A stretch of 44,146 nt of DNA from Gemmataceae bacterium. Lineage in GTDB: Bacteria > Planctomycetota > Planctomycetia > Gemmatales > Gemmataceae. The stretch's first letter is position 1. Every line of letters starts with the position of its first letter. Position numbers and translations under genes: made by a program. The notes below the pieces were generated by a model. The model saw nothing but the letters and a program-made list of their open reading frames with translations. It was not told where the DNA came from and did no database searches. Shown one piece after another: positions 1-44,146 of this stretch. The stretch lies in assembly GCA_009692005.1 (NCBI GenBank), contig SHZZ01000029.1, forward strand, positions 1-44,146, read 5' to 3'.

Positions 1-132
1 ACCACGGTCGCCACCACGGTCGCCACCACGGTCGCCACCACGGTCGCCACCACGGTCGCCACCACGGTCGCCACCACGGTCGCCACCACGGTCGCCACCA
101 CGGTCGCCACCACGGTCGCCACCACGGTCGCC
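1..132. repeat. 12-bp perfect tandem repeat encoding GDRG
   Basis: Eleven perfect copies of the 12-mer accacggtcgcc fill positions 1-132. Degenerate copies continue to about 205. The array starts at the window edge, so the real copy number is unknown. On the minus strand each unit reads Gly-Asp-Arg-Gly in the pnp frame, so gain or loss of units would never shift the frame. The degenerate units change Asp to Ser or Pro, while the array at the edge is exactly repeated at the nucleotide level, which suggests recent expansion. Confidence 0.97.
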
Positions 133-2340
133 ACCACGGGGACCACCACGGGAACCGCCACGGTCGCCACCGCGGGAACCGCCACGGTCTCCGCCACGGT
201 CACTTCGTTCCGGGCGGTCGCCCTGAGGAGGAGCTTCCTGGGGAGCATTCGGGTTCCTTTCCCGCAAAATGACTTTGCGCGAAAGTTTCACCCGGTCATG
301 TTCGTCGATGGCAATCACCTTGACTTCGAGCACATCGCCGACTTTGCACACTTCCTCAACTTTGCCGATGTACTTGTCATCGAGTTCGCTGATATGGCAA
401 AGTCCGTCGCGGCCGGGAAGGATCTCGATAAAGGCGCCGAAGTCCTTGACGGAGGAAACGCGGCCCTGGTAGATCTTGCCAATCTTCACTTCCTCGGTAA
501 TCGCTTCCACCTTGGCCTTGGCGGCTTCCGCCCCGGCCGAATCGCTGTGGGAAATGTAAACCGTGCCATCGTCCTCGATGTCGATTTTCGCCCCAGTCGA
601 TTCCTGAATACCCTTGATGTTCTTTCCGCCCGGCCCGATAAGAAGGCCGATCTTTTCCGGATTGATCTTCACGGTTAACAGGCGCGGCGCGTGAAGGCTG
701 ATGGTAGCCCTGGGCTGGCGCAGCGTTCCCAGCATGGCTCGGAGAATTTCCCTGCGGGCCACGCGAGCCTGTTCCAGGGTGTTTTTAATAATCTCCTCGT
801 TGATGCCGTCGATTTTCAAATCGAGCTGAATCGCCGTGATACCGATCCCCGTGCCGGCCACCTTGAAATCCATGTCGCCGTAGTGGTCTTCATCACCCAT
901 GATGTCGGTGAGGAGGGTGAAGCGGTCTTTTTCCTTGACCAGGCCGATTGAAATCCCGGCCACCGGGTTGGAAATGGGCACCCCAGCGTCCATGAGGGCG
1001 AGAGTTCCGCCGCACACCGAGGCCATGCTCGAGGAACCGTTCGATTCAAGAATGTCGGAAACCAGCCGAATGGTGTAAGGAAACTGTTCGACGGTGGGCA
1101 GCACGGCTTGCAAGCTACGCTCGGCCAGCGCGCCATGGCCAATTTCCCGCCGACCTGGCCCGCGATTGGGCTTGCATTCCCCCACGCTGAACGGGGGAAA
1201 ATTGTAATCCAGCATGAACTTCTTTTTGTATTCATCCATCAGGCCATCGACGCGCTGCTCGTCGCTGGAGGTGCCCAAAACGGTGGTGACCAGGGCCTGA
1301 GTTTCACCGCGCTGGAATAGGGCTGAACCATGGGTCCTTGGCAGGGTGCCCACTTCACAATAAAGCTCTCGGATGGTTTTAGAATCACGGCCGTCGATGC
1401 GCTTGCCCGCTAAAATCAAATCGCGGACCACGCGCTCTTCCAGCCAGGCCAAGGCGGAGGAAACCTGCGCCGGCGTGTATTGCCCTTCGCCCTCAGCGGG
1501 AAGGAACTCGGCCTTGATCTGGGTCTTGAGTTCTTTAATGGCAGCGGCGCGTTCGGCCTTGCCGCTCGTCTGCTTCTTTGCCGTGAACTCGTTGTAGAAG
1601 CGTCCCTTGAAAATCTCCACCAAGGGGTTGGCCGGGCCCGCCGCGGGCAGCGCCTTCTTCGGCAGCTTGGCTTCCTCGCGCAAGGCTTCAATCAAGCCGA
1701 CGATTTGCCTGATTTGTTCGTGCGCGAACAAAATCGCCTCGTACATCTGATCTTCAGGGATTTCCTTGCCGGCTCCCTCGATCATGGTGATGGCCTCTTT
1801 GGTACCGGACACTACCAGGTCGAGATCGCTGGCATCCAACTGCTCGTAGGTTGGGAAGACGATCAATTGGCCCTCCACGCGGCCAATGCGGACGGAACCG
1901 GTGGGTTGCAAAAAGGGAATGTGGGAAACATGCAAGGCGGCGCTGGAACCGATCATGGCCAGGACATCCGGATCGTATTCCTTGTCCGCAGCCAGGGTAG
2001 AAGCCATGATTTGCACTTCGCGCATGTAATCAGCGGGGAAGAGCGGCCGAATTGGCCGATCAATCAAGCGGGAGGTGAGGATTTCCTTGGTGGTGGGCCG
2101 CCCTTCGCGCTTGAGAAAACCACCGGGAAATTTCCCCGCCGCGTAGGCCTTTTCCCGGTAATCCACTACCAGGGGGAAATAGTCTTTCACCACTTCTGAC
2201 GATCCTTCCACCGCGGTGGAAAGGGTAACGGTTTCCCCATAACGCACAACAACGGCGCCATGGGCTTGCTTGGCCAGTTTTCCTGTTTCCAAAACCAGGT
2301 TCAAAGAACCAATCTGCTTTTCAACTCGAATTGCCTGCAC
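1..2340 (-). CDS. pnp: Polyribonucleotide nucleotidyltransferase (PNPase), 3' end cut by window
   Basis: 3'-to-5' phosphorolytic exoribonuclease acting in RNA decay. The reading frame is open for 780 codons and leaves the window without a stop. It starts with GTG at 2340, preceded by a good ribosome binding site (TTGGAGGT, 2349-2356). In order I see two RNase PH-like domains, the second with the catalytic motif GDEDHYGDMDFKVAGT near residues 481-496. A KH domain with GPGGKN follows near residue 570, then an S1 domain at about 620-690 containing DFGAFIEI and DGLCHISEL. After the S1 domain comes a long Gly/Arg/Asp tail made of GDRG and GSRG units, which is unusual in length and regularity. It lies downstream of rpsO in the common bacterial order rpsO-pnp. 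Identity is certain; the true C-terminus cannot be seen. Confidence 0.97.
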   Translation of the reverse strand, partial: MQAIRVEKQIGSLNLVLETGKLAKQAHGAVVVRYGETVTLSTAVEGSSEVVKDYFPLVVDYREKAYAAGKFPGGFLKREGRPTTKEILTSRLIDRPIRPLFPADYMREVQIMASTLAADKEYDPDVLAMIGSSAALHVSHIPFLQPTGSVRIGRVEGQLIVFPTYEQLDASDLDLVVSGTKEAITMIEGAGKEIPEDQMYEAILFAHEQIRQIVGLIEALREEAKLPKKALPAAGPANPLVEIFKGRFYNEFTAKKQTSGKAERAAAIKELKTQIKAEFLPAEGEGQYTPAQVSSALAWLEERVVRDLILAGKRIDGRDSKTIRELYCEVGTLPRTHGSALFQRGETQALVTTVLGTSSDEQRVDGLMDEYKKKFMLDYNFPPFSVGECKPNRGPGRREIGHGALAERSLQAVLPTVEQFPYTIRLVSDILESNGSSSMASVCGGTLALMDAGVPISNPVAGISIGLVKEKDRFTLLTDIMGDEDHYGDMDFKVAGTGIGITAIQLDLKIDGINEEIIKNTLEQARVARREILRAMLGTLRQPRATISLHAPRLLTVKINPEKIGLLIGPGGKNIKGIQESTGAKIDIEDDGTVYISHSDSAGAEAAKAKVEAITEEVKIGKIYQGRVSSVKDFGAFIEILPGRDGLCHISELDDKYIGKVEEVCKVGDVLEVKVIAIDEHDRVKLSRKVILRERNPNAPQEAPPQGDRPERSDRGGDRGGSRGGDRGGSRGGPRGGDRGGDRGGDRGGDRGGDRGGDRGGDRGGDRGGDRGGDRGGDRG

Positions 2341-2354
2341 GGAAAATACCTCCA

Positions 2355-2604
2355 ACTGAGGCGGTTTTAAGCCGCCCGAAAAATGTAAAACTTTACCAAA
2401 ATAGGTTTATGAGGGGGTGAGAAACGAGAATTACTCAGAGGCGCTCTGCCCTTGCCCCTTGCGGAGTCAACGAGCTTGTAACGACTAAAACCGATTTCTG
2501 TTCTTACCAACGAGAGTTCCCTAAAAGCACATCACTAACCAGGGGAACCAGGGGATTTTCGGGAAACCAACGCACTGCCATTCATCGCTTGCAAACTGGT
2601 TGCC
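2355..2604. other. rpsO-pnp spacer, no gene seen
   Basis: About 250 bases separate the rpsO stop from the pnp ribosome binding site. I see no reading frame with coding character and no clear Rho-independent terminator, so read-through from rpsO into pnp is plausible. In enterobacteria this spacer carries an RNase III processing hairpin. I could not identify a comparably strong stem here. Confidence 0.5.
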
Positions 2605-2874
2605 TTACTTTCGCAACCCCAGTTTGCCAATCAAGGCTGTATAGCCGCTCCGGTCCATTTTCTTCAGGTAGGAAAGCAGGCCCGACCGCTTGCTGACCAT
2701 CATCAGCAAACCACGGCGGCTTGAATGATCCTTCTTGTGGGACCGCAAGTGCCCGTGAAGCTCATTGATCCGCTCAGTCAGCAGGGCGACTTGGACCTCG
2801 GGTGAACCCGTGTCCGTTTCTTTCCTGCGGTATAGATCAATGACTTTCGTCTTGCGTTCCTTCGTAACAGACAT
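2605..2874 (-). CDS. rpsO: 30S ribosomal protein S15
   Basis: Small-subunit protein that binds 16S rRNA. The 89-residue product has the exact usual family length and shows [15 protein letters not shown], the loop [15 protein letters not shown] and the end [20 protein letters not shown] chose ATG at 2874 rather than an in-frame start 14 codons upstream, because it gives the family length and has GGAG six bases before it. A small hairpin (GGCTC-acac-GAGCC, 2900-2913) lies in the leader. Such leaders are where S15 often regulates itself, but nothing here proves it. pnp follows after about 260 bases. Confidence 0.97.
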
Positions 2875-2998
2875 TGCGTTCTCCACCGACCTTCCAAAAG
2901 GCTCACACGAGCCCAACTTGGTTCTTAAACCTATTACTTAAGGTCCAATCCTATCAACTGGGGAACTGAATTCAAGAGAGATCCCCGGCTTGTTGCAG

Positions 2999-3036
2999 GA
3001 AAAGAAGAAACCCGGCCGAAAAGTCGGACGGGTTTC
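2999..3036 (-). terminator. Rho-independent terminator after the small exported protein gene
   Basis: The 8-bp stem GAAACCCG (3007-3014) pairs with CGGGTTTC (3029-3036), with a further CCG/CGG pair inside. Reading on the minus strand the stem is followed by TTCTTTTCC, about 20 bases after the stop of the gene at 3058-3402. A T run (gcttttt) also follows on the plus strand, so it may work in both directions. Confidence 0.75.
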
Positions 3037-3057
3037 GCTTTTTCAAAGAAAACTCGC

Positions 3058-3402
3058 TTATTTAGCGTCCTTTTTCTTGCCGCCACTAAACTTGATTTCC
3101 GTCACTTCATCCTTGTCATTCGTGATGACGGTGGCGCGTAAGCCCTTATCGCCAGCCTTTTCCAGCCTTTTGCCAATATCAATGGCTTTGCCGCCATTAT
3201 CAATGACTTTGCCTTCCTTGTCGACGGCAACGACTTTGACATCCTTGGAGACAGTCAAGGTCTTTTCCCCGCCATCCTTGGACTTCAGGGTCAAGGACTT
3301 GCCAGCTTCATACTTGGTGATGGAGCCCTTGAATTCAGCGGCCATAACGCCAATAGCGGCGAAGGCAACAACAACGGCGGCGACGGTCAAACGACGAAAC
3401 AT
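3058..3402 (-). CDS. Small exported protein of unknown function
   Basis: This 114-residue protein has an N-terminal signal peptide: MFRR, then a hydrophobic stretch to about residue 21, with cleavage plausible near VMAAEF. The mature part is short, rich in Lys, Asp, Gly and Thr, and predicted to be beta-rich. It contains LTLKSKDGGEKTLTVSKD and ends in a lysine cluster (GGKKKDAK). A ribosome binding site GGAG lies nine bases before ATG 3402. A terminator follows and no neighbour overlaps, so it is probably a single-gene transcript. I do not recognise the family. Exported Lys/Gly-rich proteins of this size are common in planctomycetes. Confidence 0.8.
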   Translation of the reverse strand: MFRRLTVAAVVVAFAAIGVMAAEFKGSITKYEAGKSLTLKSKDGGEKTLTVSKDVKVVAVDKEGKVIDNGGKAIDIGKRLEKAGDKGLRATVITNDKDEVTEIKFSGGKKKDAK

Positions 3403-3592
3403 ATTTGAATCTCCAAAAAAAGATGTGCAAGAAAACCGGCGCCTTTGCCGGTCGTGGCGTCCTCTATGCCCCAGTAGCCGACCCTACGCCACAATTACTT
3501 TAACCCGAAATCAAAAACTTGGTTCCGGTCAATACCTATGTTTTAGAGGTTCATAACCAAATGCAAGGAAATAAAGGTTTTTTCATAGTTTA

Positions 3593-4600
3593 TTAATCAA
3601 GGAGGCCAAATTGGCTTTTTCCCAGGCGCACTGCCCACCTCGCCGCTGTTAACAAACTGTTGCCATCGGCCTTCCCCTGCCAGGCAATGTCATACGCCGT
3701 GCCATGCGCCACACTGGTGCGAATGATCGGCAACCCTGCGGTAATATTCACTGCCCGGCGCTGGCCTAAAAGCTTCAATGCAATGTGGCCCTGATCGTGA
3801 TACATGGCGACCACTCCATCGAACTCCCCCTGGCTGGCGCGCAGGAAAAGTGTGTCGGCGGGAATGGGCCCAACGATGTTTAAGCCCTGGTTTTGGCAAA
3901 GTTTCACTGCCGGCGCGATCAGTTCCGCTTCCTCGTTGCCAAAGATTCCCCCATCACTGCCGTGCGGATTCAACGCCGCAGCCGCCAATCGAGGCGCACG
4001 CCCCAACACTCCTGCCAATAAATCATGCAGCAGCCTGGCTCGGGCCGCGATCCTGGGAATGCTGAGTTCCTGAAAAACCTGGCTTAAGGGCAGGTGAAGC
4101 GTGACATGGGCAACAGCAAGTTCCTCCAGGGCCAGGATCATCACATGTTCCTTGGCGCCGGTGCGCTGAGCCAGGATTTCCGTGTGTCCCGGGAAATTCA
4201 ACCCCGCCAGATGCAGCCCTTCCTTATGCAGCGGGCAGGTGACCACGGCATCGGCTTTGCCTGCCATGGTCAAGTCGATGGCGCGGACGAGAAAATCATA
4301 CGCTGCCCTGCCGGCGGCGGCATCGACCTTCCCTGGAGCAACTTCATTTAAGGGGACGGTGGCCGCGGCAATGCATGGCACCCGGGTTTCCGAAGGTAAA
4401 ACATCCCCGGGAAGCACAGACTCAACCGCCACTGCCTGGCTGCCAACCAACTTTAGCGCTTTGTTCATCCAGACGATGTCGCCAACAGCGACCGGCAGGG
4501 AAAATTCCAGCAAGGAGGGCCAGGCCCGCGCCAATATCTCCGGCCCGATCCCCGCCACATCTCCCTGGGTAAACAGCAAGGTTGGCTTTTCCCTCGACAT
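3593..4600 (-). CDS. pdxA: 4-hydroxythreonine-4-phosphate dehydrogenase
   Basis: NAD-dependent enzyme of the DXP-dependent route to pyridoxal phosphate. The 335-residue length is usual for the family. Seen motifs are TQGDVAGIGPE (family GDPAGIGPE), NFPGHTEIL, NPHGSDGGIFGNEE, MYHDQGHIALKLLG and SVAHGTAYDIAWQGKAD, which include the expected metal-binding histidines. I chose ATG at 4600. A TTG at 4621 in the same frame would add seven residues. The gene begins 21 bases after the holA stop, without a clear ribosome binding site, so translation is probably coupled to holA. PLP is the cofactor of GlyA and of the glycine dehydrogenase encoded further along the window, though that is only a loose link. 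Confidence 0.95.
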   Translation of the reverse strand: MSREKPTLLFTQGDVAGIGPEILARAWPSLLEFSLPVAVGDIVWMNKALKLVGSQAVAVESVLPGDVLPSETRVPCIAAATVPLNEVAPGKVDAAAGRAAYDFLVRAIDLTMAGKADAVVTCPLHKEGLHLAGLNFPGHTEILAQRTGAKEHVMILALEELAVAHVTLHLPLSQVFQELSIPRIAARARLLHDLLAGVLGRAPRLAAAALNPHGSDGGIFGNEEAELIAPAVKLCQNQGLNIVGPIPADTLFLRASQGEFDGVVAMYHDQGHIALKLLGQRRAVNITAGLPIIRTSVAHGTAYDIAWQGKADGNSLLTAARWAVRLGKSQFGLLD

Positions 4601-4621
4601 GCGTTTGGCTTTCTTTTGCAA

Positions 4622-5614
4622 TTACTTTGCCGCCAGGCGCGTCATCAGCCGTTCCAAAAGGATTTTCGAAGGCAGGGGGCTGGCGCCCTTCATCCCCGCA
4701 TCAGTTTCCACAATCCAGGAAAGTAGTTTCTTCACCTTGGCACGCCCCAACTTTTGCAATTGAACTTGCGCCTGATTCCTGGCAAAGGGCACTACACCCG
4801 CTTTTTCCAAAGCGAAAGCCATCGGCTTATCTTGAAGTAGCAGCCTTCCGGCAATGGCCAATTTCCTTAACTGGTAACCGCAAGCGCCGAGAACCTTTAA
4901 CGGGTCTTCACCCGATTCCAACAGCTCACTCAGCAATTGAAACAGCGCTCGGCTGTCGCCCTGGCCAAGAAAATCCATCAGTTTCCAAACTTTTTCCACC
5001 TGGCCAAGGCCCACCAACCGATCGACATCGGCGGCTTCGATACGCTTGTTCTTGGCAGCATAACAAGCCAGTTTGGCAACTTCCTGATCCATTCTGCCAA
5101 GGTCTGGACCAACTAGCGAGGCCAGCAGGACGGCAGCGTCCGGGGCCAACGGCTTTTGGTGAACCTTCTCCGCGTGGCGGGCGCACCATTTGGCCAAAGC
5201 ATCCTGGCCCGTGGGGGCATCGCAGTGCACCAGGGCGTTTTTTGAAAGCGCCTTGGCCAGCTTTGTGTTGGACGGCCACGAAGCAACCTCCAGCAACAAA
5301 ACTCCGTTCTTGCAGGGATTCTGCAATAGCTTTTCCAATGAATCCCGGTTTTTGGAAACAAAGGTGTCTGCCTGCTCCACCCAGGCGAGGCGGACGCCAC
5401 CAAACATCGAGAGGGTGGCTAGCTCCTCATAAACCTGGGCGTAACTGGCGGTGTCGCCATGAAACAAGCCGAACGGCTGATCTGGAGGCGCAAGCACCCG
5501 CTCCCGGATTGCCTTGCCCACCTGCCTGCGCAAGAAGTCATCCTGGCCGACGAGGACATAGACCGGTTCAACCGGCGCCGAGGAAATCGCGAGTAAAAAA
5601 CCGCCTGCTTCCAT
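4622..5614 (-). CDS. holA: DNA polymerase III, delta subunit
   Basis: Clamp-loader subunit that opens the sliding clamp. The 330 residues match the family length. The N-terminal AAA+-like domain begins VYVLVGQDDFLRRQVGKAI and continues with SMFGGVRLAWVEQAD. The middle contains LVGPDLGRMDQEVAKLACYA, typical of the delta subunit. The C-terminal collar domain carries LGACGYQLRKLAIAGRLL. The start is ATG 5614 with only a weak ribosome binding site. pdxA follows after 21 bases, so the two are likely co-transcribed. Confidence 0.93.
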   Translation of the reverse strand: MEAGGFLLAISSAPVEPVYVLVGQDDFLRRQVGKAIRERVLAPPDQPFGLFHGDTASYAQVYEELATLSMFGGVRLAWVEQADTFVSKNRDSLEKLLQNPCKNGVLLLEVASWPSNTKLAKALSKNALVHCDAPTGQDALAKWCARHAEKVHQKPLAPDAAVLLASLVGPDLGRMDQEVAKLACYAAKNKRIEAADVDRLVGLGQVEKVWKLMDFLGQGDSRALFQLLSELLESGEDPLKVLGACGYQLRKLAIAGRLLLQDKPMAFALEKAGVVPFARNQAQVQLQKLGRAKVKKLLSWIVETDAGMKGASPLPSKILLERLMTRLAAK

Positions 5615-5712
5615 GAAAACTCACATGTTAACCCGAATGCATGGGCCATGACAGCCAATGCCAGGGGAGGAATTTCTTTCATGGTAGCGGGCAAAAGGGG
5701 AAAAGCGAGAGG

Positions 5713-7323
5713 TTAATTCCCCGGTGCTGAAGGGGGAATCATCGGGACGGTGCTGCCGCTGGACGACCCGCTGGGCGAACCGGCGGGCGGAGTTCCCTCA
5801 GGCGCTGGAGGTGGCATGGGCGAACCTGCGGGCGGAGTTCCTTCGGGTGCGGGAATTGCCGCGGGGGGCGGAGGAATGGGTGGGGAAGACATTGGTGGCG
5901 GAGGAATTGGCGGCGCGGAAGGGTTGCTAACTGGGTTGCCTGGAGTTGGGGAAGTATTGGGCGGGGTCGAAGGCGCCAAAGGGTTGCCGTTGGATGCATT
6001 GGAACCTTCCGAGGAAACCGGTGTCGCTTCCACCCCTATGACACGGGCCTTGGGCGTGGACAAATCTACTTTTACGGGAACAACGGTCTGCGCCAAACCC
6101 ACATTTCCTGCCAGGTCTACAGCCTCCACCCGGACATAGAACTGGTAAGGCAACCCTTCAGCGGGCATGCGCCAAACATAACGGCCAGTGTTGGCCAAAT
6201 TGGCCACCGCAGGGGTCCAAGGCCCTTCACTATTTTTTGCAAAGGAGATGGTGATGGGGTTGGGACCCAGGTATTTATCCGAGGCAGTCCAGGTGACGGC
6301 CAGATTTCCCTGATCGATTCCCCGACCGACCTCCACCCCAACCAAGCGCGTGACGGGTTTAGTTTCATCCACTTCGACCCAGAATTGCGGCGCGTCGCCG
6401 GGGCGAGGCGGGTTTTCCCCCAGATCCACGCCGCTGCGCGCCACCAGGGTCAAGCCGTATCTCCCTTCCTCGGGAACCTCAATCAGGCATGGCGGCTGCT
6501 TGGGCGCGTTTTGGTCATATTTCCGCCACAGCCTCCCGCCATCCCGCGTGACATATACCTCTACTATAGAGATATCTGATGGTCCTATATCGTCTATTTT
6601 GTAATTCAGTTGAAACTTCCGGCGGTTAACCATGGAGATGTTGCCGCGGGAATTATCCTGGACGGCGCCCACCGCGCCCATGCGTTGTCCGTTGGGTTGC
6701 AAGTAAATGGAAGATTCGCCCAGGTTGCCCGCCTTGTCGCGGACCGATAAATGCGTTTCCACCACGCCGGCGGTACCCGGGTTCCAGGTGTGCTGCCCTT
6801 GCGCGAGTTGCTGCGCCGACAGCGGAACCCAGTCCTTGGAATCCGCCGAGCGGAATTCCAGCCGCATGGTCGAAAGCTCCAGGTTCTCGTCCCGAATTTC
6901 CCAATCGATGGTGGCCGAGCCATCCTTGAATAGCCCGCGCAGGGCTACTTGCGGCGCGGTCTGATCCACGCACACCTTGATTTGCGGAGGCGCCAAATTT
7001 AGGTTGGGGGGAACCAGGCGCCCATCGAACTCCTGGCTTTGAACCGTGAACCAGTACCAGCCTTCCCGCGGGGCGCGGAAGAGAAACTGTTTTTGATTGG
7101 GGAAAGCCGTGCCGGCGTGAGAAAAGGTTTTACCGAAATCTTGCGAAACATGAAGGAAGATTTTCTGCGCGCGATTGTCGGAGTTTTTAATGGAAAAGGG
7201 AATGTGAAAGGCGATGTCTCGGGTGTAATAGGTGTCGGACCCGCCTGCGGGTTGAGCCACGGCCAGGCCCGAAAGCCAGCCCAGGGTAATCAGGAATAAG
7301 CAAATTCTCGCTGCTTTTCCCAT
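5713..7323 (-). CDS. Secreted beta-sandwich protein with proline-rich tail
   Basis: This 536-residue protein begins with a signal peptide (MGKAARICLFLITLGWLSGLAVAQ). Residues about 30-430 contain several repeats typical of Ig/fibronectin-like modules. Recurring features are RDKAGNLGESS, VDLAGNVGLAQ, the openings VDQTAPQVALRG and VDETKPVTRLVG, and Trp-rich strands. The last 100 residues are almost only Pro, Gly, Ser, Ala and Thr, with two copies of PAPEGTPPAGSP. It sits about 100 bases upstream of holA on the same strand. Function is unknown. The architecture suggests a cell-surface or periplasmic structural or binding protein anchored or spaced by the proline tail. No transmembrane segment or sorting signal is visible at the C-terminus. 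Confidence 0.8.
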   Translation of the reverse strand: MGKAARICLFLITLGWLSGLAVAQPAGGSDTYYTRDIAFHIPFSIKNSDNRAQKIFLHVSQDFGKTFSHAGTAFPNQKQFLFRAPREGWYWFTVQSQEFDGRLVPPNLNLAPPQIKVCVDQTAPQVALRGLFKDGSATIDWEIRDENLELSTMRLEFRSADSKDWVPLSAQQLAQGQHTWNPGTAGVVETHLSVRDKAGNLGESSIYLQPNGQRMGAVGAVQDNSRGNISMVNRRKFQLNYKIDDIGPSDISIVEVYVTRDGGRLWRKYDQNAPKQPPCLIEVPEEGRYGLTLVARSGVDLGENPPRPGDAPQFWVEVDETKPVTRLVGVEVGRGIDQGNLAVTWTASDKYLGPNPITISFAKNSEGPWTPAVANLANTGRYVWRMPAEGLPYQFYVRVEAVDLAGNVGLAQTVVPVKVDLSTPKARVIGVEATPVSSEGSNASNGNPLAPSTPPNTSPTPGNPVSNPSAPPIPPPPMSSPPIPPPPAAIPAPEGTPPAGSPMPPPAPEGTPPAGSPSGSSSGSTVPMIPPSAPGN

Positions 7324-7631
7324 GAATAGAAATCCATTCCTCTATCTGTCGCGCCAGGGAATCCTTCCCGGCAGGCGTGTGCAAAAAATCCCCTTTCCCA
7401 TTAATCGGCAGCGGGAATATTGAAACTTGAGAAGAATAAGCAAGGCCGGTAGACTTTCCCACCGTGAAGCGAAGCGTCTTACGACCCAAACCGCGGTTGA
7501 GCCGGTCGCCGCCTTGCTTGGCTGGGAAAAAGAATCTGTTTTCTACATTCCATGGTCGCCCGATTTGACACGGACTGGCCACAACCAAGACGGTTTTTTT
7601 GCTGAGTGAAAAGGGCTGCGCTTGCCCCATT
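7324..7631. other. Non-coding spacer between two minus-strand genes
   Basis: About 300 bases with no convincing gene. Directly after the HTTM gene, on the minus strand, there is a weak hairpin (GGGC/GCCC, 7613-7627) followed by TTTTC, a possible terminator. A perfect 10-bp palindrome AACCGCGGTT lies at 7489-7498. The rest probably holds the promoter of the secreted-protein gene at 7323, which I could not place. Confidence 0.4.
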
Positions 7632-8720
7632 TCATTCCAGCGCTTTTTCCTTTTCTCCCCAGACCGAAGCGATCGTTTCCGACGGAATGAAGGCAATTAA
7701 GAAAGTCAGCATGCACAGGCTAAAAGTCACCAACCCCATAATCAACCCGATGCCGGTATGAAACAGCACCGCGCATCCGATCATAAACCACTTCATTTTC
7801 CGGTTCCAAACCAGGAAAGAAAAACTCGATTCAATGAACAAGGTGAAAATGCACCCAGCCGTCATGGTTACCTCCCACAACAATCTGTGCTGGGCCAAAA
7901 AAGTCAGGAAGGCGGTGTAAGCGGGAATATTCATGGGGTTAAAGGAATAATTCGCCATCACGCCCCAAAGGGCTGTGCCATTCCACCAGGCCGAGCCAAG
8001 GAGTTTCGACCCGGCGGCGGCAAAGTAAATGATGCAAAAATGAATCTGAATCAGCCGAAGGATGAAATTGGCACTGACCAGTTTTTCCGGTGGAGCGTTC
8101 CAATGAGGGTCCCCGGCCGCTTTCTTTCTCCTTTTCTCCAGCCAGCGGTCAAGGGAAAATGACATCCCAGACGGCGCCAAGGCCATGTAAAACAGCAAGA
8201 TCATGATCATGGCATCCATGCCAAACAAGACTGAAGGCGCGCGCTGCACATAGCACAAGGCGCCAAACCATGACAACAGGGTGAAGAAACGGCTCTGCCA
8301 GCCGACCGCCATGCACAAGGTGCAGGCTAGAAAGCCGAGGTGGAATGTCCAAATTAGGGCCGGGCTGCTCAGGTGAAAGTAGACAGAAACCAGGGGTACG
8401 GTTTTTCCCACTTCATAGGGGAGCCCCTTCCAGCTTGCCGGCTGCACCAGGATCGGGCTGTCCTGCCGAATGTAGTTGATCGTTTCCACATCCACAAATC
8501 CATTCGGCCCCACATAGGACAACAGTTCGAAACTATAGGTGAAGGTAATGAAGGCAATCAGGATGCCAGTCACCATGCGGATCAGCCCGAGGGATTCTGT
8601 CCGCGCGGGAGAAAACCAGAATTGATTCCAGCCTAGCAGGCATTCGCCCAAACCCAGCCAGCCTCCGCCTGAGCTATCTTCCGTTCTTTTTGTCCCACCT
8701 TGTAATTCAGAGCCGATCAT
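7632..8720 (-). CDS. HTTM-like polytopic membrane protein
   Basis: The 362-residue integral membrane protein has about seven hydrophobic segments, including GILIAFITFTYSFELLSYVG, LGFLACTLCMAVGW, MIMILLFYMALAPSG and FIESSFSFLVW. The layout resembles HTTM proteins, whose membrane part is shared with vitamin K-dependent gamma-carboxylase. An early Arg in LGLIRMVTGILIAF, then FHLGFLACTLCMAVGW, LIQIHFCIIYFAAAGSKLLG and WWNGTALW fit that family. The ATG (8720) overlaps the TGA of the preceding gene by four bases (ATGA), so the two proteins are made together. Substrate is unknown. HTTM assignment is by motif recall, not by search. Confidence 0.75.
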   Translation of the reverse strand: MIGSELQGGTKRTEDSSGGGWLGLGECLLGWNQFWFSPARTESLGLIRMVTGILIAFITFTYSFELLSYVGPNGFVDVETINYIRQDSPILVQPASWKGLPYEVGKTVPLVSVYFHLSSPALIWTFHLGFLACTLCMAVGWQSRFFTLLSWFGALCYVQRAPSVLFGMDAMIMILLFYMALAPSGMSFSLDRWLEKRRKKAAGDPHWNAPPEKLVSANFILRLIQIHFCIIYFAAAGSKLLGSAWWNGTALWGVMANYSFNPMNIPAYTAFLTFLAQHRLLWEVTMTAGCIFTLFIESSFSFLVWNRKMKWFMIGCAVLFHTGIGLIMGLVTFSLCMLTFLIAFIPSETIASVWGEKEKALE

Positions 8721-9913
8721 TTCGGGCCCTCCGATTTGAGGTGCGGGTCTCGCTTGATTTCCCCAGCGTGAATCTCCAGGGAGTTAACGGTTACCGTAGG
8801 TTCATTCGGATTCATGGTCCGGGTTATGGGCAGGAGAAAATAAAGGAAAGGATCGTTGGGGTTCACCAACTTTCCCTCCGAATCAAATTCACCAAGAAAA
8901 TAGGGCATGAACAGCGTGTTATCCAGGGGGTCGTGGCCGTCGGCAAGGTCTTGAACAGAAATGATCCCATGGGTAATGCGGTAGATCTTGATGCGGTCGA
9001 GGCCAATTTCCTTTTGCCCAGGCGGGTGGGCATATTGCAATGCCAGATAGCGGGCGTAGGAGGAAACCATGCGCTTGGAGTACTCAACCGGCTCGCGGTA
9101 CATGATCAACTGGGATATGTTGCGGGGCAGTGGTGTTATCTGCGGCTGGTGAGCCAGGCCGGCCAAGTTCCTCCGTTGCAGAATTTCATCCCAGTTTTCC
9201 GGATTGCCGGTGTTGTTCATGTTCGAGCTTTCCGTCACCGAAAGCATGCGTTGGTAATGCATCTGGATGGGGCTTTCATTGCGATTGGGAATTTTGACCC
9301 AGCGGAAGGTCCCATCCTTGTATTGAATCTTCGACCACAGGAGAGAAGGCGGGCCGGGCTCCGGCGAATAAAAATGGTAGGCGTTATTCAAGTAACAAAA
9401 GTTTAAGTAGTGACGAAAGACATTGGCCCATAAGGTGGTGGCGATCCACGATGCCGAGGCATTGGGCGGGTCAAGCGAGGTTACCGCCGTGACGATCCCC
9501 AGGAAGTGAAAGAGCAGCAAAAAGGAAAGCGCCACTCTTCGCGCCAAGGAAGGCAAAATGTGCAAAACCGCCACCGCCAGGGAAACGACCATCATAATCC
9601 TGCAAAAGAAGATCAGCGAATCCCAGGAGGAATCCATGGCTACCGAGGCAAGTAAGAAAATCCCGGACATGCCCAGGGAAATCAGCCATAGGGGCGCCAC
9701 GACCTGGCCATCCCGCTTATCTTTTGCACTTAAAACTTGGGAAAGACTGAATAACCCTGCCAGGATTCCCAAGAGAACCAGTAAGCCCAGTAGTGTGGAG
9801 CCCCCGCTGATCAAGGAGAGCAGCAAGGCAAGCATTTCCAAGGCCGCGCCGGCGCCCAGGAATACGATTATCCATTTCCCCGATTTCATAGCTTCACTCG
9901 ATTTACTTTCCAT
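8717..9913 (-). CDS. Membrane protein with soluble C-terminal domain, partner of the HTTM protein
   Basis: About 398 residues. The first half has around five hydrophobic segments (for example WIIVFLGAGAALEMLALLLS and VALSFLLLFHFLGIVTAV). The second half, from about residue 160, is soluble and contains WSKIQYKDGTFRWVKIPNR and a Tyr/Arg-rich region. I recognise no named family. The four-base stop/start overlap with the HTTM-like gene suggests that they form a complex or act in sequence. ATG 9913 is my start. A GTG at 9925 in the same frame, directly after AAGGAA, is possible, as is ATG 9889. Confidence 0.75.
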   Translation of the reverse strand: MESKSSEAMKSGKWIIVFLGAGAALEMLALLLSLISGGSTLLGLLVLLGILAGLFSLSQVLSAKDKRDGQVVAPLWLISLGMSGIFLLASVAMDSSWDSLIFFCRIMMVVSLAVAVLHILPSLARRVALSFLLLFHFLGIVTAVTSLDPPNASASWIATTLWANVFRHYLNFCYLNNAYHFYSPEPGPPSLLWSKIQYKDGTFRWVKIPNRNESPIQMHYQRMLSVTESSNMNNTGNPENWDEILQRRNLAGLAHQPQITPLPRNISQLIMYREPVEYSKRMVSSYARYLALQYAHPPGQKEIGLDRIKIYRITHGIISVQDLADGHDPLDNTLFMPYFLGEFDSEGKLVNPNDPFLYFLLPITRTMNPNEPTVTVNSLEIHAGEIKRDPHLKSEGPK

Positions 9914-10451
9914 GCGGGTTTCCACTTCCTTAATTCTCGACCAAGAAGGGCTTGCGGTTGAACCCGCAAATCAGCGCGGGAGTTCTTCCTGATTAAGGGA
10001 GAATAGCCAAAATACCGGTTGAAAGGGAATTTCAAGGTTGATGAACCAGTAAGGTAGCGGGGAAAAGTATTATCTAATACTCGGGTAAAAAGAACAACTT
10101 CAGTTTGACGAATTGCCGTAAGTTGTTTTTATTTAATTAGTTATGTCGACTTTCGTTAAATATTGACTAATTGGAAAATGTGTTATTTTGGGAAAACTCT
10201 GCGCAATTAGTCCATTTTCACTTGTCTTGGGCAACCTGCACTCCTAAAAACTGCTAGACCCGGGTTTGACCCGGGTACCCATAGCATGGCACTGATGCCA
10301 ATCTTTTTCCTTGGAAGGCCCTTCAGCGGTTTGCCCAAACTCGAATGGGGATGCGGGGTATGGTAACCGGGAGTTCCCGTGGGAATGCCCGGCGTTGCTT
10401 TTTTGTCGGGCTTGGCTGCCTTGCCATCCCTTTTTTATGGAGGATGACCAA
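9914..10451. other. Long AT-rich intergenic region with several RNA-like structures
   Basis: No gene is visible. On the plus strand it holds an 8-bp inverted repeat AACAACTT/AAGTTGTT (10093-10100 and 10120-10127) followed by TTTTATTT. It also holds two pairs of complementary segments in swapped order (10165-10180 and 10204-10219) and a very stable ACCCGGGT pair (10258-10265, 10269-10276). A short hairpin with T run lies at 10287-10308. A TTGACT box at 10163-10168 could be a promoter -35. The region may carry a small RNA or a long structured leader for the gene at 10452. Confidence 0.5.
10287..10308 (+). terminator. Possible terminator of a short plus-strand RNA
   Basis: The stem TGGCA-ctga-TGCCA (10287-10300) is followed by atcttttt (10301-10308). 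The stem is only 5 bp, so termination would be modest. It lies just after the 8-bp ACCCGGGT hairpin at 10258-10276 and 144 bases before the next start codon. It may end a short transcript or attenuate the downstream gene. Confidence 0.4.
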
Positions 10452-10754
10452 ATGTTTAGTTTTGTTTTAGCCATTGGGCTGAGTAATTCCTTGGTGGGTG
10501 CGGAATGCGCGGGAGGCGTTTGCAATGCTTCCGTGAAGACCGCCAGCGCTTCCTGCGGAAGCTGTGGCTCTTCCAAGGGTGGTTTTGCTGGTTTGCTCCG
10601 CCGGGGCCGTGGCGAAACTGCCGTTGCTCCTGCCGCCAAGCCAGTGGAAACCAAGCTCAGCGAAAAGAAGCCCGTGGAAAAGAAGGACGCCCAAGCCAGT
10701 GAAACCCCGGCCTCCGGTCGGCTTCGCGGCGTTCTGAGTTCCTTCCGCCGCTAA
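10452..10754 (+). CDS. Small exported cysteine-containing protein
   Basis: A 100-residue protein whose ATG 10452 is set by a strong ribosome binding site (GGAGG, eight bases upstream). In-frame codons further upstream are ignored for that reason. It has a short hydrophobic start (MFSFVLAIGLSNSLVGAEC) that can serve as a signal peptide. Four cysteines follow early (residues 19, 24, 35, 38, the last two as CGSC), then Gly/Arg-rich SKGGFAGLLRRGRG. A Lys/Glu/Pro linker follows, and the end is RLRGVLSSFRR. The plan (short leader, Cys pairs, basic linker, short helix) resembles the larger Cys-rich protein at 14247. The family is not recognised. Confidence 0.7.
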   Translation: MFSFVLAIGLSNSLVGAECAGGVCNASVKTASASCGSCGSSKGGFAGLLRRGRGETAVAPAAKPVETKLSEKKPVEKKDAQASETPASGRLRGVLSSFRR

Positions 10755-10809
10755 ATCCGGCAAGGGTTTTTTCCCGGACTTGCTCACGGGATTAAACCAA
10801 TGACTTGGT

Positions 10810-10848
10810 GGCGGAGGGAGGATTATTCCTCCCTCCGCCCTTTATTTA
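10810..10848 (+). terminator. Strong Rho-independent terminator
   Basis: A perfect 13-bp stem (10810-10822 with 10827-10839) has a four-base loop and is followed by ctttattt. It ends the small exported protein gene and overlaps the 3' end of the convergent phosphodiesterase gene. On the minus strand no T run follows the stem. Confidence 0.85.
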
Positions 10849-11702
10849 GTGCAACTTTTCAACCAATCGCGCAACCACCCAGGGTAATCGGTGGTGATGC
10901 CATCCACGCCCCAGTCGCGGGCCAGTTCCCATGCCGATGGCAAGTTTAAAGTCCACGGCATGACCCGGAAACCCGCCGCCTGAATTTCCCTGGACATATC
11001 CTGGTTTAAACAATCGAATTTTGGGCAAAACAGCGTGGCCCCAAGATCCCTCATGGTCGCTACCGGGTCGTGTAGGATCGTCTCGTCTGTTAGCAAACCC
11101 AAGCCGGTTCCCAAGTTCATCATTTTAGCCTGGCGCAAGATCCCGTGGTCAAAAGAGCGCACGACAACACGGAAAGCCCATTTCCTTTCCTTGGCTTCTA
11201 GGGCAATGCCGGCCAGAATTCCCCGCCAGTTCATAGCCAAGGACGGCAGTTGCTTGATCTCCAGGTCCAACACCAGTTTCCTGGCGCACTCTTGCTGCGG
11301 CAGCATTTTTCCTTGGGATTGCCCAAATTCCCCAGAATACTCCGCGACGAATTCAAAGAGATCGGTCAGGGTGGGAATGGTCCAGGGGTTAATTCCTTTT
11401 TTCTTGGCAAAAGCCATCGTAAACGGGCCGGCTTCTACCCGTTGTTCAGGAAAGCAACTGGTTTTGGAAATAGGACGGTCGAACCAGGTCCGCAGCGCAT
11501 CCAAAGTAAATTCGCCAACCAAGGCGGCCTTGCCATCAACCCGCGCTGCTTCCACATCGTGGAACAAGACAACTGCACCGTCGGCGGTGATTTGCAAATC
11601 CGTTTCGATGGAATCAACCTGGCAATCCAGGGCGAATTCCAGGGATGCCAAGGAATTCCCCGGCCGGTTTCCCCGCGCGCCCCGGTGCCCCTGAATGTGC
11701 AT
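10842..11702 (-). CDS. Glycerophosphodiester phosphodiesterase family protein
   Basis: Likely hydrolyses glycerophosphodiesters to glycerol-3-phosphate and an alcohol. The 286-residue product shows the family start MHIQGHRGARG (His6, Arg7), the metal-binding SIETDLQITADG (Glu33, Asp35) and LFHD (His48). Further motifs are LVLDLEIK, VVVRSFDH, FRVMPWTLN and WGVDGITTDYPGWL. The usual PENT after the first motif is changed to PGNS. I chose ATG 11702, 19 bases after the recJ stop with GAAGG upstream. A TTG at 11780 would overlap recJ. No signal peptide is present, so it is probably cytoplasmic. It likely forms a transcript with recJ. Confidence 0.9.
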   Translation of the reverse strand: MHIQGHRGARGNRPGNSLASLEFALDCQVDSIETDLQITADGAVVLFHDVEAARVDGKAALVGEFTLDALRTWFDRPISKTSCFPEQRVEAGPFTMAFAKKKGINPWTIPTLTDLFEFVAEYSGEFGQSQGKMLPQQECARKLVLDLEIKQLPSLAMNWRGILAGIALEAKERKWAFRVVVRSFDHGILRQAKMMNLGTGLGLLTDETILHDPVATMRDLGATLFCPKFDCLNQDMSREIQAAGFRVMPWTLNLPSAWELARDWGVDGITTDYPGWLRDWLKSCTK

Positions 11703-11721
11703 GGCTTCTGCCTTCAAGCTA

Positions 11722-13542
11722 TCAACCCAGTTCCAAAACCGGGTTTTTACCGGGTTGCAAATCCACCAGTTCCAGATCAACCTTCTTGAAACCGTTGAAC
11801 TCGTTCAACTTCGGCGTGAAGGCCAGGCTGCATTCACCTTTGGCGGACATGAGTTCTTCCAGGCGGTCTCCCATGCGGAAGCCGATCGCTCCCATGCGGA
11901 TGCCATTTTGGGAAACGCGGAAGCGCAAATGATGATTTCCCACGCCACAGGTGGTTGGCGTTCCTTCAACTTTCAAACCGCTGGCAAAATAAACCGGCCT
12001 GGCGTTGCCATTACCGTACGGTTCCAACTTGTCGAGGTCGTTCAATAAAGAAATGCTTATCGCCGCCAATGGCACTTCGGCATCTAGTAATAAGGGCTTG
12101 GGTGCGACCCCATCCGGGTTTCTGGCATGGAATCCTTGCACCAGCCGCTGGCGGAAAACCGGGATGTTAGCCGGGTCGATCTGAAACCCTGCCGCCGCCT
12201 GGTGTCCCCCATGCCGAATCAGCAGGTCATCGCATTCCCGCAAGGCCTCATGCAAGGGAATCAATCCCGCCGACCGGCCGGAACCGAGCCAGCCGGTTAT
12301 CAACCCTTCACCTTCCCCCTCCACATTGCCTGCATAGGATCCAATGACCAGGCAAGGCTTGCTGGTTTCCTCGGCGACCTTCCCCGCCACCACGCCAATG
12401 ACTCCCGGGTGCCAGCCCTCCTTGGCCAAGACCAAAATGGGATCGTCCTTCAAAGGAGGTTTTTTCGCCAACTCCAATGCCTCAGCCAGGATTTCCCGTT
12501 CCATCGCTTGCCGTTGGCGGTTTTGTTCCCCCAAACAAACGACCAGTTCCCAGGCATGTTCCTCCTGGTCGGTAGTCAGCAAATCGACCACATGTCGGGC
12601 ACAGCCAATTCTGCCAGCAGAATTAATGCGCGGCCCCAGCTTGAAGCCAATGTCAGCGGCCTGCAGCGCTTTTTTTCCGCCCAGCGCCGACTCCTTCAAC
12701 AGCGCCTTCAACCCCGCCAGCTTGGATTCCCCCAAAGTGTTCAACCCGTGCTTCACAAATATCCGGTTCTCGTCCAAAAGTGGCACGACATCGGCAACGA
12801 TTCCCAACGACGCCAGGCAAATGGCCTCCAGCAAAAACTCGCGCAATTGCGCGGTGACTTTTTTTTCCCCAGAGTGCAGGACAGCGATCATCCAGGCGAC
12901 CTTGAGCGCCACCGCTGCCCCCGACAACCCCAAGAAGGGGTAGTTCGTTCCGGGCAGATTGGGGTGAACGAGATCCGCATCGGGTAGTTTATCTTTCATT
13001 TCGTGATGGTCGGTGATGATTAACTCGAGGCCCAAGGACCTGGCGTGCGCCGCCTCTTCAACGCTGGTGATCCCGCAATCCACCGTGATGACTTGCTGCA
13101 CCCCCGCCTTGGCCAAGTTGGTTAAAGCAACCCGGTTCAACCCGTAACCTTCCTCCTTGCGCGTGGGTACATAAAATCGGGATTGCCTGGCGCCAAGGAG
13201 TCGCAATAGCCGCACTAGGATAGCCGACCCGGTGATGCCGTCGGCATCGTAATCCCCATAAACGCAGATCGATTTCCCTTCCTTGACCGCGCGCAGGATT
13301 TTTTCCCCTGCTGCCTGCGCCCCGGGCAGTTCTTCCGGCGGGCGCAACCCGGTCAGCCTGGGATGCAGAAACCGGTGAGCTTCTTCTCGGTCATGAATGC
13401 CCCGGTTCACCAGTAACTGGGCAACCACCGGCGAAATACCCAAGTCGCGGGTCAATTGCTCAGCCCGCTCTAGGTTTTTACTCAACAACCGCCATTTCTT
13501 GACCTTCACCTGATCCCCTTGCAAAGCGCCCTCGATTTCCAT
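11722..13542 (-). CDS. recJ: Single-stranded-DNA-specific exonuclease RecJ
   Basis: 5'-to-3' exonuclease used in recombination and mismatch repair. The 606-residue product carries the DHH phosphoesterase motifs: VYGDYDADGITG (about residues 94-105), TVDCGITS and IITDHHE (DHH at 178-180). The DHHA1 part has RHGGHQAAAGFQID, and the C-terminal OB-like part has LEPYGNGNARPVYF. ATG 13542 is the likely start. An upstream TTG (13578) is in frame. There is no ribosome binding site, but TATACT lies six to eleven bases before the ATG, so a leaderless message is possible. A minus-strand terminator hairpin lies about 110 bases upstream. Confidence 0.95.
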   Translation of the reverse strand: MEIEGALQGDQVKVKKWRLLSKNLERAEQLTRDLGISPVVAQLLVNRGIHDREEAHRFLHPRLTGLRPPEELPGAQAAGEKILRAVKEGKSICVYGDYDADGITGSAILVRLLRLLGARQSRFYVPTRKEEGYGLNRVALTNLAKAGVQQVITVDCGITSVEEAAHARSLGLELIITDHHEMKDKLPDADLVHPNLPGTNYPFLGLSGAAVALKVAWMIAVLHSGEKKVTAQLREFLLEAICLASLGIVADVVPLLDENRIFVKHGLNTLGESKLAGLKALLKESALGGKKALQAADIGFKLGPRINSAGRIGCARHVVDLLTTDQEEHAWELVVCLGEQNRQRQAMEREILAEALELAKKPPLKDDPILVLAKEGWHPGVIGVVAGKVAEETSKPCLVIGSYAGNVEGEGEGLITGWLGSGRSAGLIPLHEALRECDDLLIRHGGHQAAAGFQIDPANIPVFRQRLVQGFHARNPDGVAPKPLLLDAEVPLAAISISLLNDLDKLEPYGNGNARPVYFASGLKVEGTPTTCGVGNHHLRFRVSQNGIRMGAIGFRMGDRLEELMSAKGECSLAFTPKLNEFNGFKKVDLELVDLQPGKNPVLELG

Positions 13543-13654
13543 GAGAAGTATATTCTTGCATAAGGGGTTGGAATGCAAGGTTGAGCGGCAAATGCCACCC
13601 CTCTATTTTCCCCAATCTTGAAAACAGGAAGAAGCAGAAAACTCAAAGCCAATT

Positions 13655-13680
13655 CAAAAACGGCTTTTTTTCAAAAGCCC
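13655..13680 (-). terminator. Terminator-like hairpin upstream of recJ
   Basis: On the minus strand GGCTTTT-GAAA-AAAAGCC (a perfect 7-bp stem, 13680 to 13663) is followed by GTTTTTG. It therefore faces recJ and sits about 110 bases before its start. There is no evident gene just upstream to be terminated. It is either an attenuator in the recJ leader or the end of a short minus-strand RNA. Confidence 0.6.
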
Positions 13681-14215
13681 CGCCTTATGACGGTTATTCC
13701 TTTAAAAAAAATTGGGTAAGGAACCATTCAGCCTGGCCCAGAATCTGCCCGCGTTGGTGAAAAAGAAGGTCCATCTTAGCCACATGGAAAAATCTCCCAT
13801 GCGGAGGCAGGCAGTCCTCCAAAATCAAAGAGGTAGGGACGAAACCGGGCCTAGTCCCGAGAAACCATTGCTTTTTGCGGGCAAACCACCGGCCTTACCT
13901 TTTTTAGGAAGAAGGGAACCAGGTCGTAAGCTGGGGGCTATGAGAAATGGGAACGGGAAAAATGGAGAATGCAGAAAAGTATCACTGGAGCAAACAAGTA
14001 AAAGGTGGGGAATGGAAAGGAAATGCGGAGCTTGGAATTTTTAGCAAAGCTGCTCAAGCCTGAGGAGATCGGCAGCCGAATGATCCCCCGTGAAGAAGCC
14101 TGATGGCGTATTCCGAGACAGTACGCTTTGGGTTTTTTCGCGAGACGGATGAGGAACAGGGCAGGCAAAGGCCCGCAAGCTCAGGCGGATTGTACCTCTG
14201 GGTTGGGGCTTATTG

Positions 14216-14238
14216 CCATTGGTGTCTCCAATGGAGGT
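14216..14238 (+). promoter_or_regulatory. Hairpin touching the ribosome binding site of the Cys-rich gene
   Basis: CCATTG (14216-14221) and CAATGG (14229-14234) form a 6-bp stem with a seven-base loop. The final GG of the right arm is the first part of the ribosome binding site GGAGGT (14233-14238), eight bases before GTG 14247. This arrangement could modulate translation. The stem is short, so function is only a suggestion. Confidence 0.4.
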
Positions 14239-14246
14239 GTTAATTC

Positions 14247-14912
14247 GTGAATGCTGCTTTTTTGTTAATGACCTCGGCGTGGATTTCGGGGGCTGATGCA
14301 GCTCCCGCTGCCCCGCACGCGGTCGTGTCCGCAAGCGCTTGTTGCGACAAGGCTAGCTTCCTGGACAAATTGCGGGCCAAATTTTCGCACAACTGTTGCG
14401 AAAAGCCCAAATGCGAAGTGAAAAAGAAGGAATGCGACCCTTGCAGGGCCAGCCTTCTCGATAATCTGCGTGGGAAATTCAGCTCGCTCCGCTGCGAGAA
14501 GCCTAAATGCGAGAAGCCGAAGTGCGAAGTCAAGAAAAAGGAATGCGACCCCTGCAAGGTGAGCATTCTGGACAAACTTCGCTCCAAGCTTCATAGCTGC
14601 TGCGAAAAGCCTAAATGCGAGAAGCCGAAGTGCGAAGTCAAGAAAAAGGAATGCGACCCCTGCAAGGTGAGCATTCTGGACAAACTTCGTGGCAAAATTG
14701 ACGGGTTGAAAGCCTGCCACGCGCCGAAATGCGAAGTCAAGAAAAAGGAATGCGATCCCTGCAAGGAGAGCATTCTGGACAAGCTTCGCGCCAAACTGCA
14801 GCGTAACTGCTGTGATGCACCGGCAGCGCCCAAGGAAGGCCAGAAATTGCCTGCTGGCAAGGCTGCCAGCATCATCGTCCCGGTTCCCACGATTGTTGAC
14901 GCCGCTTTCTAA
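14247..14912 (+). CDS. Exported Cys/Lys-rich repeat protein
   Basis: The 221-residue protein starts with GTG 14247 behind a textbook ribosome binding site (GGAGGT, eight bases). A short signal peptide (to about residue 24) is followed by an alternating pattern. Four Cys/Lys blocks ending KCEVKKKECDPC (about residues 50-66, 83-103, 118-139, 157-172) are interleaved with five short amphipathic helices of the form SILDKLRxK. There are 24 cysteines. The tail is Pro/Ala/Val-rich. The pattern suggests metal binding or disulphide cross-linking at the cell surface. That is inference, and I know no named family. A strong terminator follows at 15047. Coding repeats are nearly identical in the middle. 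Confidence 0.8.
   Translation: MNAAFLLMTSAWISGADAAPAAPHAVVSASACCDKASFLDKLRAKFSHNCCEKPKCEVKKKECDPCRASLLDNLRGKFSSLRCEKPKCEKPKCEVKKKECDPCKVSILDKLRSKLHSCCEKPKCEKPKCEVKKKECDPCKVSILDKLRGKIDGLKACHAPKCEVKKKECDPCKESILDKLRAKLQRNCCDAPAAPKEGQKLPAGKAASIIVPVPTIVDAAF
14493..14689 (+). repeat. Two near-identical 89-bp repeats inside the Cys-rich gene
   Basis: Positions 14493-14581 and 14601-14689 match at 88 of 89 bases (the only difference is g at 14498 versus a at 14606). The period is 108 bp, or 36 codons. Flanking units (from about 14397 and 14730) encode similar protein but differ more in DNA, which points to a recent duplication or gene conversion of the middle unit. Confidence 0.9.
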
Positions 14913-15046
14913 GGAAAGATGGCGCCACTATTGGCGGAATGGCAAGGTCTGTCCATGGACATCATGACCTTTCTGACCGCGGGGGCTGAAGACTCGGATC
15001 GGAACCCGCGCCAGCCTGTGTCTCCTGTGTTATCCTCAACCGCAAG

Positions 15047-15075
15047 CCCCGTCAGGAAACTGCCGGGGTTTTTTT
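15047..15075 (+). terminator. Rho-independent terminator after the Cys-rich gene
   Basis: CCCCG-T-CAG-GAAA-CTG-C-CGGGG forms a stem (15047-15068) with a GAAA tetraloop, followed by seven T residues (15069-15075). The lplA-type gene on the other strand ends two bases later. On the minus strand no T run follows the stem. Confidence 0.93.
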
Positions 15076-15076
15076 A

Positions 15077-15808
15077 TTACCTCTTTCGGCCCCATTCTTC
15101 CGAACCGTACTTCTCCCGAGCCAACTCCTTTACCTTGCTCTTTTCTTCAGCCGCCCAACTCGCGGGCGTTTCCTTCCAGCCAAGTTGAGCGCAAAAGCGC
15201 TTGCACATGGCCGCGGCCAGTTCACCGGGCAGGATGTCTTTCCCCGAAAGCTCCCGCACGCCAGGCAGGGTAGGCGCGTGGGGACTCCGCCCCAGCAAAA
15301 TCCCACCATGTTGCATCAACCCATGCCGGGTTTTCCTCTGTGCGCTTCCGGCCACTTTGTGATTTTTGAACACCAGGTCCATGGGTGTGTGGTGGAGGAA
15401 ACACAACAAGCCAGAAGGATCGAGGCGCAGTTCCGGCAAGTCCATGGTCCCGAGGCCGTGGCCCAAGTCTTGCAAACCCTCCAAAATGGCCTGGTGCATC
15501 CGGGTTTGCCATATCGCCGGCCGCGACCCTGCCAGCGCCGTTGGGACCACCAGGCAATAAGTGAGTTCCAAATGGTGAACCAGCGCCTCGCCCCCGGTTT
15601 GCCTGCGAACCCAGGGTAGAGAATTTAACTGTGGGTTATCTAAAAGGAGCTGGCTAAGCTGGAAGTACCCAAGGCTAACCGTCGGTTCGCTCCAGGTGTA
15701 AAAGCGCAAAAGAGGAACGCCGTTTTGGGCCCTTTGCAAAAGAACCTCGTCGGCCGCCATGGCTTCCGCGCCGCCTTGGCATTCCAGGGAATACACCAGC
15801 AAATCCAA
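15077..15808 (-). CDS. Lipoate/octanoate-protein ligase family protein
   Basis: Member of the biotin/lipoate ligase family, which attaches lipoate or transfers octanoate to carrier proteins. The 243-residue product shows PTVSLGYFQ, the ligand loop VRRQTGGEALVHHLELTYCL and the lysine motif VFKNHKVAGSAQR. It starts at TTG 15808. That start is supported by GGGGAG six bases upstream, and no ATG is near except one 16 codons later. It lies 16 bases after the gcvPB stop, at the end of the glycine cleavage operon, so its natural substrate is probably the H protein encoded in the same operon. Whether it is a ligase (LplA) or an octanoyltransferase (LipM-like) cannot be decided here. Confidence 0.9.
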   Translation of the reverse strand: MDLLVYSLECQGGAEAMAADEVLLQRAQNGVPLLRFYTWSEPTVSLGYFQLSQLLLDNPQLNSLPWVRRQTGGEALVHHLELTYCLVVPTALAGSRPAIWQTRMHQAILEGLQDLGHGLGTMDLPELRLDPSGLLCFLHHTPMDLVFKNHKVAGSAQRKTRHGLMQHGGILLGRSPHAPTLPGVRELSGKDILPGELAAAMCKRFCAQLGWKETPASWAAEEKSKVKELAREKYGSEEWGRKR

Positions 15809-15824
15809 GGGAAGACTCCCCAGA

Positions 15825-17279
15825 TTAATTACTTTTCCAGCGCAAAATCGGTTCCCTGGCGGCGCGCACTTCGTCCGGCCGGCTAATGCCTAAACTGTGC
15901 GGCGCTTGTTGCAAAAGTTCCGGGCTTTCTTCCTTGATCTTCAGCAAGGTAGCAGCAAAGTTTTCCAGCGTTTCCTTGCTCTCGGTTTCCGTCGGCTCCA
16001 TCATCAGGGCTTCGGGAACCACCAGAGGAAAATAAACCGTAGGCGCATGGTAGCCGTAATCTAGCAAACGCTTGGCGATGTCCATGGCGCTGATTTTCTT
16101 ATCCCGCCTCAGGTTCCTGGCGCTGGCGACAAACTCGTGCATGCAGCGGTTGCCGTGCGGCACATCAAACGCCCCGTATATCAGGCTGAGCAAGTAATTG
16201 GCGTTCAAAACGGCGTTTTCCGTCACCTGCTTCAAACCATCTGGGCCCAAGGTTCGGATATAAAGGTATCCCCGTAGAAGGATGCCCATGTTTCCCAAGA
16301 AACTGTGAACCCGGCCAATCGACTGCGGCCGGTCGTAGTCCAATGTGAATGTGTCTTTCTCCTTCTTGACGATTGGGCTGGGAAGGAAGGGGATCAAGGG
16401 GGCGCGTACAGCGATGGGCCCGGCGCCGGGGCCGCCTCCGCCGTGCGGGCCTGTGAATGTCTTGTGCACATTGTAATGCATCATGTCGACGCCAAAATCC
16501 CCGGGCCGCGTCATGCCCAAAATGGCGTTCATGTTGGCGCCATCGAGGTAGACCAATCCGCCCGCCTGATGAATGAGTTGGGTTATTTTCACGATCTGTT
16601 CATCAAACAAACCCAGGGTGTTGGGGTTGGTGATCATGAAAACCGCGGTCTGGCCATCGACCTTGGAGGCCAGGTCGTCGAGGTCCACGCGCCCGCGGGA
16701 GTTGCTTTTAATACTGACAGTATCGAACCCGGCGATGGCTGCGCTGGCGGGGTTGGTGCCATGCGCGCTGTCGGGGATAAGGACCTTGGTCCGTTTTTCA
16801 CCGCGGCTGCGGAAATACGCTGCCGCCACCAGTAAAGAAGTTAGTTCCCCCTGCGCGCCGGCCGCCGGTTGCAGCGACACGCCATCCAACCCGGCGATCT
16901 CGCCCAAGAATTCCTGCATCTCCCAGAGGATTTCCAGCATTCCCTGGCAAGTTTTCTCTTCCTGCAAAGGATGCAGGTTGGCCAGCCCGCCGAGCGAGGC
17001 CAGCCTTTCATGCCGCTTTGGGTTGTACTTCATCGTGCAACTTCCCAAGGGGTAGAAGTTGCTGTCAATCGACATGTTTTTAGTCGACAGGTTGACATAG
17101 TGACGGACAAGGTCGACTTCTCCCACTTCCGGCCAAGGAGGGGTAGAACTGGCGAGGTAAGACTTGTCCAAGGTGGAAGAAACGGGCTTGGCGGGAACAT
17201 CAATAGGAGAAAGCCGGTGGCAGCGCCTTCCCTTGTGGCTGATTTCGAAAAGCAAACCTGTCGATTGCGTCTTTTCCAT
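15825..17279 (-). CDS. gcvPB: Glycine dehydrogenase (decarboxylating) subunit 2
   Basis: C-terminal half of the P protein, which decarboxylates glycine and passes the aminomethyl group to lipoyl-H protein. The 484 residues include FYPLGSCTMKYNPK, PDSAHGTNPASA, YLDGANMNAILG and the PLP lysine in NVHKTFTGPHGGGGPG (Lys273). It starts at ATG 17279, 12 bases after the gcvPA stop. The two-gene (split) form of glycine dehydrogenase is usual in many bacteria outside the proteobacteria. The N-terminus (about residues 1-45) is a little longer than needed for the core fold. Confidence 0.97.
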   Translation of the reverse strand: MEKTQSTGLLFEISHKGRRCHRLSPIDVPAKPVSSTLDKSYLASSTPPWPEVGEVDLVRHYVNLSTKNMSIDSNFYPLGSCTMKYNPKRHERLASLGGLANLHPLQEEKTCQGMLEILWEMQEFLGEIAGLDGVSLQPAAGAQGELTSLLVAAAYFRSRGEKRTKVLIPDSAHGTNPASAAIAGFDTVSIKSNSRGRVDLDDLASKVDGQTAVFMITNPNTLGLFDEQIVKITQLIHQAGGLVYLDGANMNAILGMTRPGDFGVDMMHYNVHKTFTGPHGGGGPGAGPIAVRAPLIPFLPSPIVKKEKDTFTLDYDRPQSIGRVHSFLGNMGILLRGYLYIRTLGPDGLKQVTENAVLNANYLLSLIYGAFDVPHGNRCMHEFVASARNLRRDKKISAMDIAKRLLDYGYHAPTVYFPLVVPEALMMEPTETESKETLENFAATLLKIKEESPELLQQAPHSLGISRPDEVRAAREPILRWKSN

Positions 17280-17291
17280 GAATCATCCAGT

Positions 17292-18680
17292 TTATTTGCA
17301 AGTTGTGGAGTAGGAAGGCGCGGCGGCCTTGGCCGATTGAACCGCGGAAGCAAAGGCGGCGGCGAAACCGTCGATTTCCCCACGCGAGCGTTTTTCCGTC
17401 ACGGTTACCAGTAATCGCTTGCCCATGGCAGGATACCAGCGGGCCAGGGGCAGGCCGCCAAGGAAGCCATCGTCCAGCAGGGCCTCGAGCAGGCGCCTGG
17501 GGCAGCACGGAAGTTCCAGGGTGAATTCCTTGAAAAAGGGCGCATTAAAGGCCAGAGAAACCCCGGCAACGCGAGTGAGCAGATCGGCGGCGTAGTGGGC
17601 TTTTTGATAACAGTGTTCCGCCGTTTCCTTCAGCCCCGCCGGACCCAGGGCCGCCATGTAGGCGCTGGCCCGCAGCGCCATCAAACCCTGGTTTGTGCAA
17701 ATGTTACTGGTGGCTTTTTCCCGCCGAATGTGCTGTTCACGCGTTTGCATGGTGAGAACCCAGCAGCGTTTCCCATTCCTGTCGAGTGTTTCGCCAACCA
17801 GCCTCCCGGGCATTTTCCTGACAAACGCTTGTTTGCAAGAGAGGAGTCCCAAATAGGGGCCGCCGTAATTCATGGGGTTGCCCAGGCATTGCCCCTCGGC
17901 AAGGGCAATATCCACTCCGTAGCTGCCAGGGTTTTTCAAAAGACCCAAGCTAATGGGGTCGTAAACCAAAATCATCAAAGCGCCGCTCGCTTGCACCTGC
18001 TGGGTTAATTTCTCAACCTCTTCCAGCGAGCCAAAAAAGTTCGGGTGTTGCACCACCAGGCAGCAGACGGTGTCATCCAGTTTTCCGGCAAGGGCATCGA
18101 CAGAGAGTTTGCCCAAAGGCGTCGGCAGTGTTTCCACCTTGGGGGGCAAGTTAGCCAGGCAAGTTTCCAAAGTTTTGCGGTATTCCGGGTGAACAGTTTC
18201 CGCCACCAGGATCTTGCCATCCCGGCCAGTGACCGACATGGCCATGAGGACAGCTTCTGCCAGGCCAGAGCCGGCTTCATAAAGGCTGGCGTTGGAAACA
18301 TCCATGCCCGCGAGCTGGCAGACCATGGTCTGAAATTCGAAGAAGGCTTGCAAGCTGCCCTGGCTGGCTTCCGCCTGGTAGGGTGTGTAGGCTGTGTAGA
18401 ACTCGCCGCGACCGGCGACCGTGTCCACCACCGCGGGAATAAAGTGATCGTAACTGCCTCCGCCCAGGAAGCAGACTTTTTCCCCAGCGGATTGATTGGC
18501 CGCGGCTAGGCCTTCCACCAAACGAGTCAGTTCCAATTCATCCATGGCCGCCGGGATCTTCAACGGCCGCCTCAAGCGCACCTCGGCGGGAATGTCCGCG
18601 AACAGGTCTTCCACCGACCGCACCCCGATCCGGGCCAGCATTTCCTTCTTGTCCTGTTCCGTGTTCAACAGATAAGACAC
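17292..18680 (-). CDS. gcvPA: Glycine dehydrogenase (decarboxylating) subunit 1
   Basis: N-terminal half of the split P protein; forms the active dehydrogenase with GcvPB. 462 residues. Typical features are SYLLNTEQDKKEMLARIGV at the start, GGGSYDHFIPAVV, FYTAYTPYQAEASQGSLQAF and QTREQHIRREKATSNICTNQ. I chose GTG 18680. It gives the family N-terminus and sits seven bases behind GGAGGA. The nearby ATG 18686 lies only two bases behind that site and GTG 18695 lies before it. The gene sits between gcvH (about 35 bases upstream) and gcvPB. Confidence 0.96.
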   Translation of the reverse strand: MSYLLNTEQDKKEMLARIGVRSVEDLFADIPAEVRLRRPLKIPAAMDELELTRLVEGLAAANQSAGEKVCFLGGGSYDHFIPAVVDTVAGRGEFYTAYTPYQAEASQGSLQAFFEFQTMVCQLAGMDVSNASLYEAGSGLAEAVLMAMSVTGRDGKILVAETVHPEYRKTLETCLANLPPKVETLPTPLGKLSVDALAGKLDDTVCCLVVQHPNFFGSLEEVEKLTQQVQASGALMILVYDPISLGLLKNPGSYGVDIALAEGQCLGNPMNYGGPYLGLLSCKQAFVRKMPGRLVGETLDRNGKRCWVLTMQTREQHIRREKATSNICTNQGLMALRASAYMAALGPAGLKETAEHCYQKAHYAADLLTRVAGVSLAFNAPFFKEFTLELPCCPRRLLEALLDDGFLGGLPLARWYPAMGKRLLVTVTEKRSRGEIDGFAAAFASAVQSAKAAAPSYSTTCK

Positions 18681-18715
18681 CGGCATTTCCTCCACAGGGC
18701 GCCAACCAGATTGAA

Positions 18716-19102
18716 TTAGTGAGCGTTACCCGCGATTTGTTTTTGATACCCTTCGTGCGTGAGCATATGGTCGAGGGAAGGCTTCCCTTCCAGCTTGACC
18801 TTTATCAACCAGCCTTTTCCATAAGGGTCTTTGGAAACCTGCGTAGGATCCAAGGCCAGAGTGTCGTTGATCGCCACGATCTCGCCTTCCACGGGAGAGT
18901 ACATGTCGCTAACGGCCTTGACCGACTCAATTTCGCCAAAGCTGTCGCCTTGAATAGCCGGGTCGCCGACATCAGGCAGGTCGATGTAAATGACATCCGT
19001 CAATTGTTCAACTGCGAACTGGGATAACCCAATAGTGCAGATGTTGCCATCCAAGGTGGCCCACTCGTGGGTTTTCGCGAAGCGGAACTTTTTGAGATCC
19101 AT
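18716..19102 (-). CDS. gcvH: Glycine cleavage system H protein
   Basis: Small lipoyl carrier that shuttles the aminomethyl group between the P, T and L proteins. 128 residues, usual length. The lipoyl-lysine motif is GEIESVKAVSDMYSPVEGEI with Lys62. The N-terminal FAKTHEWATLDG and the end LEGKPSLDHMLTHEGYQKQI are also typical. ATG 19102 follows GGGAG by about nine bases. About 90 bases separate it from gcvT. I see no glycine riboswitch in that gap. Confidence 0.98.
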   Translation of the reverse strand: MDLKKFRFAKTHEWATLDGNICTIGLSQFAVEQLTDVIYIDLPDVGDPAIQGDSFGEIESVKAVSDMYSPVEGEIVAINDTLALDPTQVSKDPYGKGWLIKVKLEGKPSLDHMLTHEGYQKQIAGNAH

Positions 19103-19195
19103 GGAACAATACTCCCTGGTAAAACATGAAACCGCTCTGCCATCCTGGGCAGGCGTGCTGCCCAGCTTTTTTTACAAGGAATGGGGGAAAATTCC

Positions 19196-20275
19196 CTAGG
19201 CCCGCGCCCTTTTGTAAAAGGGTAGCGCCGCCACTTGGGCCCGCTCCCTTTTTCCCCGTATGTCCACATCCACCTCGGTTCCTGGCTGCGACCAGGTTGC
19301 AGGCACATACGCCATGGCAATGGCCTTGCCCAAGGTGGGGGAAAAAGTGCCGCTGGTTACCCGACCGAACCCCTGGCCCTCGCCTAACACTCCGCACCCT
19401 TCCCGCGGAATCCTCTTCCCTTCCAGAACCAGCCCCACTCGTTTGATTTCACCCGCCTTGGCGTTCTTTTCCCACAAAGCTTCACGCCCAAGAAAGTTGC
19501 CCTTGTCGAATTTTACCGCCCAGGCCAGCCCGGCTTCCAGAGGGTTGACTTCCTCGCTGATTTCATGCCCGTAAAGCGGCATGGCCGCTTCCAGGCGCAG
19601 AGTATCACGCGCCCCCAAACCACATGCAGTCGCACCTAAACCGGCCAGCGCTTCCCATAGGGGAACTTCTTCCCCCACAGGCACAATGATCTCGATCCCG
19701 TCTTCGCCGGTGTAGCCGGTGCGGCTTACCAGCGCTTCCTTCCCCATGACTTTGGACATGGCACAGAAGTAGTTATTCAATAACGAGGGGTCGGGAGAAA
19801 CCAGCTCTTTGGCAATTGCCAGGGCTTTCGGCCCTTGCACAGCAATCATGCTGGTGGCCAGGGTCTTGTCTTCCACTCGGGCCTCGAACCCCGCCAGATG
19901 CTTCAACAGCCACGAGAAAATCTTTTCTCGGTTGGAAGCGTTCACTACCAGCAAGTAATGCCCATTAAGACGGTACACGAGGATGTCGTCGAGAATGTTG
20001 CCGTCTTCCCGGCAGACCAAGTTGTAGCGAACCTGTCCCGGTTTCAAAGTCGCCAGGTTGTTGCTGCAAATGAGTTGCAAAAAGGGAAGAGCCTGCGGCC
20101 CTGTAACTTCGATCCTTCCCATGTGGCTGACATCAAAAAGGCCAAAGGAGTTTCTCACTGCATTGTGTTCATCCACAATGCTGCTGTACAGGACGGGCAT
20201 GTCCCAACCGCCGAAATCGATCAACCTGGCGCGGTGGCTGGCGTGCCAGGGATGCAGGGCGGTCTGAAGTGTCAT
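19196..20275 (-). CDS. gcvT: Aminomethyltransferase (glycine cleavage T protein)
   Basis: Transfers the one-carbon unit from aminomethyl-H protein to tetrahydrofolate and releases ammonia. The 359-residue length is typical. Motifs include FGGWDMPVLYSSIVDEHNAV, GLFDVSHMGRIEVTGP, YNLVCREDGNILDD, VSRTGYTGEDGIEI and GRVTSGTFSPTLGKAIAMAY. ATG 20275 follows GGGGAG by about five bases. It lies 88 bases after glyA, so SHMT and the cleavage system are probably made from one transcript and share the methylene-THF pool. Confidence 0.98.
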   Translation of the reverse strand: MTLQTALHPWHASHRARLIDFGGWDMPVLYSSIVDEHNAVRNSFGLFDVSHMGRIEVTGPQALPFLQLICSNNLATLKPGQVRYNLVCREDGNILDDILVYRLNGHYLLVVNASNREKIFSWLLKHLAGFEARVEDKTLATSMIAVQGPKALAIAKELVSPDPSLLNNYFCAMSKVMGKEALVSRTGYTGEDGIEIIVPVGEEVPLWEALAGLGATACGLGARDTLRLEAAMPLYGHEISEEVNPLEAGLAWAVKFDKGNFLGREALWEKNAKAGEIKRVGLVLEGKRIPREGCGVLGEGQGFGRVTSGTFSPTLGKAIAMAYVPATWSQPGTEVDVDIRGKRERAQVAALPFYKRARA

Positions 20276-20363
20276 GGTTTCTCCCCTGAAGGAAAAGGCG
20301 GGCCATTTCCCATCCCAATCCTTGGAGAGAATTTAGAACCTGCCGCGAGGTGATTCAAGAAGA

Positions 20364-21599
20364 TTAAGCCGGGGCGGGAAAACTCTGGCACATTTCGCGC
20401 ACCTGGCTGCGAACCCGCTTTTGCGTCTCGAGATTGCCAATGTCGCCCAGGACATCGGCAATCCAACCGGCGATGGTTTTCATCTCCAGTTCTTTCATGC
20501 CGCGTGTCGTCAGGGCGGGCGTGCCAATGCGGATGCCCGAGGGATCGAGCGGCGGCCGCGTGTCATAGGGGATGCCATTGCGATTGATGGTAATGCCAGA
20601 GGCATCGAGACCTGTTTCGGCGATTTTCCCGCTGAGCCCCTTGTGGTGAACATCGACCAGCATCATGTGATTATCCGTGCCGCCGGAAACGATGCGGTGG
20701 CCGCGGGTGAGTAGCCCATGGGCGACAGCCCGGGCATTGGCCACAACCTGAGAAGCATAAACCCTGAATTCCGGCTGCAAGGCCTCGTTGAAGATGATCG
20801 CCTTGGCCGCCACCACATGCATTAAGGGACCGCCCTGCATGCCAGGGAACACCGCTTTGTTGACCTTTTCACTCCATTCCTTTTTGCAAAGAATGAGTCC
20901 GCTGCGCGGGCCACGCAGCGTTTTGTGCGTGGTCGAGGTGACAAAATCAGCCCACGGCACGGGCGACGGATGCTGATCCCCCGCCACCAAGCCGGCGATG
21001 TGCGCCATGTCCACCATGAACAGCGCTTTAACCTCCCGGGCGATTTCGGCGAAAAGGCTGAAGTCGATCACACGGGAATAGGCGCTGGCGCCGGCCAGGA
21101 TTAATTTCGGCTTGTGTTCCTTGGCCAAACGAGCCAGTTCATCAAAGTCGATGCGCTCATCTTCCTTGCGCACGCCGTAGGGGATGATTTTGTAGAGCTT
21201 GCCGGAAAAATTCAGGTGCATGCCATGGGTCAGGTGGCCGCCATGCGCCAGGTTCATTCCCAAAATGGTATCGCCGGGTTGCAAGCAGGCAAAGTACACG
21301 CCCATGTTGGCGCTGGCGCCGGAGTGCGGCTGCACATTGGCGTGCTCGGCGCCAAAGAGTTTCATGGCCCGCTCGATGGCCAGCTTTTCCGCCTCGTCGA
21401 CAAACTCGCACCCGCCATAGTACCTGCGGCCGGGGTACCCCTCAGCGTACTTGTTAGTCAGCACCGATCCCTGCGCGGCAAGAACCGCCGGACTGGTGTA
21501 ATTTTCCGAGGCAATCATCTCCAGCCCCTCTTGCTGGCGGACTTGCTCCTTTTGAATAGCTTGCCAAACAGCGGGGTCAGATTTTGCAATGGGGTTCAT
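20364..21599 (-). CDS. glyA: Serine hydroxymethyltransferase
   Basis: PLP enzyme interconverting serine and glycine with tetrahydrofolate. 411 residues. Motifs are [58 protein letters not shown] and the PLP lysine in [14 protein letters not shown] (Lys226). ATG 21599 overlaps the stop of the upstream HAD gene by four bases (ATGA), so translation is coupled. Placed first among the glycine genes, it links serine use to the glycine cleavage system downstream. Confidence 0.98.
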
Positions 21600-22237
21600 A
21601 CTTGCTCTCCAGATTGCGTGCTCTCGGGAGTAATAAGAATTCCGGCCTGGTTCAGTTGCTGAACCAGCGCGGCAGAGGACTGGTAAAGGATTCCCCGCCA
21701 GCCGTTTTCCCGGGCCGCTTCAATATTGGCTTCCATATCATCAATGAACAAACATTCCGCCGGGGCGACACCCGCATTTTCATTCAACATACGGTAAATG
21801 GCCTGGGCAGGTTTCCTCACGCCCATTTCATGGGAAAGGAAGAGGCGGTCAAAATGTTTCAGAACCGTGGCGAATTGCCTGATGAATTGCCCTGCATGAA
21901 ACCAGTTGGTGTTGCTCAGAAGCAACAGGCGGTGCCGGGCAGCCAGGGCGGGGATGAGAGAACAGACCTCGAGGTTGGGCGTGAACATATCGCTGAAGCC
22001 AGTGTCGAATTCTTTATCGGAGCAGCGCAGATTGAGTTCCTTGCGCATGAAGTCGCGGAACTGCTCTGGGGTAAACCGGCCGCTTTCAAGTTCTATTTCG
22101 GTCTGGCAGTGAAACAGGGTTTGCACCAGCGTTTCCACCGGAGTGGTTGTAAAGCGGGAAAGCTGTTCCGCCGCCTTGCGGTGGCTGAAGTAGCCGATCA
22201 CATTGCCGAAATCGAAGACTAAAGTCGCGGGTTTCAT
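21596..22237 (-). CDS. HAD-family phosphatase, YihX-like
   Basis: A 213-residue haloacid-dehalogenase-type hydrolase. Motif I is VFDFGNVIG (nucleophile Asp9), motif II LLLSNTN, motif III the lysine in [11 protein letters not shown], and motif [14 protein letters not shown]. The DFGN form of motif I matches the YihX branch (a sugar-phosphate phosphatase in E. coli), but substrates in this family vary widely. It is the first gene of the glyA-gcv operon and overlaps glyA by four bases. A role near serine, glycine or PLP metabolism is therefore possible, but unproven. The start is ATG 22237 without a strong ribosome binding site. Confidence 0.9.
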
Positions 22238-22444
22238 CAGGGCAGGTTATCAGCCCGAGGTACGGACGAAAAGGTGTCGGGAAGAAATGCAACTTGAATT
22301 AGTTACACCTCTGGTGGGCATCTCTTTGCCATCGTCTCTTGGTCTTCCGTGGATGGCCAGGCCCCAGGCTGGCAAAATTGAAATGCCAGGTTGGAGCCGG
22401 GCCTTCCCAGATTGACAACCCCTGGATATTCAAGCCATCCCATT

Positions 22445-23731
22445 CTATCCGGTCTCTTTTTTGCGCTTGCCAACTGGGGTTATCAGTCGGGCGGAGCGGT
22501 TAAAAGTCAGGTAGTTCCAGCCCAGTTGGAAAAAGACCAGAGCCCGGTTCTGGAACTGCACCAGGAACATGAGGTGAATAAATAACCAGGAAACCCAGGC
22601 CAAGAAGCCGGAGAACTTAAACCGGCCAATCTGAGCAACTGCCGCCGATCTGCCAATGGTGGCCATGCTGCCCCGATCGTGGTAGGTGAATTCGGGATCT
22701 GGTTCTCCATCGGCCCGTGCTTTTAGCAACCGGGCCATGAAATGACCTTGCTGCAGAGCCACTGGGGCCACTCCGGGCAGCGGTTTTCCCTCTTGATGGG
22801 AATAATTGGCCAAGTCCCCCAGAACAAAAATTTCAGGGAAGCCTTCTAAACTGAGGTCTTTTTTCACCACGATTCTTCCAGCGCGGTCCTGGGCGGCGCC
22901 GGTGGCCAAGGCCAGCTTGTCCGCCAAGGGATTGGCACGCACCCCCGCGCCCCAAAAAACCGTGCGCGTGGGAATGGTTTCCACAACCTCCCCTTTTTTT
23001 ACCACCACCTTTTCCCCATCGATGTGCTGCACCCTGGCATGGGTCCAGGTTTCCACGCCTAGATGGAGCAAGGAGGCGACGGCTTTTTCCGACAGTTTTT
23101 CGTCAAAAGTGTTCAACACCCTGGGGGAACCCTCGAGGAGGATAATTCGCGCGAGTTCTGGCTTAATATTGCGGAATTCGCCGCAGAGAGTTTTGTGGGC
23201 TAGCTCGGCGATGGCGCCGGCCATTTCCACACCCGTGGGGCCCCCTCCCACCACCACGAAGGTCAGTAAAGCATCCACCTCCTTGGGGTCAGTAGATTTT
23301 TCTGCAAGTTCAAAAGCGTTGAGGGTCCGTTCGCGAATCAGGGTTGCCTCTTCAAGAGACTTTAGCCCCGGGGCGAACTTCTCCCATTCCGGGTGGTCGA
23401 AAAAATGATTGACCATGCCAATGGCCACTACCAGGGAGTCGTAAGGGATGCGCGCACCATCAGCCAATTCGATTTCACGAAGGTGCGGGTCAAATCCCAC
23501 GGCTTCCCCGAGGAAGACCTTGGTTCCCAGACGGGAACGGACCATGGCCCGGAGAGGCGCGGCAATATTGGCGGGAGAGAGCCCGCCAGTTGCCACCTGA
23601 TAGAGCAAGGGTTGAAAGAGGTGATAATTGTTTTTGTCGATCAGGAGAATTTCAAACCGGGGATCTTTAAGATTTTGGGCCAAGGTCAGGCCGGCAAAAC
23701 CGCCACCCAGGATGACCAACCGCTTGCCCAT
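22445..23731 (-). CDS. ndh: Type II NADH:quinone oxidoreductase
   Basis: Single-subunit respiratory dehydrogenase passing electrons from NADH to quinone without pumping protons. 428 residues. The FAD-binding motif is [17 protein letters not shown], followed by [14 protein letters not shown]. The NADH-binding motif is [19 protein letters not shown]. The FAD contact region is [10 protein letters not shown], then [17 protein letters not shown]. The C-terminal hydrophobic stretch ([19 protein letters not shown]) is the expected membrane anchor. ATG 23731 begins the FAD motif at once. The reading frame stays open far upstream, but that part is antisense to cysK and has no homology. It is divergent to cysK, with about 170 bases between. 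Confidence 0.95.
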
Positions 23732-23902
23732 GAAAATTCTACCAGCTTGGAATTTCGATTTGGAAAAGGGTATCCTAAACCAATCCGCTGCTATTACCAT
23801 AAAAACACCTTTGCGGGTTTCTCTTGCCCCAGGACTAAGAACCGGGTAAAGGTACTTTTCAATACCGTCGCAACGCCAATCTTCGCAAAAAGGAGCGCCA
23901 CC

Positions 23903-24865
23903 ATGGATATGAAGGGTTTCCGCGGAAAAATCTACGATGACATCACGCAATGCATTGGCAACACACCCTTGGTGCGGATCCGCAAGGTGACGGATGGCGC
24001 CAAGGGCCAGGTGGTGGCCAAACTGGAAAGCTTCAATCCTTTGTGGTCGGTCAAGGACCGCATTGGCGTTTCCATGATCAATGCGGCGGAAAGGGATGGA
24101 AAAATTCGCCCGGGGACAACGATCATCGAGCCAACCAGCGGCAACACAGGCATCGGACTGGCCTTCACCTGCGCCGCACGAGGGTACAAATTGATTGTCA
24201 CCATGCCGGAAACCATGAGTCTGGAAAGGCGACGGCTGTTGAAGGCCTTTGGCGCGGAAATTGTCCTGACACCGGGGGAAAAGGGCATGAGCGGAGCGGT
24301 GGCAAAAGCCGAGGAAATGGTGCAGGCCACGCCCAATTCCTTCATGCCGCAGCAGTTCAAGAACCCAGCCAACCCGGAGATCCACCGAAAAACCACGGCA
24401 GAAGAAATTTGGAACGACACCGAAGGCAAGGTCGATATTCTGGTTTCCGGCGTGGGCACTGGCGGAACCATTACCGGGGTCAGCGAAGTGATCAAGGCGA
24501 GAAAACCCTCGTTTAAGGCCATCGCGGTGGAACCTGCGAACAGTCCGGTGATTACGCAGAAGCGGAGCGGCCAGGAATTGAAGCCAGGAAAACACAAGAT
24601 CCAAGGAATCGGCGCGGGGTTTATCCCGGGGGTATTGAATATCAGCATCATTGACGAAGTAGTTCTGGTGCAAGATGACGACGCTTTTGTCATGGCCCGG
24701 CGCATGGCGCAAGAGGAAGGTTTTTTGTGCGGTATCAGTTGCGGAGCGGCAGTGCACGCCGCCGTGCAGGTGGCCAAACGACCGGAAAACGCCGGCAAAC
24801 TGATCGTGGTTATTCTTCCCGATTTGGGCGAACGCTACCTGAGCACATCTTTGTTCCCCGAGTAA
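23903..24865 (+). CDS. cysK: Cysteine synthase A (O-acetylserine sulfhydrylase)
   Basis: PLP enzyme making cysteine from O-acetylserine and sulphide. 320 residues. The PLP lysine is in [12 protein letters not shown] (Lys51). The substrate loop is [13 protein letters not shown], the phosphate loop [11 protein letters not shown], and [16 protein letters not shown] and [15 protein letters not shown] are typical of CysK. The start ATG 23903 is fixed by AGGAG seven bases upstream. The open frame continues upstream but crosses the divergent ndh promoter region. Confidence 0.97.
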
Positions 24866-24921
24866 AGCTCACTTCTTCCCGGGCCTTTTCCATTCCTTTT
24901 GAACGGCCCGGGGACGAAAGA

Positions 24922-24950
24922 CTGGCTGGCACCTTTCACTTCCCTATAAT
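24922..24950 (+). promoter_or_regulatory. rpsA: Candidate promoter for rpsA
   Basis: An exact TATAAT lies at 24945-24950 in the 220-base gap between cysK and rpsA. The -35 region 17 bases upstream (ctggct, 24922-24927) is weak. It is the best -10 box in the gap and would give a leader of about 130 bases. Confidence 0.45.
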
Positions 24951-25086
24951 CTTCTGTTGCGCGGGCGATTTAAGATGGGAAGTGTTTCCCTTCCGTTTCC
25001 GCGTGGAACTCCCTGACTTTTCCCCATTGCGTTTCCAACTCAGCTCGGAGCGCGGCGGAAAAGCGGTACATTCAAAAAGTGAATTC

Positions 25087-26856
25087 ATGGTTAACCGCAA
25101 TTTAATTCGTCAATTTGAGCCCTCCGAACACGAACTGGCTCAAGAAATCCATGCAGCTTTTCATAATCCAGACACCGGCGGCAACCAGGACAACTGGTTA
25201 AGAGATCAAGCACAGGAATTCGAATCGAACAAAGTTATCAAGGGTAAAGTGGCACGCATTGAAGGCGATGATATCGTCATCGACATTGGCTACAAGAGCG
25301 AGGGCGTTATTTCCGTTGGGGAATGGTTTGATGAAGCCACTGGAACCGTCGTTCCACCCGCGGTTGGCGACGAAATCCAGGTCTTGCTGGAACAGGTGGA
25401 GGATGAATTCGGCGTAATTATCCTCAGCTACCGCAAGGCCCGCAGGCAAAAAGAATGGGAAATGGTCATCTCCAAGCATAAAGAAGGAGATGTCATCAGC
25501 GGCACCGTCACCAAGAAAATCAAGGGCGGACTTCTGGTCAATATCGGGGTCAATGTCTTCCTGCCTGCTTCCCAGGTCGATATCCGCAGGCCCCCTGATA
25601 TCGGCGAGTTCATCAACCGCACTATCGAATGCAAGATTCTCAAGATAGACCAGGAACGGCGCAACATTGTCGTCAGCCGGCGCAGGTTGCTGGAAGATAT
25701 GCGCGAGGACATGAAGAAAAAGCTGCTGGCGGAGATCGAACCGGGCCAAATCCGCAAGGGAGTGGTCAAGAACATCGCCGACTTTGGCGCTTTCGTCGAT
25801 CTCGGCGGCATCGATGGCCTGCTGCACATTACCGATATGGCCTGGGGCAGGGTCAGCAACCCCCACGAAGTGGTTCACATCGATCAGCAGTTAGAGGTCT
25901 TTGTCATCAATGTCGACAAGGATCGCGAGAAAATCGCGCTCGGGTTGAAACAGAAGTCGCAAAGCCCTTGGGCCAGCGTGGCGGACAAGTACCCCGTCGC
26001 CAGCAAGCACCATGGGGAAGTCGTCAATGTCATGAGCTATGGCGCCTTCGTCAAATTGGAGTCAGGCATTGAAGGCCTGGTTCACATCAGCGAAATGAGC
26101 TGGACCAAACGCATTAACCACCCCAACGAGATGGTTACGATTGGCGACCAAATCGAAGTCCAGGTGCTGAATATCAACAAGGATAAGCAGGAAATCTCGC
26201 TGGGCATGAAGCAAGTGCTGCCCAACCCCTGGGACAAGGTGGCCGAGCGGTATCCCCCAGGCACCATTGTTGCAGGCGCTGTGCGCAATCTGACCAATTA
26301 TGGCGCCTTTATCGAAATCGAAGAAGGCATCGATGGCCTGCTGCATGTCACCGACATGAGCTGGGTGCGCAAGGTGACCCATCCTTCGGAAGTGGTCAAC
26401 AAGGGCGACCATGTCACATGCGTGGTGCTGAATGTGGACCAGGAACGCAAGCGCATTGCCCTGGGGTTGAAACAGATGAACAACGACCCCTGGGAAGGCG
26501 ATATTCCTGGCCGATTCAAGCCGGGTGAATTGCGCAAGGGGAAGGTGACGAAGCTAACCAACTTCGGGGTCTTCGTGGAATTGGAACCAGGCTTGGAAGG
26601 CCTGTTGCACATTTCCGAGCTGTCGGATGACAAGGTGGAAAACCCCGAAGAAATTGTCAAGGTGGGAGATGAGGTCGACGTACGGGTGCTGCGAGTAGAT
26701 GCTGCCGACAGGAAGATCGGGCTGTCGCGTCGCAAGCTCAACGAGCCTTTTGTTGAGCCGGAAGCCGAGGAAGCTTCTGAGACCAAGCCGCAGCGCGAGT
26801 TGCGGGGTGGCACCGGTTCTTCCGGTCCTGGAAACCTGATCGATCTTCCCAGTTAA
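25087..26856 (+). CDS. rpsA: 30S ribosomal protein S1
   Basis: RNA-binding ribosomal protein that brings mRNA to the 30S subunit. 589 residues with six S1 domains. Their starts are about IKGKVARIEGDDIVIDIG, ISGTVTKKIKGGLLVNIG, RKGVVKNIADFGAFVDLG, HGEVVNVMSYGAFVKLE, VAGAVRNLTNYGAFIEIE and RKGKVTKLTNFGVFVELE. Domains 3-6 carry the DGLLHI-type signature. A Glu-rich tail follows. I chose ATG 25087. The frame is open upstream through the end of cysK, but that sequence looks unrelated. The ribosome binding site is poor, as is common for rpsA. A strong terminator follows 17 bases after the stop. Confidence 0.95.
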   Translation: MVNRNLIRQFEPSEHELAQEIHAAFHNPDTGGNQDNWLRDQAQEFESNKVIKGKVARIEGDDIVIDIGYKSEGVISVGEWFDEATGTVVPPAVGDEIQVLLEQVEDEFGVIILSYRKARRQKEWEMVISKHKEGDVISGTVTKKIKGGLLVNIGVNVFLPASQVDIRRPPDIGEFINRTIECKILKIDQERRNIVVSRRRLLEDMREDMKKKLLAEIEPGQIRKGVVKNIADFGAFVDLGGIDGLLHITDMAWGRVSNPHEVVHIDQQLEVFVINVDKDREKIALGLKQKSQSPWASVADKYPVASKHHGEVVNVMSYGAFVKLESGIEGLVHISEMSWTKRINHPNEMVTIGDQIEVQVLNINKDKQEISLGMKQVLPNPWDKVAERYPPGTIVAGAVRNLTNYGAFIEIEEGIDGLLHVTDMSWVRKVTHPSEVVNKGDHVTCVVLNVDQERKRIALGLKQMNNDPWEGDIPGRFKPGELRKGKVTKLTNFGVFVELEPGLEGLLHISELSDDKVENPEEIVKVGDEVDVRVLRVDAADRKIGLSRRKLNEPFVEPEAEEASETKPQRELRGGTGSSGPGNLIDLPS

Positions 26857-26873
26857 TGGGGGTCTAAAAACGC

Positions 26874-26907
26874 AGGCCGCCCGGGTTAATTCCTGGGCGG
26901 CCTTTTT
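26874..26907 (+). terminator. Rho-independent terminator of rpsA
   Basis: AGGCCGCCC (26874-26882) pairs with GGGCGGCCT (26895-26903) around a short loop, with five T residues at the 3' side (26903-26907). Confidence 0.93.
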
Positions 26908-26912
26908 CTTTT

Positions 26913-27218
26913 CCCTTTGTAATGATTAATCTCCTGGCTCAACCCCTGACAGCCGGGACGGTTCCATCGGTTAATCCGGTTAAAGTCATCCTGAGACCAA
27001 ATCCCCGGGGAGTTTGCGTTTGCCTTTTATCCACTTTGCAGCGGAGTTCCTAAAGAGGTCGATAACATTCCCATGCCAGTTCCCGAATGGAACCTTGTTG
27101 GAGCCTGGGAAAATTCCCCTCCCTTGGCTTGGAAAATGCCCACTTTTGCCGGTTGGCCCGGTAAAATAGAATAAGGGAATATCCCGGAGCGACCTCCACC
27201 ATCACCCTGGAATTCATC
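26913..27218. other. Spacer with sigma-factor promoter region
   Basis: About 300 bases without a gene. A small GTTCC/GGAAC stem lies near 27080-27100. Near 27146-27172 there are TTGCCG and an AT-rich stretch with TAAAAT and TAGAAT that could form the sigma gene promoter, though no pair has ideal spacing. Nothing else is seen. Confidence 0.4.
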
Positions 27219-28055
27219 ATGAGTCGACCCCGCAGGCAAACCAGTGAGACAGTGCAGTCTCCCTTGGAGACTTACCTGAAAGAGATCAACGAAACTAAGC
27301 TCCTTACTGCTGACGAGGAAAAACAGCTTGCTTACCGGATTGAAGTGGGCGATGCCGAGGCGCGCGACCGCATGGTGCGGGCCAATCTGCGGCTGGTGGT
27401 GAACATTGCCCGAAGCTACACCGGCAAGGGCCTGGGTCTGCAGGACCTAATTGAAGAAGGGAACCTGGGATTGCTGCGCGCGGTCGAGGGATTCGACCCG
27501 ACCATGAACACCCGCTTCAGCACCTATGCAAGTTACTGGATCAAACAGTCGATCAAACGGGCCCTGGTGAACACGGCCAAGACCATTCGTGTGCCGGCTT
27601 ACATGGTGGAATTGCTGGCAAAATGGCGTCGGGCAACAGCAAAACTGCATGACGAACTGGGCCGCCCCCCCACCCAAGAAGAAGTGGCCAAGGTCCTGGA
27701 AGTCCCCAAAAGAAAACTAAGCATCATCAAAAAGGCCATCCGGGTTTACCAGTCCGCCCCGCAACCCGAACAATCAGAAAATGGCTGGTCCCTCGAAGAA
27801 ATGCTGATGGATTCCAATACCAAGGCCCCCGATACAGAAATGGTTGAGGCCGACGACCTGACCCATGTCCGCGATCTTTTAGGAAAAATGGACATCCGCG
27901 AAGCCACGGTGTTGAAGATGCGCTTTGGCCTCAACGAGGAAGAACCCAAGACTCTGAAAGAAATCGGTGAAAGCCTGGGCCTGACTCGTGAACGAGTGCG
28001 ACAGATCGAAAGCGAAGCGCTTGAAAAACTTGGGGTCAGCATGGGAGTTGAATAG
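27219..28055 (+). CDS. RNA polymerase sigma-70 family factor, primary-like
   Basis: Promoter-recognition subunit of RNA polymerase. 278 residues. Region 1.2 is at SPLETYLKEINETKLLTADEE. Region 2 runs from RDRMVRANLRLVVNIARSY through LIEEGNLGLLRAVEGFDP and FSTYASYWIKQSIKRAL (core binding and -10 melting). Region 3 is in the middle (LGRPPTQEEVAKVLEV), and region 4 ends TLKEIGESLGLTRERVRQIE (-35 recognition). The large region 1.1 is absent. The protein is thus shorter than a classic RpoD and looks like a group 1/2 factor of the RpoD/RpoS type. ATG 27219 has only a weak ribosome binding site. Confidence 0.95.
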   Translation: MSRPRRQTSETVQSPLETYLKEINETKLLTADEEKQLAYRIEVGDAEARDRMVRANLRLVVNIARSYTGKGLGLQDLIEEGNLGLLRAVEGFDPTMNTRFSTYASYWIKQSIKRALVNTAKTIRVPAYMVELLAKWRRATAKLHDELGRPPTQEEVAKVLEVPKRKLSIIKKAIRVYQSAPQPEQSENGWSLEEMLMDSNTKAPDTEMVEADDLTHVRDLLGKMDIREATVLKMRFGLNEEEPKTLKEIGESLGLTRERVRQIESEALEKLGVSMGVE

Positions 28056-28199
28056 AAGCTGGGATGGCGAGGCTGTGTTTGCCGCCCATTCACTCTTCTT
28101 CCACCCTGCCTTTCTTCCTCCCATTTTCCTTTACCGCTAATTTCCCCATGGGCTTTGGTTCGATAATTACCCCAGGATTCCTTACCTCCTGGGCCAGGC

Positions 28200-29006
28200 A
28201 TGCCTCGTTTACTTCTCCTTATTCCGTTTAGCGCATGGCTTTTTTTTACTTCTCAGGGCGCTTTGCCAGCCCATGAAGAGGAAAAAACCCTGGCGTTGGC
28301 GCATTTCCAGAAGGGAAAAAACTCCCTGGATAAAGGGGATTTACCCACAGCAACACAATTCTTTAGGAAGGCCCTGGCCCTTAACCCGGCTTTACCCCAG
28401 GGCCATCTTTGCCTGGCCACGGCTTGCTTGGGTTTGGGTGAAGATTTGGAAGCCTGCGCCCACTTGAGGATTTTCCTGGGATTGGAACCGGACAATGTTT
28501 TGGTGCGGCAAAATTTCGCCGACCTGCTCCTGCGCCTGGAACGGTTTGAAGAAGCACGCCAGCAATTTGAACAATTCATCCGCGATGTCCAACCGATGGG
28601 CGGTCTGGCCAACCGCCATCTCATTCATTGCCATAGCCGTTTGATGTTCCTGGGGGAACAGGCAGAGGACCGCTACCGCGAGACACTGCACCGTGGGATT
28701 GGATTGTACTTGCTGGCCTTGGAGAATGCCGGGAAGGAAAAGGACGCGGCCCCAGGCGAGACCAAAGAAGCGCTTTTGTTCCGCGCCGCCGGGGAATTGA
28801 CGCAAGCGCGGATGCTGCGATCGGACCTGAGTCGGCCCTGCTGGTATTTATTTCTGGTGTGGGATTCCTTGGCTCGCAACCGCCCGGCGCACCGCTGGCT
28901 TACTTTGGCAACCCAGGATTCTCCGGCGGGGGACCTCACTCCGGCGGAATTTCAGGAACTCCATCTTGCCCTTTTGGCCCGCGAAACCGACCATATCAGG
29001 AAATAA
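28200..29006 (+). CDS. Exported TPR protein
   Basis: A 268-residue protein with a signal peptide (MPRLLLLIPFSAWLFFTSQGALPAHE). At about residues 30-135 it has three TPR-like helix pairs: ALAHFQKGKNSLDKGDLPTA, FFRKALALNPALPQGHLCLA and the stretch to RLERFEEARQQFEQFI. The second half is helical and not recognised (YRETLHRGIGLYLLALENAG, LTQARMLRSDLSRPCWYLFL). TPR modules usually bind proteins. The partner is unknown. It is followed 72 bases later by another exported protein gene on the same strand, so the two may share a transcript. Confidence 0.8.
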   Translation: MPRLLLLIPFSAWLFFTSQGALPAHEEEKTLALAHFQKGKNSLDKGDLPTATQFFRKALALNPALPQGHLCLATACLGLGEDLEACAHLRIFLGLEPDNVLVRQNFADLLLRLERFEEARQQFEQFIRDVQPMGGLANRHLIHCHSRLMFLGEQAEDRYRETLHRGIGLYLLALENAGKEKDAAPGETKEALLFRAAGELTQARMLRSDLSRPCWYLFLVWDSLARNRPAHRWLTLATQDSPAGDLTPAEFQELHLALLARETDHIRK

Positions 29007-29078
29007 CGCCAACGCTAAGGCTGCCTGGGGTGTTAGAATTCCAGGGCCTTACTGGCAATAAAGATCGATGGGGAATTC

Positions 29079-30389
29079 ATGATAAATGCACCGCGGTTCT
29101 TGTTGAAATCGGCTGCCTTCTGCGCGCTCTTGCTTCCCTGGGTTATTTATGCCCAGCCTTTGCCCCCTTCCGGATTCGCGGAATTGACCAAGGAGCGCAC
29201 AGCCAACTCCCCGTTGTTTAACAAGATTCTCCGGGGTGAAACGCCGTTCGACGCGAAAAATGAAGAGCACAATAAGGCAGTAGATTCTTTTGCCCGCTTC
29301 TTTGCCTACCGGGTAACCCAGGAAGAAATTCAAAAAGAGCCTGGGAAAATGGATGCCGCTTTCAAGGAAGTGGAAAGCCTTCTGAGGCAATTGCGCTCCA
29401 TGCCAGTAGTGCCGGCGCCTACCGTTGCCGGGATGCCCACATCCATACCCAACCCAGTCGCCACCAATTTCATTTCCCGTTTGCACATCCGTTGCCGCGA
29501 GGTCTACCCGAATTTGAAAACCATTGCCCGTGTCAACGCGGTGCGCATGCAATCATTGCTGCCGACGGAGTTGGCCACTTGCGACCAGATGGGAAAGAAA
29601 ACGCTGCCCGGGCAATTCATGGATTCCTTCCTGACGGTTTTTGAAAAAGCGCCGGATGAGGGCATGAAACTGTACGCTCTCAAGGGGATGGCGGCAACCT
29701 ACCAAGCCTTGCGCCCATTAGCAGTTGAGAAAAAAGCGGCCAATCGGGTTTTTCTCGACCCGGCCTTGGAGGCCAAAATCCAAGAGACGCTGTGTCAGTT
29801 TGTTGAAAGCAAACCGCAATACGCGGAAAACGCCCCGGAGGAAGAAAAGGAAGGATTCCGGATTTTGCGCCGGGAGGCCATCCGCGCCTTGGCCCAGACC
29901 CGCCTCCCCATGACGGGAGCCAAGGCCAAGACCGCCTTTGTTCTCGCCCGGTTTGCCAATGGGAAAGATATCGCCCCCGAGCAGCGCTTTGATGAAAAGG
30001 TGGAGGCGGCGATCGGGTTGCTGAACATGCGCCCGGTTGAAAACGACCCCAATGATTTCAATCTCGACTGTGCCATCCAACACTTCGGGCATTTCCTGGT
30101 CGATTATTTCCAGCGGTATAATTCCCGGAATGACCAGGAAGCCGATAAAATTTTCCCCTGGCGGTACCAGGCCGCCAGGATCAATGACGCCTTGAATTCT
30201 CTGCGCGCCGAGGTGAAATCGGACTACCTCAATGGCATGTACCCATTGATCGTGGTCGGGTTGAATAGCTTGGAAACAGGCAAGGAAGGAAAAGTGGAAA
30301 ACCTCGGGGGGTACCTGCGGGAAAAACCACTGGCCAGCCAGCTTCTATTCAAAAAAATCCCCGGTACCGAAGTCAAACTGGACAACTGA
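29079..30389 (+). CDS. Secreted protein of unknown function
   Basis: A 436-residue protein with a signal peptide (MINAPRFLLKSAAFCALLLPWVIYAQ), with cleavage likely after YAQ. The rest is mainly helical and soluble, with HEAT-like regularity in the middle: EGMKLYALKGMAATYQALRP, then EGFRILRREAIRALAQTRLP, then DEKVEAAIGLLNMRP. I recognise no catalytic motif. ATG 29079 follows GGGGA by about six bases. It lies after the TPR protein and converges on the small gene at 30468. Such helical-repeat exported proteins are frequent in planctomycetes, often without known role. Confidence 0.8.
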   Translation: MINAPRFLLKSAAFCALLLPWVIYAQPLPPSGFAELTKERTANSPLFNKILRGETPFDAKNEEHNKAVDSFARFFAYRVTQEEIQKEPGKMDAAFKEVESLLRQLRSMPVVPAPTVAGMPTSIPNPVATNFISRLHIRCREVYPNLKTIARVNAVRMQSLLPTELATCDQMGKKTLPGQFMDSFLTVFEKAPDEGMKLYALKGMAATYQALRPLAVEKKAANRVFLDPALEAKIQETLCQFVESKPQYAENAPEEEKEGFRILRREAIRALAQTRLPMTGAKAKTAFVLARFANGKDIAPEQRFDEKVEAAIGLLNMRPVENDPNDFNLDCAIQHFGHFLVDYFQRYNSRNDQEADKIFPWRYQAARINDALNSLRAEVKSDYLNGMYPLIVVGLNSLETGKEGKVENLGGYLREKPLASQLLFKKIPGTEVKLDN

Positions 30390-30467
30390 TCGAGTTCACT
30401 GGCATCGAGGCGAAAGGCCAAGCGCTGAAACGGCGCCGCCTTTACGCCACTGGCGCTTCCGGTTCGG

Positions 30468-30758
30468 TTAACCGTGGGTTTCGCTTTCGGTTGGCTGCTC
30501 GTCTTCTGGTGGAAACTTGGCCAGGATTTTGACCACCTGATCAATTTCGCGTTCGTCAACGATTTCCCGCCGTTGATACCTTCTTTTCAAACCATCGAGG
30601 ATGTGGTTCCACATTTCGCGGGTGGGTTGCAAGTCCTTGTTCCACTCGCCCCGCTTGGTGAACTTGAATTTGAAAGTCCACTTATTGGCGAAACGGTTGG
30701 CACAGAGGAAGCGCTTCTGCCCGCTGGCGAGGTCGGTATCGGTCCACTTAATTTCCAT
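30468..30758 (-). CDS. Small conserved-looking protein, overlaps pseudouridine synthase gene
   Basis: A 96-residue basic cytoplasmic protein with no signal peptide. It starts MEIKWTDTDLASGQKRFLCA and continues RFANKWTFKFKFTKRGEW and LQPTREMWNHILDGLKRRYQ. It ends in an acidic stretch (PPEDEQPTESETHG). ATG 30758 lies inside the end of the pseudouridine synthase gene (11-base overlap), so translation is probably coupled. A longer frame upstream would only duplicate the overlapping gene. The charge pattern (basic core, acidic tail) would suit an RNA-associated protein, but that is a guess from context. The family is not recognised. Confidence 0.75.
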   Translation of the reverse strand: MEIKWTDTDLASGQKRFLCANRFANKWTFKFKFTKRGEWNKDLQPTREMWNHILDGLKRRYQRREIVDEREIDQVVKILAKFPPEDEQPTESETHG

Positions 30759-31701
30759 GCTTTGGCTTACTCTCCCGCAATTGCCGCAACAAGTTTTGAA
30801 AGTCCTCTGGCGGTTCCATGGTCCAGTGAAGAAATTCTCCGCTGATTGGGTGTTGGAACCCCAACTCCCTGGCATGGAGGGCTAGCCTGGGAAAGTCCTC
30901 GACACCCGGAATAACCGTGCCATCCTTTTTGGTCCGGTAAACTTTGTCGCCGCACACCGGGTGCCCCAGTTCCGCCAGGTGAATGCGGATTTGATGAGTC
31001 TTCCCAGTTTCTAGCTGGCATTGCAGCAGGGTGTGGCGTGGAAAAGCCTCGGCAAAGTCGATGTGCGTGACGGCCTTTTTCCCCTCGGCCGGGTTGCTGG
31101 TGCTGCCACGCCTGCCGTCCCCCCGGTCGCGCACCAACAAAGATTCAATGCGCCTGGACCCCATTCGCCCCGGCACAAGGGCAAAATATTTTCGGACTAC
31201 GGTGTGGTTGTGAAACTGGCTGCCCAAGCCCCGCTCCGCGGCCACGGTCCTGGCGAAAACCAGCAACCCGCTGGTTTCCTTGTCAAGCCGGTGAACCACT
31301 CGCAAGCGGGTTTTGCCTTGGATCAGCAAGGAAACCGTATCATCCAGCGTTGGGGAAAGTTTCTTGCGCGCAAGTTTCCAGTCGCGCTCGGCAGGATGCC
31401 TGACGGAATTCATCCCCACAGGTTTTTCCACCACCACAATATGGGCGTCGATAAAGCGAATCTTCACGGAATGAGAATCTGTGATTTTGGCAGCGGGCTT
31501 TTTCGCCAGCATGACCATTTCACCCTTTTGGACTCGGCGGGCTGGGTCGCAGCAAGTTTCTCCATTGATGGAAATAAACCGCCCCGCGATCAAGGCCCGG
31601 ACCTTGGACCAAGAAAGATCTTGAAAAAGGAAACGGCTAAACGCGGCCAAGGTCATTCCGGCTTGCGTTTCCTCGACTGCGCTGTTGTTGTTTTGCGGCA
31701 T
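30748..31701 (-). CDS. RluA-family RNA pseudouridine synthase
   Basis: Isomerises uridine to pseudouridine in rRNA or tRNA. 317 residues. An S4 RNA-binding domain (about residues 16-65; MTLAAFSRFLFQDLSWSKVR, RFISINGE) is followed by the catalytic domain. It has VVVEKPVGMNSV, the catalytic aspartate in VVHRLDKETSGLLVFA (Asp140), KYFALVPG and LETGKTHQIRIHLAELGHPV. ATG 31701 comes two bases after the ygiQ stop. The annotated frame upstream lies inside ygiQ and is ignored. The exact target (RluA, RluC or RluD type) cannot be read from sequence alone. Confidence 0.93.
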   Translation of the reverse strand: MPQNNNSAVEETQAGMTLAAFSRFLFQDLSWSKVRALIAGRFISINGETCCDPARRVQKGEMVMLAKKPAAKITDSHSVKIRFIDAHIVVVEKPVGMNSVRHPAERDWKLARKKLSPTLDDTVSLLIQGKTRLRVVHRLDKETSGLLVFARTVAAERGLGSQFHNHTVVRKYFALVPGRMGSRRIESLLVRDRGDGRRGSTSNPAEGKKAVTHIDFAEAFPRHTLLQCQLETGKTHQIRIHLAELGHPVCGDKVYRTKKDGTVIPGVEDFPRLALHARELGFQHPISGEFLHWTMEPPEDFQNLLRQLRESKPKHGN

Positions 31702-31703
31702 TT

Positions 31704-33734
31704 TCAGGGAAGTGGTTTTTGTCTGCGGCTGGCGGAGATTCTCCCCGGCCTGTAACCTTTGGTTTTTTTCGCACCCGGAGAAGGGACGGCGTGGTAATGG
31801 TCGCCCCTGAGGGACTTGTTGGCCCTGGCTTGCCGCGCCTCCAGGGCTTCCCTGGGCGGCCGGGCGGGAATCAAGGCATCGCATCCCTGGCCAATCAGAT
31901 CAGCGCGTCCAGCAGTTTCCAAAGCATTTCGCACCTCGAAATAGTTTTGCGGTTTGAAGAATTGCAGCAGGGCTCGCTGCATTTTTCGGTCGCGCAAAGT
32001 CTTGGGAATTTGCACTTCCTCGCCGGTCATCGGGTCGATGCCGGTGTAGTACATGCAGGTGGCAATGTCGAATGGAGCGGGGATGAAGTCCTGCACCTGG
32101 TCGGGGCGGTAGCCGTTCCTTTTTAAATACAGCGCCAGCTCAATCATGGAGTGCAAATCCGATCCCGGATGGCTGGAGATGTAATAGGGAACAAGAAACT
32201 GCTTGGGTTTGCCGGCTTTTTTGGAAGCAGCTTGAAAGGCCTGGGAAAAAGTCTCAAAGTTATCATGGGAAGGCTTTTTCATCAGGCGGAGCACATTGGG
32301 GTCGGCGGCTTCCGGAGCGACTTTCAAAGTACCCCCGACATGGTGAGCGGCAAGTTCCTCCAGATATTTGGGAGAAAGTTGCGCCAGGTCCATGCGAATG
32401 CCGCTGGCCACCAGTACTTTGCGAATCCCGGGCATCCCGCGCGCTTTTTTCATGAGTTGAATCAGCGGGCCATGATCTGTTCCCAAAAGTTTGCAAATCG
32501 TGGGGTGAACGCAAGAGAGCCTTTTGCATTTCGCCTCGACCTCAGGGCGGGTGCAGCGCATCTGATACATGTTGGCGGTAGGCCCGCCAATATCACTGAC
32601 TACGCCTGAAAATCCAGGAGTTTTTCCCATCGCGGCAAATTCCCCCAGCACCGATTCCTCCGACCGCGATTGAATGATTCTGCCCTGGTGGGCGGTGATC
32701 GAGCAAAAGGTGCAGCCGCCAAAGCAGCCGCGCATAATGGTGACAGAATCCTTGATCATCTCGAAGGCAGGGACCGGCTCCTTATAGGAGGGATGGGGCT
32801 TGCGGGTGTAAGGAAAGTCGTACAACCCATCCATTTCTTGTTCAGAAAGTGGCAGGCAGGGAGGATTGACAACAACCGCCTGGTTGTCGTGATGTTGCAC
32901 CAGACCATGGGCATTGAATGGGTTGGTGTTCACATGGATGAGGCGAGTGGCTTCAACGAATTTCGACTTGTCGTTTTTCACTTGCTCGAAGGAGGGCAAT
33001 ACCTTGAAGGAAAAACCGGGTTCTTGCCCCTGCTGTTCCCAGGGTTTCGCTTCGGTTTCCGACTTGCCCAGGCAGTATGCGACGCCTCGCATATGGCGAA
33101 AGTCCTGGATGGATTGCCCCGCTTGCATCCCGCGGGCAATGTCCACAATCGGCTTTTCCCCCATGCCATAAACCAGCAGGTCGGCTTTGCAATCTGGCAG
33201 AATCGATCTGCGGACGGTATCGGACCAATAGTCGTAGTGAGCTAACCGCCGCAGGGAAGCTTCCACTCCTCCGGCCAGAATGGGAACGGCGGGAAAGGCT
33301 TCGCGGGCCCGATGGCAATAGGCGAGGGTGGCGCGGTCCGGACGCAGCCCGATTTTTCCCCCCGGGGAGTAAGCATCGTCGTTGCGCACTTTCCGGTTGG
33401 CGGTGTAGTGGTTGATCAGGGAATCCATATTCCCAGCGCTGATGGCGAAAAAGAGACGTGGTGGGCCAAATTGGCGCCAAGGTTCGCAGGATTGCCAGGG
33501 AGGCTGGCTGAGGATGGCCACGCGAAAACCGGCGCTTTCCAGCGATCGGGCCAAAATCGCCATGGCAAAACTGGGGTGATCGACATAGGCATCGCCGGTG
33601 ACAAAAACAATATCGACAGCATCCCAACCGCGCTCACGCATTTCCTTATTGGTGGTCGGGCAGAATTTCCCTTCCACGGCCTTGGCCAGGTCCAAGGCTA
33701 TTCTTTTTCCAGAAGATAAAGCCGAGTTATTCAT
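31704..33734 (-). CDS. ygiQ: YgiQ-family radical SAM protein (UPF0313)
   Basis: A 676-residue radical SAM enzyme of unknown reaction. The N-terminal part ([38 protein letters not shown]) is characteristic of YgiQ. The [4Fe-4S] cluster cysteines are in [12 protein letters not shown] (Cys337, Cys341, Cys344; CxxxCxxC). Downstream motifs include [41 protein letters not shown] and [20 protein letters not shown]. The basic C-terminus ([17 protein letters not shown]) overlaps nothing. The gene is followed two bases later by the pseudouridine synthase gene, which suggests a shared role around RNA, though YgiQ itself has no proven substrate that I know of. Confidence 0.95.
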
Positions 33735-33999
33735 TGGTCAAAATCAAGAGAGGCACTTACGGGGTTCCACTTTCTCAAAAGGAATTATAGGCTTTTTTGA
33801 AATGGAGAAGGGTTTTCGGGTCTAAATCCAGGTTGGGTGGAATTTGGTTGGCCCGCGCATTGGGAAAATTCATGACTGAACTCAAGGCAAGAATTTGAAC
33901 AATTGGCATTCTTTAGCAAAGCGAACCGCTTGATATATTGAGAAAATGCCCTTGGCGCGGTGAAAAGAGCATTCCTGGCGGTTCTACGAGGGATTTTCC

Positions 34000-35199
34000 A
34001 TGAAAAAGGATGCAGCCAACTGCTTGGATGTAGTTTTAGTTGTGGAGGACGAAGAAGCGGTCCTGCGCACATTTCAGGAATGGCTGAGCCAGGGGAACCT
34101 GGGCGTTGAATTGTTGACGGCTGCGGATGCGGAAACAGCCCTGCGTCTGGCAGCGGTGAATAAAATCGACTTGGCTATTTTGGACTGGAACCTGGGCTCC
34201 GGTATCAACGGCCTTGACCTCCTCGAGGATCTGGCGCTTTTTCATCCAGGCTTGACAGCCATCTTGGTAACTGGCTACGCCAACCAGGCAACTCCCCTGC
34301 ATGCCATGCGCATGGGCGTTCGCGATTATCTCGACAAGAATCAAGAACTGACCAGGGAAACTTTCCTGGCGGCGGTAAAAAAGCAACTGGATTGGATCCG
34401 GCCGGTTAAACGGCAAAGAAACTTTTTTGAAGCCCTCAAGGCCTTTCGCGACAATGTCGGCCAAGCAGTCTCCTGGATGGATTCCTCGCATGCCTTGGTT
34501 GAAGAAACACGGTCCAAAGAAGTCATCGGCCATTTGCTGAACGCGCTGCTGTCCCTTGCCGGTGGAAAAGAAGCGTTTTTGCTCATGGACAACTCAGATT
34601 CATCCGAAGAAAAACCCTTGTGCTTCGGCCGGGAAGGAATCCCCCGGAGTGAAGCAGTTCCCTTTTCCAACAGTTTTGCCGGGCAAGCGCTGGGAATGGG
34701 AAAGAGAATCTACTCCCTCCGAATTGATGCCACTTCATCCAACCCACTTTTTACCCTGCAGGAATTTGAAAAAGGTCATGCGCACGCCTTGTTCCTGCCT
34801 CTCTCCCTGGAGGGCATTCGGGGAGTGGTTGAAATCCTTGACCCGGGCGCTTTAAACGAACAGGAAAAACAGGCTTTGGAGCAGGGAGCGCTTTTGGGCG
34901 CTGATGCCTTGCGTCTGGTGGGAAAGCTGGAAAAAAGCGAGGCAGTAATCTTGGAGGCCCTTAAGCAAGCAGAACGGATTACCCTGGAAGCCGAACTGGG
35001 ATCCGCCGCACCCGGAGCTGGAAAGGTCATTGAAAACGCCTTGGCCCAGTCGGGAGTTTCTCGGGCGGAAATCGACTTTTTGGAAATGGTCCGGCATCTT
35101 TCGCGGGATCACGGCCAAGAAGCGCTGAATGCCTGCGGGGAAATGGTTCGCGCCGTCCGCAAGCTTCTCTCCGGGAATTCCGAGGTGCCTGGTGAGTGA
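34000..35199 (+). CDS. Response regulator with GAF-like C-terminal part
   Basis: A 399-residue protein. Residues about 10-130 form a receiver domain. It has the acidic pair Asp17/Glu18 (VVEDEEAV), phosphoacceptor Asp62 (LAILDWNLG), Thr91 (LVTGYAN) and Lys113 (DYLDKN), so it should be phosphorylatable. Residues about 170-320 look GAF-like (AFLLMDNSD, SFAGQALGMGKRIYSL, HALFLPLSLEGIRGVVEIL). The last part is helical. No DNA-binding domain is seen. ATG 34000 follows GAGGGA by about seven bases. The stop overlaps the GTG start of the protease gene by eight bases, so both are made together. No histidine kinase is adjacent. Confidence 0.85.
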   Translation: MKKDAANCLDVVLVVEDEEAVLRTFQEWLSQGNLGVELLTAADAETALRLAAVNKIDLAILDWNLGSGINGLDLLEDLALFHPGLTAILVTGYANQATPLHAMRMGVRDYLDKNQELTRETFLAAVKKQLDWIRPVKRQRNFFEALKAFRDNVGQAVSWMDSSHALVEETRSKEVIGHLLNALLSLAGGKEAFLLMDNSDSSEEKPLCFGREGIPRSEAVPFSNSFAGQALGMGKRIYSLRIDATSSNPLFTLQEFEKGHAHALFLPLSLEGIRGVVEILDPGALNEQEKQALEQGALLGADALRLVGKLEKSEAVILEALKQAERITLEAELGSAAPGAGKVIENALAQSGVSRAEIDFLEMVRHLSRDHGQEALNACGEMVRAVRKLLSGNSEVPGE

Positions 35200-36019
35200 T
35201 TTCAATGCGCCTGGGAACGCGAAATTTAATCTCCAAGAGGCGCTTGAAACCATCTTGCGAGGCGATTGGCTGACGGACTCCCGTTGGCAAGGGGAAGGGG
35301 TGCGTGTTGCCATTCTCGATACAGGCATTTCGCCCGAAGTATTGCAAAAAAAACATGGAGCCAATGGCACGACACTGGAACCGATGGAATGCGTGGTCTT
35401 GCGCGAACAAGAAATCGTTCCCTCCCAGGGCAAGGCTTCCTCGCCGCATGGGACGGTGGTTGCTGACATTCTTTTGAGCCATGCCCCGCGGGCCCGGCTT
35501 TTTTCCGCAGATCTCTTTGGTTCGCGCGCCGGTTCGGACCTGGACCTGCTACTGCGCGGCTTGCGCCTGGCCATGGACACTTGGCAGTGCAAGGTGATTA
35601 ACATTTCCCTGGGGCTTTCCGAAAATAAGGTTCTCCAACCCTGGCGGCGGCTGCAATTATTACAGGTGTTGGAGGAAGCCTATCAACGGGATATTCTGGT
35701 GTTCTGCCCGGCACACAATGACCATCCAACCATCCGTAGTTACCCGGCCCTGTTCGCCCCGCCATTGTTTTCCGTCAACAAAGGTTTCCTCGACGACTTG
35801 CTAAAATTCCGCTACCGCCCTTGGCAGGGAGTGGAATTCGCAGGCCATGGCCAGGCCAGTTTGGCGCCCGAGGGCACGGACCCAGCAACTTCTTGGGCCA
35901 CGGCGCAGGTGGCCGGCATGGCAACCCGTTTAGTTTCTGCCTGGCCAGGAATTAAACCCTTTGAAATGAAAACACTGCTCTATTGGATTTCCGAGTCCTT
36001 GGGAAAGCGAGAAAAATAA
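35192..36019 (+). CDS. Leaderless subtilisin-like (S8) serine protease
   Basis: 275 residues from GTG 35192 (ribosome binding site GAGGT five bases upstream, inside the previous gene). The catalytic triad is intact: Asp43 in VRVAILDTGISP, His86 in SPHGTVVADIL, and Ser234 in PATSWATAQVAG. The oxyanion Asn176 is in FCPAHND. VINISLGLSENK is also typical. The serine motif departs from the usual GTSMAxP (Gly to Ala, Pro to Ala). There is no signal peptide and no propeptide, so it should act in the cytoplasm, which is unusual for S8 enzymes. The eight-base overlap with the response regulator gene links the two functions. The kinase gene follows after about 90 bases. Confidence 0.87.
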   Translation: MSDFNAPGNAKFNLQEALETILRGDWLTDSRWQGEGVRVAILDTGISPEVLQKKHGANGTTLEPMECVVLREQEIVPSQGKASSPHGTVVADILLSHAPRARLFSADLFGSRAGSDLDLLLRGLRLAMDTWQCKVINISLGLSENKVLQPWRRLQLLQVLEEAYQRDILVFCPAHNDHPTIRSYPALFAPPLFSVNKGFLDDLLKFRYRPWQGVEFAGHGQASLAPEGTDPATSWATAQVAGMATRLVSAWPGIKPFEMKTLLYWISESLGKREK

Positions 36020-36110
36020 GGCGTTTTTCACCTGTGGATCTTCTTAACCCTCCCCGGATTTATTATTATGTAAGAGTCCCCGTCCGGTCCCCAAAAGGAA
36101 CCATCCCTTC

Positions 36111-39100
36111 ATGGCAGAAAAAGACCACACCACCGATCCTTACAAGACCCAAATGGAAAGCGTCCCCAAGGGGAAAGGCCATAAGGAAATACCGGAACTG
36201 GTGACGGCGCCAGGACAGTTGGTTAATTCCCAGGTGAACCCAGGTGATTTTTCGCTTGAAAAAAAGGCCAACTTCCCTCGCCTGCCCAATTACGAAATCA
36301 CTCGGGTATTGGGCCAGGGGGGGATGGGCGTGGTTTACCTGGCCAATGACCTGACCCTGAATAGGGTGGTGGCCATCAAGATGATTAGAGAAAGAGTCAT
36401 TGGGTCGGAAGGGTTGGATCGGTTTCAACGGGAACAGCAGGTTTTGGCCCAATTAGAAGATCCTGGAGTGGTGAAGCTGTTTAATTACGGCGTGGAGGAA
36501 GGGCGGCCCTGGTTTGCCATGGAATATTGTCAGGGTGGAACCCTGGACACCTGGCTAAAGGAAAATGCACACCAGGAGGATGGGGTCACCGTTGCCCAAC
36601 AAATGGTCCAAGTAGCCTTGGCAATTCATTCCGCTCACCAGGCGGGAATTCTCCATCGTGATTTGAAACCTGGGAACATTTTTCTTAGTCAAGTTCCCCC
36701 TTCCATGCAAACACGACTGGCCATCCCGTTGCAAGCCCTGAAGTCGATGAACAAGAATCCCTTATTTCAGTACCAGCTAAAGGTTGGGGATTTCGGTCTG
36801 GCCCGGTCTGGCAAATCCTCCTCGGTGACCAAGACCGGCATTGCCATGGGGACGCCTTCTTACATGGCGCCGGAACAAGCGCGCGGAGATAAAATCGGAG
36901 TGGGCTCCGCCGCGGATGTCTACGGCCTGGGGGGAATACTTTACACCCTGCTGACACAAAGAAGGCCTTTTGAGGGAACCCTGGAACAGGTTTTGCGTGA
37001 CTTGCACGACCGAGCCCCCCCGCCCCCTTCAAATTTTAACACCAGCCTGCACAAGGACCTGGAAACCATCTGCTTAAAGTGCCTGGAAAAAAAACCAGGC
37101 AACCGCTATGGCAGCGCCATGGAATTGGCAAACGACCTGGAAAGGTTTACCCAGGGAATGCCGATTTCCGCCCGCCCCTATACGGAAGTGGAAAAGGCCT
37201 GGCGCTGGTGCTTGCGCAATAACACTCTGGCCCTGGCGATGGTATCGGCGATGGTGTTCCTCCTGATTGGCGCGGTGGTCAGCGGCATTTTCGCCGTGAA
37301 AGCCGGCCACCAACGCAATCTGGCCAATCAATTATTAATCAGCGAAAGGAAGGAACGGGAACGGGCGGACAGTTTGGACTATCAAACTCATATCCGTTCG
37401 GCGCAAATGGCCTGGGACGCCGGCCGCGCCGACCTGGCCATGCAAAACCTGGAAAAATGCCCCTGGGATTTTCGCGGGTTTGGCTTTTCCTATTTGGCAA
37501 CGCAGTTTCTCAATAAACAAATCATCTTTCGCGATCATTTGCGCCGGGTCAATTGCGCCAACTTCAGCCCGGACAGGAAAAACATTCTGACCGCCAGCGC
37601 CGATCACACCGTCAAAGTGTGGGACACCTGGAAGGGCGAATTGCTCTTCACCCTGGAAGGGCACAAGGAGGAGGTCACTTATGCTTTATATAGTCCGGAC
37701 GGCAAGCGGGCCGCGTCCGCAAGTTTTGATCAAACCATTATTTTGTGGAATTTGGAACAGAGGAAAGCGGAAAAAATTCTGCGCGGCCACCTCGGCCGCA
37801 TTTTGGCGGTCATCTTCAGCCCAGATGGAAAAACCCTGGCTTCCGGAGGAGATGATGGCACCATTCGGATTTGGGATGCCAGCACGGGCGCCGAAATCAT
37901 GGTCCCCATGGTTTCTCCCGCAGGCATGGTTTTTTCCCTGATGTTTGACTCCAAGGGCAAAAGACTGGTATCGGGGGGTGAAGCCACCCTTTCAACCCCG
38001 GGAGTCCACCTTTGGGATGTCCAAAAAGGCGGAGCCCCTTTAGCCGGGTTTTCCGGTCCCTTTGGGACAGCTTTCAATGTCTTGATTACCCCAGACGATT
38101 CCCAAATCGTGGCCGGTTGCGGTGACCAAACCATATACGCCTGGGACATTCTGGGAAAATCACCTGCCAAGGTTTTCAAGGGCCATGGTGGACGGGTCTA
38201 TTGCATTGATGTCAGCCCCGATGGCCAGTTTCTGGTTTCCGGTGGAGGTGATCAGGCCCTCAAAGTTTGGAACCTGAAATCCGGGGTCCTCTTGCGAACG
38301 CTTCAAGGCCACACGGGGAATGTTTATGGTGTTGCCTTTTGTTCGCAAGGCCGATTTGTGGCCTCGTGCAGTGAGGACACTTCTGCCCGTGTCTGGGATT
38401 TGAACGAGGATTACGGGCCCGAAACCATCCCGCTCAAGAAGGGGACCGCAACCCGTTTTGCTTTCAGCCCGGTCGAGAACATTTTGGCCACGGTTGGCAA
38501 GGAAGGCTGGTTGCAAGTAGTCAGCATTTCAGAAAAAAAGGAAATCTGGAGTGTTCATGCCCATGAGGGGTTTGCCTTTGGTGTGGCTTTCAGCCCCGAT
38601 GGAGAGAAAATCGCAACTTCCGGAATGGATGGTAAGATGCATTTATGGGACAGGCATTCGGGCAATAAAATCCACTCCTTTCTGGGCCATCGGGGAAAAG
38701 TTTTGGATGTAGCTTTTAGCCCGGACGGAAAAAAGCTGGGGTCCGCCGGAGAATTAGGAGGCATCCGAATTTGGGACACCAATGACTTCAAGGAGATCTT
38801 TGTTGTCGCTGGTCACAAAGGCAAAGTTTATTCCCTGGATTTCAGCCCAGATGGCGCTTTCTTGGCCTCAGCGGGAGAGGACGGCCTGGTGAAAATTTGG
38901 GATTCTCAAAAAGGAATCCAAGTTAATTCCTTGCGCGCCTCCAGCACCGGCAGTGAAGAAATCATCGGTGTGGCCTACAACCCTAAAGGAAATTTGCTGG
39001 CCAGCAGTTGCAGAAATTTTTTGACCGGTGACAAGGTGGTGATCTGGGAACTGTCGCCCGAAGGAAAAGAAACTGGCAATCGCAGGGAATTGGAGGGGCA

Positions 39101-39986
39101 CTATTCCTTTATCTATGGCCTGGATTTCAATCCGAATGGGTCAAGAATCATAACGGGAAGCGGCGACCATACCATTAAATTCTGGGAGGTGGACAACGGC
39201 ACGGAAATCCTGACCATTCATGGCCACACGGACATCGTTTCCGGAGTCGGGTTTAACCGAACTGGAAACCTGGCGGCCTCCTGTAGCGGGGAGAATTTTA
39301 TCCGCTTGTGGAGCGCCCAGAAAGAACTTGAATTCCGGACCTTGGATGGTCATTCAGATACGGTTAAGTCCGTCGCCTTCAGCCCTGACGGGAAATGGAT
39401 TGCCAGCAGTGGCGATGATAAAAATATCATCCTGCGGAGTGGAATAAGCGGGAGGTTGTTGCAAAGAAAAACCGGTTTTCCCCAGGGCATTTCCCGAGTG
39501 GCGTTTTCCGCCGATTCCAAGGTTGTGTTAATCGAGGACGCCAAAGGGGTCGTTAGTGGGATGGATACGGAGTATTTCTCACCCTTGTCTTCCCTTCCCC
39601 CTTTTCCCAAGCAAAGCCAATTGGCATCCGCCGATGGACGGATGAATGTATGGAGGCTGGGAGAAACCGGTTCCACCATTCTTATACTCGACCTGCAGGT
39701 TCGCCAAAATAACCGCCAGCACGTCGAAGAAATGATCCGTCGTTGGGAAGTGTTTCCTCCCGGATTTTTCTTGGGCCGGGCCATGCAGGCGCTGGCAGAG
39801 GGTAATGGGCTTGCTGCCAAAAATAACTTTGACATCCTCCTGCAAGAGGAACCCTGGCAAGGCGTTTGGCATGCGGGCATTTCCCTGGCCCAGGCGCAAT
39901 TAGGCAATGCTCCGCAAGCCGCATCCCACCTCATGCGGGCCTTGTTCCTTCATCCCGATCCTTTTACTCCTCTGAAACCCAAGTAG
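36111..39986 (+). CDS. Transmembrane Ser/Thr protein kinase with WD40 repeats
   Basis: 1291 residues. The kinase domain (about 61-350) has LGQGGMGVVYLA (68-79), Lys90 in VAIK, HRDLKPGN (Asp184, Asn189), DFG (227-229) and GTPSYMAPE (247-255). All catalytic residues are present. About 24 extra residues sit between Asn189 and DFG. One transmembrane helix (about 372-397, ALAMVSAMVFLLIGAVVSGI) is followed by a linker and about 15 WD40 repeats (roughly 460-1180; many read SPDGKxLASxxxDxTIxxWD), enough for two propellers. A helical TPR-like tail ends the protein. The repeats probably lie outside the cytoplasm. This plan is typical of planctomycetes. It may be co-transcribed with the response regulator and protease genes. 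Confidence 0.95.
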   Translation: MAEKDHTTDPYKTQMESVPKGKGHKEIPELVTAPGQLVNSQVNPGDFSLEKKANFPRLPNYEITRVLGQGGMGVVYLANDLTLNRVVAIKMIRERVIGSEGLDRFQREQQVLAQLEDPGVVKLFNYGVEEGRPWFAMEYCQGGTLDTWLKENAHQEDGVTVAQQMVQVALAIHSAHQAGILHRDLKPGNIFLSQVPPSMQTRLAIPLQALKSMNKNPLFQYQLKVGDFGLARSGKSSSVTKTGIAMGTPSYMAPEQARGDKIGVGSAADVYGLGGILYTLLTQRRPFEGTLEQVLRDLHDRAPPPPSNFNTSLHKDLETICLKCLEKKPGNRYGSAMELANDLERFTQGMPISARPYTEVEKAWRWCLRNNTLALAMVSAMVFLLIGAVVSGIFAVKAGHQRNLANQLLISERKERERADSLDYQTHIRSAQMAWDAGRADLAMQNLEKCPWDFRGFGFSYLATQFLNKQIIFRDHLRRVNCANFSPDRKNILTASADHTVKVWDTWKGELLFTLEGHKEEVTYALYSPDGKRAASASFDQTIILWNLEQRKAEKILRGHLGRILAVIFSPDGKTLASGGDDGTIRIWDASTGAEIMVPMVSPAGMVFSLMFDSKGKRLVSGGEATLSTPGVHLWDVQKGGAPLAGFSGPFGTAFNVLITPDDSQIVAGCGDQTIYAWDILGKSPAKVFKGHGGRVYCIDVSPDGQFLVSGGGDQALKVWNLKSGVLLRTLQGHTGNVYGVAFCSQGRFVASCSEDTSARVWDLNEDYGPETIPLKKGTATRFAFSPVENILATVGKEGWLQVVSISEKKEIWSVHAHEGFAFGVAFSPDGEKIATSGMDGKMHLWDRHSGNKIHSFLGHRGKVLDVAFSPDGKKLGSAGELGGIRIWDTNDFKEIFVVAGHKGKVYSLDFSPDGAFLASAGEDGLVKIWDSQKGIQVNSLRASSTGSEEIIGVAYNPKGNLLASSCRNFLTGDKVVIWELSPEGKETGNRRELEGHYSFIYGLDFNPNGSRIITGSGDHTIKFWEVDNGTEILTIHGHTDIVSGVGFNRTGNLAASCSGENFIRLWSAQKELEFRTLDGHSDTVKSVAFSPDGKWIASSGDDKNIILRSGISGRLLQRKTGFPQGISRVAFSADSKVVLIEDAKGVVSGMDTEYFSPLSSLPPFPKQSQLASADGRMNVWRLGETGSTILILDLQVRQNNRQHVEEMIRRWEVFPPGFFLGRAMQALAEGNGLAAKNNFDILLQEEPWQGVWHAGISLAQAQLGNAPQAASHLMRALFLHPDPFTPLKPK

Positions 39987-40030
39987 ACGGTGTGCGGAAA
40001 GGGGCCCGCACTGGATTGCATGGAGTTATT

Positions 40031-40066
40031 GCCGGGGTAAACCCCCTCCCGGCCGAAATTATTTTT
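40031..40066 (+). terminator. Probable terminator after the kinase gene
   Basis: GCCGGG (40031-40036) pairs with CCCGGC (40048-40053), with a possible GGGG/CCCC pairing inside. It is followed by gaaattattttt. It lies 45 bases after the kinase stop and overlaps the last codons of ugd on the other strand. Confidence 0.6.
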
Positions 40067-41378
40067 CCGGGCAAACCGTTTTCCTGCCAATGGAGTAATA
40101 GGTGAAACCTTGCGCCTTTAAGGATTTGGGGTCGTAAAGGTTCCGCCCGTCGAAGATGATTTTGTTTTTTAACAGCTCTCCCATGCGTTTAAAGTCCGGG
40201 TTACGAAACTCCTGCCATTCCGTGACGATGGCCAAAGCGTCGGCGCCCTCAAGCGCCTCATAGGGGCTTTCGCAATAAACCATTTTATTCCCATGAATGG
40301 CCCGTGTGTTTTCCATGGCTTGCGGGTCGTGAACTTTGAGAGAAACGCCCGCTTTCAATAAAGCGTCAATCAAGGCCAGGGCCGAAGCCTCGCGAATGTC
40401 GTCAGTTCGCGGCTTGAAGGCCAGGCCCCAAAGGGCGAGACGCAACCCCTGCAATTTACCGTGAAAATGCCCGCTGATTTTATTAAAGAGGACCTGCTTT
40501 TGTTTCTCATTGACCGCGTCAATGGCCTCGAGCATGGCCGGGGCCTCGCCGTTTTCCCTGGCCATGTGGATGAGGGCCCGGATGTCCTTGGGGAAGCAGG
40601 AGCCGCCGTACCCGGCGCCAGGGAAAAGAAATTGAAAGCCGATGCGAGCGTCGTGGCCAATCCCCCGGCGCACATCGTTGATATCGCCGCCCACTTTTTC
40701 GCACAAGTTGGCCATCTCGTTGATGTAGGAGATCTTGGTGGCAAGCATGGCGTTGGCCGCGTATTTGGTCATCTCGGCGCTTTCGGGCGACATCACCAGC
40801 AAGGGATGTTCGGTGCGCAAGAAGGGGGCGTAAAGCTCGTGGAAAGAGTCGGCCAGTTCCAGCGAACGGATGCCGATCACCACTCGGTCTGGCTTTGTGC
40901 AGTCTTCAATGGCGGCGCCTTCCTTCAAGAATTCCGGATTGCTGGCCACCAGGATGGGGTGTGCGGAATGTTCGTCCACCAGAGCCTGGACCTTTTTATT
41001 GGTGCCAACGGGCACGGTGCTTTTTATAACCACGATCTTCTTGCCATTCGCCGACCGAGCAATTGCTTTGGCCACCTCGAAAACGGTAGTGAGATCGGCG
41101 GCGCCGCTCTCCGACTGCGGGGTGCCAACGGCAATGAATACCCACTGCGATTCCTCCACGCCTTCGACCAGGTTGGTGGTAAAGGTCAATCGGCCATTTT
41201 GAAAGTTCCTCCGGACCATTTCCTCCAGCCCGGGTTCGTAAATGGGAATCACCCCGCCTTGCAACCGGGCGATTTTCCCCGCGTCCTTGTCGATGCAGAT
41301 GACTTCATTGCCGCTGTCGGCAAAACAAGTCCCCGTTACCAGCCCGACATAGCCTGTGCCTACCACCGCTATTTTCAT
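40059..41378 (-). CDS. ugd: UDP-glucose 6-dehydrogenase family protein
   Basis: Oxidises UDP-glucose to UDP-glucuronate with NAD, feeding polysaccharide synthesis. 439 residues. The NAD-binding start is [16 protein letters not shown]. Further motifs are [33 protein letters not shown] and the catalytic cysteine in [12 protein letters not shown] (Cys261). The C-terminal domain has [18 protein letters not shown] 41378 overlaps the upstream epimerase gene by four bases. GDP-mannose dehydrogenase belongs to the same superfamily, but length and motifs favour UDP-glucose. Confidence 0.94.
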
Positions 41379-42364
41379 ACTGATCCATCCTTATTCTTGG
41401 CAATTTCTTCCTTCACCTGGCCCCGCCAATATGCCAGCGTGTCCCGAAGGGTTTGCTCCAGCGAAATTTCCGGTTGCCAGCCGGTGGCTTGCCTCAGTTT
41501 CTCCACCCCGGCAAAGGCAATTCCCTTCTCCTCTTTTCCCGACATGGAGGCTTTTTCCTCCACGCGAATGTCCCGCCGCTCCGACATTTCCAGCAATTTT
41601 TCCAGCGCCTCGCGCATTACCACCGGTTTCCCCGTGGCGATATTATAGGCCTGGCCTGAAACTCCTTTTTGCATCAGCAGCGCGTAGGCCCGCGCCATAT
41701 CCCGCACATCGGTCAAGTCGCGGGGTGAATTCAAAGGGCCGGTCTGCAATAACGGGGGCATCAGGCCCGCTTCGATGCAGGCGATTTTCGCGGAAAAACT
41801 GGCGATGGCAAAATCCGTCCCCTGCCGCGGGCCGATGTGATTGAACGGTCGCGCACGCACGATTTCCAACCCGACGGATTTCCCAAACTGCAAGGCCAGC
41901 CAATCCACCGCCGCTTTTGAAGCCGCATAAGGGCTGTCTGGAAAAAAAGGGCTCTCTTCGTCCTTGAGGTCCCGGGCTTGTGTTGCCGGACCGTAAATCA
42001 AACCTGAACCAGCCACAAGGATGCGGGGTTTCAACCCGCTTTCCCGAATGGCTTCCAAAAGAGCCAGGGTAGTTTGCAAATTGCCTGTCCAGGTAACGGC
42101 CACTTCCTGATGCGATTTCCAGGTTTGCGAATAACCCGCAAGGTGATAAACCTGGCTCGGACCGATCCCCCGCAAGGTTTCCTTAACCTGGCAAGGGTTG
42201 TCCCAGCAGGTTTTGTGAAGCTTGATTTGAGGAATGGGGGGGAAGGAAGCGGGCCAGGTTCCCGTCCGGGAGAGGCCATGGATCTCCACGCCCTTTTCCC
42301 GGGCCAGCAACTCAGCCAAAAACGAACCAGCAAACCCGGTGATTCCCGTTATGACTACCACCAT
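41375..42364 (-). CDS. NAD(P)-dependent sugar-nucleotide epimerase/reductase
   Basis: Extended short-chain dehydrogenase of 329 residues. The nucleotide-binding motif is GITGFAG (7-13). The catalytic residues are Ser120 ([10 protein letters not shown]) and Tyr146/Lys150 ([11 protein letters not shown]). [12 protein letters not shown] and [14 protein letters not shown] resemble GDP-4-keto-6-deoxymannose reductase (Rmd) and related enzymes. It overlaps ugd by four bases and lies 18 bases after rfbB, so these three genes form one nucleotide-sugar operon. The exact product sugar cannot be fixed from sequence. With an RfbB partner, a 4-keto sugar is a plausible substrate. Confidence 0.88.
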
Positions 42365-42382
42365 GGACCGCTGCCCCCGAAA

Positions 42383-43393
42383 TTAACTGTTGCCATACTG
42401 CGTTTGATAGTAACGGAGGTAGTCGCCCGTGCGGATGGAATTCACCCATTCCGGGTTGTCCAGATACCAGCGAACCGTTTCCTGCAGCCCATTCTCGAAC
42501 ACCCATTGGGGTTGCCAACCCAATTCCTTCTCAGCTTTGGAACAATCAATGGCGTACCTGCGGTCGTGCCCGGGCCGGTCTTTGACATAGCGGATCAGCG
42601 AATCGGGCTTGCCCAGGGATTGGAGAAGCGCCTTGGTGAGCTCCATGTTGGTCCGTTCGCTTTTTCCCCCCAGGTTATAAACCTCCCCCGGCTGGCCTTT
42701 TTCCAAAACCGCCAGGATGCCCTTGCAATGGTCCTCCACATGAATCCAATCGCGGACATTGAGCCCGTCGCCATAGACCGGCACCGGTTCATTCCGACAC
42801 AAGTTGCTAATGAACAGTGGAATGAGTTTTTCCGGAAACTGGTACGGCCCGTAGTTGTTGGAACAGCGGGTGATGACAGCGGGGAAATGAAAAGTGTGGA
42901 CATAACTCCTCACGATCAGGTCGGAAGCGGCCTTGCTGGCGGAGTACGGGCTGTTGGGCGCCAGGGGGGTCTCTTCAGTGAAGAAGCCCGAATCGCCCAG
43001 GCTGCCGTAAACTTCGTCGGTGGAAACATGGACGAATTTTGTCACCTTGTGGGAGCGGGCAGAATCGAGCAGCACCTGGGTGCCCACCACATTGGTGCGG
43101 ATGAATGGGCCGGAATCGAGAATGCTGCGATCGACATGGCTTTCGGCGGCAAAATGCACCACGCGGGTGATGCCTTGGGAAAAGACTTGGTCTACCGCCT
43201 GTCGGTCAGCGATGTCACCCTTGAAAAATTTCAGCCGGGGATGGTTTTGCCAATCTTTAAGATTGGCCAGATTGCCTGCGTAAGTCAGGAGATCGAAATT
43301 GACAATATCCCAGGGCAGGTCTTTTTGAAGAAGCAAGCGGATGAAATTGCTGCCAATAAAACCACAACCGCCCGTCACAAGAATTTTTTCCAT
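42383..43393 (-). CDS. rfbB: dTDP-glucose 4,6-dehydratase
   Basis: Converts dTDP-glucose to dTDP-4-keto-6-deoxyglucose, the branch point to rhamnose and other deoxysugars. 336 residues. Motifs are ILVTGGCGFIGSNFIRLL, HFAAESHVDRSI, VSTDEVYGSL (Thr125, Asp126, Glu127), SPYSASKAASD (Tyr150, Lys154), RCSNNYGPYQFPEKLIPL and KDRPGHDRRYAID, all typical of RfbB/RmlB. It is the first gene of the minus-strand operon rfbB-epimerase-ugd. rfbA, rfbC and rfbD are not in the window. An inverted repeat sits just upstream (43417-43433). Confidence 0.95.
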   Translation of the reverse strand: MEKILVTGGCGFIGSNFIRLLLQKDLPWDIVNFDLLTYAGNLANLKDWQNHPRLKFFKGDIADRQAVDQVFSQGITRVVHFAAESHVDRSILDSGPFIRTNVVGTQVLLDSARSHKVTKFVHVSTDEVYGSLGDSGFFTEETPLAPNSPYSASKAASDLIVRSYVHTFHFPAVITRCSNNYGPYQFPEKLIPLFISNLCRNEPVPVYGDGLNVRDWIHVEDHCKGILAVLEKGQPGEVYNLGGKSERTNMELTKALLQSLGKPDSLIRYVKDRPGHDRRYAIDCSKAEKELGWQPQWVFENGLQETVRWYLDNPEWVNSIRTGDYLRYYQTQYGNS

Positions 43394-43416
43394 GCCAAGC
43401 CTCGAAGGTTGAACTA

Positions 43417-43433
43417 TATCCAGTACATGGATA
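43417..43433 (-). promoter_or_regulatory. rfbB: Operator-like inverted repeat before rfbB
   Basis: TATCCA-gtaca-TGGATA is a perfect 6-bp inverted repeat, 24 bases upstream of the rfbB start. On the minus strand it overlaps a TATAGT box (43413-43418) that could be a -10 element. A second perfect repeat, GTTGCA-G-TGCAAC, lies at 43488-43500. Either could bind a dimeric regulator. Confidence 0.4.
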
Positions 43434-43574
43434 CCGGTTTTAGGGGGTTCAGGAAAAGGGCACTTTGCCCAATGTGGATGATTTTTTGTTGCAGTGCAAC
43501 TTCCGGGATGTTTGAGTTTTAACTGTCATTCACCGATAGAAATGTTCCCATTAAGCTGCTTTCAAAGGCCAGGT

Positions 43575-43767
43575 TAAATGGTGTCAGTTCATTTTTCCGT
43601 GTCCAATTACCTCGTCTCCAGTTAGGCTGCCCGAATGGGCCGACCCTTGCGGCCGAGTTTTGACGGCTTGATCTTCCACGCCATCAATCGTGGCAACAAT
43701 CGAGACGCCGTCTTTGCCCGACCGGCCGCGGAAGGCGGGGCAGAAATAAATGAACTGACACCATTTA
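43575..43767 (+). mobile_element. 193-bp miniature element with perfect 20-bp inverted ends
   Basis: The 20-mer at 43575-43594 (TAAATGGTGTCAGTTCATTT) is exactly the reverse complement of 43748-43767. The enclosed 150 bases carry the start codon and first codons of a REP-associated (Y1-type) transposase and no complete gene. The GTGTCAGTTC-type ends are the kind that flank such transposases in many genomes. This looks like an internally deleted, non-autonomous copy, comparable to a MITE or REPIN-like unit. Confidence 0.8.
43635..43727 (+). pseudogene. N-terminal remnant of a REP-associated tyrosine transposase
   Basis: ATG 43635 begins MGRPLRPSFDGLIFHAINRG and continues NNRDAVFA, which matches the typical N-terminus of Y1/IS200-like REP-associated transposases (first part of the HUH-Y1 domain). 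After about 28 codons the similarity stops. The frame then crosses the right inverted repeat and ends at 43844. The HUH and tyrosine motifs are missing, so no active enzyme can be made. Confidence 0.75.
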
Positions 43768-43833
43768 TTCCTTGCTGGCGGCGTTACGGTATTTGTTCAA
43801 CTCGTTACGCACCGGGCCCTGCACCCTTTCTAA

Positions 43834-44146
43834 AGCGCTGCTGACCACGCCGCGATTGGGATGCCCCTGACCAGTTTGGCCGTGCAGATCATCGTGGCGA
43901 ATAGTCCCCAAGCAAAGGGACGCGTGGAACGGCGTCATGGGGTGATGCAGGATCGTCTGATCAAGGTGATGCGCTTGAAGAAGGTCAACGACATCGGGGC
44001 GGCGAATCGATTGCTGGAGGACGGTTTCCTGGCGAAGGAAAACTTGAAGTTCGTGAAGAAAGCGAAGCGTGCTGAGGATGGTCATCGCCGTGTGCCTCCG
44101 GGAGTGGAATTGCCAGTGGTGTTGTCGATCCAGGAAGAGCGCGTGG
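43834..44146 (+). pseudogene. C-terminal fragment of a DDE transposase (ISNCY-like), cut by window
   Basis: In the frame of 43861, bounded upstream by a stop at 43831-43833, the sequence reads IIVANSPQAKGRVERRHGVM and QDRLIKVMRLKKVNDIGAAN. It continues RLLEDGFLAKENLKF and ends HRRVPPGVELPVVLSIQEER at the window edge. This is the end of an integrase-fold transposase. The Glu in GRVER is the last residue of the DDE triad. The helix-turn-helix and the two Asp are absent, so it is a 5'-truncated remnant. Family assignment to ISNCY is by motif recall. Confidence 0.75.

Follow-up and report, generated by a model that had tools for sequence, protein, structure and literature searches.

The window, i.e., the whole 44,146-nucleotide stretch of DNA analysed here, is contig C48 of a Gemmataceae host genome of 4.19 Mb in 99 contigs. 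A response regulator (RR) gene encoding 399 aa occupies positions 34000-35199 of the + strand, begins with ATG and matches Pfam Response_reg (1.1e-17). It is followed on the same strand by an S8 protease gene of 275 aa (35192-36019), which begins with GTG, matches Peptidase_S8 (1.8e-11) and encodes neither a leader nor a propeptide. The RR stop and the protease start overlap by 8 bases (35192..35199). A membrane Ser/Thr kinase of 1291 aa with WD40 repeats is encoded next on the + strand (36111-39986) and is treated here as a neighbour outside the module. The initial annotation had placed these three reading frames, the 8-base overlap and the 91-base gap before the kinase at the same positions, and we reached the same gene map. 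The other recognisable genes of the window are housekeeping genes (glycine dehydrogenase subunits, RecJ and an S1-domain protein), and no Rfam family matched within the window.

Upstream, the protease frame continues without a stop as far as an ATG at 35129, which would give 296 aa. A GAGG motif lies six bases 5' of the GTG. We favoured the GTG as the putative start because the start codon and the RR stop can overlap by 4 bases in approximately 20 of the 43 orthologous pairs examined. No natural RR-protease fusion was found; where long open frames surround the protease, they are out of frame with the RR. Terminator scans, which are weak evidence in general, revealed no strong + strand terminator between the protease and the kinase.

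The search covered 102 genomes of one order, identified as Gemmatales from its named relatives; many of the sampled assemblies are incomplete. The protease was present in 94 genomes and the RR in 93; both genes occurred in 92, neither in 7, the protease only in 2 and the RR only in 1. This co-occurrence gave a Fisher p of 1.5e-8, a value that ignores shared ancestry. Each gene is single-copy, except where a contig break divides it. The genomes with one gene were G095, G059 and G080, which are clearly incomplete except for G095. Both genes are missing from every genome of genus g15 (n=3) and from G085, although G085 is 97% complete and its genus-mates carry the pair; the remaining genomes without either gene are incomplete. 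The RR lies directly upstream of the protease on the same strand in 78 of the 92 genomes with both genes, and some of the others are contig breaks. The initial annotation had placed the RR and the protease in one signalling route, and this adjacency bears out a unit of these two genes. It had also raised the possibilities that the overlap would be confined to this genome or that most relatives would carry the protease without the regulator. Instead, tight coupling is widespread (the same 78 genomes) and only the exact 8-base form is unique to the window genome, while the protease was found alone in just the two genomes mentioned, both less than 76% complete (75% and 69%).

In genus g14 and in G031, G024 and G113, the pair is kept even where the two genes are truly or apparently separated; therefore, its retention reflects more than mere linkage. 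Relatives from the order in the named collection were found by an alignment-based scan, a single-protein scan having returned none. Among these loci, a same-strand RR adjoined the protease in 63 of 80, and contig edges accounted for 9 of the remaining 17. The named carriers belong to Gemmataceae/Gemmatales and include Zavarzinella formosa, Limnoglobus roseus and Gemmata sp. IIL30. Public metagenome-assembled genomes titled Bacteroidales or Candidatus Kuenenia (L128, L140, L145 and L146) carry Gemmatales-type copies, and their labels look wrong. Outside the order, no protease ortholog of comparable score was found in 343 genomes of the phylum, and no RR ortholog of comparable score in 149 genomes of the class. 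The RR and protease trees broadly agree, with patristic distances correlated at r 0.95 (43 pairs, without a control gene); shared ancestry alone can explain this correlation, and we did not count it as proof of binding. The agreement is consistent with joint vertical descent of the two genes. Flanking genes vary between loci, and none recurs across 20 large loci of the order. Judged from gene order, the RR and the protease are thus one unit, and the flanks change around it.

In an AlphaFold2 model of the RR (pLDDT 82 overall, lower in the helix), the receiver is followed by a long helix, then by an alpha/beta domain and finally by a helical tail. The receiver (residues 10-116; 34027..34347) is the best-conserved part, with a mean majority-residue frequency of 0.77 vs 0.54 for the GAF domain and tail. 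It carries the response-regulator signature (Asp pocket, phospho-Asp, Thr and Lys), and Asp17, Glu18, Asp62, Thr91 and Lys113 are invariant in 40 orthologs. A long predicted helix (residues 119-166; 34354..34497) connects it to a GAF-type domain (residues 171-332), which together with the helical tail (residues 340-390) spans 34510..35169. GAF_2 was matched in 14 of the 40 orthologs at E up to 0.01, and the window RR itself gave no match. In profile comparison, the GAF domain and tail are homologous to clear stand-alone GAF proteins. No DNA-binding output domain could be recognised in the RR. A Pfam EAD8 match in one ortholog (E 0.009) was judged to be due to chance. The intact Asp62/Thr91/Lys113 and the GAF-like output of the initial annotation were therefore both upheld, the former by invariance and the latter by the GAF_2 matches and the profile comparison.

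The protease was modelled as a bare subtilisin core (pLDDT 86), with subtilisin BPN' as the best Foldseek match (E 7e-12, TM 0.6). The Asp43/His86/Ser234 triad, together with Asn137 and Asn176, is invariant in 47 orthologs; with this triad and the subtilisin fold, the protein is an S8 protease, as had been claimed, and it likewise has no signal peptide or propeptide. No strongly hydrophobic N-terminal stretch was present in any of the 47 orthologs (best 15-residue mean Kyte-Doolittle 1.7, median 1.0). The protease probably stays in the cytoplasm. However, the absence of a signal peptide is no proof of this location; the leaderless PopC of Myxococcus is periplasmic and secreted (PMC6434023).

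The kinase matches Pkinase (1e-44) and contains 12 WD40 stretches in Pfam. Its position was compared in the loci of the named collection with at least 1.5 kb downstream of the protease (n=62). A kinase lies directly 3' of the protease in a single further genome, G027 (= L114), and approximately 26 such kinases are encoded in the window genome. We therefore rejected the WD40 kinase as a conserved third component. The three-gene signalling route suggested initially is accordingly reduced to the RR-protease unit, and its "two phosphorylation inputs" found no support at this locus. A kinase link in some lineages is possible because beta-propeller kinases occur near some distant GAF-subtilase loci (L199 and L207).

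A possible defence response had also been suggested. PADLOC gave weak or generic matches only on the window, and the pair is single-copy, vertically inherited, surrounded by housekeeping genes and near-universal rather than patchy in distribution. A defence island was thus rejected, and a mobile function found no support. In five genera (g2, g12 by a fragment, g20, g24 and g26), genes for a histidine kinase and an NtrC-type regulator (HK-NtrC) stand tail-to-tail with the protease gene; orthologous genes for a histidine kinase and a sigma54-type RR converge with the protease at L044 (10430-12674) and L031 (6461-8649). No histidine kinase is linked to the pair in the window genome. HK-NtrC was rejected as an obligate input since the window genome and genus g17 keep the pair without it, and g15 has HK-NtrC without the pair. 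This neighbour may be a relic of an ancestral locus.

Beyond the order, the closest proteases occupy nine loci in seven planctomycete genomes, detected by the order profile at 98-116 bits or, in two cases, by a wider profile. A GAF gene is directly 5' of the protease at eight of these loci, with 4-base overlaps at L152, L153, L154 and L157; at the ninth, L156, the gene 5' of the protease encodes two receivers plus an Hpt domain (REC-REC-Hpt). Outside Planctomycetota, where the search covered plasmid records, relatives were found in Miltoncostaea oceani (L207) and Gemmatirosa kalamazoonensis (L208), of Actinomycetota and Gemmatimonadota. At L207 (1-6439) and L208 (4327-6193), genes for an ECF sigma factor, the S8 protease and a GAF protein stand in a row, so that the GAF gene adjoins the protease in both; L207 also has beta-propeller kinases encoded 5' of this row, and L208 a nearby caspase-domain gene. 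An ECF sigma gene adjoins 6 of the 11 loci outside the order and is directly 3' of the protease in 4 of the 9 planctomycete loci (L202, L203, L205 and L206). This frequent neighbour suggests that regulators may be among the protease substrates. A profile built from six stand-alone GAF partners aligned with the RR alignment over the whole GAF domain and tail (hhalign probability 96.6, E 6e-10). Therefore, the RR resembles a GAF partner extended by a receiver, which an older GAF-subtilase module appears to have gained in this order only.

We consider it somewhat better than an even chance that the gene pair encodes a signal-gated protease, in which the REC-GAF protein regulates in trans a site-specific cytoplasmic protease. 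The protease would be a minimal subtilisin-type enzyme, probably cytoplasmic, with no propeptide of its own to aid its folding or hold it inactive, and the co-translated REC-GAF protein would take over this job in trans. The RR is the candidate supplier of control because a propeptide-less cytoplasmic subtilase needs control and the RR is co-inherited and co-translated with it. We infer that the REC-GAF protein would physically bind the protease and control it, either keeping it off or assembling and activating it, and that the switched protease would cleave its one or few cytoplasmic substrates in a limited way. The switch would be phosphorylation of Asp62, perhaps together with a small ligand in the GAF domain; i.e., the control input may be GAF (ligand) in the wider family and phosphorylation plus GAF in Gemmatales. 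The co-occurrence in 92 of 102 genomes, the adjacency in most of them, the invariant receiver and triad, and the GAF partnership outside the order argue for this reading.

RssB is a response regulator without a DNA-binding output that directs proteolysis; it carries sigma-S to ClpXP. By analogy, the RR could be a substrate adaptor, phosphorylated or not, that brings a target to an always-competent protease. A receiver with a non-DNA-binding output is the plan of RssB, which is among the fold matches of the RR, and the coupling of the partner genes would also fit. However, RssB has a phosphatase-like output and serves an AAA+ protease, whereas the RR has a GAF-type output with a helical tail and a dedicated subtilase. 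Furthermore, free subtilisins need no unfoldase, and an always-active subtilase in the cytoplasm would be dangerous. We regard the adaptor role as unlikely. It is also conceivable that the RR is itself the substrate and that a single clip switches its signal on or off. In the closest named family, QhpE, the protease works for a single turnover and its gene lies next to that of its substrate (PMC7876137). Nevertheless, all orthologs retain the full-length RR with its tail, and this tail is also present in the stand-alone GAF proteins, which makes this alternative quite improbable.

A peptide-maturation role, in which the protease removes leaders of a modified peptide at a time set by the RR or GAF protein, draws on two distant loci. 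L204 (4749-11288) encodes an ABC exporter with a cNMP-binding domain, a GAF protein, the S8 protease, a 74-residue Cys-containing peptide and a CcpM-like radical SAM maturase, and is possibly a peptide-maturation locus; at L199, the distant pair lies near an ABC exporter. Against this, no maturase, exporter or precursor gene recurs beside the pair in 20 loci of the order, and we consider such a role very improbable for the pair. Finally, the RR and protease could be mere neighbours with separate roles, held together by translational coupling and slow rearrangement. In five genera HK-NtrC has stayed next to the pair, yet its presence does not follow that of the pair; therefore, neighbours can last without a functional tie. 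Against mere proximity stand the joint loss of the two genes, their persistence in genomes where they are separated and the recurrence of a GAF partner beyond the order; we judge it the least probable of these explanations.

A signal-gated protease would resemble two known systems in part. QhpE, a cytoplasmic subtilase of quinohemoprotein amine dehydrogenase biogenesis, cuts precisely once (PMC7876137). Like the window protease, which is probably cytoplasmic too, it is a short cytoplasmic S8 protease without a prodomain and with dedicated partners, and it gave the best NCBIfam match. However, the window protease scored 54.6 bits against a cut-off of 165 bits for NF049966, and eight distant relatives scored 83-123 bits, also below the cut-off. 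The partner of QhpE is a radical SAM system rather than an RR, and no qhp genes were found near the pair in 20 loci or in the window. In Myxococcus xanthus, a leaderless subtilisin-like protease, PopC, is restrained by a dedicated partner, PopD, which a signal removes (PMC6434023). The adjacent partner gene is shared with our pair, and restraint by binding may be shared by analogy. By contrast, PopC is secreted, has a mass of 50.8 kDa and carries an additional N-terminal part, and PopD acts as an inhibitor of secretion and is described without mention of a receiver (PMC6434023). Neither PopC/PopD nor QhpE is an RR-protease system. The GAF-subtilase(-ECF sigma) loci outside the order are similar in that a homologous protease adjoins a homologous GAF partner; they differ in that this partner lacks a receiver and an ECF sigma gene is often attached.

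Response regulators mostly act on DNA or second messengers, and a few are adaptors for ATP-driven proteases. An RR wedded to its own ATP-independent protease, if true, would be a distinct route from a phosphorylation signal to an irreversible event. With slightly less than even confidence, we propose that a phosphorylation-gated, dedicated cytoplasmic subtilase is a new output mode of two-component systems, in which a receiver was added to an ancient, unnamed GAF-subtilase (often -ECF sigma) module of at least three phyla. No published description of the RR-protease pair and no name for the GAF-subtilase(-ECF sigma) loci were found in the openly licensed PMC literature. For cultured Gemmataceae, to which the three carriers named above belong, the analysis provides a near-universal gene pair amenable to direct tests, and the wider GAF-subtilase-sigma loci hint where substrates may be sought. 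Large kinases are encoded beside the GAF-S8-ECF sigma genes at L203 (11150-18886) and L206 (10978-14499); they share an N-terminal region unknown to Pfam, and L203 has two tandem copies that are 59% identical. A possible nucleotidyl cyclase gene (weak Pfam match; L206, 10149-10853) lies just 5' of the GAF gene, and the GAF domain there might read the cyclase product. At L201 (1375-6876), an 1833-residue NACHT-like protein with WD40 repeats is encoded near a GAF-S8 pair.
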